This document shows positions 1-64,000 of a DNA stretch of 64,000 nucleotides, one piece after another. A program made the translations under genes and the position numbers. The notes below the pieces were generated by a model. The model did no database searches, was not told the origin of the DNA, and saw only the letters and a program-made list of their open reading frames with translations. The stretch comes from Bacilli bacterium (GTDB taxonomy: Bacteria; Bacillota_I; Bacilli_A; RF39; UBA660), in NCBI GenBank assembly GCA_017434825.1, contig JAFSGC010000009.1, forward strand, positions 1-64,000, in the 5' to 3' direction. Numbering within the stretch: position 1 is the stretch's first letter; each line of letters opens with the position of its first letter.

Positions 1-138
1 AACAAGTTGTTGGATTTTGATAGCGAAGTAAAGAAAGTGCTGCAAGCACAAAGGTTATTAGCATCAACATTTACAAATGCTAAAAATCAAGTAATTAGTG
101 CTCAAGAAACGATTGCAGGACAAGCGTCAGGTTTATAG
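1..138 (+). CDS. WXG100-family protein, C-terminal 45 residues (cut by window edge)
   Basis: Only the 3' end is present, with the reading frame open from base 1 to the TAG at 136-138. Its 45 residues are identical to the C-terminus of the complete WXG100 protein at 2205-2501; the DNA differs only at three third-codon positions. It is therefore the first gene of a duplicated cassette. WXG100 proteins are small helical hairpins exported as dimers by type VII (ESX/Ess) secretion systems, often as partners of larger substrates. The next gene starts 10 bp downstream and belongs to the same operon. Confidence 0.75.
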   Translation, partial: NKLLDFDSEVKKVLQAQRLLASTFTNAKNQVISAQETIAGQASGL

Positions 139-178
139 GAGTTAGAATATGGCAAATGTATATATAGATAGTGAACAG
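1..178 (+). repeat. Direct repeat, copy 1 of WXG100 3' end and next gene start
   Basis: This stretch is nearly identical to about 2364-2544. It covers the last 138 bp of the WXG100 gene, the 10-bp gap with the ribosome binding site, and the first codons of the next gene. All differences inside the WXG100 coding part are synonymous, which suggests a cassette duplication kept alike by selection or gene conversion. Confidence 0.85.
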
Positions 179-1258
179 TTAAGAACAATTGCAAATAGTT
201 TAAAATCTAAGGGAGAAAATATTCTTTCTGCATATCAAACTGATTGTAATAGTGCACTTCAAAAAAGTACTGAATGCATTTCGTTAACTGGTTTAGATAC
301 AACTGAATTTTTAAATCAATTAAATAATGTTTATCAACAATTGAATGAAAGAATCAATAATTTTGCAAACTTCTTAATTAATTCAGTAGCAGATCAATAT
401 GAATTAGTTTCTCAGTCAATAACAACTAACTTTAATTCAAAGGTTGGCTCTCAATTAGCAAGTATACTAGGCATTTCTTTGGTTGCCTCTACAGTAGTAC
501 CATCAGTGGGTGAACCTACTGAAAATGTTGGTGGAACTTCTCCTGGCGGAAACGTTGGCACAACAACTAATAATTCTGGAAATACTACTTCGGAGAGTAC
601 TGTTACTACATGTTCTGGAAATGCTATAACTACGTGTTCAGGAAGTACAATTACTACTTGTTCAGGAAGTGCTATAACCACTTGTTCTGGTAGTGCAATA
701 ACTACCTGCTCCGGAAGTGCTATAACCACTTGTTCTGGTAGTACGATAACTACATGTTCAGGAAGTACTATAACCACTTGTTCAGGTAGCACAATAAATA
801 CAAACGCTACAGAGCAACCAACATCGAATTCTGCAGGAAACGAACAACAAGCGTCTACAACGACTCCAGCTGAGAATACAACACAAGGATCCACTACAAT
901 AACTACCTGTTCAGGAAGTACAATAAATACAAATGCTACAGAGCAATCAACATCGAATTCTGCAGGAAATCAACAACAAGCGTCTACGACGACTCCAGCT
1001 GAGAATACAACACAGGGATCTACTACAATAACTACGTGTTCAGGAAGTTCTATAAACGTTAACACATCGAGTTCTAGTGCAAATTCAAAACCAACTGTCC
1101 CTTTGAATAAAACCGGTAATAGCAGTATTAAGAAAGTGGCTTTTGATGATGGTCAGACCTCAAGTGGAACGAACACATTTGCCGGACGTGCTACTTTAGG
1201 TACACCAAAATTTACTGGCGGTGGAACTAGCGGAGCTACTGTGAGTCAATTTTTATAA
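149..1258 (+). CDS. WXG100-associated secreted-type protein with ten TTCSG repeats
   Basis: 369 aa. Residues 1-110 form a predicted helical domain homologous to the N-terminus of the protein at 2512-3423, with two shared cysteines near residues 33 and 43. Residues about 120-310 are Ser/Thr/Asn-rich and hold ten TTCSG motifs: eight in an uninterrupted run with an eight-residue period (ITTCSGS plus A or T), then two more in a longer repeat of about 40 residues. These ten cysteines are the only ones outside the N-terminal domain. Codons of the repeats vary while the amino acids stay fixed. There is no classical signal peptide, so export through a type VII-like route with the upstream WXG100 protein is the inference. 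AGGAG at 138-142 sets the ATG. A hairpin and then a radical SAM gene follow. The repeat region could be a modified peptide core or a structural cysteine ladder. Confidence 0.75.
   Translation: MANVYIDSEQLRTIANSLKSKGENILSAYQTDCNSALQKSTECISLTGLDTTEFLNQLNNVYQQLNERINNFANFLINSVADQYELVSQSITTNFNSKVGSQLASILGISLVASTVVPSVGEPTENVGGTSPGGNVGTTTNNSGNTTSESTVTTCSGNAITTCSGSTITTCSGSAITTCSGSAITTCSGSAITTCSGSTITTCSGSTITTCSGSTINTNATEQPTSNSAGNEQQASTTTPAENTTQGSTTITTCSGSTINTNATEQSTSNSAGNQQQASTTTPAENTTQGSTTITTCSGSSINVNTSSSSANSKPTVPLNKTGNSSIKKVAFDDGQTSSGTNTFAGRATLGTPKFTGGGTSGATVSQFL
601..795 (+). repeat. Eight 24-bp tandem units encoding (I)TTCSG(S/N)(A/T)
   Basis: Eight consecutive 24-bp units encode the eight-residue TTCSG repeat; two further units lie near 895-925 and 1024-1050. 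Thr, Cys, Ser and Gly codons use different third bases from unit to unit (for example TGT/TGC, ACT/ACC/ACA/ACG, TCT/TCA/TCC). The array is therefore old or under selection at protein level, not a fresh slippage product. Confidence 0.9.
823..1050 (+). repeat. Two longer direct repeats (about 120 bp) each ending in a TTCSG unit
   Basis: Near-identical segments encode INTNATEQ, then TSNSAGN, QQAST, TTPAENTTQGS and TTITTCSGS. They begin near 796 and 919. Higher DNA identity here than in the 24-bp array suggests a more recent duplication inside the gene. Confidence 0.75.
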
Positions 1259-1268
1259 ACAGAATAAT

Positions 1269-1296
1269 AAAAGAAGTATATTTATATCTTCTTTTT
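1269..1296 (+). terminator. Hairpin with T-run between substrate-like gene and radical SAM gene
   Basis: AAAAGAAG (1269-1276) pairs with CTTCTTTT (1288-1295) and runs into T residues, 21 bp before the radical SAM start codon. It looks like a partial intrinsic terminator or attenuator. Inference: it would give more transcript of the repeat protein than of the enzyme. Confidence 0.55.
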
Positions 1297-1316
1297 CATG
1301 AAGAAGGAGGTAATGC

Positions 1317-2147
1317 ATGAAATTTGAAATTAGAGGAAAAACATATGAAATTAAGCCATATGTTTGTTCTCCAAATACAAAATTTCCATTTTATATTAAT
1401 ATTACTAATAGATGTAATGCTAGATGTGAATTTTGTTGTAATGGAACAAATAAGGATTATCGAAAATTAGACTTAGATTATTTAAAAGAAGTTTTAGATA
1501 TAGTAAGTGATAAAGTAAGTAGAATTTCAATCAGTGGCGGCGAGACAATGATTGATTCTGAAGATTTAGAAAATCTTATGAAGTTGGTAAATACTTATGG
1601 CATCCGTACTACTATAAATAGTAATGGTAGTTTTTTAAAGAAAAATGTTCAAATGTTAAATCAATTTGAGAATCTAGAAGCTGTTATATTAAGTCGACAC
1701 CATTATGAGGATATCCAAAATAATGGAATATTTAAAATTGATACCTTAGGTTGGGATGAAATAAACAATTTAGGGTTAAGATCGGATTTAAGAATAAATT
1801 GTCTATTAATAAAAGGTTTTATAGATTCTTTAGATGAAGTAACTAAGTATTTAGACATTATTGGTGAAGAAACAAAAATCTTTCAAGTTGGATTTATATC
1901 AATGATGGGAGTAAATGAATATACCAAGAATAACTTTGTAGATTATCGAGATCTTACTAAAGATTTGGGAGAACAATTTCAACCTGTTGAATTAATGCAA
2001 GATGGATGTAGATGCTCTTGCGCTAATTATTTTTACACATCAAAATGCGGAAGAAGAATATTTGTATATTTTAGGTATACTAAAGAATATGGTTGCAGTG
2101 GTCGTAGCCTATTCTTTGATTGCGCAGGGTTAAAAGAGGGATATTAA
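1317..2147 (+). CDS. Radical SAM enzyme with Cys-rich C-terminus, beside TTCSG protein
   Basis: 276 aa. The radical SAM cluster motif CxxxCxxC is at C33, C37 and C40 (CNARCEFC), followed by an SGGE motif near residue 75 and NSNG further on, so the core barrel is present. The last 46 residues hold six cysteines (231, 233, 235, 244, 260, 269), consistent with an auxiliary iron-sulfur site though not a clear SPASM pattern. Start ATG 1317 has a perfect AAGGAGG at 1304-1310. The gene follows the TTCSG-repeat gene and is missing beside the repeat-free paralogue at 2512. Radical SAM enzymes next to repeated Cys/Thr/Ser peptides commonly install thioether or other carbon-centred crosslinks. The exact reaction here is unknown and substrate assignment is inferred from context. 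Confidence 0.8.
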   Translation: MKFEIRGKTYEIKPYVCSPNTKFPFYINITNRCNARCEFCCNGTNKDYRKLDLDYLKEVLDIVSDKVSRISISGGETMIDSEDLENLMKLVNTYGIRTTINSNGSFLKKNVQMLNQFENLEAVILSRHHYEDIQNNGIFKIDTLGWDEINNLGLRSDLRINCLLIKGFIDSLDEVTKYLDIIGEETKIFQVGFISMMGVNEYTKNNFVDYRDLTKDLGEQFQPVELMQDGCRCSCANYFYTSKCGRRIFVYFRYTKEYGCSGRSLFFDCAGLKEGY

Positions 2148-2170
2148 TTTTATAACGGATAAAAAATAAA

Positions 2171-2179
2171 TGATATAAT
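2171..2179 (+). promoter_or_regulatory. Extended -10 promoter of second WXG100 cassette
   Basis: TGATATAAT fits an extended -10 (TGnTATAAT) 26 bp before the WXG100 start codon. No strong -35 is visible. It gives the second cassette its own promoter. Confidence 0.5.
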
Positions 2180-2204
2180 CAAGTAGAATAAGGGAGTGTA
2201 TGAA

Positions 2205-2501
2205 ATGGCGAGAATAGCAATGTCAATCGATGAGATGACCGATATAATAACAAAGCTAACAAATTCGAGTAATGAAATCGAAGAAATATGGAATTCAATA
2301 AAAACAACGGAAGTAGAACAAATTAAAGAATCTTGGGTAGGAAAAGATTGTGATGCATATATAAACAAGTTGTTGGATTTTGATAGTGAAGTAAAGAAAG
2401 TACTGCAAGCACAAAGATTATTAGCATCAACATTTACAAATGCTAAAAATCAAGTAATTAGTGCTCAAGAAACGATTGCAGGACAAGCGTCAGGTTTATA
2501 G
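2205..2501 (+). CDS. WXG100-family secreted protein (ESAT-6-like)
   Basis: 98 aa. Predicted helix, then a turn with the WXG motif (WVG in ESWVGKD, near residue 45), then a second long helix: the standard WXG100 layout and length. Members are exported by type VII secretion systems and often pair with a neighbouring substrate. AAGGGAG at 2190-2196 sits 8 bp before ATG 2205; a GTG at 2196 would overlap the ribosome site and is rejected. The C-terminal 45 residues are identical to those of the gene cut at the left edge. No ATPase (EssC-like) or other channel gene is in the window, so the export machinery must lie elsewhere. Confidence 0.8.
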   Translation: MARIAMSIDEMTDIITKLTNSSNEIEEIWNSIKTTEVEQIKESWVGKDCDAYINKLLDFDSEVKKVLQAQRLLASTFTNAKNQVISAQETIAGQASGL

Positions 2502-2544
2502 GAGTTAAAATATGGCAAATAATGTATATATAGATAGTGAACAA
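2364..2544 (+). repeat. Direct repeat, copy 2 of WXG100 3' end and next gene start
   Basis: Near-identical partner of 1-178. Homology falls away a few codons into the following genes, which then diverge strongly. Confidence 0.85.
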
Positions 2545-3423
2545 ATAAAAAATATTGGTAATAGCCTATTAGAGAAAAGTCTTAAAATATATATGGCATA
2601 TCGTGGAGAGTGTACTCCTGCGATTACTGCTGGTGCAGATTGCATTCAATTAACAGGTGTTGATATTAACGAAATGAACGCTAAACTTGATGAAATTTAT
2701 AAAAATCTACAAAACAACATTCAAGCATTGGCTCGATTTTTAATTAATAATGTTGCTGCAACTTATGATATAGTAATGGATTCCATAAGAAATAATTTTA
2801 ATAATGAACTTGGTCAAGCGTTAGCCAATATTATGGGAATGAATGCGATTCTTCCACCAACCCCAAATACACACCCTGAAAACGATTCGGGTATTATTGA
2901 TGACTCAGCGGGGACTTCTGATAACGAAAACCTTGCATCTACAACGGAACCGGGCAATATCGGTGATACATCATCAGGTTTAGGTGCAGACGAGTCAACA
3001 CAAGTTTCTAACGGTGGAAACGAGAGTTCAGTAGCACCTGATAATGGAACCGGTTCAGCAACACCTTCAACAGAAGCTACTGTGGAACCTACATCAAATG
3101 GAATTGCATCAGAACCACAAAATCAATATCAAACACAAAGTGAAGCAACTTCTAATGTAGTTAATCCAACGAAGGTGATAAAACCTAATTTAACAAATCA
3201 GACGCCAATTAATGATGGTAGATCTCCTATGGTACAATTTGAACCAACGTATGTAGGCGCAGAGACTACTACATTAAATTCTTCGGCTTCTAGTACCATG
3301 GCTTATCCGAGTGCTAGTGCTGTAACTCCTACATCTGGAACAAGCGGATTTACATCTGCTGGAAGCGGAGGCTTTTCTACAGTAGATTATTCGAGTGTAG
3401 GCGGAGGCGTATACATTCGCTGA
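2512..3423 (+). CDS. WXG100-associated secreted-type protein, Ser/Thr/Pro-rich, no TTCSG repeats
   Basis: 303 aa paralogue of the protein at 149-1258. Residues 1-112 match its helical N-terminus, including two cysteines and the (I/L)xLTG(V/L)D motif. The C-terminal 190 residues are low-complexity Ser/Thr/Asn/Glu/Pro and contain no cysteine. The gene starts 10 bp after the WXG100 gene with AGGAG upstream of ATG 2512. It has no radical SAM partner, so it serves as an internal contrast for the first cassette. The role of the disordered tail is unknown; a surface-exposed or spacer function is possible. Confidence 0.7.
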   Translation: MANNVYIDSEQIKNIGNSLLEKSLKIYMAYRGECTPAITAGADCIQLTGVDINEMNAKLDEIYKNLQNNIQALARFLINNVAATYDIVMDSIRNNFNNELGQALANIMGMNAILPPTPNTHPENDSGIIDDSAGTSDNENLASTTEPGNIGDTSSGLGADESTQVSNGGNESSVAPDNGTGSATPSTEATVEPTSNGIASEPQNQYQTQSEATSNVVNPTKVIKPNLTNQTPINDGRSPMVQFEPTYVGAETTTLNSSASSTMAYPSASAVTPTSGTSGFTSAGSGGFSTVDYSSVGGGVYIR

Positions 3424-3497
3424 TAATAATAACCTTCTAAACATAAAGGGCGGATTTAGGTAAATCTGCTTCCTACTTGTGAAACTTGGAATAATAT

Positions 3498-3531
3498 AAA
3501 GGGAGTACTTATTTGGAATAACTCCCTTTTA
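3498..3531 (+). terminator. Intrinsic terminator after second cassette
   Basis: AAAGGGAGT (3498-3506) pairs with ACTCCCTTT (3521-3529) around a 14-nt loop, with a short T-run. A smaller hairpin (GCGGATTT/AAATCTGC, about 3450-3470) precedes it. Confidence 0.6.
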
Positions 3532-3585
3532 ATATAAAAATATAAATAATATTTGAAACTATAAAATTTTATCAGGAGGTAATCT

Positions 3586-3900
3586 ATGGTAGATACGGAT
3601 ATTATAAAAGATAACTTGCAAAAAATGGATAATAAATTAATGCAACTGAAAACAATATCAGAAGATTTATCTTCAATAAAGGGCTTTTTTGCTAATCTTG
3701 GAGATATGCAAGTACAACTTGAAGAAGAATATATTTCGATGAAGATGCATTTTGACGAAGTTTTAAATGGGTGCATGACGTTAAATTCTTTGATATCTCA
3801 GAAGTTAGCAACGGAATACGATGATGTTTATAGCAATCTTGCTAAAGGTTTTGAAGAGGCAATGAATGTTCTTATGAGCTCAATAGATTCATTGTATTAA
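3586..3900 (+). CDS. Small all-helical protein, possible WXG100/type VII accessory
   Basis: 104 aa, predicted to be almost wholly alpha-helical with heptad-like hydrophobic spacing and no signal peptide or membrane segment. AGGAGG lies 8 bp before ATG 3586. Size and helical pattern resemble WXG100-like secreted partners, but the W-x-G turn is absent. It follows the two WXG100 cassettes and precedes the tRNA cluster. I do not recognise a named family; the link to type VII secretion rests on position and shape only. Confidence 0.5.
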   Translation: MVDTDIIKDNLQKMDNKLMQLKTISEDLSSIKGFFANLGDMQVQLEEEYISMKMHFDEVLNGCMTLNSLISQKLATEYDDVYSNLAKGFEEAMNVLMSSIDSLY

Positions 3901-3940
3901 GGTAATTAACATAAAAAAATAAAAAAATGCAATTTTTTTG

Positions 3941-3969
3941 TTGCACTTCGGGAATTTATATAGTATAAT
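3941..3969 (+). promoter_or_regulatory. Promoter of tRNA cluster
   Basis: TTGCAC (3941-3946), a 17-bp spacer and TATAAT (3964-3969) form a near-consensus sigma-A promoter about 50 bp before the first tRNA. Confidence 0.8.
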
Positions 3970-4019
3970 CTAAATTGTCTTGATGAAGACGAGATTAATT
4001 TATTTATTCCACGAGATGT

Positions 4020-4096
4020 GGGCGATTAGCTCAGTTGGTTAGAGCACCTGCCTTACAAGCAGGGGGTCATAGGTTCGAGTCCTATATCGCCCACCA
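4020..4096 (+). tRNA. tRNA-Val (TAC)
   Basis: Acceptor GGGCGAT pairs with ATCGCCC and CCA is encoded. The anticodon loop CTTACAA gives anticodon TAC. First of five tRNAs in one transcript. Confidence 0.95.
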
Positions 4097-4104
4097 TTTT
4101 TAAA

Positions 4105-4180
4105 GCCGACATAGCGTAATTGGTAGCGCAACTGACTTGTAATCAGTAGGTTGGGGGTTCGATTCCCTCTGTCGGCACCA
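4105..4180 (+). tRNA. tRNA-Thr (TGT)
   Basis: Acceptor GCCGACA pairs with TGTCGGC and CCA is encoded. The anticodon loop CTTGTAA gives TGT. Confidence 0.95.
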
Positions 4181-4186
4181 TTTTGT

Positions 4187-4270
4187 GGAAGGGTAGCGAA
4201 GTGGTCAAACGCGGCAGACTGTAAATCTGTTCCTTCGGGTTCTATGGTTCAAATCCATATCCTTCCACCA
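4187..4270 (+). tRNA. tRNA-Tyr (GTA)
   Basis: 84 nt with a long variable arm (class II). The anticodon loop CTGTAAA gives GTA. GGAAGGG pairs with TCCTTCC, discriminator A, encoded CCA. Confidence 0.93.
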
Positions 4271-4276
4271 TTTGAT

Positions 4277-4352
4277 TGCCTCGTAGCCAAGTGGTAAGGC
4301 ATCAGACTTTGACTCTGACATTCCGATGGTTCGAATCCATCCGAGGCAGCCA
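4277..4352 (+). tRNA. tRNA-Gln (TTG)
   Basis: Acceptor TGCCTCG pairs with CGAGGCA, discriminator G, encoded CCA. The anticodon loop CTTTGAC gives TTG. Confidence 0.94.
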
Positions 4353-4369
4353 TTCATTTTTTTATTAAT

Positions 4370-4445
4370 GTCCTGTTAGCTCAGTCGGTAGAGCATTTGA
4401 CTTTTAATCAAAGGGTCTGGAGTTCGAATCTCCAACAGGACACCA
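4370..4445 (+). tRNA. tRNA-Lys (TTT)
   Basis: Acceptor GTCCTGT pairs with ACAGGAC and CCA is encoded. The anticodon loop CTTTTAA gives TTT. Last tRNA before the terminator. Confidence 0.95.
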
Positions 4446-4457
4446 TGTAGTAAAAAT

Positions 4458-4484
4458 AATCAAGGTAAACTCCTTGATTTTTTT
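4458..4484 (+). terminator. Terminator of tRNA cluster
   Basis: AATCAAGG pairs with CCTTGATT, followed by a run of T (4478-4484). Confidence 0.85.
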
Positions 4485-4526
4485 GTGAAAATTATTTAAA
4501 ATTAAAATAGGAAGGTGAATAAAAAG

Positions 4527-5432
4527 GTGAAAGAAGAAAGTGCAAATTCATTAAAACAATTATATTTTATAATAGTAGGTTTAGTTGTTGTTATTGTTGG
4601 ATTAGTAGGTTACATAGTGTGTGATAAAATTTTAGATGATAAAGTGGGACAAAATTCTACTAATGAAGTTATCGATAAAGAAGAAAATAAAGATGATAAC
4701 AACGAAGTCTTAAATGGAGATACTGAAGAAGATGTAGAAAATATCCCGGTACCAAATCCGATTGTAGCTGATTTATACAATTATTATGATATGCGAACAT
4801 ATGAAACAAATATAGATGCTATTAGAACTATAAATATATTTTCTGACGGTATAGGATGGAATCGATATAAATTATTATATTCTAATGATATAAAGGTGAT
4901 TCAAACATTTTTTGATGCTGAAGATAAGCTGGAAATGGCTCGCGAAAAACTGCGTCCAGTTGCAGGCGGCGAAGAAGAAAATTACATAACTAAATTTTTG
5001 GTGTCAGACCTAAAGGCGGAGTATGAAAAATTTTTTGGCAGTATTGATAATGTGAATTTTACTAACTATTCTGATAATGTTTTAGGCGAATGTAAAATAG
5101 AAGGTGAATATTATGTTTGTAAAGGTGGCCCAGGTGGAACATTAGCTGGCCCAAATGCTTTATATATGAAATATAAAGGTTATGATTTTTCCGGAGAAGA
5201 AATATTTATATATCAATATGTTGTTTTTTACGATGACACAAAATACTTTAAAAATTATGATTGGTCTAGCGCATCTAATGGATATCAAAATGAAATTCCT
5301 GATTTAGTTAATAAATCTAAAGAGGAAGTATTCGCTAAAGAGAATCTTGAAAAACTATCAGTTTACAAACAAACATATAAAAAGAATGATAAAGGAAATT
5401 ACTACTTGTATAGTATAGAACCAGTTAAATAA
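4527..5432 (+). CDS. Membrane-anchored extracytoplasmic protein, unknown function
   Basis: About 301 aa. One N-terminal transmembrane segment (about residues 8-30, valine/isoleucine/glycine-rich), then an acidic linker rich in Glu/Asp/Asn and a globular domain of about 230 residues presumably outside the cell. GTG 4527 is chosen because AGGAAGG lies about 11 bp upstream; an in-frame GTG at 4515 would leave almost no spacing. It is a single-gene unit between the tRNA terminator and a strong terminator. I recognise no catalytic motif. Adhesion, sensing or wall-associated roles are all open. Confidence 0.65.
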   Translation: MKEESANSLKQLYFIIVGLVVVIVGLVGYIVCDKILDDKVGQNSTNEVIDKEENKDDNNEVLNGDTEEDVENIPVPNPIVADLYNYYDMRTYETNIDAIRTINIFSDGIGWNRYKLLYSNDIKVIQTFFDAEDKLEMAREKLRPVAGGEEENYITKFLVSDLKAEYEKFFGSIDNVNFTNYSDNVLGECKIEGEYYVCKGGPGGTLAGPNALYMKYKGYDFSGEEIFIYQYVVFYDDTKYFKNYDWSSASNGYQNEIPDLVNKSKEEVFAKENLEKLSVYKQTYKKNDKGNYYLYSIEPVK

Positions 5433-5434
5433 TC

Positions 5435-5465
5435 AAAAGTGATAGAAATATCACTTTTTCTTTTG
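5435..5465 (+). terminator. Intrinsic terminator
   Basis: AAAAGTGATA (5435-5444), GAAA loop, TATCACTTTT (5449-5458), then T-rich sequence. Confidence 0.85.
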
Positions 5466-5491
5466 GAAAACTAGAGTTTGATTAAAGTTTA

Positions 5492-5500
5492 TAGTATAAT
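5492..5500 (+). promoter_or_regulatory. -10 element of fmt operon
   Basis: TAGTATAAT, identical with its flanks (TATAGTATAATCTAAATT) to the tRNA-cluster promoter. The -35 is not clear. Confidence 0.45.
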
Positions 5501-5518
5501 CTAAATTAGGTGATTAAT

Positions 5519-6445
5519 ATGAAAGACTTAAAAGTTATCTTTATGGGAACTCCAGACTTTGCAGTACCTGTTTTAGAATATTTAATTGAGAATACTAATG
5601 TGGTATTAGTGGTTACACAGCCAGATAAAGAAGTTGGACGCGATAAAAAGTTGGTATATTCTCCAATAAAAAAGATAGCGTTAAGTCATAATGTTAATGT
5701 ATTTCAACCGGTTAGGATTCGTAAAGACTTTGAAATAATTAGTGAAATAAATCCTGATATTATTATTACTTGCGCATATGGACAAATAATTCCTAAATCA
5801 ATATTGGATATTCCTAGATTAGGCTGTATTAATGTTCATGCATCACTTTTGCCTGAATATAGAGGCGCAGCTCCAATGCAATGGGCGATTCTTGATGGAA
5901 AGACAGAAACTGGAGTAACTTTAATGTACATGGACGAAGGAATGGATACTGGAGATATGATTTCTAAAATGACATGTGAAATTCTTCCTGAAGATACGAT
6001 AGGTTCACTTCACGATAAGCTGTCGCTTGTAGGTAAAGAATTATTATCAAAGGAACTTCCTAATATAGTTAATGGAACTAATGATAGAGAAAAACAAGAC
6101 AATGATAAAGCAACGTATACAAAAATGATAAAACGTGAAGATGAACTTCTTAATTTCGAAGATACTGGACTTAATATTATTAATAAGATTCGTGCATTTA
6201 ATCCATGGCCGCTGGCATATTTTAAATTTAATGATATAGAGATTAAAGTGTTAAAAGCGTCATTTGAAGCAAAGAATAATACAGTTCCTGGAAAGATTGA
6301 ATTTGGTAAAAAAGAAATGAATATCCATTGCGCAGATGGCTTAATTAAACTAGAAAAAATTAAACCTTTTGGTAAAAAAGAAATGGACATTGTACCTTAT
6401 TTAAACGGTATTAAAAAGGAAGAAGGTATGTACGTTGGAAAATAA
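5519..6445 (+). CDS. fmt: Methionyl-tRNA formyltransferase
   Basis: 308 aa, usual length. It transfers a formyl group from 10-formyl-tetrahydrofolate to Met-tRNA(fMet) for translation initiation. FMGTPDFAVP starts the formyltransferase fold, NVHASLLP (about 105-112) holds the catalytic Asn and His, and MDEGMDTGD (about 139-147) supplies the catalytic Asp. AGGTGA 6 bp upstream supports ATG 5519 over the GTG three codons earlier. In B. subtilis fmt leads into rsmB and rlmN; here three other genes separate fmt from rlmN and rsmB is not in the window. Confidence 0.95.
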   Translation: MKDLKVIFMGTPDFAVPVLEYLIENTNVVLVVTQPDKEVGRDKKLVYSPIKKIALSHNVNVFQPVRIRKDFEIISEINPDIIITCAYGQIIPKSILDIPRLGCINVHASLLPEYRGAAPMQWAILDGKTETGVTLMYMDEGMDTGDMISKMTCEILPEDTIGSLHDKLSLVGKELLSKELPNIVNGTNDREKQDNDKATYTKMIKREDELLNFEDTGLNIINKIRAFNPWPLAYFKFNDIEIKVLKASFEAKNNTVPGKIEFGKKEMNIHCADGLIKLEKIKPFGKKEMDIVPYLNGIKKEEGMYVGK

Positions 6446-7076
6446 TTCAAATGGCAATAAGTTTATAAACTTTTGGAAAAATGAAAGATCAAGGTCAATT
6501 GTATTTTTAATTTTCTGGATTGTTTTTATTATTTGGGTTTATGTGAGTATTGCAATTCCATATCAAAAAGGGAATTATAATAGTAATAATGTGCTTGTTG
6601 ATGAAGGAAATAATGAACAAACTGAAATTGAAGAACTATCTTTTGAGGATTTAAAAACCAGTTTGCTAAAATACAATTTTGATTATACTTATACAGTTAA
6701 TACTAGTGAAGGCAAAGTTATATATAAAGGTACTATGTTAGGTAATGAAACCATAGGTTATAAGGAAAGCGCTCAAGGAATAGAAAGATATATTGTTAGA
6801 GGCGTTAAGATTTATAAGAATCAATTAGGGGAAATAACTGAGCAATATGATAAAACTGTTAATGTTTATAATGGGTACTTATCAGTGGATAAGATTATGG
6901 AATTATTAGAAGGTAAAGACTATATTCAAAGTGATAACCAATATGACTTTCAAATTGACAACGTTTATGTTAAAATACTGGTAAGTGAATATAATATCTC
7001 TAGTATTGAGATAATCGAAGGAGATAATAGTTATTTATTACAATTTGATAACGTTAATGAGATTAAAGAACTATAA
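6435..7076 (+). CDS. Single-pass membrane protein, unknown function
   Basis: 213 aa starting at TTG 6435, which overlaps the end of fmt by 11 bp; GAAGG about 9 bp upstream supports this unusual start. A strongly hydrophobic segment (about residues 17-37) follows a basic N-terminus, and the remaining 170 residues look extracytoplasmic, with alternating beta-strand-like pattern and no cysteine. It is tightly coupled to fmt and to the following phosphotransferase gene. No family recognised. Confidence 0.65.
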   Translation: MENNSNGNKFINFWKNERSRSIVFLIFWIVFIIWVYVSIAIPYQKGNYNSNNVLVDEGNNEQTEIEELSFEDLKTSLLKYNFDYTYTVNTSEGKVIYKGTMLGNETIGYKESAQGIERYIVRGVKIYKNQLGEITEQYDKTVNVYNGYLSVDKIMELLEGKDYIQSDNQYDFQIDNVYVKILVSEYNISSIEIIEGDNSYLLQFDNVNEIKEL

Positions 7077-7090
7077 AGGTGTGGGGAAGT

Positions 7091-7843
7091 ATGAAAAAGT
7101 TAATCGCGGTAATTATCGTTAATTTATTAACGACAGTTCGAATTATAGGTGTAATATGTTTGTTGCCTGTCTATTTGAAATATGGCGGGGTTGCAGCAGC
7201 TTGTTTATCTATCGGTTGTTATTTTACTGATCTTGTCGATGGTGTTATAGCTCGTGCCTGTCATGTGTCAACTTTCTTTGGTAGCGCTTTTGACGGTGTA
7301 GCAGATAAAATGTTTTCAATTGCTAATTTAATAGTATTATTTAAAATAACTAAATTTGCTATTTTTCCAATTTTATGCGAGCTTGCAATAATTGTTATTC
7401 AAACTATTAAATATCACAAAAATGAAAATGTTCAAAGTTCAAAAGTTGGTAAGCTAAAAACTTGGATTATTGCTTTAACTGTAATAAGTTTGTATTTATT
7501 AATTGATATTACGTCTGTTACAGTTTTACCAGATTCATTCATTGCTTATATCACAGGATTAAATCAAATTAAGATGTTCGCAGGTGTATTTGCGCCACTA
7601 TATATTTTTGAAATATTAACTTTATTATCGTATATGAAGTTTTTGAAACACGTTCATGAACCTGTTAAAGTTGATATTCCTGTGGTACATATTCAATTAA
7701 AACCCGATACAACATTAAAAAATAAAATTGATAATTTCTGTACGTTGTGGTTTAATTACGAATTTTATGAGAAATACAAGGATTGTGCTGGATTAAAACA
7801 AATAAAAAAATCTATAAAAGAAAATAATCGAAATCAAGGATAA
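7091..7843 (+). CDS. CDP-alcohol phosphatidyltransferase family protein (PgsA-like)
   Basis: 250 aa. The signature DxxDGxxAR...GxxxDxxxD is complete (DLVDGVIARA, then GSAFDGVADK, about residues 53-79). These integral membrane enzymes join a CDP-linked lipid to an alcohol such as glycerol-3-phosphate or inositol phosphate. Several hydrophobic helices follow, and a C-terminal cytosolic tail of about 55 residues is longer than in typical PgsA (about 180-200 aa). ATG 7091 is preferred to GTG 7079. The exact acceptor cannot be read from sequence, so no gene symbol is given. A terminator follows directly. Confidence 0.8.
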   Translation: MKKLIAVIIVNLLTTVRIIGVICLLPVYLKYGGVAAACLSIGCYFTDLVDGVIARACHVSTFFGSAFDGVADKMFSIANLIVLFKITKFAIFPILCELAIIVIQTIKYHKNENVQSSKVGKLKTWIIALTVISLYLLIDITSVTVLPDSFIAYITGLNQIKMFAGVFAPLYIFEILTLLSYMKFLKHVHEPVKVDIPVVHIQLKPDTTLKNKIDNFCTLWFNYEFYEKYKDCAGLKQIKKSIKENNRNQG

Positions 7844-7859
7844 TTCCTTGATTTTTTTG
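7831..7859 (+). terminator. Intrinsic terminator
   Basis: AATCAAGGA pairs with TTCCTTGATT, followed by seven T. It overlaps the last codons of the preceding gene. Confidence 0.85.
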
Positions 7860-7934
7860 TGAACACAATGTGAAAAGAAGATTGTTTTATTTTTATTACT
7901 ATGCTACAACGATAAAGAATAGGAGAGTAAAGTT

Positions 7935-8214
7935 ATGGCAATGGATAATGCAACAATTGGTGAATGTAGATATTACATTTCTAGAATAAATCATACGTTA
8001 AATGGTGCTGAACCAAGAGTTTGTAATTCTGAATTTAGAACCATCATTCGCGGCATTTGCAAAATCGTTTGCTAGCATATCTAGTGGAGCGGAAAGTTTT
8101 GTTAATGCTTACATTGAAGAAACGGTAGCTAATGAAATTGAGGCAACTTACAAATTTGAACAAATTGCAGGTAACGTTACATCTATTGCTTTTCAGTTAA
8201 ATCGATTACAATAG
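7935..8214 (+). pseudogene. Frameshifted small helical (WXG100/LXG-like) gene
   Basis: A good ribosome site (AGGAGAG, 7921-7927) leads into ATG 7935, whose frame closes after 46 codons at 8073-8075. The next frame is open across the same region and continues with a clearly helical, alanine/serine-rich sequence to 8214. Joining the first about 32 codons to the second frame gives one protein of about 93 aa, the size of WXG100-type partners. The simplest reading is a one-base frameshift near 8030-8040. A sequencing error or programmed frameshift cannot be excluded, although no slippery heptamer stands out. It is a single gene between two terminators, separating fmt-side genes from rlmN. Confidence 0.55.
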
Positions 8215-8222
8215 ACTAAATT

Positions 8223-8244
8223 GGTGAATTATATCACCTTTTTT
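8223..8244 (+). terminator. Intrinsic terminator
   Basis: GGTGA (8223-8227) pairs with TCACC (8234-8238), followed by six T. Confidence 0.8.
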
Positions 8245-8263
8245 ATGCAATAAAATATAGTTG

Positions 8264-8272
8264 TGATATAAT
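8264..8272 (+). promoter_or_regulatory. Extended -10 of rlmN, predicting a leaderless mRNA
   Basis: TGATATAAT ends at 8272 and the rlmN ATG begins at 8279, where transcription should start. No Shine-Dalgarno site fits in between. Confidence 0.55.
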
Positions 8273-8278
8273 TTAATT

Positions 8279-9295
8279 ATGAGAAATATTTTTAATTATA
8301 CAAAAGAAATGTTAGAAAATGAGTTTATTCAAAATGGATATAAGAAGTTTATGGCTTCCCAAGTTTTTGATTGGTTATATCAAAAGAAGGTTTATGATGT
8401 AAATTTATTTTCCAATATCAATGTAAATAATCGTGAGTATCTAGGTAATAATTATTCTTTTGATTTTATTAAAATAGAAAAAGTTGAAGAAGACGAAGAT
8501 GTTAAGAAGTTTTTATTTCGTCTATTAGATGGCCAAAAAATTGAAGCTGTTCTTATGTATCACGATTATGGAACTAGTATTTGTGTGTCAAGCCAAGTTG
8601 GTTGTAATATGGGATGCAAGTTCTGTGAAAGTGGAAGACTCAAGAAAGTAAGAAATCTCGAGACTTATGAAATGGTTCAGCAAATTATTTTAGCTTCAGA
8701 GTATGCTAAAGTTAGAATTGATAGTGTTGTTATTATGGGAATTGGTGAACCGTTTGATAACTATGACAATGTGATGAATTTTATCAAAATAATTAATGAT
8801 CCTAAAACTATGGCTATTGGAGCAAGGCACATTACGGTATCTACATGTGGCATTGTTCCTAAAATTAAAGAATTTATGAATTTGGGATTACAAGTTAATT
8901 TAGCAATTAGTCTTCATGCTCCAAATGATGAAATACGTAAGAAAATAATGCCAATAGCAAATGCATATCCATTAACTGAATTAATTGATGCACTTAAAGA
9001 ATATATAACTAAAACAAATCGTCGAATAACGATGGAATATGTTATGCTTGATGGAATAAATGATAGTGAACAGTGTGCTCACGAGCTTTCAGATCTTTTA
9101 AGAGGAATGAACGCTTATGTAAATTTAATTGCATATAATGAGACTAATAATATAGAATTTAAAGCGAGTAGTAAAGAAACAATAGATAGATTTTTTGATA
9201 CTTTGAAAAAAAGAGGTATCGAAGTAACTGTACGTCGTAAATTTGGAAATAAAATATCTGCTGCATGTGGACAGTTACGAAGTAAAGAAATGTAG
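8279..9295 (+). CDS. rlmN: Dual-specificity 23S rRNA/tRNA adenine-C2 methyltransferase RlmN
   Basis: 338 aa, radical SAM enzyme that methylates C2 of A2503 in 23S rRNA and A37 in some tRNAs. The cluster motif CNMGCKFC is at C109, C113 and C116; the methyl-carrying cysteine is C330 in SAACGQL near the C-terminus. GIGEP and SLHAPND motifs are typical. It opens the conserved run rlmN-prpC-prkC-rsgA-rpe. No ribosome binding site precedes the ATG, and the -10 element lies 6 nt upstream, so translation from a leaderless transcript is likely. Confidence 0.95.
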   Translation: MRNIFNYTKEMLENEFIQNGYKKFMASQVFDWLYQKKVYDVNLFSNINVNNREYLGNNYSFDFIKIEKVEEDEDVKKFLFRLLDGQKIEAVLMYHDYGTSICVSSQVGCNMGCKFCESGRLKKVRNLETYEMVQQIILASEYAKVRIDSVVIMGIGEPFDNYDNVMNFIKIINDPKTMAIGARHITVSTCGIVPKIKEFMNLGLQVNLAISLHAPNDEIRKKIMPIANAYPLTELIDALKEYITKTNRRITMEYVMLDGINDSEQCAHELSDLLRGMNAYVNLIAYNETNNIEFKASSKETIDRFFDTLKKRGIEVTVRRKFGNKISAACGQLRSKEM

Positions 9296-9312
9296 TAAAT
9301 TAAAATATTTAA

Positions 9313-9321
9313 TGATATAAT
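9313..9321 (+). promoter_or_regulatory. Extended -10 upstream of prpC
   Basis: TGATATAAT 25 bp before the prpC start codon; the -35 is weak. Confidence 0.45.
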
Positions 9322-9345
9322 GTATTAATAAAGATAGGTGATAGA

Positions 9346-10092
9346 GTGAAAACATTTTATTTAACAGATGCTGGACGAGTAAGAACTCATAATGAAGATA
9401 GTGTCACTATTTTAAAAAATAAAAGTAATGAATATCTTTTGATGGTCGCCGATGGTATGGGAGGGCATCGAAAAGGTGAAGTTGCTTCTTCGATAGCTAT
9501 TACTCATTTAGGGAAAAGATTTACAGACATTGCAAGTATCGGTACTAAATTAGATGCTGTTAATTGGCTTAATGATAATGTTAATGAAATAAATCGAAGC
9601 ATATTAGATTATACAAAAGAACATGAGGATTCTGTAGGTATGGGAAGTACGTTGGTTGTAGCTATTCTTACAAATGATTTCTTAATATTTGGTAATATTG
9701 GAGATTCTTCGGGATATGTTCTTAAAAATGGAAGATTACATAAAGTTACAAAAGATCACACCCTTGTAAATTTACTGGTACAAGCAGGTAATTTAACTGA
9801 AGAACAAGCAAAATTCCATCCAAAGAAAAATGTCTTAATGAGGGCTTTAGGTGCTACGGAAAAAGCAGAATTAGATATATTTGATGTGGATATTAATAAT
9901 GAAGGCATAATGTTATGCAGCGATGGATTAACTTCGCTTCTTACTGATGATCAAATTGAAAAAGTATTAATAGATGAGGAATTAAGTATTGAATCTAAGG
10001 TTCAAAAACTTATTCAAAAATGTAATGCTCGCGGAGGAAATGATAATATTTCAGTAGCATTATTAGAAAAAAAGAAGGGTGATAATAAGTGA
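9346..10092 (+). CDS. prpC: PP2C-type serine/threonine phosphatase
   Basis: 248 aa, usual length. It removes phosphate from proteins phosphorylated by PrkC. Metal-binding and core motifs of the PPM family are visible: TDAGRVRTHNEDS at the N-terminus, ADGMGGH (about 35-41), GDSS (about 120), CSDGL (about 189) and GGNDN near the C-terminus. GTG start with AGGTGA 5 bp upstream. The stop overlaps the prkC start by 4 bp, so the two are translationally coupled, as in other Bacilli. Confidence 0.93.
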   Translation: MKTFYLTDAGRVRTHNEDSVTILKNKSNEYLLMVADGMGGHRKGEVASSIAITHLGKRFTDIASIGTKLDAVNWLNDNVNEINRSILDYTKEHEDSVGMGSTLVVAILTNDFLIFGNIGDSSGYVLKNGRLHKVTKDHTLVNLLVQAGNLTEEQAKFHPKKNVLMRALGATEKAELDIFDVDINNEGIMLCSDGLTSLLTDDQIEKVLIDEELSIESKVQKLIQKCNARGGNDNISVALLEKKKGDNK

Positions 10093-11852
10093 TAGCGAAA
10101 GGACAAAAGATAAGTGACCGTTATCAAATAATTAAAAGTATTGGTGAAGGGGGAATGGCTAACGTATTTTTAGCCTTTGACACTATATTAGAACGAAACG
10201 TTGCCGTTAAAGTTTTAAGAGGAGACCTTGCAACTGATGAAAAATTTGTCCGTCGTTTTCAAAGGGAAGCTTTATCAGCATCGTCACTGACAAATGAAAA
10301 TATCGTAGAAGTATATGACGTTGGTGAAGACAATGGCGAATATTATATCGTTATGGAGTATGTTGAAGGAAAGCATCTTAAGAATTTAATAAAGAAAAGA
10401 GGAAAGTTAACTATTGCTGAGGTAGTTGATATTATGCTTCAGGTAACCAGTGGACTTTCAGTAGCTCATGAACAATATATAATTCACCGTGATATTAAAC
10501 CTCAAAATATTATGATATTGGAAAATGGTTTAGTTAAATTGACTGACTTTGGTATTGCTGTAGCAATGAATTCTACACAGCTTACTCAAACAAACTCTGT
10601 TATGGGTTCCGTTCATTACCTGCCGCCAGAACAAGCTAGTGGTAAGGGAGCTACATTACAAAGTGATATTTATTCCTTAGGTATTTTAATGTATGAACTT
10701 CTTACAGGTAAATTGCCATATCGTGGTGATAATGCTGTAGAAATTGCTTTAAAACACTTAAAAGAAGCAATTCCAAGCATACGTAATGAACTACCTGATG
10801 TACCTCAAAGTATTGAAAATATTATAATTAAAGCAACTGCTAAGAATCCTAAAAATAGATATGCAGATGCAACTGAAATGCATGAGGATTTAAAAACTTG
10901 CCTAGAGGAATCAAGAAAAAAGGAATTAAAAATAACATATAAATATCCAGAATATGACTATGATGAAACTAAGATTTTAAAAGTCAAAAAAGATTCTGGA
11001 GAAATGACTAAAAAGGAAAGTGAAGAAGTTATTGCAAAGAAGATTACTGAAGGAGATTTAAGTCGTCGTCAAAATAAGACACTTTTAATACTTATGTCAA
11101 TATTTACAGGAATTGTAGTAGTTATTACTACAGTAGTATTATTGCTACCTATAATGACTAAGAGTAAACAAGTACTAGTGCCTAATGTATCTAATATGAC
11201 GATTTCTGAGGCTACTCAAATACTTCAGGATAATGGATTTGTAGTAACAAGTACAATAGAGGAATCTCACTCAAAAATCGAAGAAGGAAAAGTAACTAAA
11301 ACTAATCCTGCAGAGGGCACAAAACGTAAAGAAGGATCAGAAATAAAAATCTATGTTTCTACAGGAAGTAAAGAAATTGAAATTGAAGATTATATTGGCG
11401 AAAATGTAGACTATATTCGAGGAACATTACAAGCCCAAGGATTAAAGGTAATAGTAGAATACGAAGATATTGATCCGGAAAGTGATGAAGATGTTGAAGA
11501 GGATACTATAGTAAAACAATCAGTAGAAGAAGGAGAAACATTAACTAAAGGCGATACAATAACTTTGTATGTTCCAAATATTAAAAACTTATATCCAAAC
11601 TTCACTGATGGTGCGTATAGTGTCTCTGATATTATTGATTTTGCAGAAGAATATAGTGTTAGAGTAACTTTTAAAGATAGTGAGGGTAATACCTTAGCTA
11701 TCAATGATGATAATGTATTTGAATATAATGATTATAAAATAGTAAGTCAAAATAGAGCTGCAGGAAGTAAAGTAACTACAGGTGCAAATTTAAATATTGT
11801 TTTAGATGTATCTGGCAGTTCTAGTGGTGACTGTGATGGGGGATTATGTTAA
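10089..11852 (+). CDS. prkC: Membrane Ser/Thr protein kinase with PASTA domains
   Basis: 587 aa. Kinase domain 1-270 with glycine loop GEGGMANVF, Lys41, HRD 133-135 and DFG 153-155, all intact. A juxtamembrane stretch is followed by one transmembrane helix (about 331-354). Outside, PASTA repeats span about 360-425, 426-495 and a divergent third to 575; these bind muropeptides and couple cell-wall state to phosphorylation. The C-terminal tail ends in a Ser/Gly/Asp/Cys-rich stretch with two cysteines (GDCDGGLC), which is odd for this family. Start GTG overlaps prpC by 4 bp; rsgA overlaps its end by 7 bp. Confidence 0.93.
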   Translation: MIAKGQKISDRYQIIKSIGEGGMANVFLAFDTILERNVAVKVLRGDLATDEKFVRRFQREALSASSLTNENIVEVYDVGEDNGEYYIVMEYVEGKHLKNLIKKRGKLTIAEVVDIMLQVTSGLSVAHEQYIIHRDIKPQNIMILENGLVKLTDFGIAVAMNSTQLTQTNSVMGSVHYLPPEQASGKGATLQSDIYSLGILMYELLTGKLPYRGDNAVEIALKHLKEAIPSIRNELPDVPQSIENIIIKATAKNPKNRYADATEMHEDLKTCLEESRKKELKITYKYPEYDYDETKILKVKKDSGEMTKKESEEVIAKKITEGDLSRRQNKTLLILMSIFTGIVVVITTVVLLLPIMTKSKQVLVPNVSNMTISEATQILQDNGFVVTSTIEESHSKIEEGKVTKTNPAEGTKRKEGSEIKIYVSTGSKEIEIEDYIGENVDYIRGTLQAQGLKVIVEYEDIDPESDEDVEEDTIVKQSVEEGETLTKGDTITLYVPNIKNLYPNFTDGAYSVSDIIDFAEEYSVRVTFKDSEGNTLAINDDNVFEYNDYKIVSQNRAAGSKVTTGANLNIVLDVSGSSSGDCDGGLC

Positions 11853-12703
11853 AAGGGCGTATAAAAAATATCAATAGCACAAAATATATCGTTGATGTAA
11901 ATGATAAGGATTACGATTGCGTTTTACGAGGAATTTTTCGTAAAGACAAAATAACTCCTTTGGTTGGAGATTACGTAGAAATTAATGAGAAGGATCTTCA
12001 GATAACGAAGGTTCTTCCTCGTAAAAATTTTTTGAGTCGACCAAATATTGCTAATGTAGATATTGCCCTAATTATTACAAGTGTAAAAAAACCTGATTTA
12101 GATTTGGTTTTATTAGATAAATTATTGGTTCATGTAATGGCTAACAATATTCAACCAGTTATTTGTTTTACTAAGACTGATTTGCTTTCTGACGAAGAGT
12201 TAAAAGAATTTAAGAAAGTAATGAAGTATTATAAAAATGCCGGTTATGATGCCATCTTAAATGAAAATGTTCTTAAATTCAAACGTTTAGTAAATGATAA
12301 AGTTGTAGTTACATGTGGCCAAACTGGAGCAGGAAAATCTACGTTTATTAATCGAATTGATGATAGTTTACATTTAGAAACCAAACCTATATCTGAAAGC
12401 TTAAATCGTGGTGTTCATACCACTAGATATGTTAGTCTCTATAAAATAGAAAACTTTTATATAGCAGATACTCCAGGATTTAGTTCTTTAGAGCTGAATC
12501 AACTTGAGGAAGAACAAATAAGACATGGTTTTATTGAGTTTGATGAATATGATTGTAAATATAAAGATTGTAGTCATATTAATACTGATGGTTGCAAAGT
12601 TATTCCTCATGTTGGAGATGAAATACTACAAAGTAGATATGACAACTATCAAAAATTTATAAAGGAGCATAATGAAAGTAGCAGTAAGTTATTTAAAAAG
12701 TGA
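11846..12703 (+). CDS. rsgA: Ribosome small subunit biogenesis GTPase RsgA
   Basis: 285 aa. Circularly permuted GTPase: N-terminal OB fold, G4 motif TKTD (109-112), then the P-loop GQTGAGKS (158-165) and DTPG (208-211), which is the diagnostic G4-G1-G3 order. The C-terminal zinc site (C...C, H, C around residues 236-250) is present. It acts in late 30S maturation. It overlaps prkC by 7 bp and rpe by 32 bp, so the five genes form one operon. Confidence 0.93.
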   Translation: MLKGRIKNINSTKYIVDVNDKDYDCVLRGIFRKDKITPLVGDYVEINEKDLQITKVLPRKNFLSRPNIANVDIALIITSVKKPDLDLVLLDKLLVHVMANNIQPVICFTKTDLLSDEELKEFKKVMKYYKNAGYDAILNENVLKFKRLVNDKVVVTCGQTGAGKSTFINRIDDSLHLETKPISESLNRGVHTTRYVSLYKIENFYIADTPGFSSLELNQLEEEQIRHGFIEFDEYDCKYKDCSHINTDGCKVIPHVGDEILQSRYDNYQKFIKEHNESSSKLFKK

Positions 12704-13298
12704 TAATTATAAGAAGTGTATTGCAAAAATAGATGAATCAAAAGCAGATTTTATACATGTCGATTTATGTGATGGTAAGTACGTTGAAGCAAAAAACTTT
12801 ACCACTAGTGAAGTAACAAAATTATTATCATTTACACGCAAACCGTTAGATATTCATCTTATGGTACAAGAGCCAATAAAATATATTGATGCTTTAGCGC
12901 TTTTAAATGTTAGCACAATCACCATTCATCTTGATGGCTGTAAAGATCCTGCACACACTATAGAGTATATTAAATCTATGGGATTGAAGATTGGAATAGC
13001 AATTAATCCGGATGAAAGTATTGAAATATTAACCCCGTATTTAAATGATATTGATTCTGTTTTAGTTATGACTGTTGTTCCAGGAAAAGGTGGACAGACT
13101 TTTATGACAGAAGTTCTTCCAAAATTTGATGAATTAAATAATATAAAAGACAATTATCATTTTATAATTGCTGCAGATGGGGGAATAAACGGAGAAACAA
13201 TAAGCTGTTTAAAAGAGAAAAAAGTAGATCTTGTAGTTAGTGGCTCATATGTTACTAATAGCGAAGATTTTGATGAAAGTATAAGTAATTTAAAATAA
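12672..13298 (+). CDS. rpe: Ribulose-phosphate 3-epimerase
   Basis: 208 aa TIM-barrel enzyme interconverting ribulose-5-phosphate and xylulose-5-phosphate in the pentose phosphate pathway. Seen: HVDLCDG (family usually VDVMDG; here Cys replaces Met), DIHLMVQEP, VVPGKGGQ and AADGGIN, covering metal ligands and the phosphate site. AAAGGAGC precedes ATG 12672, within the end of rsgA. A terminator overlaps the stop codon. Confidence 0.92.
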   Translation: MKVAVSYLKSDNYKKCIAKIDESKADFIHVDLCDGKYVEAKNFTTSEVTKLLSFTRKPLDIHLMVQEPIKYIDALALLNVSTITIHLDGCKDPAHTIEYIKSMGLKIGIAINPDESIEILTPYLNDIDSVLVMTVVPGKGGQTFMTEVLPKFDELNNIKDNYHFIIAADGGINGETISCLKEKKVDLVVSGSYVTNSEDFDESISNLK

Positions 13299-13317
13299 AT
13301 GCCAAATGGCATTTTTT
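13298..13317 (+). terminator. Intrinsic terminator after rpe
   Basis: AATGCC pairs with GGCATT around AAAT, followed by T residues. Confidence 0.75.
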
Positions 13318-13337
13318 ATATGAAGGGTAGAAGTATT

Positions 13338-14318
13338 ATGAATAAGAAAAGATTAGCTATTTTAATAATAGGTGTGGTTTTATTTCTAATATTGGTAATC
13401 GGTCTTGTCTTACATTTTGTTCCAAATAGTGACGATAAAAAAGTGGGTGCATTTGTAAATGATACTGAAAAGCCTACTTTAAATGGTGTTCAAGATTTAA
13501 CTTTTGATGGCAAAACTGATTTGGATTTTTATTCGCATCTTCAAATGAGTGACAATAGTAATGAGAAACTTGATATTACAGTTACTGGCGATTATGACTT
13601 AACTGTTAATGGAGAATATAATCTTTTATATGTTCTTAAGGACGCAAGTGGTAATACTGAAGAACAAGAATTTGTTTTAACTGTAGATATTGAAAAAGGA
13701 AATCCTACGAAAAAGGTGAGTTACAAAACCGTAACTCCAAAAGGTTATACTTTAGAGGTTATTGATGGTATTGCCTATATCGAAGGTCATATAATAGTTA
13801 ATAAGTCATATAGTATTCCAAAAGATTATAATCCAGGAAAAATGGTTTATTTAGAAAAATCACAAATGGTATTACCGGAAGTAGTCGATCCGTTTAAACA
13901 ATTAGTTAGTGATTCATCGCAATTAGGCTTAAATATTTATAATGCTACATGTTATCGTTCATATGGTTTTCAAAATACTTTGTATACTAATTATATAAAA
14001 AGAGATGGAAAAGAAGCAGCTGAGACTTATTCTGCTAGACCAGGATATTCAGAACATCATACTGGACTTGCTATTGATGTTAATAGTGTAAGTAATGCAT
14101 TTGCAGGTACGCCAGAAAGCGTTTGGTTAAATGATAATTGCCATCGTTATGGTTTTATAATCAGATATCCAAAAGGTAAAGAAGACATCACTGGTTATCA
14201 GTATGAGCCTTGGCATTTAAGATATGTCGGTGAAGAGTTAGCTGCAAAGTTATATAATAATGGTGATTGGATAACAATGGAAGAGTACTTTGGTTTTACA
14301 AGTGATTATAACAAATAA
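13338..14318 (+). CDS. VanY-type D-alanyl-D-alanine carboxypeptidase (M15B)
   Basis: 326 aa. An N-terminal membrane anchor (about 6-26) is followed by an Ig-like domain (about 45-130) of the kind found in wall proteins, then the M15B peptidase domain (about 150-326). Zinc and catalytic motifs: GYSEHHTGLAIDV (HxxxxxxD) and EPWHLRYVG (ExxH). It trims D-Ala from peptidoglycan stem peptides outside the cell. ATG 13338 is chosen because it opens the signal anchor and has AAGGG upstream; an earlier in-frame ATG lies within the rpe terminator. The role fits the nearby wall-sensing kinase prkC. Confidence 0.88.
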   Translation: MNKKRLAILIIGVVLFLILVIGLVLHFVPNSDDKKVGAFVNDTEKPTLNGVQDLTFDGKTDLDFYSHLQMSDNSNEKLDITVTGDYDLTVNGEYNLLYVLKDASGNTEEQEFVLTVDIEKGNPTKKVSYKTVTPKGYTLEVIDGIAYIEGHIIVNKSYSIPKDYNPGKMVYLEKSQMVLPEVVDPFKQLVSDSSQLGLNIYNATCYRSYGFQNTLYTNYIKRDGKEAAETYSARPGYSEHHTGLAIDVNSVSNAFAGTPESVWLNDNCHRYGFIIRYPKGKEDITGYQYEPWHLRYVGEELAAKLYNNGDWITMEEYFGFTSDYNK

Positions 14319-14343
14319 AAAAGAGCATTGACTGCTCTTTTTA
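14318..14343. terminator. Bidirectional terminator between vanY-like gene and lexA
   Basis: AAAAAGAGCA pairs with TGCTCTTTTT. A-run and T-run flank the stem, so it can serve both converging genes. Confidence 0.85.
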
Positions 14344-14348
14344 TTTTG

Positions 14349-14972
14349 CTAAATTTTACGATATAAGCCAATCGCAATTCCTAAAATAGTACAATTAGGT
14401 AAAATAATAGGATCCATTGTATCATTCTCTGGTTGAAGTCGTATATGATCTTTTTCCTTATAGAATGTTTTTAAAGTTGCTTCATTTTCTTCAGTCATGG
14501 CTACTACCATTTGTCCGTTTTTGGCAGTGTTCTGACGACGAACAATTATGTAATCTCCGTCGTGTATACCAGCATTAATCATGCTTTCTCCAGAAACATG
14601 AAGAGTAAAAACTTCAGCTGATGAAGGAACAAGTGAAGCCGGTAAATCAAAAAATTCATTGGGAGTTTCGATTGCAGTGATAGGACTTCCTGCAGTAATT
14701 TTTCCAAGTAGTGGAACTTTTATAACATCTTCGTTCTTTTCTTCGTATTCATTCTCTACAAGTAATTCTAATGTTCTAAATTTATTATTAGAACTTCTAA
14801 CGTATCCAGCTTTTTCAAGATTTTTAATATGTACAAAAACTGTAGCAGGACTAGATAAATTTACACCTTCGCAAATCTCTCTGATTGTAGGGGGGTATCC
14901 GTGGGCTGCAGTATATTTTTTGATAAATTTTAATACATCTGATTGACGTTTAGTAAGATTTTCATTTTTCAT
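14349..14972 (-). CDS. lexA: LexA SOS repressor
   Basis: 207 aa. Winged-helix DNA-binding domain (1-68), then the self-cleaving S24 domain: cleavage site A94-G95 (KITAGSP), catalytic Ser130 (HVSGESM) and Lys168 (EATLKTF). RecA filaments trigger its cleavage after DNA damage. AAAGGAG sits before the ATG. Its own promoter overlaps a LexA box, so it is autoregulated. Divergent from a small membrane protein and transketolase, in the same order as B. subtilis lexA-yneA...tkt. Confidence 0.95.
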   Translation of the reverse strand: MKNENLTKRQSDVLKFIKKYTAAHGYPPTIREICEGVNLSSPATVFVHIKNLEKAGYVRSSNNKFRTLELLVENEYEEKNEDVIKVPLLGKITAGSPITAIETPNEFFDLPASLVPSSAEVFTLHVSGESMINAGIHDGDYIIVRRQNTAKNGQMVVAMTEENEATLKTFYKEKDHIRLQPENDTMDPIILPNCTILGIAIGLYRKI

Positions 14973-14997
14973 TTATAATCTCCTTTATCTATAAATA

Positions 14998-15026
14998 ATT
15001 TTACAATAAGCTATGTAAAAAGTCAA
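14998..15026 (-). promoter_or_regulatory. lexA promoter
   Basis: On the minus strand, TTGACT (15026-15021), a 17-bp spacer and TAAAAT (15003-14998). Confidence 0.8.
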
Positions 15027-15037
15027 ACAAATGTTTT
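15024..15037. promoter_or_regulatory. LexA-box-like operator at lexA promoter
   Basis: CAAACAAATGTTTT matches the Gram-positive SOS box pattern CGAAC-N4-GTTCG in 7 or 8 of 10 arm positions and overlaps the lexA -35. Confidence 0.65.
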
Positions 15038-15046
15038 TATTGTATA

Positions 15047-15075
15047 TTGACACGAACAACTGTTTGTTGTATATT
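15047..15075 (+). promoter_or_regulatory. Promoter of SOS small-protein gene
   Basis: TTGACA (15047-15052), exactly 17 bp, TATATT (15070-15075). The LexA box lies within the spacer. Confidence 0.85.
15053..15066. promoter_or_regulatory. LexA operator (SOS box)
   Basis: CGAACAACTGTTTG matches CGAAC-N4-GTTCG at all but one arm base. It sits between the -35 and -10, where LexA would block RNA polymerase. Confidence 0.85.
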
Positions 15076-15097
15076 TGTAACGAAGGATGTGATACAA

Positions 15098-15241
15098 ATG
15101 AAAAAAGTTTTAGTAAATTATGGAGGAATATTTTTCTTCTATATAATTATTGTTTTAGGAGTGATATCACTATGTAGTGGAACTCCAGCGGGGACAACTA
15201 AATCATCGTCATTTGGCATGTCCGCAGCCTATAAGAATTAA
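15098..15241 (+). CDS. SOS-controlled 47-aa membrane protein in yneA position
   Basis: 47 aa: a short basic N-terminus, one transmembrane segment (about residues 9-26), and a 20-residue Ser/Thr/Gly tail with one cysteine. GAAGGATG upstream supports ATG 15098. Its promoter has a LexA box in the spacer and it is divergent from lexA, exactly where Bacillus carries yneA, the SOS cell-division inhibitor. YneA has one membrane helix but also a LysM domain, which is absent here. By position and regulation it is a candidate minimal division inhibitor, comparable in design to other SOS-induced single-helix inhibitors. The function is inference. Confidence 0.75.
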   Translation: MKKVLVNYGGIFFFYIIIVLGVISLCSGTPAGTTKSSSFGMSAAYKN

Positions 15242-15292
15242 TATTTATATTTGCCGCATTTTATGATAGAATTATAAAATAGGAAGTGGTAA

Positions 15293-17281
15293 ATGATGGC
15301 AAATAAAAATGAAATGGCTATTAATTCTATTAAGATGTTAGGTATAGATATGATTGCAAAAGCTGAAAGTGGACATCCAGGAATTGTACTTGGATCAACA
15401 CCAATTTTATATGCTTTATATATGAATGAATTAAATGTTTTAGCTAAAAAACCAAACTGGATGAATAGAGATCGTTTTGTGTTATCTTGTGGCCATGGGT
15501 CTGCAATGTTGTATTCTATGTTACATTTTGCTGGATTTGATATTTCTTTGGATGATTTAAAACGCTTTAGAGATGTTGATTCATTTACTCCGGGGCATCC
15601 TGAAATAAATGATACTTTGGGAGTAGATTGTTCGACTGGTCCTTTAGGACAAGGGATAGCAACTGCAGTGGGGATGGCACTTGCTGAAAGATACTTTGAA
15701 AACATTTGCCGTAGCGTAGATAAAAAAAGTAATTTAGTAGATTATTATACTTATGTATTATGTGGCGATGGGGACCTTCAAGAAGGAATTAGTTATGAAG
15801 CTTTATCATTTGCTAGTGCTCAAAAATTAAATAAATTAGTAGTAATCTATGATAGTAATAAAGTTCAATTAGATGGTGAAGTAAAAAATGCTTTTACCGA
15901 AGAAGTTGAAGAACGATTTGAATCGTTAGACTTTAATGTAATTACTGTTAAAAATGGCAATAGTGTTAGTGATATTACCTCGGCATTAAAAGATGCGCGT
16001 AAAAGTGATATGCCATCAATAATTATTGTTAACACGAAGATAGGTAAAGATGCTGAGAATGAAGGCACAAATTTAGTGCATGGAAAACCGTTAAGTAAAG
16101 AAGAAGTTCTAAATTTAAAACAAAAATATAAATTGCCATTAGACCCTTTTGCTTATAGCGAAGATATTAAAAATTATGTTACAGATAATATAATCAAAAG
16201 AGTAAATAAAAAGTTTGAAAAGTGGCAACTAGAATATAATCAAGCAAAAGAAAGTCGTAACAAAGATTTAGTAGGTATTATAAATTTAATTGAAAAAGGA
16301 GAATTCTTTGTAGATTTTGATAGTACCAATTATCAAATTAATGAAAAATATTGCGAAGAAGGCATTATATCTAACCAAAAAGCAATGAATTTTTTAGCAC
16401 CGAAAACAAGATTCTTCTTAGGAGGTAGCGCAGATGTTTCTTCCTCTACTAAAACGATAATTGATAAAAGTGGATTAATGTCTTATGAAAATCCAACGGG
16501 GAGAAATATAGCTTTCGGTGTAAGAGAAAATGCAATGGGAGCAATTCTAAATGGAATGGCTTTATCTGGTTTAAGAGTTTATGGATCGACATTCCTGGCT
16601 TTTGCTGACTATTTAAAACCTTCAATGCGAATGAGTGCCATTATGAATTTACCTGTAACGTACATATTTACTCACGATTCAGTATCTATTGGAGGTGATG
16701 GTCCAACGCATCAGCCAATAGAGCAATTAACAATGTTACGTAGCATTCCAAATATGACAGTATTTAGACCTGCTGATATCAACGAAATTATTGGTGCCTG
16801 GGAGTATGTAGCTAAGAACAAGGGACCAGTAAGTATAGTCGTTAGTAAGGAAAAGTTAAATATCTTAAAACATACAAATGGAAAGTATGTTAAATATGGA
16901 GCATATATAGTTCGCAAAGAAAAATATCATTTAGATGGAATTGTCGTTGCTACTGGTAGTGAAGTGCCTACAGCGCTTAAAATTGCAGAAGAATTATTTA
17001 CACAAGGAATCGACCTTAGAATTGTTTCGATGCCATCGATGGAATTATTCTTAAAACAAAATCCAGTATATGAAGAAAAGTTGCTTCCTAAAGATGTTAA
17101 AACTATTACTTTGGAAGCAGGTTCAACCTTAATGTGGCATCGATTTGCATCTAATAGTAAATGTGCTTTAGGAATTGATACCTTTGGAATATCGGGTAAA
17201 AAAGAAGATGCATTGAAGTTTGTGGGTTTTGATTATAATAGTTTACTTATGAAAATAAAAAATATGTTTGAATCCAACTAA
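15293..17281 (+). CDS. tkt: Transketolase
   Basis: 662 aa, full length. The TPP-dependent enzyme moves two-carbon units between sugar phosphates in the pentose phosphate pathway, linking to rpe in this window. Seen: AESGHPG near the N-terminus, GPLGQG, the TPP/magnesium motif GDGDLQEG (about 155), and the pyrimidine domain with GVRENAMG. AGGAAG 6 bp before ATG 15293; a second ATG follows immediately and could be used. B. subtilis has the same tkt-sirA-yneF order. Confidence 0.94.
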   Translation: MMANKNEMAINSIKMLGIDMIAKAESGHPGIVLGSTPILYALYMNELNVLAKKPNWMNRDRFVLSCGHGSAMLYSMLHFAGFDISLDDLKRFRDVDSFTPGHPEINDTLGVDCSTGPLGQGIATAVGMALAERYFENICRSVDKKSNLVDYYTYVLCGDGDLQEGISYEALSFASAQKLNKLVVIYDSNKVQLDGEVKNAFTEEVEERFESLDFNVITVKNGNSVSDITSALKDARKSDMPSIIIVNTKIGKDAENEGTNLVHGKPLSKEEVLNLKQKYKLPLDPFAYSEDIKNYVTDNIIKRVNKKFEKWQLEYNQAKESRNKDLVGIINLIEKGEFFVDFDSTNYQINEKYCEEGIISNQKAMNFLAPKTRFFLGGSADVSSSTKTIIDKSGLMSYENPTGRNIAFGVRENAMGAILNGMALSGLRVYGSTFLAFADYLKPSMRMSAIMNLPVTYIFTHDSVSIGGDGPTHQPIEQLTMLRSIPNMTVFRPADINEIIGAWEYVAKNKGPVSIVVSKEKLNILKHTNGKYVKYGAYIVRKEKYHLDGIVVATGSEVPTALKIAEELFTQGIDLRIVSMPSMELFLKQNPVYEEKLLPKDVKTITLEAGSTLMWHRFASNSKCALGIDTFGISGKKEDALKFVGFDYNSLLMKIKNMFESN

Positions 17282-17300
17282 ATTCGACATATTTTTTTTA
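17262..17300 (+). terminator. Intrinsic terminator after tkt
   Basis: AATATG...GAAT pairs with ATTC...CATATT (one bulge), followed by eight T. The stem includes the last codons of tkt. Confidence 0.7.
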
Positions 17301-17332
17301 TGCAATATGATAATCTTTTTCTGGGTGAAGAA

Positions 17333-17746
17333 ATGAGGACATATTATATATTTAATGTAAATAAGGAAATGAGTATTTTAACTAAGGATAGTCCATATAT
17401 GTTATTTAAAAGTTTTGAGTCAATATATCTAGCGGATAAATCAGATTTATATATGGCAAGTAATCTATATGAACAACTTGCAAGTAAGTTTAATAAAAAT
17501 ATTTTAAATCAAAAGATTGTTAAAGAATATAAAGATAATCAACATTATATTTATACTAAAGATCATCATAATTATTATAATCGTTATAAAGATGAAACTT
17601 GTAATTTAACAGTAAAAAATAGTTACATAATATGTAGTGCAAATAATTCTAAGTTAGAATTATTAAAAAAACTAAATGGCTATAATTTATTTGCGTGTGA
17701 TTTTGAAAATAAAGACTACTTTTGGCTTGATGAAATATATTGTTAA
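17333..17746 (+). CDS. SirA-family protein (YneE-like, DnaA-binding inhibitor of replication)
   Basis: About 137 aa. The ending LFACDFENKDYFWL closely matches the end of B. subtilis SirA (LAFDFNSKRYGWL), and the start MRTYYIFNVNKEM resembles its N-terminus, which is why ATG 17333 is chosen over 17300. SirA binds DnaA domain I and blocks new rounds of replication at the onset of sporulation. The gene lies between tkt and yneF just as in Bacillus, which makes orthology strong despite low identity. No sporulation gene as such is in this window, so the role here may differ. Confidence 0.75.
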   Translation: MRTYYIFNVNKEMSILTKDSPYMLFKSFESIYLADKSDLYMASNLYEQLASKFNKNILNQKIVKEYKDNQHYIYTKDHHNYYNRYKDETCNLTVKNSYIICSANNSKLELLKKLNGYNLFACDFENKDYFWLDEIYC

Positions 17747-17786
17747 AAATGTCCGAATGTAGTAAAATGTAAGTGAGGAGATAATT

Positions 17787-17996
17787 ATGGTAGAAACAAT
17801 AATTTGGAGTGTTTGTGCTCTAATTGTAGGTATTGTATTAGGCTTCTTAATAGCTAAAAAGGTTACTCAAAAACAATTAGAACAAAATCCTCCGATCAAT
17901 GAAAAAATGATTGAAGCTATGATGAGTAGCATGGGGAGAAAACCAAGCCAAAAACAAGTTAAACAAGTTATGGCTCAAATGAATCGTTTTAAATAA
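17787..17996 (+). CDS. yneF: YneF family (UPF0154) membrane protein
   Basis: 69 aa: an N-terminal transmembrane helix (about 5-23) and a conserved basic tail (NPPINEKMIEAMMSSMGRKP, then SQKQVKQVM) diagnostic of the family. GAGGAG upstream. Function unknown in all species. Synteny with tkt and sirA supports the call. Confidence 0.9.
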   Translation: MVETIIWSVCALIVGIVLGFLIAKKVTQKQLEQNPPINEKMIEAMMSSMGRKPSQKQVKQVMAQMNRFK

Positions 17997-18017
17997 ATCA
18001 CTTCGGTGATTTTTTTT
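17996..18017 (+). terminator. Terminator with TTCG tetraloop
   Basis: AATCAC, TTCG, GTGATT, then a T-run. Confidence 0.9.
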
Positions 18018-18080
18018 GATGCTTAAAATTACTTGTTTGAAGTATTTGATTACATTATAATAAAAGAAGTAGGTGGAAGT

Positions 18081-20309
18081 ATGAATAAAAAAGTTAAACA
18101 TGAACTATTAGTTCCTGCAGGAAACTATGCATCTGTCGTTGCGGCAATTAACAATGGTGCTGATGCAATCTATATAGGTGGCAAAAAATTTGGTGCTCGA
18201 GCATTTGCGAGTAATTTTTCAGAAGAAGAAATAGAAAATGTTATTAAACTATGTCATTTATATGGCGTAAAGGTTTATATCACAGTAAATACCCTAGTTT
18301 ATGATAATGAAATTGAAGAAGCTATAAATTATATAAGAAATATTCATTCTTATGGCGTAGATGCTGTAATAATGCAAGATGTTGGCTTAATTAATTTGGT
18401 TCATCAAATGTTTCCTAATCTAGAAATCCATGCTTCAACACAAATGCATAACCATAGTAAAGAATCTTTAAAATTCTTAGAGAATTTAGGTATAAAAAGA
18501 GTGGTTTTTGCAAGAGAAATGCCGTATGAATATATGAGTGAAATTGAAACTAACTTAGAAAAAGAGGTTTTCATTCATGGATCGCTATGTGTTTCTTATA
18601 GTGGGCAATGTTTATTTTCTTCGTGTATTTTAAATCGAAGTGGTAATCGTGGCGAGTGTGCCGGTATGTGCCGTCTTCCTTACAAGATTTATGAAAATGG
18701 TAATTTGATATCTACAAAAGGAAATTATTTATTAAGTCCTAAGGATTTGTGCTCGATTGATCATTTCAAAGAACTTTTAGATAGTGATATCGTATCTTTT
18801 AAAATCGAAGGGCGAATGAAATCTCCTGCATATGTTGGAACTGTTACTAGAATTTATAAAAATTTAATGAATCAGTATGAAAATGGGGAAGAACTTTGCG
18901 TAAATGAAAAGGACTTAGATTTATTAAAATCAATATTTAATCGTGAGTATACTCGTGGATTTTTATTTAATGATAAAGACATAATGAATTTTATGGCTCC
19001 GAACCATATGGGAGTACATTTAGGAGATGTAATTGGGGTAACTACTAAAAAAATAAAAATTAAGCTAGATAGAGATTTAAAACAGTTCGAGGGAATCAGA
19101 TTTAAAGAAAGCAATAAAGGTATTACAATTAATTTTTTATATGATGAAAAAGATAATTTAATAAATGGAGCCAAAAAGGGTGATATTGTTTATTTGGATA
19201 ATTTTATTAACCTGAAAAATACTTTGGAAGAAGTATTACTAACTACACCTTTAGTAAAAGATGATGAAAACATAACTAAAAAGATACCAATTGATGTACA
19301 GTGCGAAGCTAGATTAAATGATGTATTAACTATAACTATAACCGATGGAGAAAATACAATTATCTTAAAAGGCAATAGCATTCAAGAATCTAAAACAAGT
19401 CCAGTTACTCAAGAAAGAATTGAAAGTTGTTTGAGAAAGACTGGTAATACACCGTTTGAGATTAAAGAATTACAAATAAAATGTGATGAAAATATCTTTA
19501 TTTCTATTGGCTCATTAAATGCATTAAGAAGAGAAGCTTTAGATAAACTAAAAGGGATAAGAGAAAATACTAAAGTGGATGTAATCGAAAATTCTTTTTC
19601 TAGCGTTGCTGCAGAATATGAAAATACTGGTGAAGTTATTAATGTTTTGGTTCGTAGTGAAGAACAAATAAAAGCTTGTAAAGATTTGGGAATTAAGAAT
19701 ATTATTGTAGAAAATCCAAAACTTATGGAACCATATTTTATTTATAAAGTTCCAAGAGATAAAATAGAACATAAGTATTCTTTTGCTGAACTTTTAGTTA
19801 CTGATTATGCTTCAATGAGTATCTATCCAAATAATATTGGTGATTACCATTTGAATATCACAAATCATTATACATTTGATTATATAAAACCACATTTAAG
19901 AACTGCGATGCTTTCCGTAGAAATGTCATTTGATCAAATTCAAGAATTTATGAAATATTATCCTTACGGTAATGCTAGTGAAATTTTAGTATATGGTCGT
20001 GTTGAGTTGATGCTTATGAAGTATTGCCCTTTAAATAGAATTGTTAATAAGGATAAGGTGTGTCAGGTTTGTCAAAAAGGAAATAAGTATGAACTTGAGG
20101 ATCGTAATAAAGCTTTATATCCATTAATTAATAATCCGGTAACTCATAGCACAACAATTTTAAATTGTGAAATAACTAATAAGATAAATGATATAAATAA
20201 GTATTTAGATTTAGGTATTCATAACTTTAGAGTTGAATTTACTGATGAAGATTATGATAAATCGATGGAAGTATTGACTTCTGTAATAAACGAAATAAAA
20301 CGTAAATAA
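18081..20309 (+). CDS. U32 peptidase family protein (collagenase-like / RNA hydroxylation type)
   Basis: 742 aa. The U32 domain starts with ELLVPAGN and GADAIYIGG; the signature HGSLCVSYSGQC, then SCILNR, SGNRGECAGMCRLPY (about residues 165-205), carries the four cysteines expected to bind an iron-sulfur cluster. A long C-terminal part includes another cysteine set (CPLN, CQVCQ). Family members are annotated as collagenase-like peptidases, but several (TrhP/YrrO, RlhA) hydroxylate tRNA or rRNA using prephenate-derived chemistry. ATG 18081 with AGGTGG upstream is preferred over the longer frame from 18033. It seems to be a single gene. Confidence 0.88.
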   Translation: MNKKVKHELLVPAGNYASVVAAINNGADAIYIGGKKFGARAFASNFSEEEIENVIKLCHLYGVKVYITVNTLVYDNEIEEAINYIRNIHSYGVDAVIMQDVGLINLVHQMFPNLEIHASTQMHNHSKESLKFLENLGIKRVVFAREMPYEYMSEIETNLEKEVFIHGSLCVSYSGQCLFSSCILNRSGNRGECAGMCRLPYKIYENGNLISTKGNYLLSPKDLCSIDHFKELLDSDIVSFKIEGRMKSPAYVGTVTRIYKNLMNQYENGEELCVNEKDLDLLKSIFNREYTRGFLFNDKDIMNFMAPNHMGVHLGDVIGVTTKKIKIKLDRDLKQFEGIRFKESNKGITINFLYDEKDNLINGAKKGDIVYLDNFINLKNTLEEVLLTTPLVKDDENITKKIPIDVQCEARLNDVLTITITDGENTIILKGNSIQESKTSPVTQERIESCLRKTGNTPFEIKELQIKCDENIFISIGSLNALRREALDKLKGIRENTKVDVIENSFSSVAAEYENTGEVINVLVRSEEQIKACKDLGIKNIIVENPKLMEPYFIYKVPRDKIEHKYSFAELLVTDYASMSIYPNNIGDYHLNITNHYTFDYIKPHLRTAMLSVEMSFDQIQEFMKYYPYGNASEILVYGRVELMLMKYCPLNRIVNKDKVCQVCQKGNKYELEDRNKALYPLINNPVTHSTTILNCEITNKINDINKYLDLGIHNFRVEFTDEDYDKSMEVLTSVINEIKRK

Positions 20310-20380
20310 AACGTCAAATTTATTTATTTCTTATTTTCAAGGTGGTACTATTAAAATGTAATAATTACAGTGGAGGATAC

Positions 20381-22264
20381 ATGACAAGAGAAGAGCAAGA
20401 AAGAAATTTAGCTTTAAAAAGAGTGGTTGAAGAAAATGGCCCACAATTTGGTAAACCATCATTAGACAAACCTTGGTTAGCTATTTATAAGGATAGTGAT
20501 ATTATGGTGCCGGTTCCTGAGATGACAGCTTATCGTTATTTATATGAAAATAATAAAGATAATTTAAATGGTATTGCTTTAAATTATTTTGGATACAAGA
20601 TAACATATAGAGAGTTGTTTGCCAAAATTGATGAAATGGTGAAATCTTTAACTGCGTTTGGAGTAAAAAAAGGAGATATTGTAGGTATCTGTTGTACTAA
20701 TACTCCAGAGATAGTTTATTTATTTTATGCAATTAGTAAAATTGGAGCTGTGGCGGATGTTATAGACCCAAGAATTAACGAAGTTGTAATGTCTAAATAT
20801 TTAAATGATATTAAGTGTAAACTGTTCTTATGTTTAGAACCATCATTACCAAAATATTATGGAATTATTGATCAAACTAATGTCGAAAAGGTAGTTAGCT
20901 TGCCAATACTTGAGGCGCTTCCAGTTCCGCATAAAGCAGTGACAATTGCTAAAATGGTAGTGGAAGCTAAAAAGGAAAATAAACCGGCTCCTCCGACTGT
21001 AAAACTTCCAGATAGTGATAAATATATGACATTTAAAGAATTTAAGAAAGCTGGTAAGGATGGATATGTTCATGAAGAGCCGTATGTTAAGAATCGTCCT
21101 GTAGCAATTATTCACACTGGTGGAACAACTGGAATACCAAAAGGGGCAGTTCTTTCAAATGACAATTTGAATTCTTTAGTTCATCAATTGAGACATACGG
21201 AATTAGAATTTAATCGTGGACAAAAATGGTTAAGTTTAATGCCTCCGTGTGTAGCTTATGGGCTTGCGAATGGAATGCATTTATCATTAAGTTGTGGTAT
21301 GCAATCTATACTAATTCCAACTTATGAACCGGATAAGATTGATAAAATGATTTTAGAACACAAACCAAATCGTTTAGCTTGCTCTCCAGCTCATTGGGAA
21401 TATTTTGCTAGAAGTGAAAAAATTAAAGGAAAAGATTTATCTTATATAATTCATCCAATCGAGGGCGGCGATGCTATTAATCCAGAACTTGAAAGACAAA
21501 TTAATAGTATATTAAAGAGTCAAGGGTCAAAAGATGAACTTAGAAAAGGGTATGGATTAAGTGAAACTTGTGCAGCTTTATGTGTTGCAAGTCCTCTTGT
21601 AGATAATGAGCTGTTAATTAGTAGTGTAGGTTTTCCTTTAGTTCATACTACGTTAAGCGTTTTTGAACCAATATCCGCAGATCTTGGAGAAGTTGATCCA
21701 AGCGAGATAATTGAACTTGGATATAATGAAATTGGTGAAATTTGTGCTCAAAGTGACAATGTAATGTTAGGGTATTACAATCGTCCTGAAGAAAATGCTA
21801 AAACATTAAGAATGCACTCTGATGGAAAAGTATGGCTACATACTGGAGACTTGGGACTTATTACTCCGGATGGAAGAGTATTTATTAAGGGAAGGACTAA
21901 AAGAATTGTTATTAGGTTTGATGGGACGAAAGTTTATCCCGCAGATATTGAAAGCGTAATTGCAAAGCATCCTGCTGTAGCTTTAGTTGCGGTTGTTGGT
22001 GTAAGGGATTCTGCTCACGAACAAGGAGAACTTCCAAAAGCATATATTGTCTTAAAAGATGAATATAAAAATAATCCTGAGGTAATTGAACAAATCGCAA
22101 TGTTGTGTAATAAAAATTTAATAGATTATATGGTTCCATTTGCTTATCAAGAAATTCCTAATATGCCATATACTGCATTAGGAAAACCGGACTTTATGAC
22201 TCTTAAAAAGATTCAAACAGAAACAAATTTAGAACCAGATTTAACAAGAATAAGAAAACAATAA
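20381..22264 (+). CDS. AMP-binding (acyl-CoA synthetase-like) ligase
   Basis: 627 aa ANL-superfamily enzyme activating a carboxylate through an adenylate. Seen: P-loop HTGGTTGIPKGAV, YGLSET, LHTGDLG, KGRTKR and a C-terminal ALGKPDF Lys region. Substrate not readable; fatty or other organic acids are plausible. No carrier-protein domain follows. TGGAGG precedes ATG 20381. Downstream, after a terminator, is a degenerate sensor kinase; whether the two are functionally linked is unknown. Confidence 0.82.
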   Translation: MTREEQERNLALKRVVEENGPQFGKPSLDKPWLAIYKDSDIMVPVPEMTAYRYLYENNKDNLNGIALNYFGYKITYRELFAKIDEMVKSLTAFGVKKGDIVGICCTNTPEIVYLFYAISKIGAVADVIDPRINEVVMSKYLNDIKCKLFLCLEPSLPKYYGIIDQTNVEKVVSLPILEALPVPHKAVTIAKMVVEAKKENKPAPPTVKLPDSDKYMTFKEFKKAGKDGYVHEEPYVKNRPVAIIHTGGTTGIPKGAVLSNDNLNSLVHQLRHTELEFNRGQKWLSLMPPCVAYGLANGMHLSLSCGMQSILIPTYEPDKIDKMILEHKPNRLACSPAHWEYFARSEKIKGKDLSYIIHPIEGGDAINPELERQINSILKSQGSKDELRKGYGLSETCAALCVASPLVDNELLISSVGFPLVHTTLSVFEPISADLGEVDPSEIIELGYNEIGEICAQSDNVMLGYYNRPEENAKTLRMHSDGKVWLHTGDLGLITPDGRVFIKGRTKRIVIRFDGTKVYPADIESVIAKHPAVALVAVVGVRDSAHEQGELPKAYIVLKDEYKNNPEVIEQIAMLCNKNLIDYMVPFAYQEIPNMPYTALGKPDFMTLKKIQTETNLEPDLTRIRKQ

Positions 22265-22277
22265 CAAATTGTTTTTT
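22255..22277 (+). terminator. Intrinsic terminator
   Basis: AACAAT pairs with ATTGTT, followed by seven T. It includes the stop codon of the ligase gene. Confidence 0.75.
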
Positions 22278-22325
22278 TATTTGGAATATGTTATGATAAA
22301 TACAAGATAATAAAGGGAGTAAGCT

Positions 22326-24164
22326 ATGGTATTAATACAAGGACTTTTAATATGCAGTTTTATTTATGCATTACTTTTATCTATAATATATTTTTCAAGA
22401 TCAAGATTAAATAATATAGAAAACAATATTTACAAAGTGCTTTTAACATCTTGTCTTTTTGGAACCGTTTTAGAGTTTATGTGTATGACTTTTGCAAGCC
22501 AAATGACTCAAGTCGGAGATAAAATACAAGAGGCCTTTCATGTTGTGCTTGTAGCCAGATTTTATTTATTATATTTACTTATATGGATATCATTCTTTAT
22601 GGCTTACATATATAGTATCTCTTTTGATGAAAATAAAAGGTTTTATGCTTTTGTTAAAAAACACCGACTAGCATTTACTGCATTATGTGTAGTTGCATTT
22701 TTAACATTTGTTACAATAATTAGTGTGGCTCCAATGTATTTTTACAATGACGGATCATCTGCTTATACATGGGGACCTTCGATAGACTCACTTGTAGCAT
22801 TATTTACAATTGGAGTAGTATTTGGACTTTTAAATGTAATATTAGGATTTAAGAAAACGAAGTTTAAACGTTATGCTCCGGTATTTATCTTCTTTGCTGC
22901 TGTGCTATTAATAGTAGTAATTAAGTCAATAGATCCGGAGATTCAATTAGTAGGAACGTTATTAACGTTTGTTACAATTTTAATGTATTTTACAATTGAA
23001 AATCCTGATTTGCATATGTTATACGAACTGAAGGAAAATCGTCAGTTAATTGAGAAAAACTATGAATCTAATGCAAGCTTTATCTTTAAAATATCTCAAG
23101 AGGTAAAAAATCCTGTAGATAATATTTCAGAAGTATACAATGTTTTAAAGGACGAAAATGATGTAGAGGTTATGAAAAAAGGCCTTCAAGTTATTAAGAG
23201 AAATTCTGATGATTTAAATTTCATTGTATCTAATTTACTTGATGTATCTACATTAGATACTCATAATATTAAAATTATTAAAAATAAATATAATTTACAT
23301 AATCTCTTGCGTTCTATCGAAGTAAGGGCAAAACAAGAACTATCTAATGATGTTGATTTAAGATTAAGCATTGCATCGAATGTTCCTGAAGTACTTTTCG
23401 GTGATGAAGTTAAATTAAAACAAATTCTAATGACTATAATTTTAAATTCAGTAAAATATACACAAAAGGGATTTATCGAAATTGATTGTAGTGCAATTGT
23501 TAAGTATGATGCATGTCGTTTAATTTTTACGATTGAAGACTCTGGTTGTGGTATGAGTTTAAGTGAAGTTAATGACCTAATGAACTACGAAGGAAGTCTT
23601 AATGAAGAAGAAATTGAACTTTTAGATAAAGTTGATTTAAATATTAAAGTTGTAAGTAAAATAACCAAACTTATTGGAGGACTTATTCTAATTAAGAGCG
23701 AAGAAGATAAAGGAAGTAAATTTACTATAATTTTAGAACAAAAAATTTATAATCCTGAAACAGTTAATATTCCCGCGAGCGAAAAGTATAGTAAATCAAT
23801 ATTTAATGCTAAGAAAGTTTTATTAGTGTCAGATGTTAAAGATGATTTAGCTTACTTAAAACCAATGTTTAGTAATAATGATTTTGAAGTTATAACATCA
23901 ATGTATGGAAAAGATTGTATAGATAAAATTAATAATAAAGAATACTTCGATTTAATAGTTATTGAAGATGAAATGCGTTTAACTAGTGCTTATACAACGT
24001 TTAAAGAATTAGAGAAACTTGGAAATAAAGTCCCTGTTGTAGTAATGGTCGATAAGCCAAAAGAAAGAATAAAAAAACATTATATCGCTGATGGTTTTGC
24101 AGACGTAATATTTAAAAGTAAAATAAAATCTGAAGTAGAAAGAATTATCAAAAAATATTTGTAA
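22326..24164 (+). CDS. Degenerate hybrid histidine kinase (no acceptor His, no acceptor Asp)
   Basis: 612 aa. About seven hydrophobic segments (1-225), then a dimerisation-type helix with FKISQEVKNPVDNI (about 254-267), in which Gln258 takes the place of the phospho-accepting His. The ATPase domain looks sound: NSVKYT (374-379), DSGCGM (405-410) and DKGSKFTI. The C-terminal 115 residues form a receiver-like fold, but the expected DxxMP reads EDEMR (Glu547). It can probably bind ATP but not relay phosphate in the usual way. Possible roles: allosteric sensor or scaffold. GGGAG before ATG 22326. No separate response regulator is next to it. Confidence 0.8.
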   Translation: MVLIQGLLICSFIYALLLSIIYFSRSRLNNIENNIYKVLLTSCLFGTVLEFMCMTFASQMTQVGDKIQEAFHVVLVARFYLLYLLIWISFFMAYIYSISFDENKRFYAFVKKHRLAFTALCVVAFLTFVTIISVAPMYFYNDGSSAYTWGPSIDSLVALFTIGVVFGLLNVILGFKKTKFKRYAPVFIFFAAVLLIVVIKSIDPEIQLVGTLLTFVTILMYFTIENPDLHMLYELKENRQLIEKNYESNASFIFKISQEVKNPVDNISEVYNVLKDENDVEVMKKGLQVIKRNSDDLNFIVSNLLDVSTLDTHNIKIIKNKYNLHNLLRSIEVRAKQELSNDVDLRLSIASNVPEVLFGDEVKLKQILMTIILNSVKYTQKGFIEIDCSAIVKYDACRLIFTIEDSGCGMSLSEVNDLMNYEGSLNEEEIELLDKVDLNIKVVSKITKLIGGLILIKSEEDKGSKFTIILEQKIYNPETVNIPASEKYSKSIFNAKKVLLVSDVKDDLAYLKPMFSNNDFEVITSMYGKDCIDKINNKEYFDLIVIEDEMRLTSAYTTFKELEKLGNKVPVVVMVDKPKERIKKHYIADGFADVIFKSKIKSEVERIIKKYL

Positions 24165-24191
24165 GAAGATATTTCTATCTTCTTATTTTTT
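24163..24191 (+). terminator. Intrinsic terminator before heat-shock operon
   Basis: GAAGATA (24165-24171), TTTC, TATCTTC (24176-24182), then long T-rich sequence. Confidence 0.8.
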
Positions 24192-24220
24192 TATTTTTTT
24201 TGTAAAAATTTTGTGAAATG

Positions 24221-24248
24221 TTAGCACTTGTGAATTGACAAGTGCTAA
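24221..24248. promoter_or_regulatory. CIRCE operator 1 (HrcA site)
   Basis: TTAGCACTT and AAGTGCTAA inverted arms, 10 nt apart (canonical spacing is 9). It covers the -35. Confidence 0.9.
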
Positions 24249-24263
24249 TCTGCATAATATAAT
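24235..24263 (+). promoter_or_regulatory. Consensus sigma-A promoter of hrcA operon
   Basis: TTGACA (24235-24240), 17 bp, TATAAT (24258-24263). Perfect consensus, flanked by two CIRCE sites. Confidence 0.92.
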
Positions 24264-24267
24264 AATG

Positions 24268-24295
24268 TTAGCACTTGGAAAGCGAAGAGTGCTAG
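24268..24295. promoter_or_regulatory. CIRCE operator 2 (HrcA site)
   Basis: TTAGCACTT and GAGTGCTAG arms, again 10 nt apart, located at the transcription start. Confidence 0.88.
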
Positions 24296-24306
24296 GAAGG
24301 GATATT

Positions 24307-25317
24307 ATGGATAAACGTCAAGAAGAACTACTTAAAGCTATTGTTGAAAACTATGTTAAAACAGTTAAGCCTGTAGGTAGTAAATCTTTATGCCAAAAGT
24401 TTCATTGCTCAAGTGCAACAATAAGAAATGAAATGGCCGTTTTAGAAAGTCTTGGATATATTGAAAAAAATCATATATCATCAGGTAGAATTCCAAGTGA
24501 GCTTGGTTACAAATATTATGTTGAATATCTGATGGAACCAGAAAAGTTAACTGGTAGTGATATGTTAAAATTACAAACGATCGTTAAAAACCAAGATTTA
24601 GTATTATCTGACGCTATCAATAAATGTATGGAAATAATAAGTGATTTAACGAATTATGCTTCCGTCGTATTAGGTAATAATAGTGCTGGTAATCTCTTAA
24701 AACAGGTAAGTGTTATTCCAATTGAGAATAATAAAGTCGTTGCTTTAGTTTGTACAAATAAAGGTATTGTTGAAAATAAACAGTTTAGCTTGCCAGAAAG
24801 TACAGATGTAAATGAGCTAATTAAAACTAGTGAAATTATTAATAAATTGTTGATTGGAACTCCAATTAATGAAGTAGCTTCTAGATTAGAATTTGAAATT
24901 AAACCGGTAATAGCAAAACAAATTCATGATTATGAAGCAATATATAATATTTTCTATAATGCATTTAATGATTTTGCTTCGGATCGCCATCATGATGTTC
25001 GAGTTGTTGGAAAAACCAAAATATTAGAACAACCTGAATATGATGATACCAACGCGATGAAAAAACTTGCTTACAAGCTTGAAGATAAAGAGTTTATTAA
25101 GCATGTGGTAGAAGATAAAGATAATGAAGAAATCAAGATTTATATTGGCGAAGACTCAGAGGTTGATGAAAATACTACAGTAATTAAAAGAAAGTATAAC
25201 ATCAATGGAGAAGAAGGAACAATTGCCATAATAGGTCCGAAAAGAATGGAATATGCAAGAGTCATGGGACTTTTAGATTACGTTCTTGATGAAATAAAAA
25301 AGAAGGATGAGAAATAG
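24307..25317 (+). CDS. hrcA: Heat-inducible transcription repressor HrcA
   Basis: 336 aa. N-terminal winged helix (KAIVENYVKT, SSATIRNEMA, GYIEKNHISSGRIPSE) and a C-terminal dimer/inducer domain. It represses the dnaK operon through CIRCE and needs GroEL for activity. ATG 24307 has AGGAAGG 6 bp upstream; the longer open frame from 24235 lies in the promoter and is rejected. First gene of hrcA-grpE-dnaK-pepF-dnaJ. Confidence 0.95.
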   Translation: MDKRQEELLKAIVENYVKTVKPVGSKSLCQKFHCSSATIRNEMAVLESLGYIEKNHISSGRIPSELGYKYYVEYLMEPEKLTGSDMLKLQTIVKNQDLVLSDAINKCMEIISDLTNYASVVLGNNSAGNLLKQVSVIPIENNKVVALVCTNKGIVENKQFSLPESTDVNELIKTSEIINKLLIGTPINEVASRLEFEIKPVIAKQIHDYEAIYNIFYNAFNDFASDRHHDVRVVGKTKILEQPEYDDTNAMKKLAYKLEDKEFIKHVVEDKDNEEIKIYIGEDSEVDENTTVIKRKYNINGEEGTIAIIGPKRMEYARVMGLLDYVLDEIKKKDEK

Positions 25318-25835
25318 TGAACGAAGAAGTGAAAACGCAAGATAAAATTAAGAAAGTAGTTAAGAAAGTAAAAAAAGAAAATCCTGAAGTAACTAAACTT
25401 ACTTTAGAAAAAAATGAACTTTCTGATAAAGTTTTAAGACTAACTGCAGAAATGCAAAATATGAGCCGTAGATTTGAACAAGAAAGGGCTAATATATATA
25501 AATATGATGGTGAAAGACTAGTTAAAGAATTACTTCCGATAGTTGATAACTTTGAAAGAGCTATTAAAATGGATGATGATAATTTAACTGATGAACTATC
25601 AAAATTCTTATCTGGATTTAAAATGATCTACACTTCAATGGTAGGAACGCTTAAAGCTATGGGAGTAACTGAAATTGAAGCGTTAGGTAAAGAGTTTGAT
25701 CCAACAAAAATGGAAGCCATTATGACAACTAACATATTAGAAGAAGAACAAAATGTTGTAGTTGAAGTAATGCAAAAAGGTTATATGTATAACGATAAAG
25801 TTATTCGTGTAGCCATGGTAAAAGTAAACGAATAA
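25317..25835 (+). CDS. grpE: Nucleotide exchange factor GrpE
   Basis: 172 aa. Basic N-terminus, long coiled coil (about 25-75), then the beta domain with KEFDPTKMEAI and GYMYNDKVIRVAMVKV. It releases ADP from DnaK. GTG start at the end of hrcA (1-bp overlap), with AGGATGAG upstream. Confidence 0.94.
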   Translation: MNEEVKTQDKIKKVVKKVKKENPEVTKLTLEKNELSDKVLRLTAEMQNMSRRFEQERANIYKYDGERLVKELLPIVDNFERAIKMDDDNLTDELSKFLSGFKMIYTSMVGTLKAMGVTEIEALGKEFDPTKMEAIMTTNILEEEQNVVVEVMQKGYMYNDKVIRVAMVKVNE

Positions 25836-25844
25836 TTAAATTGA

Positions 25845-27677
<1,833 letters not shown>

Positions 27678-27684
27678 TAAATAA

Positions 27685-27714
27685 AATTAGGTTCTAGGAA
27701 ACTAGAACCTAATT
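27685..27714 (+). other. Perfect 13-bp hairpin without T-tract between dnaK and pepF
   Basis: AATTAGGTTCTAG, GAAA loop, CTAGAACCTAATT. A stable stem with a GNRA loop, but no T-run, so it is not a standard terminator. It could protect the dnaK mRNA end or mark a processing site, adjusting dnaK against pepF-dnaJ. Confidence 0.75.
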
Positions 27715-27734
27715 AATATATGAAAGGAATTGTA

Positions 27735-29498
27735 ATGCAATCAAAGATAGATTTAAGTGAACTATTTAAAAATGATGAATCATTTTTAAAAGCTTTAAAT
27801 AAATTAACTAAAGAAATAAGAAAGTATTCTAAATATCAAGGAAAACTATTTGAAAGTGCTCAAAATTTATATGATTTTTTAGAATTTGATAATAACATTT
27901 CTAAAGAATTGGAAAGTATTTATATATATGCTCACATCAATAATGATTTAGATTTAAGTAACTCCACATATCAAGATTATCTTGGTAGAGTAATGAAAGT
28001 TATCAATGATTTGAGTGAAATTTCTTCATTTGTTGTTCCTGAAATTTTAGAACATGAATATGAAGAGTTTGTAGCATTTTTAAAAGCTGAACCCAAACTA
28101 AAAACATATCAATTAAATATTAAAAAGATATTTAGAAATAAGAAGTTTACTAAATCTAAGGAAGAAGAAAGAATAATTTCTATATTAACTTCTTCATATG
28201 ATAAACCTGAAGATATTAGTGAGATGTTAATTAATACAGACCTAGATTATGGTTTTATCAAAGATGAAAATGGAAATGATGTTCACTTAACTAACTCAAA
28301 TTATTCAACTTATATTGAAAGTGTTAATCGCGATGTTCGAAAAGCTACTTTTGAAGCTATGTATAATGAGATTAAAGCACATGAAAATACTTTTGCATCT
28401 ATCTTAGCAACTGAAATTTTAAATAATAATAAAATTGCTAAAATAAGAAATTTTAAAAGTGCTAGAGAACTTAGCTTGTATCATAATGAAGTGAAAAATA
28501 ATATTTATGATGAATTAATTGAAGGTGTGCATAATGGACTACCAATATTCTATAAATATTATGAATTAAAGCAAAAAGTACTTGGGCTAAAAGATTTCCA
28601 TCTTTATGATACGTATGCTAATATTACAAAGGATTATAACAAAAAATATTCTTTTGAAGAAGCTAGAGAAATTGTATTGGATGCAATGGGCATTTTAGGA
28701 GAAGATTATAGTAAAGTATTAAAGAGTTCTTTTGATAATGGATGGATTGATTCAACGATTTGCAAAACTAAAAGATCAGGAGCTTATTGTACTTGTGCGT
28801 ATTTAACTCACCCATATGTTGTAATGAGTTATGAAGAGAAGTTAAACGATATATCTACTTTGGCTCATGAACTTGGTCATGCAATGCATTATTACTATGC
28901 TCAAACGAATAATTCGTATCAAGATTATGGGTACTCAATATTTGTAGCAGAAGTCGCTAGTCAAGTAAATGAAATTATTTTAACTGACTATTTATTAAAA
29001 AAATCTACTGACATCGAAGAAAAAAAATATTTATTAGATTTAATATTACAAAGATTTAAATCAACTATTATTCGTCAAACCATGTTTGCAGAATTTGAAG
29101 ATAAATTACATAAATTAGAACAGGAAGGTAATACTCTAACAAAAGAGTTAATAACTAATGAGTATTATAGTCTAAACAAAAATTATTTTGGTCAAAATGT
29201 AATTGTCGATGAAGATATTAAATATGAATGCTTTAGAATTCCACATTTCTATTATAATTTCTATGTATATCAATATGCTACTGGATATGCTGCTGCAATG
29301 AAAATAGCTACAGATATTATAAATGGTAAACCGAAAGCTTTAGAAAACTACTTAAAGTTCTTGAAACTAGGTTCGACTAAAGATCCGGTTGCATCATTAA
29401 AATTAGCAGGTGTTGATATGACAGATAATAAGATATATGAAGATATTTTTAAAGTATTTGAAAATAAACTAGATGAATTAAGGAGTTTATATGAGTAA
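27735..29498 (+). CDS. pepF: Oligoendopeptidase F (M3 metallopeptidase)
   Basis: 587 aa. Zinc motif HELGH ([13 protein letters not shown], about residue 375-387) with the downstream Glu region [11 protein letters not shown]. It cuts short peptides in the cytoplasm. ATG 27735 has AAAGGAA 7 bp upstream and is preferred over ATG 27720. Its place between dnaK and dnaJ is unusual; dnaJ starts within its last codons, so it is part of the heat-shock operon and likely helps clear peptides under stress. Confidence 0.9.
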
Positions 29499-30630
29499 AA
29501 AAGATTACTATGAAGTGCTGGGGGTTTCCAAAGACGCTTCAGATGATGAAATAAAAAGATCATTTAGAAAATTAGCAAAACAATATCACCCAGATATTAA
29601 TAAAGAACCTGATGCTGAAGCTAAATTTAAAGAAATTGGCGAAGCTTATGCAATTTTGTCTGATCCTCAAAAAAGAAAGACATATGACCAATTTGGTTCT
29701 GCTGCATTTGAAAATGGTGGAGCAGGAGCAGGCGGCTTTGGTGCTGGCGGATTTGACTTTGGTGATATTGATTTAGATTCCATTTTACGTGATGTATTCG
29801 GCGGCGGTTTTGGAGGGTTCTCCGGATTTGGAGGAGCATCTAGAACTAGAAACGGAAGTAGACGCGGAGCGGATGTGCGTGCAGTTGTTGATTTAACTTT
29901 CGAAGAAGCTTGTTTTGGCTGCGAAAAAGAAGTAGAGTTAAACTTAAAACAAACTTGTGATGAATGTGATGGCAAAGGTGGATTTAAAGAAAAAAATTGT
30001 AGTACATGTAATGGACAAGGTGTAGTTTTAGAACGAGTTCAATCTTTATTTGGGATAATGCAAACTCAAAAGACTTGCCCTGATTGTTCTGGCCGTGGTG
30101 TTACTTATGCTGATATGTGTGATGAATGTAATGGAAGCGGAGTGGTTAATAAGAAAAAGACTATTAAGGTAAAAATTCCTGAAGGTGTGGACTCAGGCTA
30201 TCAATTAAGACTAGCTCGCAAAGGAAATGCTGGTGTAAATGGTGCTGAAAGTGGAGATCTATATGTGGAATTTAATATTAAAGATCATCCATTATTTGAA
30301 AGACAAGATACAGATATTTACCTAGAATTACCAATTAACATTGCTGAAGCAGCTTTAGGTTGTGAAAAAGAAATTCCAACACTTTATGGAGAGGTTGTTT
30401 TAGAAATAAAACCAGGAACGCAAAATTATACTAAACTTAAATTAAAAGGTAAGGGAATTAAAACTCCAAACTCACTACTGAAAGGTAATATGTACGTAGT
30501 TGTTAATGTAATTATTCCAACTAAGCTTTCTCGAAAACAAAAATCTTTGCTAGAAGATCTATTGGATTCAGATATGGATAACGAAGAAGCTTTTAGAGAT
30601 TTTAAGAAAAATTTGAAACAATCTAAATAG
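29491..30630 (+). CDS. dnaJ: Chaperone DnaJ (Hsp40)
   Basis: 379 aa. J domain with HPD ([10 protein letters not shown]), Gly/Phe-rich linker, four CxxCxGxG zinc repeats ([36 protein letters not shown]) and C-terminal substrate domains. It delivers substrates to DnaK. AAGGAG precedes ATG 29491, which overlaps pepF by 8 bp. Confidence 0.97.
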
Positions 30631-30633
30631 AAA

Positions 30634-30662
30634 AGACTCTAATAAAAAATTAGAGTTTTTTT
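30634..30662 (+). terminator. Terminator of hrcA-dnaJ operon
   Basis: ACTCTAAT pairs with ATTAGAGT, followed by seven T. Confidence 0.9.
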
Positions 30663-30720
30663 ATGCTCCAAAAAAGGAAATTAAAAAGATTTTCGGTATA
30701 TATAAAGTGAAGGAGGAAAA

Positions 30721-30756
30721 ATGAAAAAAAGAAAGGATATTAATGAATCTGTTTAA
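30721..30756 (+). CDS. 11-codon upstream ORF overlapping comEA start
   Basis: AAGGAGG (30711-30717) leads into ATG 30721; the reading frame ends at TAA 30754-30756, 11 bp past the comEA ATG (30743). Strong ribosome site and overlap suggest translational coupling or a leader peptide controlling comEA. It could also be chance. Confidence 0.4.
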   Translation: MKKRKDINESV

Positions 30757-31468
30757 ACGCTGGATAACTGAAATTTTATTAGTAATCATAATTGTACTGT
30801 TATTAGGACTTTATTGTTGGGAAGGGTATAAATACTATGTACAAAAAGATAATGAGGAAGATATTGTTCAAAGTCCTATCGAAAATTTTGAGGAAGTAGT
30901 GACCGAGCCTGATATAGTGTTGAAAAAATATGTGGATGTTAAGGGAGCGGTAGTTAACCCTGGTGTTTATGAAATTTCTAACGAAACTATTATTAATGAT
31001 GTTATAAGCATGGCTGGAGGATTTAAATCTACAGCATATACCAATAATATTAATTTAAGTATGAAAATAAAGGATGAAACAGTAATTTATGTTTATACAA
31101 AGTATGAGTATTCTTTATTAAATAAAAAAGAAGAAAATAAAACTGAGATAGTGGAGTGTAATTGTGAAAAAATTGATATATCTTCGTGTATAAACAATGG
31201 CTCTAGTGTGATTGAAAATGGTGAAAGTAAAGAAAATGAAGATATAAAAGAGGATATAGTAACTAGCAATGAAAATGAATTGATAAATATTAATACTGCT
31301 ACATTAGAAAATCTTATGACATTAAATGGAATTGGTGAAGCCAAAGCCACCAGTATCATTAATTATCGAAATGAAAATGGTAATTTTACTTCAATCGAAG
31401 ATATTAAACTAGTCTCTGGTATTTCTGATAATCTTTATGAAAAAATTAAAAACTATATTACAGTCTAA
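30743..31468 (+). CDS. comEA: Competence protein ComEA (DNA receptor)
   Basis: 241 aa. N-terminal membrane helix (about 10-26), an SLBB domain (KYVDVKGAVVNPGVYEI, about 65-125), an acidic linker with CNC and a single distant Cys, then a helix-hairpin-helix DNA-binding domain (ININTATLENL, LNGIGEAKA, about 178-241). It binds incoming DNA outside the membrane and passes it to ComEC. AAAGGAT upstream of ATG 30743. Confidence 0.93.
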   Translation: MNLFKRWITEILLVIIIVLLLGLYCWEGYKYYVQKDNEEDIVQSPIENFEEVVTEPDIVLKKYVDVKGAVVNPGVYEISNETIINDVISMAGGFKSTAYTNNINLSMKIKDETVIYVYTKYEYSLLNKKEENKTEIVECNCEKIDISSCINNGSSVIENGESKENEDIKEDIVTSNENELININTATLENLMTLNGIGEAKATSIINYRNENGNFTSIEDIKLVSGISDNLYEKIKNYITV

Positions 31469-33488
31469 ATTTTTATATGTAAGTTTATTTTTATTTTTGT
31501 TTATATATATAATTGTCTTTACTAAGTTAATTGATTATCAATCAAAATATGGAGATGGAGATATTATCTTAAGCGGAAGAGTAGTTAAATATTCATTATC
31601 TAATGATAAATTAAGTTTTGTTATTAAAGCTAAAGAAAAAATTTTGTCTACATATTACAACGACGATAATTTGAATAATATAAATTTAAAAATAGGCGAC
31701 TTTGTTACTGTAAGTGGTAAATTAAGTATGCCTGCAGTAAATACAATTCCCAATACGTTTAATTACAAGGAATATCTATACTCTAATAAAATTTATAAAA
31801 CTCTTTCGGTTTCTGAAATTAAGATTAAAAATAATGAATCAAATATTTTTGAGAAAATTAAAAATTATTTTTATAAGAGGTGTGAAGGTAATGAATATTT
31901 AAAGTTATTTATTGTAGGAGACAAATCGTCTTTGGATGAAAATATTTATGAAAGTTTTAAAGACACTGGCGTAGCCCATTTATTGGCGGTCTCGGGCATG
32001 CACGTTTCAGTTTTAGTTTCTATACTTTCTTATTTGCTAAAGTGGGTGAAAAATACAAAAAAGCAAATAATAATATCAACTTTTTTGCTTTTTTATGCAT
32101 ATATAGTAAATTTTTCTGCATCAATACTTAGAGTAGTAGTCTTTTATATTATAAATAACATTAATAAAATTTTTGAATTAAAACTAAGTAATAAGCAAGT
32201 TTTATTTTGGGCGGCTATAATTATGCTAATAATTAATCCGTTTTTAATTTATCAAGCGGGATTTTTATATTCTTTTGTAACTGTGTATAGCATAATTGTT
32301 ACTCAAAAATATTTATGTGGTAAATACGCTAAGGATACTTTAATAATTAGTTTTTGGGCATTATTATTTACTTTACCGATAACTGTAAGTATGAATTATG
32401 AAATTAATTTGATTACTTTTATAAGTAATTTATTGTTGATACCATATGTAACTTTTATTTTATATCCATTGTCTTTGCTTTGTTTTGTTTTTTCATTTCT
32501 AATGCCTATATTTTCATTGCTAACCGGTCTAATGGAAATAATAATTATATTTATTAATAAAATAGATATTTTTGTGATTGGTATTCCCAAAATGAATGTA
32601 GTAATAATATTAAGTTATTACTTAATGCTTTTATTTGCAATTTATTTTAACTCAAAGGTTTATTTTGCAACAATTATTATGTTAGTGCTCATCGTAAAAA
32701 TGGCCCCAAGATTTGATTCGGTTCTGCAAATAACTTATCTAGACGTTGGACAAGGAGATTGCTGTTTAATATCACTGCCGTATAATAAAGAAAACATAAT
32801 GATAGACACTGGTGGTCAAATTTCATACGGTAATACAAAGAATTACAATATTTCTGACAATGTAATTTTATATTTAAAAAGTATAGGTATTAATAAATTA
32901 AACTGTCTTATATTAACGCATGGCGACTATGACCACATGGGTGAAGCAATTAATTTAGTAAATAATTTTAAAGTAGAGAAAGTAATATTCAATTGTGGGC
33001 CACATAATGATTTAGAACGAGAATTAATTAAAGTATTACATAAAAAGAAAATACCATATTACAGTTGTATCAAAGAATTAAATATAGATGATAATAAATT
33101 ATATTTTCTAAATAATAAGGATTATGGTAATGAAAATGATAATTCATCAGTCATTTATACAGAACTAAATGATTATAAATTTTTATTTATGGGAGATGCA
33201 GGAGTAGAAGTAGAAGAAGATTTAGTAGAAGAATATAATCTACAAAATATAGATGTATTAAAAGTGGGACATCATGGAAGTAAAACAAGCAGTAGTGAAG
33301 AATTTATAAATGAAATGAATCCTAAATATAGTATTATTAGCGTTGGAAAGAACAATCGTTATGGTCATCCAAATAAAGAAGTATTAGATACTTTAAAAGA
33401 TTCAAAAATATATAGAACGGATCAAGATGGAAGTATCATGTTTAAAATTAAAAATAATAAATTAAAGATAGAAACATGTACACCATAG
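31437..33488 (+). CDS. comEC: DNA-uptake channel ComEC/Rec2
   Basis: 683 aa. N-terminal OB-like domain between membrane helices, the competence domain with GVAHLLAVSGMHVSVLV (about 177-193), about ten helices, and a C-terminal beta-lactamase-like domain with LTHGDYDHMG and VGHHGS. It carries single-stranded DNA across the membrane. It overlaps comEA by 32 bp. A decayed copy of its beta-lactamase region lies at 35325-35406. Confidence 0.94.
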   Translation: MKKLKTILQSKFLYVSLFLFLFIYIIVFTKLIDYQSKYGDGDIILSGRVVKYSLSNDKLSFVIKAKEKILSTYYNDDNLNNINLKIGDFVTVSGKLSMPAVNTIPNTFNYKEYLYSNKIYKTLSVSEIKIKNNESNIFEKIKNYFYKRCEGNEYLKLFIVGDKSSLDENIYESFKDTGVAHLLAVSGMHVSVLVSILSYLLKWVKNTKKQIIISTFLLFYAYIVNFSASILRVVVFYIINNINKIFELKLSNKQVLFWAAIIMLIINPFLIYQAGFLYSFVTVYSIIVTQKYLCGKYAKDTLIISFWALLFTLPITVSMNYEINLITFISNLLLIPYVTFILYPLSLLCFVFSFLMPIFSLLTGLMEIIIIFINKIDIFVIGIPKMNVVIILSYYLMLLFAIYFNSKVYFATIIMLVLIVKMAPRFDSVLQITYLDVGQGDCCLISLPYNKENIMIDTGGQISYGNTKNYNISDNVILYLKSIGINKLNCLILTHGDYDHMGEAINLVNNFKVEKVIFNCGPHNDLERELIKVLHKKKIPYYSCIKELNIDDNKLYFLNNKDYGNENDNSSVIYTELNDYKFLFMGDAGVEVEEDLVEEYNLQNIDVLKVGHHGSKTSSSEEFINEMNPKYSIISVGKNNRYGHPNKEVLDTLKDSKIYRTDQDGSIMFKIKNNKLKIETCTP

Positions 33489-33504
33489 AAAGGAAGATGA
33501 TAAA

Positions 33505-34326
33505 ATGAATGAAATAAAAGAATATACAGATAAGATTTTTGAAGATATAAAACGTTTAGATGAAAATGGTAATGAATATTGGTTAGCAAGAGAACTAATG
33601 CCATTGCTTGAATATATTGAATGGCGCAAATTTAAAGGAGTAATCAACAGAGCAATCATTAACTGCAAAGGTAGTAATTATAACGATTTAGACCATTTTG
33701 TCGGTGCTGACAAAATGGTTGGTATTGGTTCTAATACTGAAAGAAAAATACAAGATTATAGGTTATCAAGATATGCATGTTATTTAATAGTTTTAAATTG
33801 TGATCCTAGAAAGAAAGTAATTGCAATTGCTAAAACATATTTTGCTATTCAAACTAGAAAGCAAGAATTAACTGAACAAGAATATAATAATCTAACAGAA
33901 GAAGAAAAAAGATTATATAGAAGAAATCAGGCAAGAAAAGGAAATTATAATCTAAATCAAACAGCAGTTAAAAGTGGAGTAAAAGACTTAGCTAGATTTC
34001 ATAATGCTGGATACAAAGGACTTTATAATGGTGAAACGGCTGATGATATTTTTAAAAGGAAAAAACTAAGATATAGAGAAGATATATTAGATAATATGGG
34101 TAGTGAAGAACTTGCAGATAATATATTTAGAATTGCTCAAACTGATGCTAAATTAAAAAGAGATAATGTAGATAATGAATATACTGCGAATTCTGTTCAT
34201 TATGAGGTAGGAAGAGAAGTAAGAAATAGTATTAAAAGATTAGGCGGTACTATGCCAGAGGATTTATCAACACCAAATAAAAGTTTAAAAGAATTAGAAA
34301 AAGAAACTAATAAATTAAAAGAGTGA
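33505..34326 (+). CDS. dinD: DinD-like DNA damage-inducible protein (Bro-N/KilA-like family)
   Basis: 273 aa. The whole sequence follows E. coli DinD: EYWLARELMPLLEYIEWRKF (ARDL...YxxWR), RLSRYACYLIVLNCDP, KTYFAIQTRKQEL, GYKGLYNGET, and LGGTMPEDL at the end. DinD inhibits RecA filament activity in E. coli, where it is SOS-induced. Here it starts 16 bp after comEC with AGGAAG upstream and no SOS box in front, so expression with competence genes is likely. It opens the accessory stretch between comEC and holA. Confidence 0.88.
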   Translation: MNEIKEYTDKIFEDIKRLDENGNEYWLARELMPLLEYIEWRKFKGVINRAIINCKGSNYNDLDHFVGADKMVGIGSNTERKIQDYRLSRYACYLIVLNCDPRKKVIAIAKTYFAIQTRKQELTEQEYNNLTEEEKRLYRRNQARKGNYNLNQTAVKSGVKDLARFHNAGYKGLYNGETADDIFKRKKLRYREDILDNMGSEELADNIFRIAQTDAKLKRDNVDNEYTANSVHYEVGREVRNSIKRLGGTMPEDLSTPNKSLKELEKETNKLKE

Positions 34327-34336
34327 ATAGAAATTG

Positions 34337-34345
34337 TGATATAAT
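34337..34345 (+). promoter_or_regulatory. Extended -10 upstream of transglutaminase-like gene
   Basis: TGATATAAT, 20 bp before ATG 34365; no clear -35. Confidence 0.45.
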
Positions 34346-34364
34346 TAATATAGGATGTGATAAT

Positions 34365-35249
34365 ATGACAAAAGAAGAAATTAATAAAACTGTATTAAGT
34401 CTTCAAACTGATGAAGAAATAATTGGTTTTGTTAAAAAGAGAATTCAAGAATTAGAAGACAAATCTATAGAAACAACTGTAGGTCAGAATTATACTACAA
34501 CTTTTAAGGAATATATTTCAGCAAAAACACATTATAAAGCAGGAGCAAGATTACAAGATGCAGAATGTCCTGATTTAGTGTATGATGATATAACACCATA
34601 TATTAATTTGATTAAAGCCATTAAGCAGAATAGTTGGTATGATGAACTTACTTTGTTTTCTACAATATTCTTTGAAGTATACAATTATTTGCCTAGTGAT
34701 AACATTGGCTTAGTGCGAGCATTTACTTATTTAGAAAATAAAGGTAAAAGAATATCAATAAAACAAATTAGAGAAAATGCTTGTGCATTTTGTTCGGAAA
34801 AATCAGGCATGGCACATAATATGTTTAAGTTTTTGGGAGTTGACTCTGAAGTAGTATGTGGATATAGAGATTCAGAGCGCCATGCGTATAATATTATTTA
34901 TCCAAATGGTTATGGAAATGAGCCAATGGTAATATATGATCCGTCATTCTTTGTTAATTTTGTTAAGGATGGGAAAAAATTATCTTTTGGATATTTTAAA
35001 GCGTTGCGAAGAGAGGATTATGATAAACTAATATCCGGCCAGCCAATAAAAATAGATTTATCAAAAACAGAAAAAAATTATAGACAATTATATAGTTTGG
35101 GTGATGAATATGTTTTTGAAGGAGATACTCCATCATATATTGCAGGTTTAGATAGAAAAAAAGAATCGCCTGGTCAAAATATAACCGATGATTTATATTA
35201 TTCAACTCATTTAGAAAATGGCGTTGAGTCAGTATCATATAAATTATAG
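34365..35249 (+). CDS. Transglutaminase-like (papain-fold) protein 1
   Basis: 294 aa. A likely Cys-His-Asp triad in family order: CSEKSGMAHNMFKFLGV (about 147-163), then ERHAYNIIY (about 175-183) and MVIYDPSFF (about 193-201). No signal peptide or membrane segment, so cytoplasmic. The fold is used by peptidases, amidases and crosslinking enzymes; substrate unknown. AGGATG before ATG 34365. It may share ancestry of its catalytic core with the protein at 35537. Confidence 0.65.
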   Translation: MTKEEINKTVLSLQTDEEIIGFVKKRIQELEDKSIETTVGQNYTTTFKEYISAKTHYKAGARLQDAECPDLVYDDITPYINLIKAIKQNSWYDELTLFSTIFFEVYNYLPSDNIGLVRAFTYLENKGKRISIKQIRENACAFCSEKSGMAHNMFKFLGVDSEVVCGYRDSERHAYNIIYPNGYGNEPMVIYDPSFFVNFVKDGKKLSFGYFKALRREDYDKLISGQPIKIDLSKTEKNYRQLYSLGDEYVFEGDTPSYIAGLDRKKESPGQNITDDLYYSTHLENGVESVSYKL

Positions 35250-35250
35250 T

Positions 35251-35279
35251 AGAATTATCAATTTGATAGTTCTTTTTTT
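35251..35279 (+). terminator. Intrinsic terminator
   Basis: AGAATTATCA pairs with TGATAGTTCT, followed by seven T. Confidence 0.88.
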
Positions 35280-35324
35280 ATTTGAAATAAAGGCATTTTT
35301 TTCAACTTACTAATTGACAATCAC

Positions 35325-35406
35325 CACATGGAGAATACGACCACACGGGGAAGCTATTAACCTTATAAATAATTTTAAAGTTGAGAAAGTAATCTTTAAT
35401 TGCGGA
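35325..35406 (+). pseudogene. Decayed comEC fragment (beta-lactamase-like region)
   Basis: Translating with one frameshift gives HGEYDHTG then EAINLINNFKVEKVIFNCG, nearly identical to HGDYDHMG and EAINLVNNFKVEKVIFNCG in the intact comEC (DNA about 32920-33001). It is out of frame, has no start, and no more comEC is visible on either side. It marks an old recombination or duplication at this island. The rest of the gap to 35536 holds a TGACC/GGTCA inverted repeat (35444-35459), a weak AAGAATC/GATTCTT hairpin (35468-35490) and a promoter. Confidence 0.85.
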
Positions 35407-35506
35407 AATTTGGTATATACAAAATTACAAATTTGTTGAAAAATGACCAGCCAAGGTCAATTTAGTAAGAATCTTATATATGATTCTTTTGAGTTATGGA
35501 TGTATA

Positions 35507-35515
35507 TGATATAAT
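35507..35515 (+). promoter_or_regulatory. Extended -10 upstream of second transglutaminase-like gene
   Basis: TGATATAAT, 21 bp before ATG 35537. Confidence 0.45.
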
Positions 35516-35536
35516 TAAATCATAGGATGTGAATAT

Positions 35537-36907
35537 ATGAATATTCAAGAATTAAAAGATGCAATTGATAACTTTCCTAATAAGCAGGTTTTTATGGCAC
35601 AACCTACTTTTTATCAAGGTGAAGATATTTTTGCTGTACTTAGCGCTAAATACGAAAATATAATTTATTGTCCACAGATACAATGCGTTAATGACATATA
35701 TAGCTTTATGGAAAAATATAGCTTAAATGATGCGCCCTTTGCTATAGAGGTATTATTAATAGACTATAACGAAAAAAGCTTAGATATTATTAATTCGTTA
35801 GATAAAAAGATCTTTATTAGAATTATTCCAACTCGTGGTATTACAAAAGATGAAATTTCTTTTTTTGAAAAAATCAACCATCCTAATTGTATAATTGATT
35901 TGTCCAAAGATCGTATAAGCGTACAATGCCTAGCGTTTATTAGTAACAATTTCATTATTGATGAAAAAAGCCCGGTTGTTTCTTTTGACATGTTTAATTA
36001 CGATATGATGGACAGCTTTGGTTCATTTTATCAAAAATTTCCAAATTTGATATGTATTATAGATATTAATGATCCTCAGTCTTTAGAAGTATTTAATACT
36101 TTACTTAATATGTATCCCGAATGTGACTGGCGAGTTCGTTTGACAACTGATTTATTCGATCGTCGTAACCAATATAATGCAAGAGATTTATTGGTTCAAG
36201 ATTTAACTTGGCCAGAATTACAAAATGAAAAAGCCGGAATAATGTACTTGGGAATTGAATACAAAAATATGGAGGAAGTATTTAAGTTAGAAAGATTAGT
36301 AGAACTAATTAAATCGCGAATCCCTGCCGATGCTAGTGACTTGGATATTGTTACATACATATCGCTGTTTATTATTAATTATTTCAAATATGATAAAAAG
36401 ACTGGCAAAATTACGCCAGATATAAATACTACTCAGTTTATTTCTTTAGGAAAAGGGGTATGCAGACACTTTTCTGAATTTACAAGATATATATTAAATT
36501 CCTTAGGTATTAAGTGCAGAAATGTGCATGCTCCTTCATACAAAAATCCAAATAGCTGGCATGCATTTAACGTTGTTGTATTAGATGGGAAAGAATACTT
36601 TTTAGATAATACTTGGCTTGCAGAAAAGGCTCAGGCTTATATGGTAAGTTCCTTATCGGAGGCTTCCGACTTTCTAACATCGATGGAAAAATTTAACCAT
36701 AACGAGTATTACGATACCGTGCGTCTTTATTTATGCGAGCAATATGACCGTCAAGAAATCGCAAAGTCAGAAGATAGAGTTTTAGACTGGGGCCCAAATT
36801 ATGTAATTCATAGATCTGCATTACAGGATTTATTTAGAAAATATATTTTAAAGAAACCTCAGAGCGTTGAAGAAAAAATTGAAGATGCAATTCCAAGGAG
36901 ATGGTAA
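35537..36907 (+). CDS. Transglutaminase-like protein 2 with long N-terminal domain
   Basis: 456 aa. Residues 1-250 form a domain I do not recognise, with repeated beta/alpha pattern suggesting a barrel-like fold. Residues about 290-390 are transglutaminase-like: GKGVCRHFSEFTRYIL (Cys), NSWHAFNVVV (His) and EYFLDNTWL (Asp), the expected triad. No signal peptide. AGGATG precedes ATG 35537. It is close to and likely co-transcribed with the next small gene. Confidence 0.7.
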   Translation: MNIQELKDAIDNFPNKQVFMAQPTFYQGEDIFAVLSAKYENIIYCPQIQCVNDIYSFMEKYSLNDAPFAIEVLLIDYNEKSLDIINSLDKKIFIRIIPTRGITKDEISFFEKINHPNCIIDLSKDRISVQCLAFISNNFIIDEKSPVVSFDMFNYDMMDSFGSFYQKFPNLICIIDINDPQSLEVFNTLLNMYPECDWRVRLTTDLFDRRNQYNARDLLVQDLTWPELQNEKAGIMYLGIEYKNMEEVFKLERLVELIKSRIPADASDLDIVTYISLFIINYFKYDKKTGKITPDINTTQFISLGKGVCRHFSEFTRYILNSLGIKCRNVHAPSYKNPNSWHAFNVVVLDGKEYFLDNTWLAEKAQAYMVSSLSEASDFLTSMEKFNHNEYYDTVRLYLCEQYDRQEIAKSEDRVLDWGPNYVIHRSALQDLFRKYILKKPQSVEEKIEDAIPRRW

Positions 36908-36908
36908 A

Positions 36909-37130
36909 ATGAACGTTAGTCCAAAGTGTGCGGTAGAACTTTTAGAGATAATAAAATATTTAGATAATGAATTAAAGGAAATGCTTCCTGATAATTTTGA
37001 AGAATATTTAAATAACATTAAAGACCAAAATTATTTTTTTCAAATTGATAAAAATAAACTTTTATTTGAACAGGATTTTATGGATGAAACAATTGAAATT
37101 CTAATGAGACTTTTTGAATATAATGCATAA
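36909..37130 (+). CDS. Small acidic helical protein, unknown
   Basis: 73 aa, predicted helical, rich in Glu/Asp/Asn/Leu. AAGGAGATGG overlaps the end of the preceding gene and sets ATG 36909, 1 bp after its stop, so the two are coupled. It could be a partner or regulator of the transglutaminase-like protein. No family recognised. Confidence 0.6.
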   Translation: MNVSPKCAVELLEIIKYLDNELKEMLPDNFEEYLNNIKDQNYFFQIDKNKLLFEQDFMDETIEILMRLFEYNA

Positions 37131-37165
37131 TATATAATACAATGCAAGCATTGTTTATTATAGAT

Positions 37166-37185
37166 GGACCTTTTAAGGTCCTTTT
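37166..37185 (+). terminator. Terminator before holA
   Basis: GGACCTT pairs with AAGGTCC, then TTTT. A second short inverted repeat (ACAATGC/GCATTGT, 37139-37154) precedes it. Confidence 0.7.
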
Positions 37186-37201
37186 CAATTGCCGTAAAAA
37201 A

Positions 37202-37210
37202 TAGTATAAT
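37202..37210 (+). promoter_or_regulatory. -10 of holA, predicting a leaderless mRNA
   Basis: TAGTATAAT ends at 37210 and the ATG is at 37217. TATAATTTAATTATG is letter-for-letter the same as at rlmN. Confidence 0.5.
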
Positions 37211-37216
37211 TTAATT

Positions 37217-38167
37217 ATGAATGTATATTTGATTGCAAGTGATAGTTATAAATTAGTAGATGTTGAAGTAAAAAAAATACTTCAAGATTCTTTGAATGTA
37301 ATTAAATATGATTTAAGAGTAGATTCTCTTACTGATGTAATAAATGAAGCTAATTATTTTTCTTTAACTAATGAGAAAAAATATATTGTTGTAAAAAGTG
37401 ATTCTCTTTTTAAAGCGAGTAAAAAAGAAGATAATGAAAAAGAAGACTCTTCAAATAAAGATGTTAAATTACTAGAAAAATATTTAGAAAGCCCAAGTGA
37501 TTTAAGTACAATAATATTTATATCATATGAATCTCCCGATAAAAGAAGAAAAATATTTAAGCAAATTGCTGAAAAGGGTAAGGCGATAGTGCTTCCTACT
37601 TTAAATAAAAAAGATTTAACATATAAATGTATAGATTTATTGAAGCAAAAAGGATATACTGCAAGTTATGATGTAGCAAACTTTATCGTAGAAAATTCAT
37701 ATGTAAATTATGATATTATGACTAATGAATTAGAAAAAATATATGTTCTTTTAAAACCGTGTATTTTATCTATAAGTGGTTTAAAAGGAATTGTATCAGT
37801 TTCCTTAACGAGTAATGTATACTCATATATCAGTGCAATTATTAATAGAGAATTGGAAGCAGCGATCAAAGCTAGTAAAAACTTTGAACTATTAAAAATA
37901 GAACCAACGATGGTTTTGGTTATGCTTGCTAAAGATTTCCAAATACTATATATGATTAAATCTGGAGTTAATCTTAAAGAATTGCAAATAAATCTAAAAA
38001 AAGAAGATTGGCAAATGAAAGCATATCTTCAAAATGTTGATTTATACACGATAAGTGAGCTAAAAAAAATCATAATCAGATTAAACGATTATGATTATAA
38101 AGTTAAAAGCGGATTATTAGATAAAAGTGTAATGCTTGATCTAATATCGCTAGAATTATGCGAATAA
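37217..38167 (+). CDS. holA: DNA polymerase III delta subunit
   Basis: 316 aa, usual length. N-terminal ATPase-like fold without a P-loop, C-terminal collar helices. It opens the beta clamp within the clamp loader. Motifs are weak in this family; support comes from length, the pattern ISYESPDKRRKIFK and ...KKDWQ-like C-terminus, and position after comEC as in Bacillus (where nothing lies between). No ribosome binding site precedes the ATG. Confidence 0.82.
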   Translation: MNVYLIASDSYKLVDVEVKKILQDSLNVIKYDLRVDSLTDVINEANYFSLTNEKKYIVVKSDSLFKASKKEDNEKEDSSNKDVKLLEKYLESPSDLSTIIFISYESPDKRRKIFKQIAEKGKAIVLPTLNKKDLTYKCIDLLKQKGYTASYDVANFIVENSYVNYDIMTNELEKIYVLLKPCILSISGLKGIVSVSLTSNVYSYISAIINRELEAAIKASKNFELLKIEPTMVLVMLAKDFQILYMIKSGVNLKELQINLKKEDWQMKAYLQNVDLYTISELKKIIIRLNDYDYKVKSGLLDKSVMLDLISLELCE

Positions 38168-38168
38168 C

Positions 38169-39089
38169 CTATATTTTAGTAATATTTTTAAAATTCATTT
38201 TGGCAAAATTATTTAAGTAATCTTTGCCTTTTTCTTTGCTTATTTTTTCTAATTGTTCATCAACAGTTTGTCCAGCGCCTTTAGGTAGTACATAACCGTA
38301 TTCTTTTTCTAGTTTTTCCATTTCGATAAGGAAAATATATCTTGCAATGATTGAAGCTGCAGCTACAGCCATGCATTTGCTTTCTCCTTTGGTATAAAAT
38401 GATATGTTTGTAACTTTTTTCGGAACATCTTGTAAATACTCATAATATTTTCTTTCGTTAACGAACTGATCAACTACACAATGAGTATATTCTGGAGCAT
38501 ATTTTTCAATAAGCGAACAAAGAACTTTATTGTGTAATATACATTTTAATTTAACCATATTAATATCTTGGTAATTGCTATTATAAGTTTGATTATTAAG
38601 TGTTAAGCAAGAATAGGGAATATTTTTGATGATCTCTGGAGCAATTTCTCTAATTTTATCATCATTAATTGCTTTAGAATCTTTAACTCCTAAATCTCTT
38701 AAATATTCAATGTTTTCTTTTGTTACGTAAGTAGCTGCTACAACAACTGGTCCAAATACATCTCCGCATCCGGTTTCATCGCTACCGATAGTAGAGGAAT
38801 TTAGAAAGAATGATTCTTCTTTTTTGTCTTCCTTTTTTTCCTTTTTATTATTTGTATCAATTATTTTTCCATTTAGTCTTTTTTCTGCATCAATCCAAAC
38901 GCTCGCTTCAATATCAGCGCCAATTCCTTGAAACATAACTTTACCAGATTCATATAGGGTAATTGTTACATCAAAGTTTTTTGCTTGGAATATCGAGTAA
39001 GGTGGATGTTTTTCTAATTTAAACGGTTCATAAAACTTACTTAATTTTCCTTTCAAGTTATCACTAATTTTAAAGACAATACAATTCAT
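38169..39089 (-). CDS. rnhC: Ribonuclease HIII
   Basis: 306 aa. N-terminal TBP-like substrate domain (1-90), lysine-rich linker, then the catalytic domain with GSDETGCGDVFGP (Asp-Glu pair), GVKDSKAIND and the later Asp in HCVVDQF. It cleaves RNA in RNA-DNA hybrids. Convergent with holA, 1 bp apart. Next to cvpA as in Bacillus; zapA is missing. Confidence 0.93.
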   Translation of the reverse strand: MNCIVFKISDNLKGKLSKFYEPFKLEKHPPYSIFQAKNFDVTITLYESGKVMFQGIGADIEASVWIDAEKRLNGKIIDTNNKKEKKEDKKEESFFLNSSTIGSDETGCGDVFGPVVVAATYVTKENIEYLRDLGVKDSKAINDDKIREIAPEIIKNIPYSCLTLNNQTYNSNYQDINMVKLKCILHNKVLCSLIEKYAPEYTHCVVDQFVNERKYYEYLQDVPKKVTNISFYTKGESKCMAVAAASIIARYIFLIEMEKLEKEYGYVLPKGAGQTVDEQLEKISKEKGKDYLNNFAKMNFKNITKI

Positions 39090-39203
39090 AATGCACCTCG
39101 AATCTTATTTTATCATATATTTTAATCATTTACATTAAAATTATAATTTGCTTTATTTTTTCACAAACTTATAATATAATTAAAATAGAGATGAGGTAGA
39201 AAA

Positions 39204-39902
39204 ATGGGTATAGTTGATATTGGTGCTATTGTTATTATATTATTGGGAGCACTTATAGGTTTTAAAAAAGGCGCAATTAAAAGTTTAGTACAATTAATTG
39301 GCTTAGTGGCTATCGTAATCGTAGCTTATCAATTTAAAGGTTTGCTTGGTAATTTCTTTATTAAGTATTTACCATTCTTTAATTTCGGAGGAGCACTTAA
39401 TGAGCTCTATGCAATAAATATTTTGGTATATCAAGGAATTGCATTTGTAGTAATATTTGTATTACTATACTGTATCTTGAATATTTTAATTAATTTATCT
39501 GGCATACTAGATTTATTAGTTAAAATGACCATAATATTAGAACTTCCTTCGAAGATTATCGGAGCAATCTTAGGCGCTGTAGAGGCAATTGTATTTGTGT
39601 TTATTTTAGCATTTGCTTTATTACAATTTGGACATACACAAAAATTAGTTATGGAAAGTCAGTATGTACTTAAAATAGTAGAAAGAACTCCAGTGGTAAA
39701 TGAAGTTTTTGCTAAAACAATTGTTGCTTCTGAAGAAATATATCATTCAGTAAAAGCCAATCAAGAAAATGGAAATATGGTTGAAGCAAACTTATCAATA
39801 ATTAGATCGCTAATCAAATATGGAATTGTAGATGCACCTGTTGTTCAAGAGGCGATAGATAATGGCAAGCTTCGAATGGAAAATGTTGTTGTAGCATCTT
39901 AG
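39204..39902 (+). CDS. CvpA family membrane protein
   Basis: 232 aa with four predicted transmembrane helices in the first 150 residues (DIGAIVIILLGALIGFKKGA at the start is the family hallmark) and a cytoplasmic or periplasmic helical tail. Family roles are debated (production of colicin V, envelope integrity). AGATGAGG upstream. polX and mutS2, which follow cvpA in Bacillus, are absent here. Confidence 0.85.
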   Translation: MGIVDIGAIVIILLGALIGFKKGAIKSLVQLIGLVAIVIVAYQFKGLLGNFFIKYLPFFNFGGALNELYAINILVYQGIAFVVIFVLLYCILNILINLSGILDLLVKMTIILELPSKIIGAILGAVEAIVFVFILAFALLQFGHTQKLVMESQYVLKIVERTPVVNEVFAKTIVASEEIYHSVKANQENGNMVEANLSIIRSLIKYGIVDAPVVQEAIDNGKLRMENVVVAS

Positions 39903-39916
39903 GAAAGGAATAAATA

Positions 39917-40216
39917 ATGATTAAACACATTGAGAGTGAAAAAGACTTTTATGATATTATTGCAAAAGATATGTGCATAGTAGATTTCTATGCAGACTGG
40001 TGTGGGCCTTGCAAAATGTTATTGCCTGTACTAGATGAAATAGACTTTACTGATATCATTAAAGTGAACGTTGATGAATATCCAGAAATTGCTAAAAAAT
40101 TTGGCATTATGAGTATTCCAACATTAGTCTTTTTCAAAGATGGATTGGAACACGAAAGAGAAATCGGTTATCGTGGTCTTGATGAAATCAAAGAGACATT
40201 TAAATCAATTCAATAG
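39917..40216 (+). CDS. trxA: Thioredoxin
   Basis: 99 aa. Active site WCGPC (about residues 27-31) in [11 protein letters not shown], and the cis-proline region SIPTLVFF. Disulfide reductase in the cytoplasm. It starts 14 bp after cvpA with GGAAAGG upstream. Precedes uvrC as in Bacillus. Confidence 0.93.
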
Positions 40217-40237
40217 ACACACGCAAGTGTGTTTTTT
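40217..40237 (+). terminator. Terminator after trxA
   Basis: ACACAC, GCAA, GTGTGT, then T-run. Confidence 0.88.
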
Positions 40238-40246
40238 GATGAAACA

Positions 40247-40279
40247 AAAAGGATGTATTATTTTGAAATACATCCTTTT
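40247..40279 (-). terminator. Terminator of YigZ-like gene (minus strand)
   Basis: AAAAGGATGTATT pairs with AATACATCCTTTT. On the minus strand it is followed by T-rich sequence; the stem includes the gene's last codons. Confidence 0.75.
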
Positions 40280-40605
40280 GCACAGTTTAAGTAGGTTCTA
40301 AGAAGATTCCCAGCACCGAGTTTAGTTCCACCATAATATCTAATTACCACTAAAAGATGATGATCTAAATTGTTCATTACAAGTTGATTATATATTTGAA
40401 TGCCTGCAGTATTATGTGGCTCTTTATCATCAGTCTTTTTAGCGGTATTCCCAATTACATAAGCATAGGGCATATGCCTTGCTTTTGAATGTTCTTTTTT
40501 TAAATTTTCTAAAATAGGCTTAACTTCAGAAACGTCTTTAATATCATATAAAAGTCCAATAAATTTGGATTTTTTAATTGTAATTTCATATTCACTTATA
40601 AGCAT
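40258..40605 (-). CDS. YigZ/IMPACT family protein, N-terminal domain only
   Basis: 115 aa. KKSKFIG at the start, DDKEPHNTAGIQI (family DDGEPSGTAG) and VVIRYYGGTKLGAGNLLRTY are the family signature. Typical members are about 200 aa with a second domain (DUF1949-like), which is absent here, so this is a minimal form. Function in bacteria is unsettled. Divergent from uvrC. Confidence 0.88.
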   Translation of the reverse strand: MLISEYEITIKKSKFIGLLYDIKDVSEVKPILENLKKEHSKARHMPYAYVIGNTAKKTDDKEPHNTAGIQIYNQLVMNNLDHHLLVVIRYYGGTKLGAGNLLRTYLNCAKGCISK

Positions 40606-40651
40606 ATGTCCTCCATATACCTAGATTATACCTTATTTTTAATTTATTTTG

Positions 40652-40660
40652 TAGTATAAT
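40652..40660 (+). promoter_or_regulatory. -10 element of uvrC
   Basis: TAGTATAAT 20 bp before the uvrC start. Confidence 0.45.
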
Positions 40661-40679
40661 AGATTTTAAGGAAAGAGAT

Positions 40680-42443
40680 ATGTTTAAAGAAGAATTAAAA
40701 TTAGTTCCACACTTGCCTGGATCATATCAAATGATTAATAAAGAGGGCATAATTATTTATGTAGGTAAAGCTAAAGATTTGAATAAACGCCTACATAGTT
40801 ATTTTCGTGGAACAGTAACTGGTAAAACGGCTTTAATGGTAAGTGAAGTAGACCATTTTACTTATATTGTGACTAAAACTGAAACTGAGAGTTTTATTTT
40901 AGAGTTAAATCTAATTAAAAAGTATGATCCTAAATATAATATTTTATTAAAGGATGACAAAACATATCCATATATTGAATATATATCAAAACCATTCCCG
41001 TCTCTTAAAGTGTCGAGATATACATCAATAAAGAAGAGAGATAAAAAACAAATCTTTGGACCGTATCCCAATGCTTATGCTGCACGAAGAATTGTTAATT
41101 TAATTAATCGTTTGTATCCTCTAAAAAAATGTGAAAATATGCCTAATAAAGTTTGTTTGTATTATCATATTGGCGAATGTCTAGGATATTGTGCTAAAAA
41201 TATAAATGAAGCAAAAGTTCAAAAAATGGAAGAAGATATTTTATCTTTCTTAAGAGGAAATGATAAAATATTAATTGATAAAATTATGGAAAAGATAGAA
41301 ATTTTATCAAAGAATTTAAATTTTGAAAAAGCATTAGAACTACGTAATGAGCTTAATTATATTAAAGTAGTATTAGATAAACAAAAAGTAGAATTACATG
41401 ACTTTGTAAATCGTGATGTTATTAGTTATTACTATTTAAATGGATATTTATCTATTCAGATATTTTTTATTAGAAATGGTAAGTTACTCGGAGGACATAG
41501 TAATATAATTAATACTGTTGCTTCACTTGAAGAAGAGTTAAATCTATATATTTACTCTTATTATGGAAAACATGAAAGACCAAAAGAAATTTTGATTGAT
41601 AATGTTGTTAATAAAGAAATCCTAAGTAATTTATTAGAAATAAATTTTGTAACACCTCAAAAGGGGAAGAAAAAAGAACTTTTAAATATGTGTTATATGA
41701 ACGCTAAATTAAATCTTGAAAGAGAAATTGAAAGCTTTAAGCAAAATGAAAAAAGAACTATTGACGCTAACAATCGTTTAAAAGAATTATTAAATTTACC
41801 ATTCTTGAACACAATTGAAACGTTTGATAATTCAAATTTATTTGGAAGTTATTCTGTAAGTGGAATGGTAGTTTTCAAAAATGGTAAACCAAGTAAAAGT
41901 GACTATCGTAAATTTAAAATATCGCTTGATAAAAATGATGACTATCACATGATGGAAGAGGTTATATATCGAAGATATTTTCGTTTGCTTACTGAAGAAA
42001 AAAATATGCCAGATTTAATCTTTGTAGACGGCGGTATTAATCAAATTAATGCATGTAAAGAGTCTTTAGCAAAGTTAAATATAAATATTCCGGTATGTGG
42101 TCTAAAAAAGGATGATCATCACCGTACAAAAACTTTAATTAATGGCGACACAATGGAAGAAATAGACTTAACCAATGAGAAAGATGTTTTCAATTATTTG
42201 ACTAGAATTCAAGATGAAGTTCATAGATATACAATCAATTATCATAAACAAATTCGTAGTAAGGGAGCTTTAGGTAGTGTGCTTTCTAATGTCGAAGGAA
42301 TAGGCGATAAACGTAAGAAAGAACTTCTTAAAACGTTTGGAAGTCTTGAAAAAATTAAGAATGCTTCGATTGAGGACTTAAGTAAAATCTTACCATTAAA
42401 TGTGGCAGAGGAATTAAAAAAATATTTAAGTGAAATGTCCTAG
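40680..42443 (+). CDS. uvrC: Excinuclease ABC subunit C
   Basis: 587 aa. N-terminal GIY-YIG nuclease (LPGSYQMINKEGIIIYVGKAKDL), UVR helix motif (LNFEKALELRNEL), RNase H-like domain (FDNSNLFGS, VDGG) and C-terminal helix-hairpin-helix (NVEGIGDKRKKELL). It makes both cuts in nucleotide excision repair. AAGGAAAGAG before ATG 40680. No SOS box is seen upstream. Confidence 0.94.
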   Translation: MFKEELKLVPHLPGSYQMINKEGIIIYVGKAKDLNKRLHSYFRGTVTGKTALMVSEVDHFTYIVTKTETESFILELNLIKKYDPKYNILLKDDKTYPYIEYISKPFPSLKVSRYTSIKKRDKKQIFGPYPNAYAARRIVNLINRLYPLKKCENMPNKVCLYYHIGECLGYCAKNINEAKVQKMEEDILSFLRGNDKILIDKIMEKIEILSKNLNFEKALELRNELNYIKVVLDKQKVELHDFVNRDVISYYYLNGYLSIQIFFIRNGKLLGGHSNIINTVASLEEELNLYIYSYYGKHERPKEILIDNVVNKEILSNLLEINFVTPQKGKKKELLNMCYMNAKLNLEREIESFKQNEKRTIDANNRLKELLNLPFLNTIETFDNSNLFGSYSVSGMVVFKNGKPSKSDYRKFKISLDKNDDYHMMEEVIYRRYFRLLTEEKNMPDLIFVDGGINQINACKESLAKLNINIPVCGLKKDDHHRTKTLINGDTMEEIDLTNEKDVFNYLTRIQDEVHRYTINYHKQIRSKGALGSVLSNVEGIGDKRKKELLKTFGSLEKIKNASIEDLSKILPLNVAEELKKYLSEMS

Positions 42444-42460
42444 GAATTTAAATTTAATTA

Positions 42461-42469
42461 TAGTATAAT
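42461..42469 (+). promoter_or_regulatory. -10 element of RnfC/D-like operon
   Basis: TAGTATAAT 15 bp before the RnfC-like start codon. Confidence 0.45.
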
Positions 42470-42484
42470 CTTTAAGAGGTAGTA

Positions 42485-43639
42485 ATGAGAAAATTAATTA
42501 AATTAAAAAAAGATATATCTATTGTTTTCAATACTCAAATTACCGAATTTCTTAATCCTGATGAAGTATATTTACCAATTAAAAAGAATTATAAATTACT
42601 AGTAAAAAAAGGAGAGGAAATACTAAAAGGTCAAATAATTATTGAAAATAATTTAAATAAAGTAATTAGTCCAATATCAGGAATAATCAAAGATATTGAA
42701 ATTAAAAATGTAGATGGAAATAAAGCAAGTTGTTTAGTTATTCAAAATGATTTTAAAGAAAAAAATAAGAATTATATTCGTAAAAAAGAACAAAAATTTG
42801 ATAAAGAAATTATTGTAAGTAAATTATACGAATATTATTTTAAATATATAGCTAGTGTATTAGAAACAAAAAAAATAAACAATTTAGTTATCAGTGGGAT
42901 TGAAGATGAACCATACATAGCCAATAATGTTTATGTTGTAACTAAATTTAGTAAAGAAATATTAGAAATGGCAGATATTTTATCTACGACTTTTAATATT
43001 GAAAATACACTAATTGCGATGAAAAGTAATGATACTAAGGGAGTGGAAACATATTTAGCTAAAATGGGAACATATCCAAATTTAGCACTTACCTTAGTAG
43101 ATGATAAATACTTATTAGGAAAATCATTTTTCTTGCTTGAGTATTTAAATTTAAAAGATTTAGATACCTTGGTAATAGATGCTAGAACATTATTAGATAT
43201 ATACAATGCATTAAAATATAATAAATTTGTTCATGAAACTTTTATTACTATAAGTGGGCCTTCGGTAAGTAGAAGTCAAGTTATAAAAGTTAAAATTGGA
43301 AGTAAAATAAAAGATATTATTGATAATTCAATTAAAGTTAAAGGCAAAGATAACTTATATATTTTAAATGGATTAATGACTGGACATGAATGTGATATCA
43401 ACGAAACAGTTGTAACAAAAAATACTTTGGGAGTAGTTATAGTTCCTAAGGAAGATATTAAAGAAAGCAAATGTATTGGCTGTGGTTTATGTTTTAAAGT
43501 ATGCCCAGTAAAAGTTAATCCTAAAAAAGCAATGGATAGTCATAAAATATCTAATAATTGTATTGATTGTGGTTTATGCACATATATATGTCCAAGTCAT
43601 ATTAACTTGCGTCGATTTTTAAGAGGTGAATATGAGTAG
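42485..43639 (+). CDS. RnfC-like iron-sulfur protein lacking the NADH-binding loop
   Basis: 384 aa. Residues 1-90 are a barrel-sandwich domain as in RnfC. The middle keeps SGIEDEPY (137-144, family NGAECEPY) but the glycine-rich GGAxFPT loop that should precede it is replaced by a sequence with no glycine (112-132). The C-terminus has two complete CxxCxxCxxxCP motifs (330-341 and 359-370), so two [4Fe-4S] clusters are expected. In true Rnf complexes RnfC oxidises or reduces NAD(H). This one likely does not bind it in the known way. Only an RnfD-like gene follows; RnfG, E, A and B are not in the window. AGAGGT upstream. Confidence 0.8.
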   Translation: MRKLIKLKKDISIVFNTQITEFLNPDEVYLPIKKNYKLLVKKGEEILKGQIIIENNLNKVISPISGIIKDIEIKNVDGNKASCLVIQNDFKEKNKNYIRKKEQKFDKEIIVSKLYEYYFKYIASVLETKKINNLVISGIEDEPYIANNVYVVTKFSKEILEMADILSTTFNIENTLIAMKSNDTKGVETYLAKMGTYPNLALTLVDDKYLLGKSFFLLEYLNLKDLDTLVIDARTLLDIYNALKYNKFVHETFITISGPSVSRSQVIKVKIGSKIKDIIDNSIKVKGKDNLYILNGLMTGHECDINETVVTKNTLGVVIVPKEDIKESKCIGCGLCFKVCPVKVNPKKAMDSHKISNNCIDCGLCTYICPSHINLRRFLRGEYE

Positions 43640-44513
43640 AGTATACTTACATAGCAAAAATAATGTAGATAGTTTAATTAAAGTGATGCTATATCTATTT
43701 ATTCCCTTTGCATTATATGGCTTTTATAAAAATGGAATTAAATTATATGCAAATGACTATATTTCAATATTCTCGATGATTAAATCGTTGTTATTTATTG
43801 GAATATCTGTATTAGTATCATATATATTTAGTAAGTTAAATAAAGAGAAATTTATATCGTTTACATTGTTAAGTAATATAATGATTGCTTTAATTGCAAG
43901 TCCTAGTTTAAGTATTATTTTTTATTTAATTGGAATTATTGTTTTAAATGGAATTCAAAAATTAGTTAAATTTAATATAGTTCCAGTATTTATGGTTATA
44001 ACGATTATTGTTGATTTAATTCTAAAAAATCCAATATTTTTAAATGTGTTTGAATCTAGTGTGGATTACAATTATTCGCTGTTCGATTTTCTTATTGGTA
44101 AAGGCCCCGGAGGCACGGGAAATACATTAATGGCTATGTCGATTGTTTCGCTAATTGTTTTAATTTTAAATATTAATTATAAAAAACAAATTCCAATAAT
44201 GGCTTTTACTAGTTATTATATTTTAGCTATTATTACATCTTTTGTAACTGGAACTTTAGATCAATCGTTATTACTTAATAATAATGTTATATTTAGTTTT
44301 ATATTTCTAAGTAACGTCTCAATATATACTCCATACTCAAAAGGCGCATGCTATATATATGGTCTTGCTTTAGGGATGTTAACTTACTTATCATATTTTA
44401 TTAACATCGATTTAGGAGTTTATCTAGTATTAACCATTTTAAGTTTTGTATATCCACTATTAGATAGATTTATAGTGGGTAAAAATGATAAACATTTAAT
44501 TGAAGTATTATAA
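43632..44513 (+). CDS. RnfD/NqrB-like membrane protein without flavin-attachment motif
   Basis: 293 aa with about eight to nine hydrophobic helices. GKGPGGTGNTLMAM (about residues 157-170) corresponds to the conserved GxxGSxGETS loop of RnfD/NqrB. The SGAT-type motif that carries covalent FMN, expected shortly before it, is not seen. AGAGGTGAAT supports ATG 43632, overlapping the RnfC-like gene by 8 bp, so the two proteins are surely made together. Electron transfer at the membrane or ion movement is possible; direct evidence is lacking. Confidence 0.72.
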   Translation: MSRVYLHSKNNVDSLIKVMLYLFIPFALYGFYKNGIKLYANDYISIFSMIKSLLFIGISVLVSYIFSKLNKEKFISFTLLSNIMIALIASPSLSIIFYLIGIIVLNGIQKLVKFNIVPVFMVITIIVDLILKNPIFLNVFESSVDYNYSLFDFLIGKGPGGTGNTLMAMSIVSLIVLILNINYKKQIPIMAFTSYYILAIITSFVTGTLDQSLLLNNNVIFSFIFLSNVSIYTPYSKGACYIYGLALGMLTYLSYFINIDLGVYLVLTILSFVYPLLDRFIVGKNDKHLIEVL

Positions 44514-44535
44514 TCTTTATGATATAGTTAAATTG

Positions 44536-44579
44536 CTCGTAAAATAGGAATTAGTTCCTATATCTTTACGAGTTTTTTT
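44536..44579 (+). terminator. Long-hairpin terminator
   Basis: CTCGTAAA/TTTACGAG plus inner ATAGGAA/TTCCTAT, followed by seven T. Confidence 0.88.
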
Positions 44580-44609
44580 ATGCAAAAAATGTCACATGAG
44601 AAAGGAAAC

Positions 44610-45737
44610 ATGAAGAAAATATTATTTTTAATAATAACTTTTTTCGTGGGATTTAAAGTACAAGCACTTGAAATAAAAAATGTATATTATCGAAAAGATA
44701 CCGGTAATATTTGTGATGAAGAAAATAAATATCCGATTTACTATATGCAATATAATTTAAGACATATGTATTTTCTAAATTTATCTACTGAATATAATCT
44801 GAATTTCGAAGATTATTATTTAATTTCATTCGAGGATAGTCCATATACTGAAGATATTAAGTATTTTGCAGCTTCAGATATTTATTCTGGAGAAAAAGAT
44901 TATAATCGTTCAATTCATCGGCTTTTATGGGAAAGATTATATCCAGATAAAAAATTTAATATGTGTGCTACGTATGAAGTAGAACGTATAGAAAAAGAGA
45001 CTTACTATGATGGAGTGAAAGAAAAAATATATAGTATTTATGAAGGGCCAACTTTTATAAAAGAAACTTTATATCAAGAAGAAAATACTTTATATGAATA
45101 TGAATATCCATATTTAAAATATTTTAAAATTGAAGATTCTGATGGACTAAATGCTGTAATTCAAAATAATAAGCTTTTAGTTTCAGGAGAAATTGGTAAG
45201 TATAAACTAGTTCTAAAAAGAAAGGTTTCACAAGATGGATTTACCGATATTTTATATACTGATGGAACGAATTATCTACTTTGGTATCCTAAAGTTATTG
45301 ATAAAAACTATGAAGTAGATATAGTAATTGGAAATAAAACATTGACACTAACTACCCAAGATAGTGATAAAAAAATACTTCCTAATATTTGCTTTGATAT
45401 TAATAATGTTAATTATTGTTCTGATGAAAATGGTCTAATTACTTTAGATTTATTAGAAAATGATGTTAGTATTAAATTAACTAACTTTCTAGAAGAATAT
45501 GAAATGTATGAAGAAAAGATAGAGTTATTTCAAAGTAGAGAGCATATAATAACTCTGAATATAAAGAAAAAAGATATTTTTGAAGAAGATAAAGAAGATA
45601 TAGTTATAGTAAATCCTATTCCAGAAAGTAAAGAAGATATCATTATTGAAGTAGAGGATACTTTTTATATTTCTAAGATATTGCTTTATATATTGATATG
45701 TGCGGTGATCTTTCTTGTTAGATTTAAGAAAATGTAG
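44610..45737 (+). CDS. Exported surface protein with C-terminal membrane anchor, sortase-linked
   Basis: 375 aa. Signal peptide (MKKILFLIITFF..., cleavage predicted after QA near residue 20), an extracellular region of about 325 residues rich in Tyr/Glu/Asp, and a C-terminal helix (about 349-368) with basic end: the layout of a sortase substrate. The site before the helix reads VEDTF, lacking the Pro and Gly of LPxTG. A late beta-rich part (about 240-310) resembles a Cna-B-like fold by pattern only. AAAGGA 5 bp before ATG 44610. It overlaps the sortase-like gene. Confidence 0.65.
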   Translation: MKKILFLIITFFVGFKVQALEIKNVYYRKDTGNICDEENKYPIYYMQYNLRHMYFLNLSTEYNLNFEDYYLISFEDSPYTEDIKYFAASDIYSGEKDYNRSIHRLLWERLYPDKKFNMCATYEVERIEKETYYDGVKEKIYSIYEGPTFIKETLYQEENTLYEYEYPYLKYFKIEDSDGLNAVIQNNKLLVSGEIGKYKLVLKRKVSQDGFTDILYTDGTNYLLWYPKVIDKNYEVDIVIGNKTLTLTTQDSDKKILPNICFDINNVNYCSDENGLITLDLLENDVSIKLTNFLEEYEMYEEKIELFQSREHIITLNIKKKDIFEEDKEDIVIVNPIPESKEDIIIEVEDTFYISKILLYILICAVIFLVRFKKM

Positions 45738-46215
45738 TTTGATTATTCTATTTTATTTATCTTTTTATCAGCCGAAAGCGATATATAACAATCATTTAGT
45801 AAAATATAATTATTCTTATAATACATCGTCAAAGTTAAATGATATTGTGTTGACTATTGATAAAATTAATCTAAGAGTGGCTTTTAATGATAATAGTAAA
45901 CTGAAAGATGGACCTGAGATTCATAATGTATCAAAAATAAAAGGTAATCCACTTATAATAATGGGGCATTCAGGATTTGGCTCTAATGTTTATTTTAATG
46001 ATTTAGATTCCCTTGAGAAGAAAGATCTTATTACAATATCTAAAAATAGTGGTGTTATCTCTTATGAAGTAATCGATTTATTATATTTTGATAAAGGAAG
46101 CAAAATTAAATTACCTATGGATAATTCGTATATTTATCTAGTTACTTGCGATAAATATAATTTGAATAAACAGCTTATTATTAGTGCAAAAATGGCAAAA
46201 AATGCGAAAATATAA
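45715..46215 (+). CDS. Sortase-like transpeptidase with altered arginine site
   Basis: About 166 aa. IIMGHSGFG (His85) and YLVTCDKYN (Cys145) match sortase catalytic sites. The Arg expected a few residues after the Cys is replaced by Asn-Lys-Gln (NLNKQLII). An N-terminal hydrophobic stretch anchors it. The start is uncertain: TTG 45715 overlaps the surface-protein gene by 23 bp and another TTG follows. Length is short but within range of small class D/E-type enzymes. The upstream surface protein is the obvious substrate. Confidence 0.75.
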   Translation: MLDLRKCSLIILFYLSFYQPKAIYNNHLVKYNYSYNTSSKLNDIVLTIDKINLRVAFNDNSKLKDGPEIHNVSKIKGNPLIIMGHSGFGSNVYFNDLDSLEKKDLITISKNSGVISYEVIDLLYFDKGSKIKLPMDNSYIYLVTCDKYNLNKQLIISAKMAKNAKI

Positions 46216-46292
46216 GCTTTTTTTGAAAAAAACGCCATAAAAAAAAGGAAATACCCCGGTTAAGGGTAATATATTAGGTTGTAGGGGATAAA

Positions 46293-48041
46293 ATGGCATT
46301 TATAAGCGAAGAAGAAATCAACAATATACGTAATGAGGCAAATATCGTCGATATAATATCAAGTTATATTCCACTTAATAAAAGTGGTAGTGATTATGTT
46401 GGTGTTTGTCCGTTTCATGATGATCATAGTCCAAGTATGCATGTATCTACAAAACTAAATATTTTTAAATGTTTTGTTTGTAATACTGGTGGAAACGTTT
46501 TTTCATTTGTTCAAAAGTTTGAAAATGTTTCTTATCTTGAATCTATAAAGATTGTAGCAAATAAATCTGGAATAGATTTTAAGTATACAATTGATACTCA
46601 TAGTAATAGCAAGTATAAAAAAGAATTTGATATTATGGATTTATCCTTAAAGTTTTATCAAAATAATATTGCATCACAAAGTGGTATAGAAGCTAAAAAA
46701 TATTTGCTAAGTCGTGGTATAACCGATGAGATTATTAAAGAGTTTAAGATTGGGCTTTCATTAAATGATAATAAATTAAAGGAATTTCTTGAAAATAAGA
46801 AATGTGATTTAGACACCGCTTATAATATTGGCTTACTAAATAAAAGCGGAATAGATTACTATGATATGTTTAATAGTAGAATAATGATTCCGATATTAGA
46901 TATGCAAGGAAATTTAGCGGGGTACACTGCAAGAGCATATCAAAAAGAAGACAAAAATAAATACATTAATTCTAAAGAAACTGTTATATATAAGAAAAGT
47001 AATATTTTATTTAACTATTACAATGCCAAAGATACTGCGAGATTAGAAAAAGAGATTATTCTAGTTGAAGGTAATATGGACGCTATTAGCTTAGCTGTTA
47101 GTGGTATAAAAAATGTTGTAGCACTAATGGGGGTTGTAATATCCAAAAATCAAATAGCAGCATTAAAGAAACTTAATGCTAAAGTAGTGTTAATGTTAGA
47201 TAGCGATAATGCTGGAACTGGAGCTACTCTTAAAGTTGGTGAAGAACTTTATGAAGAAGGTGTAGATGTTCATGTTGTTAGATTAAGTGGAGCCAAAGAC
47301 CCGGATGAATACATAAGAGCTTTTGGAGTTGATAAATTAAAAGATAATATTAAGCACGCTAGAAAGTTCTTAGACTTTAAGTTAGATGCACTTAAAGAAA
47401 CAAAAAATTTAGATAATATTGAGGATTTAACAAGCTACATTAAAGCTGTTATTGCTTCACTTGGAAAAGCATCAGAGTTAGAACGTGAAGTAGCGATTTC
47501 TAAAATATGCAAAGATTATAATATTGATCCACAGATAATAAAGAATAATTTAGCTCCTGTGGTAGAAGTGAAAAAGGAAAGCGTTACAAGAGTGGTTAGT
47601 CCACCAAAAAGAAAAAGTAGATATAACTTAGCGGTTGAACAAATGATATATGCGATGCTTTTAAATAAAGATTATTATGGCATATATATGAAGGAACTAG
47701 GATATCTTAAAAATAAAGTAGAAAGAGATACTATTTCACTAATTGGAAGTTATATCAAAAAGAATGATGGTATCGATATATCTGGTTTTATTGATTATAT
47801 AATTGAGTATGATGCAATAAGTGAATTTGTAAATAATATTTTAATGAAAGCACACGAGGAAACGCTTGCGGAAAATGAATTTTATGATATATTAAATACT
47901 GTTTCGAAATGCATCGACGAAGAAGAAATAAAAGAATTAAAAATTAAGATAAAGAACGAGCAAGATATAGCAAAAAAAGTTGAATTGATTGCAAAATTGA
48001 CTGAATTGAAAAAAGGATGTGGGAATAATGAAGGAAATTAA
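46293..48041 (+). CDS. dnaG: DNA primase
   Basis: 582 aa. Zinc-binding domain [11 protein letters not shown]...CFVCNTGG (about 40-63), RNA polymerase domain with TOPRIM motifs VEGNMDAIS and LMLDSDNAG, and a helical C-terminal helicase-binding region. It makes RNA primers for replication. AGGGGA before ATG 46293. First gene of the dnaG-rpoD-trmK run. Confidence 0.95.
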
Positions 48042-49128
48042 GACTTTTCAAGAAAGAGAAGAAGAACTAATTGCTGAAGGTAAAAAGAAAGGGTACATTA
48101 CTTACGAGGAACTTGCTGCTAAATTAAAAGGTTTAGATATTGATAGTGATTCATTAGATGAACTATATAATAAATTGATTGAGCAAAATATTACTGTTTT
48201 ATCTCAAGCTGAAGTAGATAATGAAGATGGCGGCCAAGGTAAGAAAATGGAAGAAGAGCCTGTTCTTTTAAATGACGAAGAAATAACTAAGGATGTTAAT
48301 ATTAATGACCCAGTTAGAATGTATTTAAAAGAAATCGGTCGTATTTCATTGTTAACTCCAGATGAAGAACAAGCGTTATCTGCAAGAATAAATGAAAACG
48401 ATGAAGAAGCTAAAAGAATTTTAGCAGAAAGTAACTTAAGACTTGTAGTATCAATTGCTAAAAGATATGTAGGTAGAGGGTTATTATTCCTAGATTTAAT
48501 TCAAGAAGGTAATATTGGTTTAATGAAGGCTGTAGATAAATTCGACTGTGAAAGAGGATATAAGTTCTCAACTTATGCAACATGGTGGATTCGTCAAGCT
48601 ATCACTCGTGCGCTTGCAGATCAAGCTCGTACAATTCGTGTGCCAGTTCATATGGTAGAAACAATTAACAAAATGGTTCGTATTCAAAGACAAATGACTT
48701 TGGAACTTAATCGTGAACCAACGGACGAAGAATTAGCAAAAAAGATGAACTTAAGTGTTGATAAGGTTCGTGAAGTAATCAAGATTTCTCAAGATCCAGT
48801 ATCATTAGAAACTCCAATTGGAGAAGAAGATGATTCACATTTAGGCGATTTCTTAAAAGATGAAAGTAGTTTATCTCCGGAAGAATATACAGAAAACGAA
48901 ATCTTAAAAGAAGAAATTAAACAAGTATTAATGTCATTACAACCGAGAGAACAAGAAGTATTAGAACTTCGTTTTGGTTTAATTGATGGAACTTGCCATA
49001 CTTTAGAGGAAGTAGGTAAGAAGTTTAATGTAACTAGAGAAAGAATTCGTCAAATTGAAGCTAAAGCTTTAAGAAAGTTACGTCACCCATCAAGAGCTAA
49101 AAAACTTAAAGATTTCTTGGAGGACTAA
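48028..49128 (+). CDS. rpoD: RNA polymerase primary sigma factor (sigma-A)
   Basis: 366 aa. Region 1.1 remnant, then region 1.2-2 ([49 protein letters not shown]), region 3, and region 4 with [34 protein letters not shown] precedes ATG 48028; the GTG at 48019 overlaps the ribosome site. Overlaps dnaG by 14 bp. Confidence 0.96.
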
Positions 49129-49745
49129 TGTTATCAAATAGGCTCCTTACAATTGCTAAATTAGTAAGACCAAACGCAAAAGTATTGGACGTTGGAACAG
49201 ATCATGCGTATTTACCAATTTATTTAAAAGAAATGAATATATGCAAGAGTGTAATAGCAAGTGATGTTTCACCTAATGCTTTAGAAAATGCTAAAAAGAA
49301 TTTAGAAAAATTTCAAACTCCAGATATTAAACTAGTTTTAAGTGATGGACTTGAAAAAATCAAAGATGAATATGATACGTTAATTATAAGTGGAATGGGT
49401 ACTAAAACCATAATTCATATCTTAGAAAATCAAACTCTTCCTGAGCATATAATTCTTAGTAGTAATAACAATCTATATGAGTTACGTACTTTTATGAATA
49501 AGTTAAATTACAAAATTGAACAAGAGGTTATTTGCTTTGAAAAGGGAAAAGTATATGACATCATATCTTATGAAAAGGGAAAAGAAAAACTTTCTAAAAT
49601 AAAGCTGATGTATGGTAAAAGCAAAGATAAAAAATATTATAAGTTTCTATATGATAAAGAAAAAGCAATTTATAAAGAAATGAATTTAAAAAATAAAATT
49701 AAAACTTTCCCTAGATTAACGTTATTAAAAGCTTTATCTATTTAA
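49128..49745 (+). CDS. trmK: tRNA (adenine22-N1)-methyltransferase
   Basis: 205 aa. Class I SAM fold: VLDVGTDHAYLPIYL (SAM loop), ASDVSPNALENAK, SDGL and IISGMGTKTI. It methylates A22 in tRNA; position right after rpoD is conserved in Firmicutes. TTGGAGG before ATG 49128, overlapping rpoD by 1 bp. Confidence 0.92.
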   Translation: MLSNRLLTIAKLVRPNAKVLDVGTDHAYLPIYLKEMNICKSVIASDVSPNALENAKKNLEKFQTPDIKLVLSDGLEKIKDEYDTLIISGMGTKTIIHILENQTLPEHIILSSNNNLYELRTFMNKLNYKIEQEVICFEKGKVYDIISYEKGKEKLSKIKLMYGKSKDKKYYKFLYDKEKAIYKEMNLKNKIKTFPRLTLLKALSI

Positions 49746-50007
49746 AAAAAGAAGGATTATTCGTAAAACTATTGCTGTTTTGAGCAATAGTTTTTTGTTG
49801 CGAAGAAACTGTTTGTGAGCTAGAGTTATTTGCTTTCGGTTTTGGAATATTTATTTCTCTTAAAACAGAAAAAGCTTTTCTAGCGTTTTGAATCATTGGT
49901 TTTGTTTGCTCATAAATAGGAATAATTTGTTGGGCGACGCTTAATGATTTAGAAATGCCACCGATAATTTTCATTAAAGAAAGTCCGCTTTGGGGGCTAG
50001 GAAACAT
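49738..50007 (-). CDS. YqfQ/VrrA-like protein
   Basis: 89 aa. A conserved N-terminal part (GLSLMKIIGGISKSLSVAQQ, then IIPIYEQTKPMIQNARKAFSVL) matches YqfQ (VrrA) of Bacillus, followed by a variable Ser/Asn/Gln-rich tail. In Bacillus yqfQ also lies near trmK. AGGTGAT sits 5 bp before the chosen ATG at 50007. Convergent with trmK, overlapping by 8 bp. Confidence 0.78.
   Translation of the reverse strand: MFPSPQSGLSLMKIIGGISKSLSVAQQIIPIYEQTKPMIQNARKAFSVLREINIPKPKANNSSSQTVSSQQKTIAQNSNSFTNNPSFFK
49765..49797 (+). terminator. trmK terminator embedded in yqfQ coding sequence
   Basis: AAAACTATTGCT (49765-49776), GTTTTG, AGCAATAGTTTT (49783-49794), then TT. A perfect 12-bp stem that lies wholly inside the opposite-strand gene. 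Confidence 0.85.
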
Positions 50008-50105
50008 GATTATCACCTAATTAATTATATGTAAAAATATTTAGGAAGTACTAGCAAGCACAATATAATTGTGTTATACTTGATTTAATAGGAGAGTTGA
50101 CGATA

Positions 50106-51677
50106 GTGGACGAAAGTTTTAATTTAGAAAATGCTGAGAAAAAATCTAATATCTTTGTCGACTTTATAACTGCGTGGTTTTATATTCTTTTGTATGCAAT
50201 AAGAGGAGTAAAATTCCTTTTAATGGATATGTGGATAGCTATATATAATAATATCAAATGGTCATTTGATAAGAATGCCAGTGGTCTTGTAAAAGAAGAT
50301 GCATCTTCAGATGAACTATATGAAAAGACTAAACAAACTAAAGAGAAAAAAGAAAAGAAATATCATTATAGTAAGAAAACTTTAGAAAAATATGAAAAGA
50401 TGAAGATTGAACTTACAAATGATCTTCAGATGGCAGGAGCAACACGTAGTAAAACTCCGAATGTATACCAATATATTGTTAGAGCTCCTTCAGGAAAAAT
50501 TATTAAAGATACAATGTCTGGTTTCTCTAAGCTAGATATTAATTCGTTCTTAGTAAACGAAGGTTATGAAGTATATGATATTAGAACTTCAAAAGCAATA
50601 AACTTTATGTATCAAGAGTCATCACTTGGTGGCTCGAAGATGAGTGTAAAAGATTTAGTATTCTGGCTTACTCAGCTTTCAACTTATTTAAAATCAGGTA
50701 TTACGCTTAGTGAAGCAGTAAGAATATTATCAATTCAAATGAGTAAGAAGAAAACTCAACAAAAGATATATAAAGCCATTGGATATGAACTATCTTTGGG
50801 AGAATCTTTCTCAAATGCGCTTGCTAAACAAGGAAATTATTTCCCTCCATTATTAATTAATATGATTAAGGCGGCAGAAGCTACAGGTACATTACAAGAA
50901 ACTTTAGAGGATATGGCTAATTATTATACTGAAGTAAACCAAACACGAAAAGATATGATTGGGGCATTAACATATCCTGCAATTATCATGGTTTTCTCAG
51001 TCGCTGTTGTTACATTTATTATTGTGTATGTAGTTCCTCAGTTTACTCAAATATATGATAACTCTGGAATTGAAATAAAGGGATTAACTAAAGCAATTAT
51101 TGTTCTTAGTGACTTCTTACAAAACAATTTAGTTTTAGTAGTATTAATTATCGTATTTGTTATGATTATGCTGTATTTATTATACAAATATGTTAAGGGA
51201 TTTAGAGTGCCAGCGCAAATCTTATTTATGAAAATCCCGGTTGTTAAAGATGTATTAATTTATAAAGAAATATCTATTTTTGCAAAGACCTTTGCATCGT
51301 TACTTAGAAATAACGTATTTATTACAGAAAGTATGGATATCTTAAGTAAGATTACTTCAAATGAAGTATATAAAGCGATAATGTTTAAGACAATTAATAA
51401 TATCGTAAAAGGTGAAAAAATATCAGAAGCATTTAATAATCACTGGGCAGTCCCAGATGTAGCATATTATATGATTGTTACAGGGGAATCTACTGGTCAA
51501 CTTGCAGATATGATGCAAAAGGTTAGCGATTATTATCAACAAATGCACAAAGGTATCGTTAATCAGTTAAAAAGTTTCATAGAACCAATTATGATTATCT
51601 TCTTAGCTTTAATGGTTGCTTTAATTATATTAGCGGTTATCGTTCCAATGTTCTCAATGTATAACCAAATTATGTAG
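50106..51677 (+). CDS. Type II secretion/pilus assembly inner-membrane protein (GspF/PilC/ComGB)
   Basis: 523 aa. A membrane-associated N-terminal extension (about 15-60) and a charged linker, then a PilC-type start (YQYIVRAPSGKIIKDTMSGF), then two T2SSF domains: FWLTQLSTYLKSGITLSEAV, GESFSNALAKQ and later IFAKTFASLLRNNVFITES, ESTGQLADMM. It forms the platform that drives pilus or pseudopilus assembly. GGAGAG 9 bp before GTG 50106. The assembly ATPase is not in the window. Coupled with the peptidase gene. Confidence 0.9.
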   Translation: MDESFNLENAEKKSNIFVDFITAWFYILLYAIRGVKFLLMDMWIAIYNNIKWSFDKNASGLVKEDASSDELYEKTKQTKEKKEKKYHYSKKTLEKYEKMKIELTNDLQMAGATRSKTPNVYQYIVRAPSGKIIKDTMSGFSKLDINSFLVNEGYEVYDIRTSKAINFMYQESSLGGSKMSVKDLVFWLTQLSTYLKSGITLSEAVRILSIQMSKKKTQQKIYKAIGYELSLGESFSNALAKQGNYFPPLLINMIKAAEATGTLQETLEDMANYYTEVNQTRKDMIGALTYPAIIMVFSVAVVTFIIVYVVPQFTQIYDNSGIEIKGLTKAIIVLSDFLQNNLVLVVLIIVFVMIMLYLLYKYVKGFRVPAQILFMKIPVVKDVLIYKEISIFAKTFASLLRNNVFITESMDILSKITSNEVYKAIMFKTINNIVKGEKISEAFNNHWAVPDVAYYMIVTGESTGQLADMMQKVSDYYQQMHKGIVNQLKSFIEPIMIIFLALMVALIILAVIVPMFSMYNQIM

Positions 51678-51684
51678 GTGGTTT

Positions 51685-52443
51685 ATGGCAGTTTTAGTGT
51701 TTATTCTTGGAACTATTTTAGGTTCATTCTATTTAGTGGTTGGTAAAAGACTTCCAATCAAGGAAAATGCAATTAACTCAAGAAGCAAGTGTGATAATTG
51801 TAATCATGTCCTTGGTTGGTGGCAACTTATACCAATCTTTTCTTATGTGATACTACGTGGCAAATGTCACTATTGTCATCAAAGGATAAATCCGTTACAT
51901 CTTTTAATCGAAGTTGTAACCGGAGGATTATTTTCTTTTGCATATCTATATTATGGTGTTTGTTATGAAATGCTTATTTTCTTAATTGTATCTTCAGTTA
52001 CATTAATTATATTTATAAGTGACTTCTCATATTACATCATCTTAGATTCTCCTTTGGTTGTAGGAAGTATTTTAGTGTTTGCTACTAAGTGGTATTATTT
52101 AGGAATAAATGATGCATTAATCAGTCTAATAAGTGGCTTAGGATTATTTGCTTCAATGTACTTAATTAAAATAATAGGTGATGTTCTATTTAAAAGAGAA
52201 AGCTTGGGTGGTGGAGATATTAAATTTGCCTTTGTAATGGGAATGATTTTAGGATATCGTTTAGGATTGTGTTCTTTAATTTTATCGACATTCTTAGCGC
52301 TTCCATATTCATGTGCAGCTTTAATGCTCAAAAAAAATAATGAAGTTCCTTATGGCCCGTTTTTAGCCTCTTCATTATTCGTTGTTTTTGTCTTTATAGA
52401 AAAATTTAATAGTTTATTAAACTTAATATTTGTAAGCTTATAA
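51685..52443 (+). CDS. Prepilin leader peptidase/N-methyltransferase (PilD/ComC)
   Basis: 252 aa, about seven helices. Zinc-type CxxC pairs (CDNC, CHYC), first active Asp in FISDFSYYIILD and second in GGGDIKFAF. It cleaves and N-methylates type IV prepilins. AGGTGG upstream; starts 7 bp after the GspF gene. With comEA/comEC this indicates a DNA-uptake pilus. Prepilin genes are not in the window. Confidence 0.93.
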   Translation: MAVLVFILGTILGSFYLVVGKRLPIKENAINSRSKCDNCNHVLGWWQLIPIFSYVILRGKCHYCHQRINPLHLLIEVVTGGLFSFAYLYYGVCYEMLIFLIVSSVTLIIFISDFSYYIILDSPLVVGSILVFATKWYYLGINDALISLISGLGLFASMYLIKIIGDVLFKRESLGGGDIKFAFVMGMILGYRLGLCSLILSTFLALPYSCAALMLKKNNEVPYGPFLASSLFVVFVFIEKFNSLLNLIFVSL

Positions 52444-52530
52444 CATATAAGCAACTGCGCTTGCTAATACAGAGCCTACCATTAAGATTAATAAAATCCA
52501 TGCGACAATTTTCTTTGCTTTTTTATTCAT
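52438..52530 (-). CDS. 30-aa Prli42-like (DUF4044) membrane peptide
   Basis: Translation: a KKAKK basic start, then one helix (IVAWILLILMVGSVLASAV), 30 aa in all. Length, basic N-terminus and single helix with Met-x-x-Ser pattern match Prli42, which anchors the stressosome at the membrane in Listeria. AAAAGGA lies 8 bp before ATG (52530). It overlaps the end of the peptidase gene by 6 bp. Stressosome partners are not in the window. Confidence 0.75.
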   Translation of the reverse strand: MNKKAKKIVAWILLILMVGSVLASAVAYML

Positions 52531-52593
52531 AATACCAATCCTTTTCTTGTATTAATTTATCATATTATTGCGGTATTATCAATATAATTAACT

Positions 52594-53115
52594 ATGAAAA
52601 AATATATTGTAGCGTTAATTGGATCATTAATTATTGTAGGAATTACAATTGGAATTAGCAACCCTTTAGATTTATCGAATGTTGTATCTGTGAGCTTTTC
52701 CTATAAATATTTTCTTTATATAATCATTATGTGTATAAGTGGTATCGCTTTATCTTACATTGGGATACCACTTTTTATTTTCCTCTTATTATTAGAGTTT
52801 ATTTCCTTAGGTATGGTTACATATTTTATTTTTTCTAACTTTCTTTTAAAGGGATTATTATTTAGTTTAATTTACATATTAATATTTAAGTTAGTATATT
52901 GGTTTTTGCTTATTTTAAATGGTTTTTACTCTTTAAAACTTATTAAAAATAATTATAAGTATTTATTTCGAAGATATCGTGAAAATAAAAATAACAGTAA
53001 ATTATATTTTAAGAAAATGCTAATTATAAGTAGTATAGTAATATGCTTTAATTTGTTAAGTGTAACGTTTGGAAACAAACTTATTAATTATTTGGCTTCT
53101 TATTTACTTTTTTAG
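52594..53115 (+). CDS. Polytopic membrane protein, unknown
   Basis: 173 aa with about five transmembrane helices and a basic loop (RRYRENKNNSK). It seems to be leaderless: TATAAT (52583-52588) ends 5 nt before the ATG and there is no Shine-Dalgarno site. The promoter of mnmA lies just after its end. No family recognised. Confidence 0.6.
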   Translation: MKKYIVALIGSLIIVGITIGISNPLDLSNVVSVSFSYKYFLYIIIMCISGIALSYIGIPLFIFLLLLEFISLGMVTYFIFSNFLLKGLLFSLIYILIFKLVYWFLLILNGFYSLKLIKNNYKYLFRRYRENKNNSKLYFKKMLIISSIVICFNLLSVTFGNKLINYLASYLLF

Positions 53116-53146
53116 TTTCTTAAAATATAATAAGATTGTGATTGAA

Positions 53147-54253
53147 ATGAAAAAAGTTGTAGTTGGAATGAGTGGAGGCGTTGATAGTGCTGTTGCAGCC
53201 TATCTTTTAAAAGAAGCTGGTTATGAAGTAATCGGTCTTTTTATGCGCAATTGGGACAGTAATATTAATAATGATTTTTTAGGTAATCCTAATGATTTTA
53301 ATGATATATGTCCTCAGGAGAAAGACTATAATGATGCTTTAAAAGTATGTGAAAAGTTAAATATTCCATTACATCGTGTAGATTTTATTAAAGAATATTG
53401 GGATTATGTATTTACATATTTTTTAGAGGAATTAAAAAAAGGAAGAACTCCAAATCCAGATTTATTATGTAATAAATTTATAAAATTTGATTTGTTTATT
53501 AAAGAGGCAAGAAGACTAGGCGCGGACTACATTGCCACTGGTCATTATGCTAGATGTGAAAATGGTAAGCTTTTAAGAGCTAAAGATTTAAATAAAGATC
53601 AAACATATTTTTTAGCAGATGTTAAAGCGGAAGCTTTTAAAGATGTTTTATTTCCAGTAGGAGATTATACTAAACCAGAAATAAGAGAAATTGCTAAAGC
53701 TCAAGATTTAATTGTTGCTGATAAAAAAGATTCTACGGGAATTTGTTTTATTGGAGAAAGAAATTATCAAGAGTTTATTAAAAATTATTTAAAACCTAAT
53801 CCCGGAGACATCTTAAATGTTGAGACTAAAGAAGTAATTGGAAGACATACTGGACTTATGAATTATACAATAGGTCAAAGAAGAAATGTTGGACTATCTG
53901 GAGATGCTGAACGTCATTATGTTTGTGGTAAAGATGTAAAAAATAATATCTTATATGTAGCGTATGGTGATTCAAAATACTTATACTCAGATGAATGTAT
54001 TATTGAAAATGTAAACTTTATTTCAAGTCAAAGACCAGCGTTTTGTACTGCGAAATTTAGGTATCGCGGAGAAGATCATCCAGTAGTTCTTGAGTATTTA
54101 GATAATAATGAAATTAGAGTAAAATATGAAGGCGGAGCTAAAAGTGTAACTCCAGGACAAGCGTGTGTACTATACCAAGGAGAAGAATGTTTAGGCTGTG
54201 GTTTCATTAAAGAGGTTTATAAAAACGGCGAAAGTCTATGGTATTTACAATAA
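53147..54253 (+). CDS. mnmA: tRNA 2-thiouridine synthase MnmA
   Basis: 368 aa. PP-loop GMSGGVDSAVAAYLLK, first catalytic Cys in NPDLLCNKFIKF (about 105) and second in STGICFIGERNY (about 202). It thiolates U34 of Lys, Glu and Gln tRNAs, two of which (Lys TTT, Gln TTG) are in this window. ATG 53147 starts the family's MKKVVVGMSGG. A -10 (53126-53131) lies 15 nt upstream and no clear ribosome site is visible. Confidence 0.95.
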   Translation: MKKVVVGMSGGVDSAVAAYLLKEAGYEVIGLFMRNWDSNINNDFLGNPNDFNDICPQEKDYNDALKVCEKLNIPLHRVDFIKEYWDYVFTYFLEELKKGRTPNPDLLCNKFIKFDLFIKEARRLGADYIATGHYARCENGKLLRAKDLNKDQTYFLADVKAEAFKDVLFPVGDYTKPEIREIAKAQDLIVADKKDSTGICFIGERNYQEFIKNYLKPNPGDILNVETKEVIGRHTGLMNYTIGQRRNVGLSGDAERHYVCGKDVKNNILYVAYGDSKYLYSDECIIENVNFISSQRPAFCTAKFRYRGEDHPVVLEYLDNNEIRVKYEGGAKSVTPGQACVLYQGEECLGCGFIKEVYKNGESLWYLQ

Positions 54254-54275
54254 GTGGTGTATCACCACTTTTTAT
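54252..54275 (+). terminator. Terminator after mnmA
   Basis: AAGTGGTG pairs with CACCACTT, then TTT. It includes the stop codon; AAGTGGTGG recurs at 54286. Confidence 0.8.
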
Positions 54276-54343
54276 TTGAGATAAAGTGGTGGACTAAAAA
54301 ATAAAAATATGATATTCTATATATAGAATAGGATAGAGATAGT

Positions 54344-55840
54344 ATGAACAAGGCTATAGCATATATAAAGAAAACTATTTCTAGAGTCAATTTTAAATCC
54401 AAGAAAGTATGGCTACTTATTGGATTTTTTGCAGTTGCAATAGGGATTACATCATCTTACTATTCTCATAGTTATTATGAAGTGCATACTGATAATAACT
54501 TAGCTATCGGCGGAGTAGCATTCGTTTCTGATGCAGATATTATTCTTAAAATATACACAGAAAATAGAAATACAAGTGGTACAGGAACTGGTTCTTACAC
54601 AAGACAATACTTTGTTCCTACTGCGAATTATACTTATAATGCTAGCAAGTCGGTATGTACAACGGGAATTAAAATTAATGGTCTTGTAGATGGTGAAACG
54701 GTAAGTACTGATACTTTAGATATTCAAGCAACTAAAAAAGGATATTGTAAAGTATACTTTGATGCAGTTGATGGTGTAATTGCAGATGTAACACATACTT
54801 TATGGGTTGAACAAAATAGTGGTGCTGGTGATTATGTTCTAATGGGTAGAATCCCGGATAACACTAATACTTATGCAATTGATACCACTAAAACTAGCTG
54901 TACAGGTACAGCTCCAAGTAGCATTACACTTAAAAATAGAGCAATTTATATTTCTGCTACTGGAAACTTCAGTTGTGATATATATGTTAAAATATCAGCA
55001 ACCGGAGGTACAAACGCAAACCTTTCATCAACTATTGTAGGTCTTGCAGGAACAACTGGAACATCTTCTCAAAATGGTAGTATATATCGAGTGGCTGATC
55101 AAAATGGTTATCGATATGAAGGTAAGGATCCAGATAATTATGTAATGTTCAATGGGGAAGTGTGGAGAATTATAGGCGCTTTTGAAGGTGGCGAAATAGG
55201 CATGCTTTCAGGAAAATATTATACAAAAATAATAAGAGCTGATTCCATTGGAAGTTATGCTTGGAATACTGTAAGCGCCAATAGTTGGCCTTCTTCAAGT
55301 TTATACAAATATTTAAATGGTGAATATTACAATTCGATTGGGTCAGTATCTAGAGATATGGTTGTTAACCCTAGTTGGTCGATTGGGGCAGTAAATCAGA
55401 ATCAAACTGGTAATGTTTCAAGTTTATATGCTGGTGAAAGAGGTACTGTTGGTTCTCCGTCAGCACCAAATCTTGTGAAGACGGCGGGACGTGTTGGATT
55501 GGTCTATCCAAGTGACTATTTATATTCAGTTTACAGTGAAAGTTGTGATAATACCATAATATCTGGTTATGGAGATGATACCAGATGTTTTAACACCGCT
55601 GGATGGTTAATATATGGTAAGCGTGATTGGACTATAACAGCGCGACGTGAAGCTTCGTATTCAATGGTACTTTCAATATATGTTGAAACTGAAAATGTGT
55701 CTAATTCTGGATTGCACATTGGTAATCAATGGTGGCCAGTAACAAGCAAGCGAGGCGTTAGACCAACTGTCTACCTAGATTATGATGTAACGATTGTTGG
55801 TGGCGGTGGAACCAAAGGTAATCCATATCGATTAAAATAA
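54344..55840 (+). CDS. Large exported/surface protein with N-terminal anchor
   Basis: 498 aa. Basic N-terminus and one membrane helix (about 24-44), then extracellular beta-rich domains with scattered cysteines (likely disulfides), then a C-terminal domain of about 240 residues with NYVMFNGEVWRIIGAF, SLYKYLNGEYY and GGTKGNPYRL. I recognise the GEVWRIIG pattern as common in surface proteins of gut Firmicutes but cannot name a family. ATG 54344 has GATAGAGATAGT upstream, a weak ribosome site. Attachment or substrate binding is likely. Confidence 0.65.
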   Translation: MNKAIAYIKKTISRVNFKSKKVWLLIGFFAVAIGITSSYYSHSYYEVHTDNNLAIGGVAFVSDADIILKIYTENRNTSGTGTGSYTRQYFVPTANYTYNASKSVCTTGIKINGLVDGETVSTDTLDIQATKKGYCKVYFDAVDGVIADVTHTLWVEQNSGAGDYVLMGRIPDNTNTYAIDTTKTSCTGTAPSSITLKNRAIYISATGNFSCDIYVKISATGGTNANLSSTIVGLAGTTGTSSQNGSIYRVADQNGYRYEGKDPDNYVMFNGEVWRIIGAFEGGEIGMLSGKYYTKIIRADSIGSYAWNTVSANSWPSSSLYKYLNGEYYNSIGSVSRDMVVNPSWSIGAVNQNQTGNVSSLYAGERGTVGSPSAPNLVKTAGRVGLVYPSDYLYSVYSESCDNTIISGYGDDTRCFNTAGWLIYGKRDWTITARREASYSMVLSIYVETENVSNSGLHIGNQWWPVTSKRGVRPTVYLDYDVTIVGGGGTKGNPYRLK

Positions 55841-55852
55841 TAATTATTTAAG

Positions 55853-55884
55853 ACATTCATACAATTAAGTATGAATGTTTTTTT
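55853..55884 (+). terminator. Terminator hairpin that contains the next gene's start codon
   Basis: ACATTCATAC (55853-55862), AATTAA, GTATGAATGT (55869-55878), then six T. The ATG at 55871 lies in the 3' arm. Confidence 0.85.
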
Positions 55885-56098
55885 ATCAGAAATGCAAGAA
55901 AAAGAAATTATATCAATAGCTACAGGCCTTAACTATGGCCATATTGTTGATGTGCAGTTAGATAGTCAAGGTAATATAGTTTCTTTTATTGCGGAAAACA
56001 AGAAAATCTTTCGAAAATCATTAGATAAGGATGAAATAAGATTTAAATTTAGTGAAATAGAAAAAATAGGAAAAGATGTTATATTAGTTAGAGTTTAG
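55871..56098 (+). CDS. YlmC/YmxH-family PRC-barrel protein
   Basis: 75 aa. LSEMQEKEIISIATGLNYGHIVDVQ matches the family start (LSExQxKDIINVxxGxxLGxIxD). Members occur widely in Firmicutes, some tied to sporulation; exact role unknown. ATG 55871 is needed to keep the family N-terminus, yet it lies inside a terminator hairpin with no ribosome site; ATG 55892 would drop seven residues. Expression may depend on readthrough. Confidence 0.75.
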   Translation: MNVFLSEMQEKEIISIATGLNYGHIVDVQLDSQGNIVSFIAENKKIFRKSLDKDEIRFKFSEIEKIGKDVILVRV

Positions 56099-56145
56099 GT
56101 TTCTTTTTATTTATCATTTAAGTACTTTGTGTTAAAATAAATAGT

Positions 56146-56613
56146 ATGAAAAAGAAAGTTATATTGTATAGTATTATATTATTTGTAGTAGATCAACTTA
56201 GTAAGTTAATATTAGATAATGTATTAATTCTTGGAAAGAGTTATACAATTTTTGAAAAGTTTTTATATATTACAAAAGCCTATAATGATGGGGTATCATT
56301 TAGTATGTTAGCTGGCCATAAGTGGTTAATTATTCTTATTAACATGGCAATTTTGGTATTCTTATATTTTTACATGCAAAAGTTTAAAGAAAACAAAAGA
56401 AATACTATTGCGTTTGGAATGGTATTTGGTGGCCTTTTTGGTAATCTAGTTGATAGATTTGTATATGGATACGTAATTGATTTTATAGATTTTTATATTT
56501 TTAATTATGATTATCCAATATTTAATTTTGCAGATAGCTTTATTTGTATAGGTGTAATATTATTACTTTATAGTATATATTTAGGAGAAGACAATGAAAA
56601 TAGTAGTAAATGA
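56146..56613 (+). CDS. lspA: Lipoprotein signal peptidase
   Basis: 155 aa with four helices. Catalytic aspartates in GNLVDRFVYGYVIDF and PIFNFADSFI. It cleaves prolipoprotein signal peptides. TAAAAT ends 7 nt before the ATG and there is no Shine-Dalgarno site, again suggesting a leaderless message. Overlaps the next gene by 20 bp. Confidence 0.93.
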   Translation: MKKKVILYSIILFVVDQLSKLILDNVLILGKSYTIFEKFLYITKAYNDGVSFSMLAGHKWLIILINMAILVFLYFYMQKFKENKRNTIAFGMVFGGLFGNLVDRFVYGYVIDFIDFYIFNYDYPIFNFADSFICIGVILLLYSIYLGEDNENSSK

Positions 56614-57478
56614 AAATGATGGAATAAGATTAGATAAATATTTAGCTAGTACAACTGAATATTCTAGAGAATTAATCTCTAAGATGATTACAGGTGGTTT
56701 TGTATTAGTTAATGAAGATGTTAAGAAAAATAGCTATAAAGTAAAATTAAATGATGAAATAGATATTGATGAATCATATAAGATCGATACCGATATTGTT
56801 CCAACTCCAATGGATTTAAATATTGTGTATGAAGATGAACATATAATGATTATTAATAAGCCAAGTGGACTAGTTGTTCACCCTGGTAGTGGTAATTATA
56901 CGGGAACTCTTGTAAATGGACTTATGCACTATACAAATAATCTTAGCGATATTAACGGTAGTGCTAGAGTAGGAATTGTTCATCGTATTGATAAAGATAC
57001 TTCAGGATTAATGATGGTAGCTAAAACTAATGAAGCTCATCAAATCTTAGCGGAGTATTTTAAAAATCACGATGTTAAAAGAACGTATGTTGCGCTACTT
57101 TGCGGTAATCTTCCGTACGAAAGCGCTACTATAGATGCTCCAATCAAAAGAGATTCAGCAAACTTTAATAAGATGGGCGTATTCAAAGATGGTAAAGATG
57201 CTATTACCCATTTAAGGGTTATTAAAAGATTTAAAGATTACACTTTAGTAGAACTTAATTTAGAAACAGGTAGAACTCATCAAATAAGAGTTCATATGAA
57301 TTATATAGGGTATCCAATTCATAATGACCCAGTATATAATAAAAAAGAAGCTACTGAATTTGGTCAATTTTTACATTCAAAAAGTATAGATTTTGTTCAT
57401 CCTATAACTAAAGAAAAGATGCATTTTGAATGTGATTTGCCTGAAGAATTTAAATCTTTTATAGATAATATTGATTGA
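56594..57478 (+). CDS. rluD: RluD-type 23S rRNA/tRNA pseudouridine synthase
   Basis: 294 aa. N-terminal S4 RNA-binding domain (RLDKYLASTTEYSRE), catalytic HRIDKDTSGLM (Asp near 134) and a late GRTHQIRVH motif. It converts uridines to pseudouridine in rRNA. AGGAGAAG before ATG 56594. The lspA-rlu pair is common in Firmicutes; which uridine it modifies cannot be told. Confidence 0.88.
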   Translation: MKIVVNENDGIRLDKYLASTTEYSRELISKMITGGFVLVNEDVKKNSYKVKLNDEIDIDESYKIDTDIVPTPMDLNIVYEDEHIMIINKPSGLVVHPGSGNYTGTLVNGLMHYTNNLSDINGSARVGIVHRIDKDTSGLMMVAKTNEAHQILAEYFKNHDVKRTYVALLCGNLPYESATIDAPIKRDSANFNKMGVFKDGKDAITHLRVIKRFKDYTLVELNLETGRTHQIRVHMNYIGYPIHNDPVYNKKEATEFGQFLHSKSIDFVHPITKEKMHFECDLPEEFKSFIDNID

Positions 57479-57546
57479 CAGATAGACAAGTTAGAAAATT
57501 TACTAAATAGTCAAATTAAGTTATAATAAAAATGGGAAGGGATTAT

Positions 57547-58695
57547 ATGGATTCAATTAATGTAAGAAAACAAGATCAAATTTTAATGAGTTTAGTTCAT
57601 TATTTTGTGACCAAAGAAAATTATTCACCAATATATGTTCATGGTGTTAAAGATGAAATTTGGTTAGAAAAATTAGATGGACCATATCGTGTTATTAGAA
57701 TAAATAGTAATCGAATATTTAATGAAGAACAATTTAAATTTGATCAATATCGTATACGAGATATATTAAGACAAATAAAAAAGAAAACAATGTCATTTAG
57801 TATTAATGCTTTAAATATTAATCTAAATGCTGATGATAGAGTAGATGATAGATCCGATAATAATATTGATAATATTAAGTTACATGAATTATCAGAGATT
57901 GAAGATAATGAGTTAATTTTAGATGTATTTCCTAATATTAAAAATAATCTTTTAGAGGACACAAACGGACTTGATTTAATATTTAATGTAACAAAGGACA
58001 TCAATGCTAAAACAGAAAGAGAAAATAAAAGATTTGAAAAGATTTTCTCGCCGAAGAAAACATATTTAACTTATATAATTATGGCTTTATGTGTAGTTAT
58101 GATGATTGTAAGTTATGTGATGGCAAAAAGCTCTGTTTTAGATACGTTAACATTAGTTAACCTTGGTGCAAATAATGTTTTATTGTTACGTAATGGAGAA
58201 GTGTATCGTTTAATTACATATGCATTTTTACACGGAGGTCTAGAACATATTATTTGTAATATGTATTCACTATTTGTTATTGGACCTCAGATAGAATCAA
58301 AATTTGGTAAAGGAAGATTCCTAACTATTTATTTGATAAGTGCAGTAGTGGGTGGTCTTTTAAGTGCTGGCTTTACAGAATATGTTTCAGTTGGTGCTAG
58401 TGGAGCTATCTTTGGACTTCTTGGAGCGATGTTATACTTTGGTTATCGCTTTAGATTATATTTGAAAGATGCTATTAGAACTAGAATTCTTCCTGTTATC
58501 TTAATCAATATTGCTATTGGCTTTGCAGTTCCGGGAATTGATAATGCATGTCATATTGGTGGTTTAATTGGAGGTTTCTTAGCAGCAATGGCAGTAGGCA
58601 TTCCTGAAGATAATAAAACAAAAGATTCTACGAATGGCATAATATTATTGTTAATATTTATTGCATTCTTATGTTATATTGCATTTATAAGATAG
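57547..58695 (+). CDS. Rhomboid-family intramembrane serine protease
   Basis: 382 aa. A cytoplasmic N-terminal domain (1-165) precedes a six/seven-helix rhomboid core. Catalytic Ser in GASGAIFGLLGA (about 285) and His in NACHIGGLIGGF (about 335). HGGLEHIICNMYSL is the conserved loop. GGAAGG 6 bp before ATG 57547; the earlier ATG 57532 has no site. Resembles GluP (YqgP) of Bacillus in layout, without its C-terminal TPR part. It is a single gene with a terminator. Confidence 0.88.
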   Translation: MDSINVRKQDQILMSLVHYFVTKENYSPIYVHGVKDEIWLEKLDGPYRVIRINSNRIFNEEQFKFDQYRIRDILRQIKKKTMSFSINALNINLNADDRVDDRSDNNIDNIKLHELSEIEDNELILDVFPNIKNNLLEDTNGLDLIFNVTKDINAKTERENKRFEKIFSPKKTYLTYIIMALCVVMMIVSYVMAKSSVLDTLTLVNLGANNVLLLRNGEVYRLITYAFLHGGLEHIICNMYSLFVIGPQIESKFGKGRFLTIYLISAVVGGLLSAGFTEYVSVGASGAIFGLLGAMLYFGYRFRLYLKDAIRTRILPVILINIAIGFAVPGIDNACHIGGLIGGFLAAMAVGIPEDNKTKDSTNGIILLLIFIAFLCYIAFIR

Positions 58696-58713
58696 CTTTA
58701 GCTATCTTTTTTA
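58690..58713 (+). terminator. Terminator after rhomboid gene
   Basis: AGATAGC, TTTA, GCTATCT, then T-rich. Confidence 0.88.
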
Positions 58714-58779
58714 TTTTACATCTTGATTTTTAACAATTAGTATTATAAAATTAGTTCATATTATTTTTAGGGGAATGGT

Positions 58780-58878
58780 ATGAAAGAATTAAGATGTAGA
58801 CAATCCATTATTGAATTACATAAAACCAAACACTTTTTCATGCCTGAAAGTAACGCATTTAAACTAATTACGTTTTAA
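58780..58878 (+). CDS. 32-aa leader ORF before rel
   Basis: A good ribosome site (AGGGGAA, 58769-58775) leads into ATG 58780. The 32-residue product begins MKELRCRQS, with no membrane segment. Its last nine codons form the 5' arm and loop of a terminator hairpin, 23 bp before rel. This is the arrangement of a transcription attenuator, in which ribosome position on the leader controls readthrough. It could also be a small protein in its own right. A promoter with TTGATT (58723) and TATAAA (58744) lies upstream, with a short spacer. Confidence 0.55.
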   Translation: MKELRCRQSIIELHKTKHFFMPESNAFKLITF

Positions 58879-58890
58879 ATGCGTTTTTTT
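58852..58890 (+). terminator. Attenuator-like terminator before rel
   Basis: AACGCATTTAAA (58852-58863) pairs with TTTAAATGCGTT (58874-58885), followed by T-run. It ends 12 bp before the rel start. Confidence 0.85.
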
Positions 58891-58901
58891 GTGGAGGAAG
58901 T

Positions 58902-60341
58902 ATGAATAATATAACATTTGAGGACTTAATATCATTAGTTAAAGCTTATAATCCTGATGAAGTACAAAGAGTAACTGAGGCTTATGAATTTGCTAGTCAG
59001 GCTCATAAAGGTCAATATCGTCAAAGTGGTGAAGAGTATATCATTCATCCTCTTAATGTGTGTTATATTCTTGCGCAAATGCATGCTGATGGCGATACTT
59101 TGTGTGCTGGTCTTTTACATGATGTTATTGAAGATACTAATGTTACAAAAGAGGAGCTAGCAGCTTATTTTAATCCTGAAGTATCTAAATTAGTCGAAGG
59201 GGTAACTAAACTTGCTAAAATGACTAATGTATCTAAACATAAATTAAATTGTACAAATACCCGAAAAATAATTACTGGAATGATGGATGATGTACGAATC
59301 GTTATTATAAAACTTGCAGACCGTTTACATAACATGAGAACACTAGGTTATAAGTCGTCGGAAAAACAAAAGGAAATTGCTGTAGAAACTTTAGAGGTAT
59401 TTGTCCCTTTAGCATACTATATTGGTGCTTATCGAATTAAAAATGAACTTGAGGATTTATCTTTAAGATATATAAACCCTGAAGAATATAGAAGACTTGG
59501 CGAGTTACGTTTATCTATTGAAGAAGAAAGTAAAGAACTTCTTTCAGAATTACTTGCTAAAATGAAAATACTACTTGAACAAAAAGGAATACCTAATGAA
59601 ATAAAATATCGTGTAAAATCTATTTTTGGAATATATAAGAAGAATCAACAAGGTAAAGAAATAAAAGATATTCATGATTTATTATCGCTTAAAATATTAG
59701 TGAATGAAGTTGATGATTGTTATCGTACTTTAGGTGCTGTTCATCAAATTGGAAAACCTGTAGTAGGAAAATTTAGTGATTATATATCTAATCCTAAAAC
59801 TAATATGTATCAATCTTTACATACCACAATAATGGTTCCTGAAGGTGGCAAAGTTCAAACTCAAATAAAAACGTTTGAAATGGACGCAATTGCTCAAAAT
59901 GGTTTGTGTCATTATTGGGATTTAAATGCGGGGGAAGCTCGCATTGTTATGCAAAAACATTTAAAAGAAAAATTACAATTCTATCGTTCTTTAAAACAAA
60001 TTGATAAAGCATTTGTTGATGATGAAGAGTTTGTATTGCAAATAAAAAGCGAATTGTTCGCAGATAAAATATATGTATATACAGCTGAGGGTGAAGTAAT
60101 TGAAATGCCAGTTGGAGCCACTCCGGTAGACTTTGCTTATCAAATTCATAGTGATGTTGGAAATCATTTGGCTAAAGCTATTGTTAATGGGTCTGAAGTT
60201 CCTTTGGACTATGAACTAAGTAATCGTGATCGAATTATTGTATTTCAAGATTTAAGCGTACGCCCTCAGGAAGAGTGGGAACACTTTGCGGTAACTACAA
60301 GAGCTCGTAGAAAGATGAGAGAATATAATAGACGAAATTAA
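58902..60341 (+). CDS. Short Rel/SpoT homologue (HD, synthetase-like, TGS)
   Basis: 479 aa. The HD hydrolase is intact: HKGQYR, H49, H73-D74 and D140 in KLADRLHNM. The synthetase domain (about 205-345) keeps FSDYISNPKTNMYQSLHT, but the GRxKH motif reads YRVKS (236-240), AxR reads SLK, and the conserved Glu of ExQIRT is Gln319 (QTQIKT). A TGS domain (about 384-445) follows, then a basic end; the helical, zinc-finger and ACT regions (about 250 residues) are missing. Likely an alarmone hydrolase with weak or no synthesis. GGAGGAAG before ATG 58902. Confidence 0.85.
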   Translation: MNNITFEDLISLVKAYNPDEVQRVTEAYEFASQAHKGQYRQSGEEYIIHPLNVCYILAQMHADGDTLCAGLLHDVIEDTNVTKEELAAYFNPEVSKLVEGVTKLAKMTNVSKHKLNCTNTRKIITGMMDDVRIVIIKLADRLHNMRTLGYKSSEKQKEIAVETLEVFVPLAYYIGAYRIKNELEDLSLRYINPEEYRRLGELRLSIEEESKELLSELLAKMKILLEQKGIPNEIKYRVKSIFGIYKKNQQGKEIKDIHDLLSLKILVNEVDDCYRTLGAVHQIGKPVVGKFSDYISNPKTNMYQSLHTTIMVPEGGKVQTQIKTFEMDAIAQNGLCHYWDLNAGEARIVMQKHLKEKLQFYRSLKQIDKAFVDDEEFVLQIKSELFADKIYVYTAEGEVIEMPVGATPVDFAYQIHSDVGNHLAKAIVNGSEVPLDYELSNRDRIIVFQDLSVRPQEEWEHFAVTTRARRKMREYNRRN

Positions 60342-60351
60342 AACACAAAAA

Positions 60352-60382
60352 AACTGGCTTATTTAAGCCAGTTAATTTTTTA
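60352..60382. terminator. Bidirectional terminator between rel and rpmB
   Basis: AACTGGCTT pairs with AAGCCAGTT; A-run on one side and T-run on the other. Confidence 0.85.
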
Positions 60383-60550
60383 TTAGTTTTCTTTATTAAG
60401 AGTTTTTGCTTCTCTTGCAGAAATAATAACTTTTTGACCGTTTACAGTCTTCTTTTGTAAGTTAGGTTTTTGTACTTTCTTAGTTGCGTTTAAAGCATGA
60501 GATCTTTTATTGCCAGATAAAGGTTTTTTAGATGTAAGCTTTGTAGCCAT
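60383..60550 (-). CDS. rpmB: 50S ribosomal protein bL28
   Basis: 55 aa. KKPLSGNKRSHALNATKK and QKPNLQKKTVNGQKV, then ISAREAKTL, are the L28 pattern; the form without the N-terminal zinc cysteine. A very strong AGGAGGGAT precedes the ATG (60550). Ribosomal structural protein. It lies alone on the minus strand. Confidence 0.93.
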   Translation of the reverse strand: MATKLTSKKPLSGNKRSHALNATKKVQKPNLQKKTVNGQKVIISAREAKTLNKEN

Positions 60551-60645
60551 AGTTATCCCTCCTAATCGTTTATAAGTTTATCATAAAATGAAATGAATTG
60601 TCAATTAAATAATAAGTTGTTATAATACTTAATGGAGAAAAGCTT

Positions 60646-63468
60646 ATGATACCACTTAAAGTTACAACAGAATACTCATTATTAAAAAGTTTAATTAAGA
60701 TTCCAGACTTAATAAATTTTTTAGTGCAAAATAATATTAATGCATGCGGTATCTGTGATGATGAAATGTTTGGGGCCATGGAATTTTACTTAAAGTGTAA
60801 AGAAAAAAATATTAAGCCGCTTATTGGTCTTGATATTGTGATTGATGGTGCACATATTTATCTATATGCTAAAAATTATTTAGGGTATCAAACGTTACTT
60901 AAAATAAATACTAAGAAGTATGATGGCTTAAACTATTCTGATTTAGAAAATGAAAACGTTTTAATAGTTTTGCCATACGCTAGTGTTGATATTTATGGCG
61001 AATTTAAAAATAAGAAAAATTTGTATCTAGGATATCAAAATAATCGTGAAAAAAATAGTAGTTTGCTTGTTAGTGAAAATATTGTTTATGTTCGTGATTT
61101 TCGTGCTCTAAAACAAAGTGGTGTAGAGTATTTAAAATATCTTCAGGATTTAGGAGGTAAATTTACATTCGATGAAGGAAGTTATTTAAATTTAAATATT
61201 TCTTCGGAAGATAAAAAATACCTTGAGAATTTTTCTAATCAAATTAATATTGAATTGCCATTTGATAAAAGATATATTCCAGAGTATAAAAGTGGGACAA
61301 ATTCATATGTATATTTATCTACTTTAGCTAATAAGGGATTAGAAAAAAGGTGTAATGGTAGTGTTCCTGATAGTTATAAAAAAAGACTTGAAGAAGAACT
61401 TGATGTTATTAAACAAATGGGGTTTACTGATTACTTTTTAATCGTTTATGATTATGTTTTATTTGCAAAGAAAAATGGTATACTCGTAGGCCCAGGAAGA
61501 GGTAGTGCCGCCGGCAGCTTAGTAAGTTATGCTATTGGAATAACTAATATTGATCCAATGAAATATGATTTGCTATTTGCTAGATTCTTAAATCCATATC
61601 GTAAGAAGATGCCAGATATTGATATTGACTTCGAAGATTCAAGACGTGGTGAAGTAATTAACTATGTTAAAGAAAAATATGGAGAAGATAAAGTAGCTGT
61701 AGGGATAACATTTAGTACTTTAAAATGCAAATTAGTTATTCGTGATATTGCTAGAGTTTTAAAAATTGATAATGGTTTATTAGAGAAATTTATTAAAGTA
61801 ATTGATGGTAATAAAACTTTAAAAGAAAATCTAAAAAATGAAGTGGTAAAAAAATACTTAGAATTATATAAAGAACTTAATCATTTATATGATATTTGCT
61901 TACATTTAGAAAATCTAAAGAAAAACATTTCTACACATGCTGCCGGAGTAGTAATTTGCTCAAAATCATTAGATGAAATAATTCCTATATATAAAGAGAA
62001 TGATTTAATAAGAACTGGATATGCGATGGAATATTTGGAAATGCAAGGCTTATTAAAAATGGATTTCTTAGGATTACGTAACTTAGGAATAATCGGTGAT
62101 ATTGTAAAAGAAATCCCTGATTTTAAAATCGAAGAGATTAATCTCGAAGATGCAGAAGTATACAAGATATTTCAAAATGCTGAAACCGATGATATATTTC
62201 AATTTGAGTCTAACTACGCTAAAAATAACTTATTGAAGTTAAAAGTATCTTCATTTAATGAACTGGCAATTGCTACGGCATTAGTAAGACCTGGTCCAAG
62301 TAATCAAATAGATGAATATGTAAAAAATAAAAAAACAGGAAGCTTTAAATTGCATCCTGATTTAGAACCAATTTTAAAAAGTACTTATGGTGTAATCATT
62401 TTCCAAGAACAAGTAATGAAAATTCTTGAAGTAATTGGAGGATATACTCAATATGAAGCTGATAATGTAAGAATTGCTATGAGTAAGAAAAAAGAAGGCA
62501 TCATTTTAAAAGAGGAACAAACATTTATTAATAATGCTTTAAAAAAAGGATATCAAAAAGATTTTGTAGTAGATCTATTTAATAAGATAAAAAAATTCGC
62601 AGAGTATGGCTTTAATAAAGCTCACTCAGTATCATATGCTTTAATTGCATATGAGCTTGCATATTTGAAAGTACATTATCCAATTGAATTTACATCTTCT
62701 TTATTAAAAGGGGCTAAGGATAATCAAACGAAGAAAAGACTACTTAATAATTTAAAAGAAAGAAAAGTTAAAATTCTAAAACCAAATATTAATTTTTCAA
62801 ATAATGAATTCCAATATAAAAATGGAAGTTTATTATTACCGTTTAATATTATAAAGAACTTTACTGAAAATCTTGCAAATGACATTTTAGAAAGAAGAAC
62901 ATCTTCATTTAAAGATATCTATGAATTTATTCTAAGATGCCAGGATAAATTAAATCCAAAAACTTATGAATTATTGGTTTTATCAGGCTGTTTAGATACT
63001 TTTAAATATACTCGGAAAACATTAATTGAAAATAGTGATATCTTATTTAATTATGCATCTTTGAATGATGAGAGTGCAGAAAAGCCACTTTTAAAAATAT
63101 ATGATGAATATGAAGCTGCTGAACTACGCAGTCATGAAAATGAATACTATGGATTTTATGTAGGTAATCATCCTTGTTCAGTTTATAAGGATGTAGTAAA
63201 AGCAAATAACACAAAAGACTTTTTATTTAAAAACATTAATATGGTTTTACTGGTTGAAAAAATAGTTAAAATTAAAACTAAAAAGAATGAAGAAATGGCT
63301 TTTGTAACTGCCTCAGATGAAACCGGTAGCTTAGAGCTAACAATGTTTCCTGAAGTTTTAAAACAACATAATGATTTAAAAAACAATGATATAATTTTTG
63401 TTAATGGAAAATCATCAAAGAGGTTTGACAAATATCAGATAATAGTCAATAATATAAAAAGAAAGTGA
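60646..63468 (+). CDS. dnaE: DNA polymerase III alpha subunit DnaE, shortened, degenerate PHP domain
   Basis: 940 aa, against about 1,100 or more in relatives. The N-terminal PHP domain has lost its metal ligands: VTTEYSLL replaces HxHSEYSLL and CDDEMFG replaces TDHxxxFG. Polymerase core is present: GPGRGSAAGSLVSYAIGI, then PDIDIDFEDSRR with the catalytic Asp pair, and AEYGFNKAHSVSYA. Helix-hairpin and OB-fold (last about 75 residues) follow. In Firmicutes DnaE extends primers before PolC takes over; a probable polC starts 9 bp downstream. ATGGAGAAAAG upstream. Confidence 0.93.
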   Translation: MIPLKVTTEYSLLKSLIKIPDLINFLVQNNINACGICDDEMFGAMEFYLKCKEKNIKPLIGLDIVIDGAHIYLYAKNYLGYQTLLKINTKKYDGLNYSDLENENVLIVLPYASVDIYGEFKNKKNLYLGYQNNREKNSSLLVSENIVYVRDFRALKQSGVEYLKYLQDLGGKFTFDEGSYLNLNISSEDKKYLENFSNQINIELPFDKRYIPEYKSGTNSYVYLSTLANKGLEKRCNGSVPDSYKKRLEEELDVIKQMGFTDYFLIVYDYVLFAKKNGILVGPGRGSAAGSLVSYAIGITNIDPMKYDLLFARFLNPYRKKMPDIDIDFEDSRRGEVINYVKEKYGEDKVAVGITFSTLKCKLVIRDIARVLKIDNGLLEKFIKVIDGNKTLKENLKNEVVKKYLELYKELNHLYDICLHLENLKKNISTHAAGVVICSKSLDEIIPIYKENDLIRTGYAMEYLEMQGLLKMDFLGLRNLGIIGDIVKEIPDFKIEEINLEDAEVYKIFQNAETDDIFQFESNYAKNNLLKLKVSSFNELAIATALVRPGPSNQIDEYVKNKKTGSFKLHPDLEPILKSTYGVIIFQEQVMKILEVIGGYTQYEADNVRIAMSKKKEGIILKEEQTFINNALKKGYQKDFVVDLFNKIKKFAEYGFNKAHSVSYALIAYELAYLKVHYPIEFTSSLLKGAKDNQTKKRLLNNLKERKVKILKPNINFSNNEFQYKNGSLLLPFNIIKNFTENLANDILERRTSSFKDIYEFILRCQDKLNPKTYELLVLSGCLDTFKYTRKTLIENSDILFNYASLNDESAEKPLLKIYDEYEAAELRSHENEYYGFYVGNHPCSVYKDVVKANNTKDFLFKNINMVLLVEKIVKIKTKKNEEMAFVTASDETGSLELTMFPEVLKQHNDLKNNDIIFVNGKSSKRFDKYQIIVNNIKRK

Positions 63469-63477
63469 AAGTAAACA

Positions 63478-64000
63478 ATGAATGATGAATTAAAAAGATT
63501 TTTTGATAGTATTAAGTTTACTAGTGAAAAGTTTAATGATGCAGAAGTTAAGAAGGTAATTTATTATTCATCTTTAGATAAGTATGAAGTAATTATTATA
63601 TCGAAAAGCATTGTTGAAAAAACTGAAGTAGATAAATTAATCGAAGCTAGTAAAAATAAGATTAAAGGAGAAAAGGCTTGTTCCGTAAAAATGGAATATG
63701 AGTCTTTTTCTGATGAAGAAAAAAAGGAATACGTTGAAACTATCTTAGAAGACTTCTATAAAGATAAACCATCTTTAGGAAAACTTACATTAGATATTAG
63801 TAGTGATACTATCACAGTTAAAGTTAATTCAAAAATGGCTGAGGCTATTGTCAATCGTGATTTTAAAAATTTAAATAAATTATTTGAAGTGTATGGAGTA
63901 GGAACTTATAATATGGAAACTGCTCTTAATGTTGAAGCTTTACAATCTGTTAAAGAAGAAATTGAAAAAGAAAAGACTGTAGAAGTAAAAAAAGAAGAAT
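63478..64000 (+). CDS. Probable PolC-type DNA polymerase III, N-terminal part (cut by window edge)
   Basis: 174 residues are present and the frame stays open to the edge. The layout (short alpha/beta pieces, then VKVNSKMAEAIVNRDFKNLNKLFEVYGV and a Lys/Glu-rich linker) resembles the N-terminal domain of PolC, which precedes its OB and exonuclease domains. No catalytic region is within view, so the call rests on pattern and on following dnaE. The ribosome site is weak. Confidence 0.5.
   Translation, partial: MNDELKRFFDSIKFTSEKFNDAEVKKVIYYSSLDKYEVIIISKSIVEKTEVDKLIEASKNKIKGEKACSVKMEYESFSDEEKKEYVETILEDFYKDKPSLGKLTLDISSDTITVKVNSKMAEAIVNRDFKNLNKLFEVYGVGTYNMETALNVEALQSVKEEIEKEKTVEVKKEE

What the first reader, a model, noticed from the sequence alone, without database searches (positions are those of the whole stretch)
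149..2147. Candidate peptide-modification system: TTCSG-repeat secreted protein plus radical SAM enzyme
Seen: ten TTCSG motifs, eight in a strict eight-residue period, in a protein whose N-terminus belongs to a WXG100-linked family; next gene is a radical SAM enzyme with CxxxCxxC and six C-terminal cysteines. The paralogous cassette (2205-3423) has no cysteine repeats and no enzyme, a natural contrast. Known: radical SAM enzymes beside Cys-rich repeat peptides often form thioethers or other crosslinks. Inference: the enzyme modifies each TTCSG unit, and the product leaves through a type VII-like route. I cannot place this pairing in a described class.
Basis: partly seen in the sequence, partly recalled or inferred. 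Interest (0 to 1): 0.92.

Follow-up and report, generated by a model that had tools for sequence, protein, structure and literature searches.

The report
Radical-SAM enzyme paired with cysteine-repeat protein
A tiny-genome gut bacterium carries a secretion-type protein with ten identical cysteine units next to an enzyme from an apparently undescribed family that almost always sits beside such cysteine-tailed proteins, even in giant phages, so the enzyme probably chemically alters those cysteines.

Summary
ORF 149-1258 (369 aa) has ten TTCSG units, eight in a strict 8-residue period, behind a helical domain with an LTG turn. A 276-aa radical SAM (rSAM) enzyme follows at 1317-2147. The paralogous cassette has neither Cys units nor enzyme. 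The literal TTCSG array occurs in no other sampled family genome (0 of 385), but the pairing does. All four other sampled family genomes with a close rSAM relative (53-64% identity) have GHP[A/S]CG repeats directly 5' of it, and those repeats occur in no other genome (4 of 367). Distant relatives in Clostridia, Bacteroidota and huge phages mostly sit behind a small protein ending in Cys, usually with an inner Cys-Gly/Ser unit: 26 of 38 family members against 3 of 95 other rSAM genes. In one NAD-gene cluster both genes are missing together. Best reading: a new maturase family, MoaA-like in fold, without an RRE or full SPASM domain, acts on Cys units of its neighbour, here fused to a type-VII-type domain. 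Chemistry (thioether favoured), export and biological role are not shown. Only two of the six C-terminal Cys are conserved, plus Cys17. New variant of a known kind.

The parts
1..138 (+). 3' end of a WXG100 gene (contig begins here); 46 aa
   Evidence: 135/138 identical to 2364-2501, same protein end
149..1258 (+). Putative precursor: LXG/WXG-like N-domain plus Thr/Ser/Gly-rich tail with ten TTCSG units, 369 aa
149..493 (+). N-domain of the precursor: helical hairpin (helices 8-44 and 51-94) with LTG at residues 46-48
   Evidence: low-confidence AF2 model pLDDT 55; Pfam LXG E=0.018, below cut-off; 43% identical to paralogue
605..787 (+). Tandem TTCSG units 1-8, 24-bp period
902..916 (+). TTCSG unit 9
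1031..1045 (+). TTCSG unit 10
1285..1312 (+). Predicted hairpin that covers the AGGAGG ribosome-binding site of the enzyme gene
   Evidence: -9.8 kcal/mol, z -2.3; inference only
1317..2147 (+). Radical SAM enzyme, 276 aa, MoaA-like fold without RRE or complete SPASM domain
   Evidence: Pfam Radical_SAM 3.9e-13; AF2 pLDDT 92; fold matches
1365..1367 (+). Invariant Cys17 codon, candidate auxiliary-cluster ligand
   Evidence: invariant in 36 family members
1413..1436 (+). CNARCEFC, SAM-cluster motif
2013..2021 (+). Invariant C233-x-C235, candidate auxiliary-cluster ligands
2205..2501 (+). WXG100 protein of the paralogous cassette
2512..3423 (+). Paralogue of the precursor without Cys units and without an enzyme

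Best explanation
The rSAM enzyme (1317-2147) is a dedicated maturase of the protein encoded just upstream (149-1258). It acts repeatedly on the TTCSG units in the disordered tail, using a SAM-derived radical and a likely auxiliary Fe-S cluster (Cys17, Cys233, Cys235) that can hold the substrate Cys thiolate. The most likely product is an intra-unit thioether between the Cys and a nearby residue, about -2 Da per unit. The LXG/WXG-like N-domain with a WXG100 partner would then carry the modified protein out through one of the genome's two type VIIb secretion systems. Shown: the repeats, the enzyme family and its conserved residues, the predicted fold, family-wide co-occurrence with Cys-unit proteins, joint absence, and presence of EssC. 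Inferred: that the Cys protein is the substrate (about 0.75), thioether chemistry (about 0.4), export by type VII (about 0.5). The biological role is unknown; a cross-linked surface or secreted stalk is my guess.
For: All five sampled family genomes with this enzyme clade (>=53% identity) have a Cys-repeat protein directly 5'. GHP[A/S]CG occurs in exactly the four other clade genomes of 367 sampled and always beside the enzyme (chance of that overlap about 1e-9, though three of the four share one genus). L069 and L073 repeat the pattern. In the wider family 26 of 38 directly 5' ORFs end in Cys against 3 of 95 beside other rSAM genes (Fisher p 2e-15) and 13 of 550 background ORFs; some Clostridia have six or seven Cys-Gly/Ser units (L077, L078). 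Cys context is shared: +1 is Gly or Ser in 47 of 57 inner Cys and -1 is mostly Ser, Gly, Pro or Ala, as in TTCSG. NadR-[Cys protein-rSAM]-PncC/CinA in L021, with the same pair behind NadR in L018-L020, against NadR-PncC/CinA with both missing in L167; congeners of G121 lack both genes. Selection keeps TTCSG. The fold is closest to GDGT-MAS, MoaA and the peptide cyclase SuiB. Two EssC loci above the curated cut-off.
Against: No product has been seen. The leader of the GHPxCG precursors has no detectable relation to the window's N-domain (hhalign), so recognition here must work through the units or a swapped leader. The window protein lacks the C-terminal Cys that is the commonest feature elsewhere. 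No dedicated peptidase or ABC transporter was seen nearby. Only three family-wide Cys lie outside the SAM motif, so a second cluster is likely but not proven. The WXG100 and LXG hits are below curated cut-offs. N-domain model confidence is low.
Confidence: 0.68

Rival explanations
1. The Cys protein is an obligate partner and not a substrate: its flexible Cys tail is a swinging arm or a sulfur, metal or electron donor for the rSAM enzyme, which acts on a small molecule or nucleotide, as MoaA and viperin do.
For: Best curated scores are MoaA and viperin; MoaA-like fold; several relatives lie among NadR, PncC/CinA, PRPP synthetase and ADP-ribosylglycohydrolase genes; most relatives carry only one to four Cys, one at the very C-terminus.
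Against: The window clade has no NAD-gene neighbours; multiplied identical units (10 TTCSG, 4-5 GHPxCG, 6-7 SSCGSS-like) fit repeated substrates better than a donor arm; core letters differ between clades as substrates do.
Confidence: 0.17
2. The enzyme modifies the repeats but does not make thioethers: it epimerises residues next to Cys, oxidises Cys or Ser (formylglycine-like) or joins carbons. (A rival on chemistry only, so it overlaps the best explanation's substrate claim.)
For: YydG/EpeE is the best PDB hit by single sequence and scores 49.7 bits in NCBIfam; repeated-motif rSAM peptides include cyclopropylglycine formation at TVGG (PMC9062424); the fold is close to SuiB, a C-C bond former.
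Against: EpeE score is far below the cut-off of 300 and its fold match is weaker (Z 13.7). Cys is the one residue kept across all core types, which fits a reaction at sulfur.
Confidence: 0.3
3. The Cys repeats form disulfides or bind metal in a secreted stalk, and the rSAM gene next door is unrelated.
For: The tail is low-complexity (74% T, S, N, G, Q, A), like stalk regions.
Against: Family-wide pairing far above background and joint absence.
Confidence: 0.04

Closest known systems
CXXX-repeat peptide / rSAM maturase (NCBIfam TIGR04115)
   Same: rSAM gene beside a protein with regularly spaced Cys
   Different: That maturase is a SPASM-type protein of about 435 aa in L153; TIGR04115 is not among the listed hits of the window enzyme while the phage copy in L153 scored 429 bits. 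Repeat spacing and letters differ.
TvgB/TvgA (TVGG-repeat, poly-cyclopropylglycine; PMC9062424)
   Same: rSAM acts on many short tandem units of one precursor, -2 Da per event
   Different: Target is Val, no Cys; the cluster has transporter/peptidase and oxidase genes
Ranthipeptides, e.g. PapB/freyrasin and SCIFF
   Same: Several Cys per precursor; thioethers made by an rSAM enzyme
   Different: Those enzymes carry SPASM domains; the PapB and SCIFF models are not among the listed best hits of the window enzyme
His-Xaa-Ser system HxsC (TIGR03977)
   Same: Short rSAM related by sequence (50.8 bits) and repeated core
   Different: Cut-off 267.9 not reached, no His-Xaa-Ser repeat, no HxsB partner beside it
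MoaA (GTP 3',8-cyclase)
   Same: Whole-length fold similarity (Z 19.4) and probably a second cluster
   Different: Score 56.8 against cut-off 284; gene context is a Cys protein, not molybdopterin genes
LXG proteins of type VIIb secretion
   Same: Probable helical hairpin with L-x-G turn, WXG100 partner gene, EssC in genome
   Different: Pfam LXG score below cut-off; no known toxin domain, the tail is Cys-repeat instead

Membership tests
Radical SAM superfamily | CxxxCxxC and partial TIM barrel | tested here: met
   Pfam PF04055 3.9e-13, 50.4 bits over 29.5; AF2 pLDDT 92 with matches across rSAM folds
SPASM-type peptide maturases (sacti/ranthipeptide) | C-terminal SPASM domain with seven to eight Cys | tested here: not met
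   Six Cys in the window, only C233 and C235 conserved in the C-terminal part of the family; no SPASM-type NCBIfam model near its cut-off
SPASM-type peptide maturases (sacti/ranthipeptide) | N-terminal RRE domain for leader binding (usual, not universal) | tested here: not met
   The SAM motif begins at residue 33 and only short strands precede it
CXXX-repeat maturase TIGR04115 | Score above 350 bits | tested here: not met
   Not among the listed hits of the window enzyme nor of 32 relatives at 1e-10; control L153 429 bits
His-Xaa-Ser system HxsC | Score above 267.9 bits | tested here: not met
   50.8 bits
YydG/EpeE epimerase | Score above 300 bits | tested here: not met
   49.7 bits
MoaA | Score above 284 bits | tested here: not met
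   56.8 bits
Prokaryotic viperin | Score above 180 bits | tested here: not met
   48.8 bits; PADLOC pVip matches only the rSAM core
LXG/WXG100 type VII substrate | LXG profile over its cut-off | tested here: not met
   15.3 bits against 26.5
LXG/WXG100 type VII substrate | Long helical hairpin with L-x-G turn | tested here: inconclusive
   Helices 8-44 and 51-94, LTG at 46-48 in both paralogues, but pLDDT 55
LXG/WXG100 type VII substrate | WXG100 partner gene adjacent and EssC in genome | tested here: met
   WXG100-like ORFs at 1-138 and 2205-2501, just under the curated cut-offs; two EssC loci at 947 and 924 bits over 778
RiPP | Precursor modified by the clustered enzyme | not testable with these tools
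   Needs mass spectrometry
RiPP | Precursor-enzyme gene pair conserved across lineages | tested here: met

The most novel reading that the evidence does not exclude
A previously undescribed class of small, MoaA-like rSAM maturases without RRE or complete SPASM domain modifies Cys units in the tails of neighbouring small proteins across gut Bacilli and Clostridia, Bacteroidota and megaphages, where the pair often sits in NAD-metabolism gene groups. In this window the substrate region has been fused to a type VII secretion domain, giving the first rSAM-modified type VII substrate.
Probability: 0.4. Interest if true: 0.87.

Novelty: new variant of a known kind. Interest (0 to 1): 0.7.

Why it matters
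It adds a compact candidate maturase family with a simple, testable two-gene layout and repeat substrates, and it links radical peptide chemistry with type VII secretion, for which the library searched holds no joint paper. The same pair in megaphages beside NAD genes suggests the modified tail has a general use that nobody has named.

Tried and rejected
Chance neighbours: rejected by co-occurrence. Search with the single window enzyme in species genomes and in viral contigs found nothing, because the patterns were too exact; alignments were needed. Literal TTCSG arrays elsewhere: none in 385 other family genomes; two viral hits, one in a CXXX-repeat protein beside a TIGR04115 maturase and one in a long phage ORF with no rSAM gene seen beside it, where the motif looks incidental. 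A phylum-wide sample (391 other genomes) has no further member at 1e-30, so the family is rare. The six C-terminal Cys as a family feature: rejected. Leader homology between window and GHPxCG precursors: none found. Literature searches for rSAM with WXG100, LXG, huge phages or NadR gave no matching system.

Full report
What is in the sequence. The window begins inside a WXG100 gene (1-138), followed by ORF 149-1258, a 58-base gap, and an rSAM gene at 1317-2147; then a second WXG100 gene (2205-2501), a paralogue of the first ORF (2512-3423), a small protein (3586-3900) and a tRNA group. The genome is 1.07 Mb in 20 contigs and the window starts at the first base of contig C6. ORF A has ten TTCSG units, eight at a strict 8-residue step, in a Thr/Ser/Gly-rich tail. 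The core never varies although codons do. The paralogue shares the N-domain (43%) but has no tail Cys.

The enzyme. It is a true rSAM protein that belongs to no curated family: the best NCBIfam scores include MoaA 56.8 (cut-off 284), HxsC 50.8 (267.9), YydG 49.7 (300) and viperin 48.8 (180), and among 32 relatives the same models recur. Across 36 family members the invariant residues are Cys17, the SAM motif, GGE, S126, H128, N200 and C233-x-C235. C162 is kept in the window clade and many others but is replaced in L018 to L021. AF2 gives pLDDT 92; the closest solved folds are GDGT-MAS, MoaA and SuiB, over nearly the whole length. There is no room for an RRE domain and no complete SPASM domain. 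From general knowledge of MoaA and of sactisynthases, a second cluster with an open site would suit binding of a substrate group; that Cys17, 233 and 235 form one is inference.

Relatives of the enzyme. In 386 family genomes four others carry close relatives: G121 at 64% and G172, G275, G351 at 53-54%. Each has, overlapping the enzyme start, a gene for a protein of about 145 aa with GHPACG or GHPSCG repeats. A pattern search for that unit found it in exactly these four of 367 genomes. Two further genomes show the same: L069 with five units, and L073 with two and an enzyme that may be broken. The tree puts the window with L069, L011 and L012-L014 at 100/100 support. The leader of these precursors has no detectable relation to the window's N-domain, so in the window the unit-bearing tail has become attached to a type VII-type domain, or the reverse.

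The wider family. Rows at about 25-38% identity come from Bacilli and Clostridia MAGs, a Paludibacteraceae MAG, a Prevotella plasmid, and phages: LR756501 (735 kb), LR756502 (642 kb), LR745206 (635 kb) and IMG/VR contigs. Most sit directly behind a small protein whose last residue is Cys and which usually carries a Cys-Gly/Ser unit some ten residues earlier, for example SSSCGGGGISSYRSC or VDPCGRGGKTSNFSHC. By script 26 of 38 family members have a 5' ORF ending in Cys, against 3 of 95 other rSAM genes in the same loci and 13 of 550 ORFs overall. The script took the longest 5' ORF and so missed L016 and L074, where the Cys protein lies one gene further up, and L084, where a shorter ORF ends in Cys; L083 ends in CG. 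L039, L048 and L053 had no such gene that I could see. Rows are related, so the p value (2e-15) overstates independence. L077 and L078 have seven and six Cys in the tail. In several genomes the pair lies directly behind NadR, with PncC/CinA after it in L021 and close by in L018 and L020; in L167 NadR and PncC/CinA are adjacent with both pair members missing. The two genes come and go together.

Mechanism. I favour a maturase that acts on each Cys unit. The shared sense of TTCSG, GHPxCG, SSCGSS and DPCGRGG is a Cys between small residues with Gly or Ser after it. A reaction at sulfur, most simply a thioether to a close residue, explains why Cys alone is fixed. Epimerisation or a carbon-centred change remains open; repeated non-Cys units are known to be modified by TvgB (PMC9062424), and thioethers made by rSAM enzymes at several Cys of one precursor are reviewed in PMC8326336. 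A donor-arm role for the Cys tail is the main non-substrate rival and is stronger for the one- or two-Cys phage proteins than for the ten-unit window protein.

Export. Two EssC loci with YukD-like and WXG100-like genes are in the genome. The N-domain has an LTG turn and a WXG100 neighbour, but scores below the LXG cut-off and its model is weak. I put type VII export near 0.5.

Limits. MAG assembly (completeness 93.4, contamination 5.82), genome names hidden for G handles, open-access literature only, no product data.

Noticed in passing
L041, L042, L043-L058 (phage contigs); L018-L021: The enzyme plus Cys-tail protein pair is in huge phages beside NadR-like or RlmN-like genes, and in Bacilli behind NadR with PncC/CinA, PRPP synthetase or ADP-ribosylglycohydrolase close by; the link to NAD metabolism is unexplained.
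   Followed up: partly
L153:5977-8390: A phage contig with tail-like genes carries a TIGR04115 CXXX-repeat maturase (429 bits) next to a 357-aa protein with Cys at about every fourth residue.
   Followed up: partly
1285-1312: Predicted hairpin covers the ribosome-binding site of the enzyme gene, possibly holding enzyme output below precursor output.
   Followed up: no
1-138 and 2364-2501: WXG100 ends 98% identical, a recent duplication or conversion; probably also why the contig breaks here.
   Followed up: partly
L049:4901-5050, L057, L058:4814-5008: A short protein with a conserved AACGQL stretch follows the enzyme in several phage contigs (read on in the enzyme ORF in L057).
   Followed up: no
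L039:5795-7078, L015, L016, L074, L077, L078: A HemN-like second rSAM (about 430 aa, NTSYP motif) is often adjacent to the small rSAM.
   Followed up: no
L073:4986-5477: Enzyme ORF of the window clade is short (163 aa) with GCE in place of GGE, perhaps a decayed copy beside a two-unit precursor.
   Followed up: no

Follow-up and report, generated by a model that had tools for sequence, protein, structure and literature searches.

Known systems related to the pair

Rnf is usually regarded as an indivisible six-subunit pump. In this complex, electrons pass from RnfG to the FMN and riboflavin of RnfD, then through the two [4Fe-4S] clusters of RnfC to FMN and to NAD+, as set out in passages of three reports (PMC11889175, PMC9588780, PMC12174285). 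According to parts of the first two, RnfD serves solely as an electron path. Rnf has also been placed in Izemoplasmatales and in a wastewater group, as an excerpt of PMC7301438 indicates.

A single arm is kept in the NQR/RNF-like systems. Passages of Meheust et al. 2021 (PMC8238504) list 127 'NQR/RNF-like' clusters, for which a unidirectional, outward flow of electrons was proposed, and the RnfD-type subunit of such systems is described without the covalent-FMN threonine in part of Huang et al. (PMC10979944). Excerpts of both papers describe a fusion of the membrane subunit with a PF00175 NAD(P)H domain, its partner being a flavinylated subunit of the NqrC/RnfG type. NqrA and NqrB share the folds of RnfC and RnfD; NqrA also lost the NAD site, along with all redox cofactors, and docks on the quinone-reducing NqrB. 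In the open-licence literature searched for partial Rnf, RnfCD and RF39/Tenericutes RnfC, no paper was seen to describe RnfCD alone as a conserved pair.

The pair considered here has both Rnf folds, the two [4Fe-4S] motifs of RnfC, the adjacency of C and D, and common descent with Rnf (RnfABCDGE; PDB 7ZC6, 9ERI, 8AHX). It differs from Rnf in having no RnfA/E/B/G, ApbE, NADH/FMN loop or covalent-FMN linker, and the riboflavin aspartate is lost in the window. The unidirectional NQR/RNF-like system is its closest precedent: a single arm is kept, with a membrane subunit lacking the covalent-FMN threonine. The RnfD-PF00175 fusion in a flavinylation cluster is not found in the pair; its cytosolic partner is a 2[4Fe-4S] RnfC without an NAD site, and no FMN_bind protein or ApbE accompanies it. 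Unlike NqrA, the RnfC-like protein has retained its two Fe-S motifs.

The locus and the RnfC-like protein

The window is the whole stretch of 64,000 nucleotides that was analysed. Its features around the pair are:
40680..42443, + strand, uvrC-like gene directly upstream of the pair, given as context with no partner role proposed
42485..43639, + strand, gene of the RnfC-like protein, 384 aa, stop TAG (open reading frame list and sequence)
43472..43593, + strand, two CxxCxxCxxxCP motifs, [4Fe-4S] sites C330/333/336/340 and C359/362/365/369
43632..44513, + strand, gene of the RnfD-like membrane protein, 293 aa from the ATG at 43632
44535..44579, + strand, intrinsic-terminator-like hairpin with a T tract directly 3' of the pair, fold -16.2 kcal/mol, z -5.66

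The first-pass annotation had proposed an RnfC-like/RnfD-like pair at 42485-44513, and both open reading frames are found there with matching Pfam families and folds. The RnfC-like protein consists of a barrel-sandwich and an Nqo1-like fold followed by a C-terminal 2[4Fe-4S] domain. RnfC_N, Complex1_51K and Fer4 match it above the Pfam cut-offs, and PF00175 is absent from the 25 Pfam families matched at E up to 1. The TIGR01945 rnfC model gives 148.7 bits (E 1.8e-43), which does not reach its own cut-off of 245.95; RnfC models cover the protein over its whole length. The best sequence match among solved chains is 7zc6_C (E 2.1e-24). AlphaFold2 models were built from alignments of the window with 72 (C) and 71 (D) of the 80 named loci. 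The model of the RnfC-like protein (pLDDT 93.8, pTM 0.91) aligns with solved RnfC over 380-383 residues at Z 35.6-38.4 and rmsd 2.6-2.8, and the next structural group is NqrA with Z about 25. The protein has the RnfC fold and carries two [4Fe-4S] motifs.

All eight Fe-S cysteines are present in 121/121 aligned RnfC, and those of the window align with the cysteines of true RnfC. Where the glycine loop for NADH/FMN (GGxGFPT) would lie, the window protein has a gap in the alignment. It had been noticed earlier that both ferredoxin-type clusters are present and the glycine-rich NADH loop is missing, and the alignment agrees on both counts. By column, the GG of the loop and its FP are complete in 18 aligned RnfC from relatives with RnfA/E. 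Across 80 orphan RnfC of the core clade defined below, the loop columns are mostly gaps (79/80 for the F column). The ExEPY motif is partly retained in the core, its second acid being E in 63/80 and D in 14/80, and GGPMMG of RnfC is changed to NG..xG (N in 77/80).

The RnfD-like protein

The RnfD-like gene overlaps the RnfC-like gene by 8 nt. Its start is best placed at the ATG at 43632, which has AGGTG just upstream; the listed GTG at 43626 is a mechanical start. PF03116 is the sole Pfam family on the protein (44.7 bits, cut-off 27.7). The best solved-chain sequence match, 8ahx_D (E 1.5e-4), is weaker than that of the RnfC-like protein, but a profile of 72 sequences finds chains of RnfD and NqrB (E 1.8e-22 to 2.4e-16). 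The AlphaFold2 model (pLDDT 92.3, pTM 0.90) matches RnfD and NqrB with Z 24.5-27.5 and rmsd 3.5-3.8. The protein has the NqrB/RnfD membrane fold, and the ten helices of RnfD are kept whole in the model.

Flavin residues were placed by the numbering given in passages on A. woodii (N123, D249, T156; PMC11889175) and C. tetanomorphum (N124, D248, T153, E185; PMC9588780), together with sequence alignments. The five-helix linker with the SGAT-type threonine for covalent FMN is deleted in the window protein, as the reported absence of an SGAT motif had implied, and the threonine column is a gap in 80/80 core RnfD. The FMN-site glutamate is replaced in the core proteins. The riboflavin asparagine is retained in the window and in 66/80 core proteins; the riboflavin aspartate (D248 of C. 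tetanomorphum) is retained in 28/80 and is a valine in the window. Seven polar residues are near-invariant (Y32, K33, N34, N138, E141, D152 and K184). RnfD evolves faster, the nearest relative being 58% identical for RnfD versus 79% for RnfC.

The second-best structural group for the model is Amt/Rh (Z about 11-13), and RnfD is related to urea/ammonium transporters according to parts of PMC9588780 and PMC12174285. With the persistence of the polar residues, this speaks for a redox-gated transporter or channel, where the Fe-S protein would gate the passage of ions or small molecules through the RnfD-like fold. Such a function is improbable, since the Amt scores are far under the RnfD score of 27.5 and reflect the fold common to RnfD and Amt, A. 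woodii RnfD is reported as dry and not ion-conducting (in part of PMC11889175), and no hint of a substrate is seen.

Missing Rnf subunits and redox proteins of the genome

The assembly that contains the window has 1.07 Mb and is 93.4% complete with 5.8% contamination. Searches of it gave no matches to RnfA/E (PF02508, the ion-pumping membrane pair), RnfB (PF04060, the Fe-S input subunit), RnfG-type FMN_bind (PF04205) or the flavin transferase ApbE (PF02424), and each search was positive in control genomes. No further rnf gene lies near the pair. The first-pass annotation had called the pair an orphan and suggested a genome-wide check for the other Rnf subunits; none was detected in the assembly, and the orphan status holds beyond the window. 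Because the NAD+ site, RnfA/E and RnfB are absent, the pair cannot run the Rnf reaction (ferredoxin:NAD+ with ion pumping), which is excluded for it unless unseen partners exist.

The genome encodes PFOR (pyruvate:ferredoxin oxidoreductase), and no [FeFe]-hydrogenase was found in it. The Fer4_7 search of the genome gave only PFOR, a DUF362-Fer4 protein and the RnfC of the pair, a small ferredoxin being able to escape this model. The DUF362 protein (L245:1441-2589, contig C2) ends in a 2[4Fe-4S] domain; as one of the few proteins of this genome found with two Fe-S clusters, it is a candidate electron partner. PFOR occurs in 228/241 genomes of the order; being near-universal, it cannot account for which genomes keep the pair. 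A trade-off with hydrogenase was considered and rejected, as no association appeared in 64 chosen genomes ([FeFe]-hydrogenase in 7/26 with the pair, 8/30 without it and 0/8 with A/E).

The short list of Fer4_7 matches would suit a cytosolic hub docked at the membrane, in which the RnfD-like protein is mainly an anchor and the 2[4Fe-4S] domain of C exchanges electrons among PFOR, the DUF362-ferredoxin protein and flavodoxin, with nothing crossing the membrane. The invariance of the Fe-S ligands against the erosion of the RnfD flavin ligands and the faster evolution of RnfD point the same way. The main fact against a mere anchor is the full RnfD fold, as modelled, together with near-invariant N138, E141, D152 and K184, which exceed what an anchor needs; in addition, C and D are never split. 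This reading is unlikely, though it has to be taken seriously.

Distribution across the order

The sample comprised 241 genomes from 92 genera of one order, which we take to be GTDB order RF39. PF03116 was found in 125 genomes, PF02508 in 19, PF04205 in 25 and PF02424 in 41; 116/241 have no PF03116 match. The 125 are made up of 19 genomes with A/E, 5 with C and a D-FMN_bind fusion without A/E, 6 with a long C-D and neither A/E nor FMN_bind, 94 with the pair only, and one fragment (G210), which was left out of the locus classes. The 94, window included, comprise 82 core and 12 intermediate genomes. These classes ('full', 'C-DG', 'long C-D', 'intermediate' with 12 loci, and 'core') were drawn post hoc from the tables and a quick tree.

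FMN_bind is present in 18/19 genomes with A/E, 5/5 C-DG, 0/6 long C-D and 1/94 pair-only genomes; for ApbE the figures are 16/19, 5/5, 3/6 and 1/94. RnfB (PF04060) occurs in 18/19 A/E genomes versus 0/39 other genomes tested (pair-only or intermediate, own included), with 0/28 for the pair-only genomes examined, and PF02508 occurs in 0/94 pair-only genomes. Loss of FMN_bind and ApbE tracks the loss of the covalent flavin sites, and RnfB loss tracks A/E loss.

These figures bear on whether the pair belongs to a complete Rnf-like pump, the other subunits of which are too divergent or lie in unassembled parts. Genome G010 has a single divergent RnfA/E match (1.9e-17), and the assembly of the window is incomplete by several percent, both of which leave some room for a pump. 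The absence of PF02508 and PF04060 from all pair-only genomes searched, with PF04205 or PF02424 in only 1/94 and the same searches positive in relatives, makes it very improbable; moreover, the NADH and FMN sites are gone from the remaining subunits too.

Several genomes stand apart. G010 (L017) appears transitional, with RnfC, a shortened RnfD and the one divergent RnfA/E-type gene; RnfB, FMN_bind and ApbE were not found in it. G197 (L132, G197:C135:4560-5180) is the sole pair-only genome with FMN_bind and ApbE: a 512-aa frame with two FMN_bind domains adjoins ApbE and may be contamination. In Rnf-bearing relatives (L001-L024, G001/G003/G069/G156/G201 and others), RnfD is fused in frame to one FMN_bind domain; three Rnf-bearing genomes have a tandem double fusion in open frames of 591-599 aa. 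The RnfB of these relatives is shrunk to a frame of 84-109 aa with the PF04060 domain only. Five loci (L019, L020, L022, L023 and L024, in G088, G205, G005, G151 and G224) combine a looped RnfC, RnfD-FMN_bind and ApbE in the genome without RnfA/E or RnfB; genomes of the G005 type possibly hold an NADH-to-outside half complex.

The core clade includes 82 genomes of 21 genera, and C and D are adjacent on the same strand in 81/81 loci with both genes in view. The genomic contexts differ among loci while the C-D adjacency is constant: uvrC lies within 2.5 kb in 43/81, and a dnaG-type gene lies downstream in 55. Among 84,980 named species genomes, a motif scan turned up 393 relatives, 80 of which were kept, with D adjoining C in 80/80. 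These numbers, like the 94/241 genomes of the order with a pair-only locus, go far beyond chance. Every kept relative is a MAG or an uncultured record, and the record titles often point to the rumen or to the gut of rabbits and chickens; named members are Candidatus Caccenecus and Ca. Ventrenecus, which NCBI classifies under Bacilli incertae sedis and Bacteria incertae sedis. Other families of the class mostly have a normal RnfD, and A/E is present in 66/75 chosen PF03116-positive genomes. PF03116 without PF02508 was seen in the other 9/75 (G245, G250, G272, G283, G291, G299, G319, G382 and G397). Proteins of the RnfD type may therefore occur without RnfA/E more often than has been assumed.

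Phylogeny, order of losses and selection

Partial or duplicate loci (L031-L038, L004, L105, L125) were left out of the alignments. Thinning at 52% identity left 52 orphans for the trees, to which 14/27 outgroup RnfC were added; for the RnfD tree, proteins were trimmed to the first 340-345 residues. When the RnfC tree is rooted on RnfC of other families, the proteins of the order form a single clade, and the core (46 thinned rows) falls on one side of a branch with support 100/100. The core branch has 99 SH-aLRT in the RnfD tree. From these protein alignments, both gene trees firmly indicate a core that is monophyletic and nested within the order's own Rnf. The RnfCD-only operons whose conservation the first-pass annotation had proposed to look for are thus present as a monophyletic group in 21 genera. 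The two trees conflict on the attachment of the C-DG genomes and L026-L029.

On the RnfC tree, the presence of A/E requires 7 changes or 8, according to the scoring of G010, and at least 5 are forced by well-supported branches. Such counts alone are blind to gain versus loss; apparently A/E was lost several times and C and D stayed. Since A/E, B, C and DG share one operon in relatives, repeated loss explains the pattern more simply. Since the loss recurs on the RnfC tree, C and D were kept repeatedly when A/E went. The NADH loop requires 2 changes on this tree, the regular-expression scoring also calling an A/E genome (F_L017) loopless. Intermediates with C only and an intact loop suggest, on the RnfC tree, that A/E/B may have been lost first and the NADH loop last.

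For close pairs, dN/dS (Nei-Gojobori) is 0.04-0.27 for C and 0.06-0.25 for D. Between the window and its nearest named relative, L136, it is 0.13 (C) and 0.26 (D), rough values with dS >1. Values up to 0.6 for distant relatives, with dS saturated, were excluded from use. Both genes are under purifying selection. The stepwise loss of subunits and motifs and the absence of the pair from half of the order might be taken for the decay of a functionless remnant. Already disfavoured by the low dN/dS of close relatives, this is hardly credible with the Fe-S cysteines retained at 100%, the pairing and overlap conserved and a strong terminator after the pair. The earlier proposal that the pair was repurposed gains support from the disappearance of the other subunits, the conservation of RnfCD-only loci and this selection.

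Surroundings of the pair

Judged by their sequences, the neighbouring genes are presumably uvrC-like and dnaG-type. The flanks consist of housekeeping genes, and many loci also have a sortase and a secreted protein that varies (annotation by eye). Neither clustering of flanking genes nor a check by eye of the genes after the pair found a recurrent redox gene adjoining it. A thioredoxin-like gene, often three genes upstream, was rejected as an operon partner, as uvrC and an opposite-strand gene intervene. In a scan for consensus promoters and terminators, sites were no commoner than in shuffles, and the hairpin 3' of the pair was not listed.

Between the pair and the dnaG-type gene (window 44580-46215), there are a secreted protein, which evolves fast, and a sortase (PF04203, 45715-46215). 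The same arrangement was noted at L045, L106 and L102, and the secreted protein of one relative has a thioester domain (PF08341). Elsewhere in the window, at 4020-4445, five tRNA genes are clustered (Val, Thr, Tyr, Gln, Lys).

Possible electron path through the pair

The gene trees and the selection on both genes show that the pair is what remains of the Rnf output arm, passed on vertically and kept by selection; its electron path is inferred. Most likely it serves as a conduit of two subunits that takes electrons from cytosolic Fe-S donors into or across the membrane, a view for which the case is about evenly balanced. An ancestral complete Rnf apparently lost RnfA, RnfE, RnfB, the RnfG domain and ApbE, C and D staying under selection. 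The RnfC-like protein would dock on the RnfD-like protein and receive electrons one at a time from a cytosolic Fe-S donor of low potential, itself reduced by PFOR. The electrons could then cross its two [4Fe-4S] clusters to the RnfD-like membrane domain. From there, a flavin bound non-covalently would relay them to an acceptor within the membrane or outside it. The stretch of the Rnf path that survives is that between the membrane flavin and Fe-S, and this remainder would best serve to carry electrons between the membrane and an Fe-S donor in the cytosol.

The main fact against a membrane flavin is the loss of the riboflavin aspartate in most members. Erosion of the riboflavin Asp and Asn and loss of the FMN-site glutamate make the membrane flavin uncertain; if it were absent, the two Fe-S clusters would not suffice to bring electrons across the membrane. 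Other points against the conduit are that no FMN_bind domain or constant non-housekeeping neighbour offers itself as the outside acceptor, that the pair is dispensable within the order, that there is no hydrogenase link, and that RnfD evolves fast. That electrons move from ferredoxin to the far side of the membrane, as suggested earlier, is plausible; the Fe-S module is intact, but the flavin path of D is eroded.

A more specific form of the conduit is a two-gene transmembrane exporter. The Rnf output arm would run in reverse, from PFOR/ferredoxin through two [4Fe-4S] clusters and a non-covalent flavin to the outside, with no pump, NAD site or flavinylation machinery. In this uncultured gut lineage, A/E/B would have gone first, then the RnfG domain with covalent FMN and ApbE, and then the NADH loop. 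Exporter and order of losses together are a tentative proposal, rather less than evenly likely.

Significance

One order of reduced genomes contains a natural series from full Rnf through C plus a D-G fusion without A/E/B and the long C-D to the bare C-D, the last being also without NAD and covalent flavin sites. Since these bacteria gave up the input/pump arm repeatedly and retained the output arm over a long period, the RnfC-RnfD arm would be a working module of its own. With two proteins, the pair is a small biochemical target. It also poses the question of where the electrons of ferredoxin go in fermenters that rely on PFOR and have neither hydrogenase nor Rnf.
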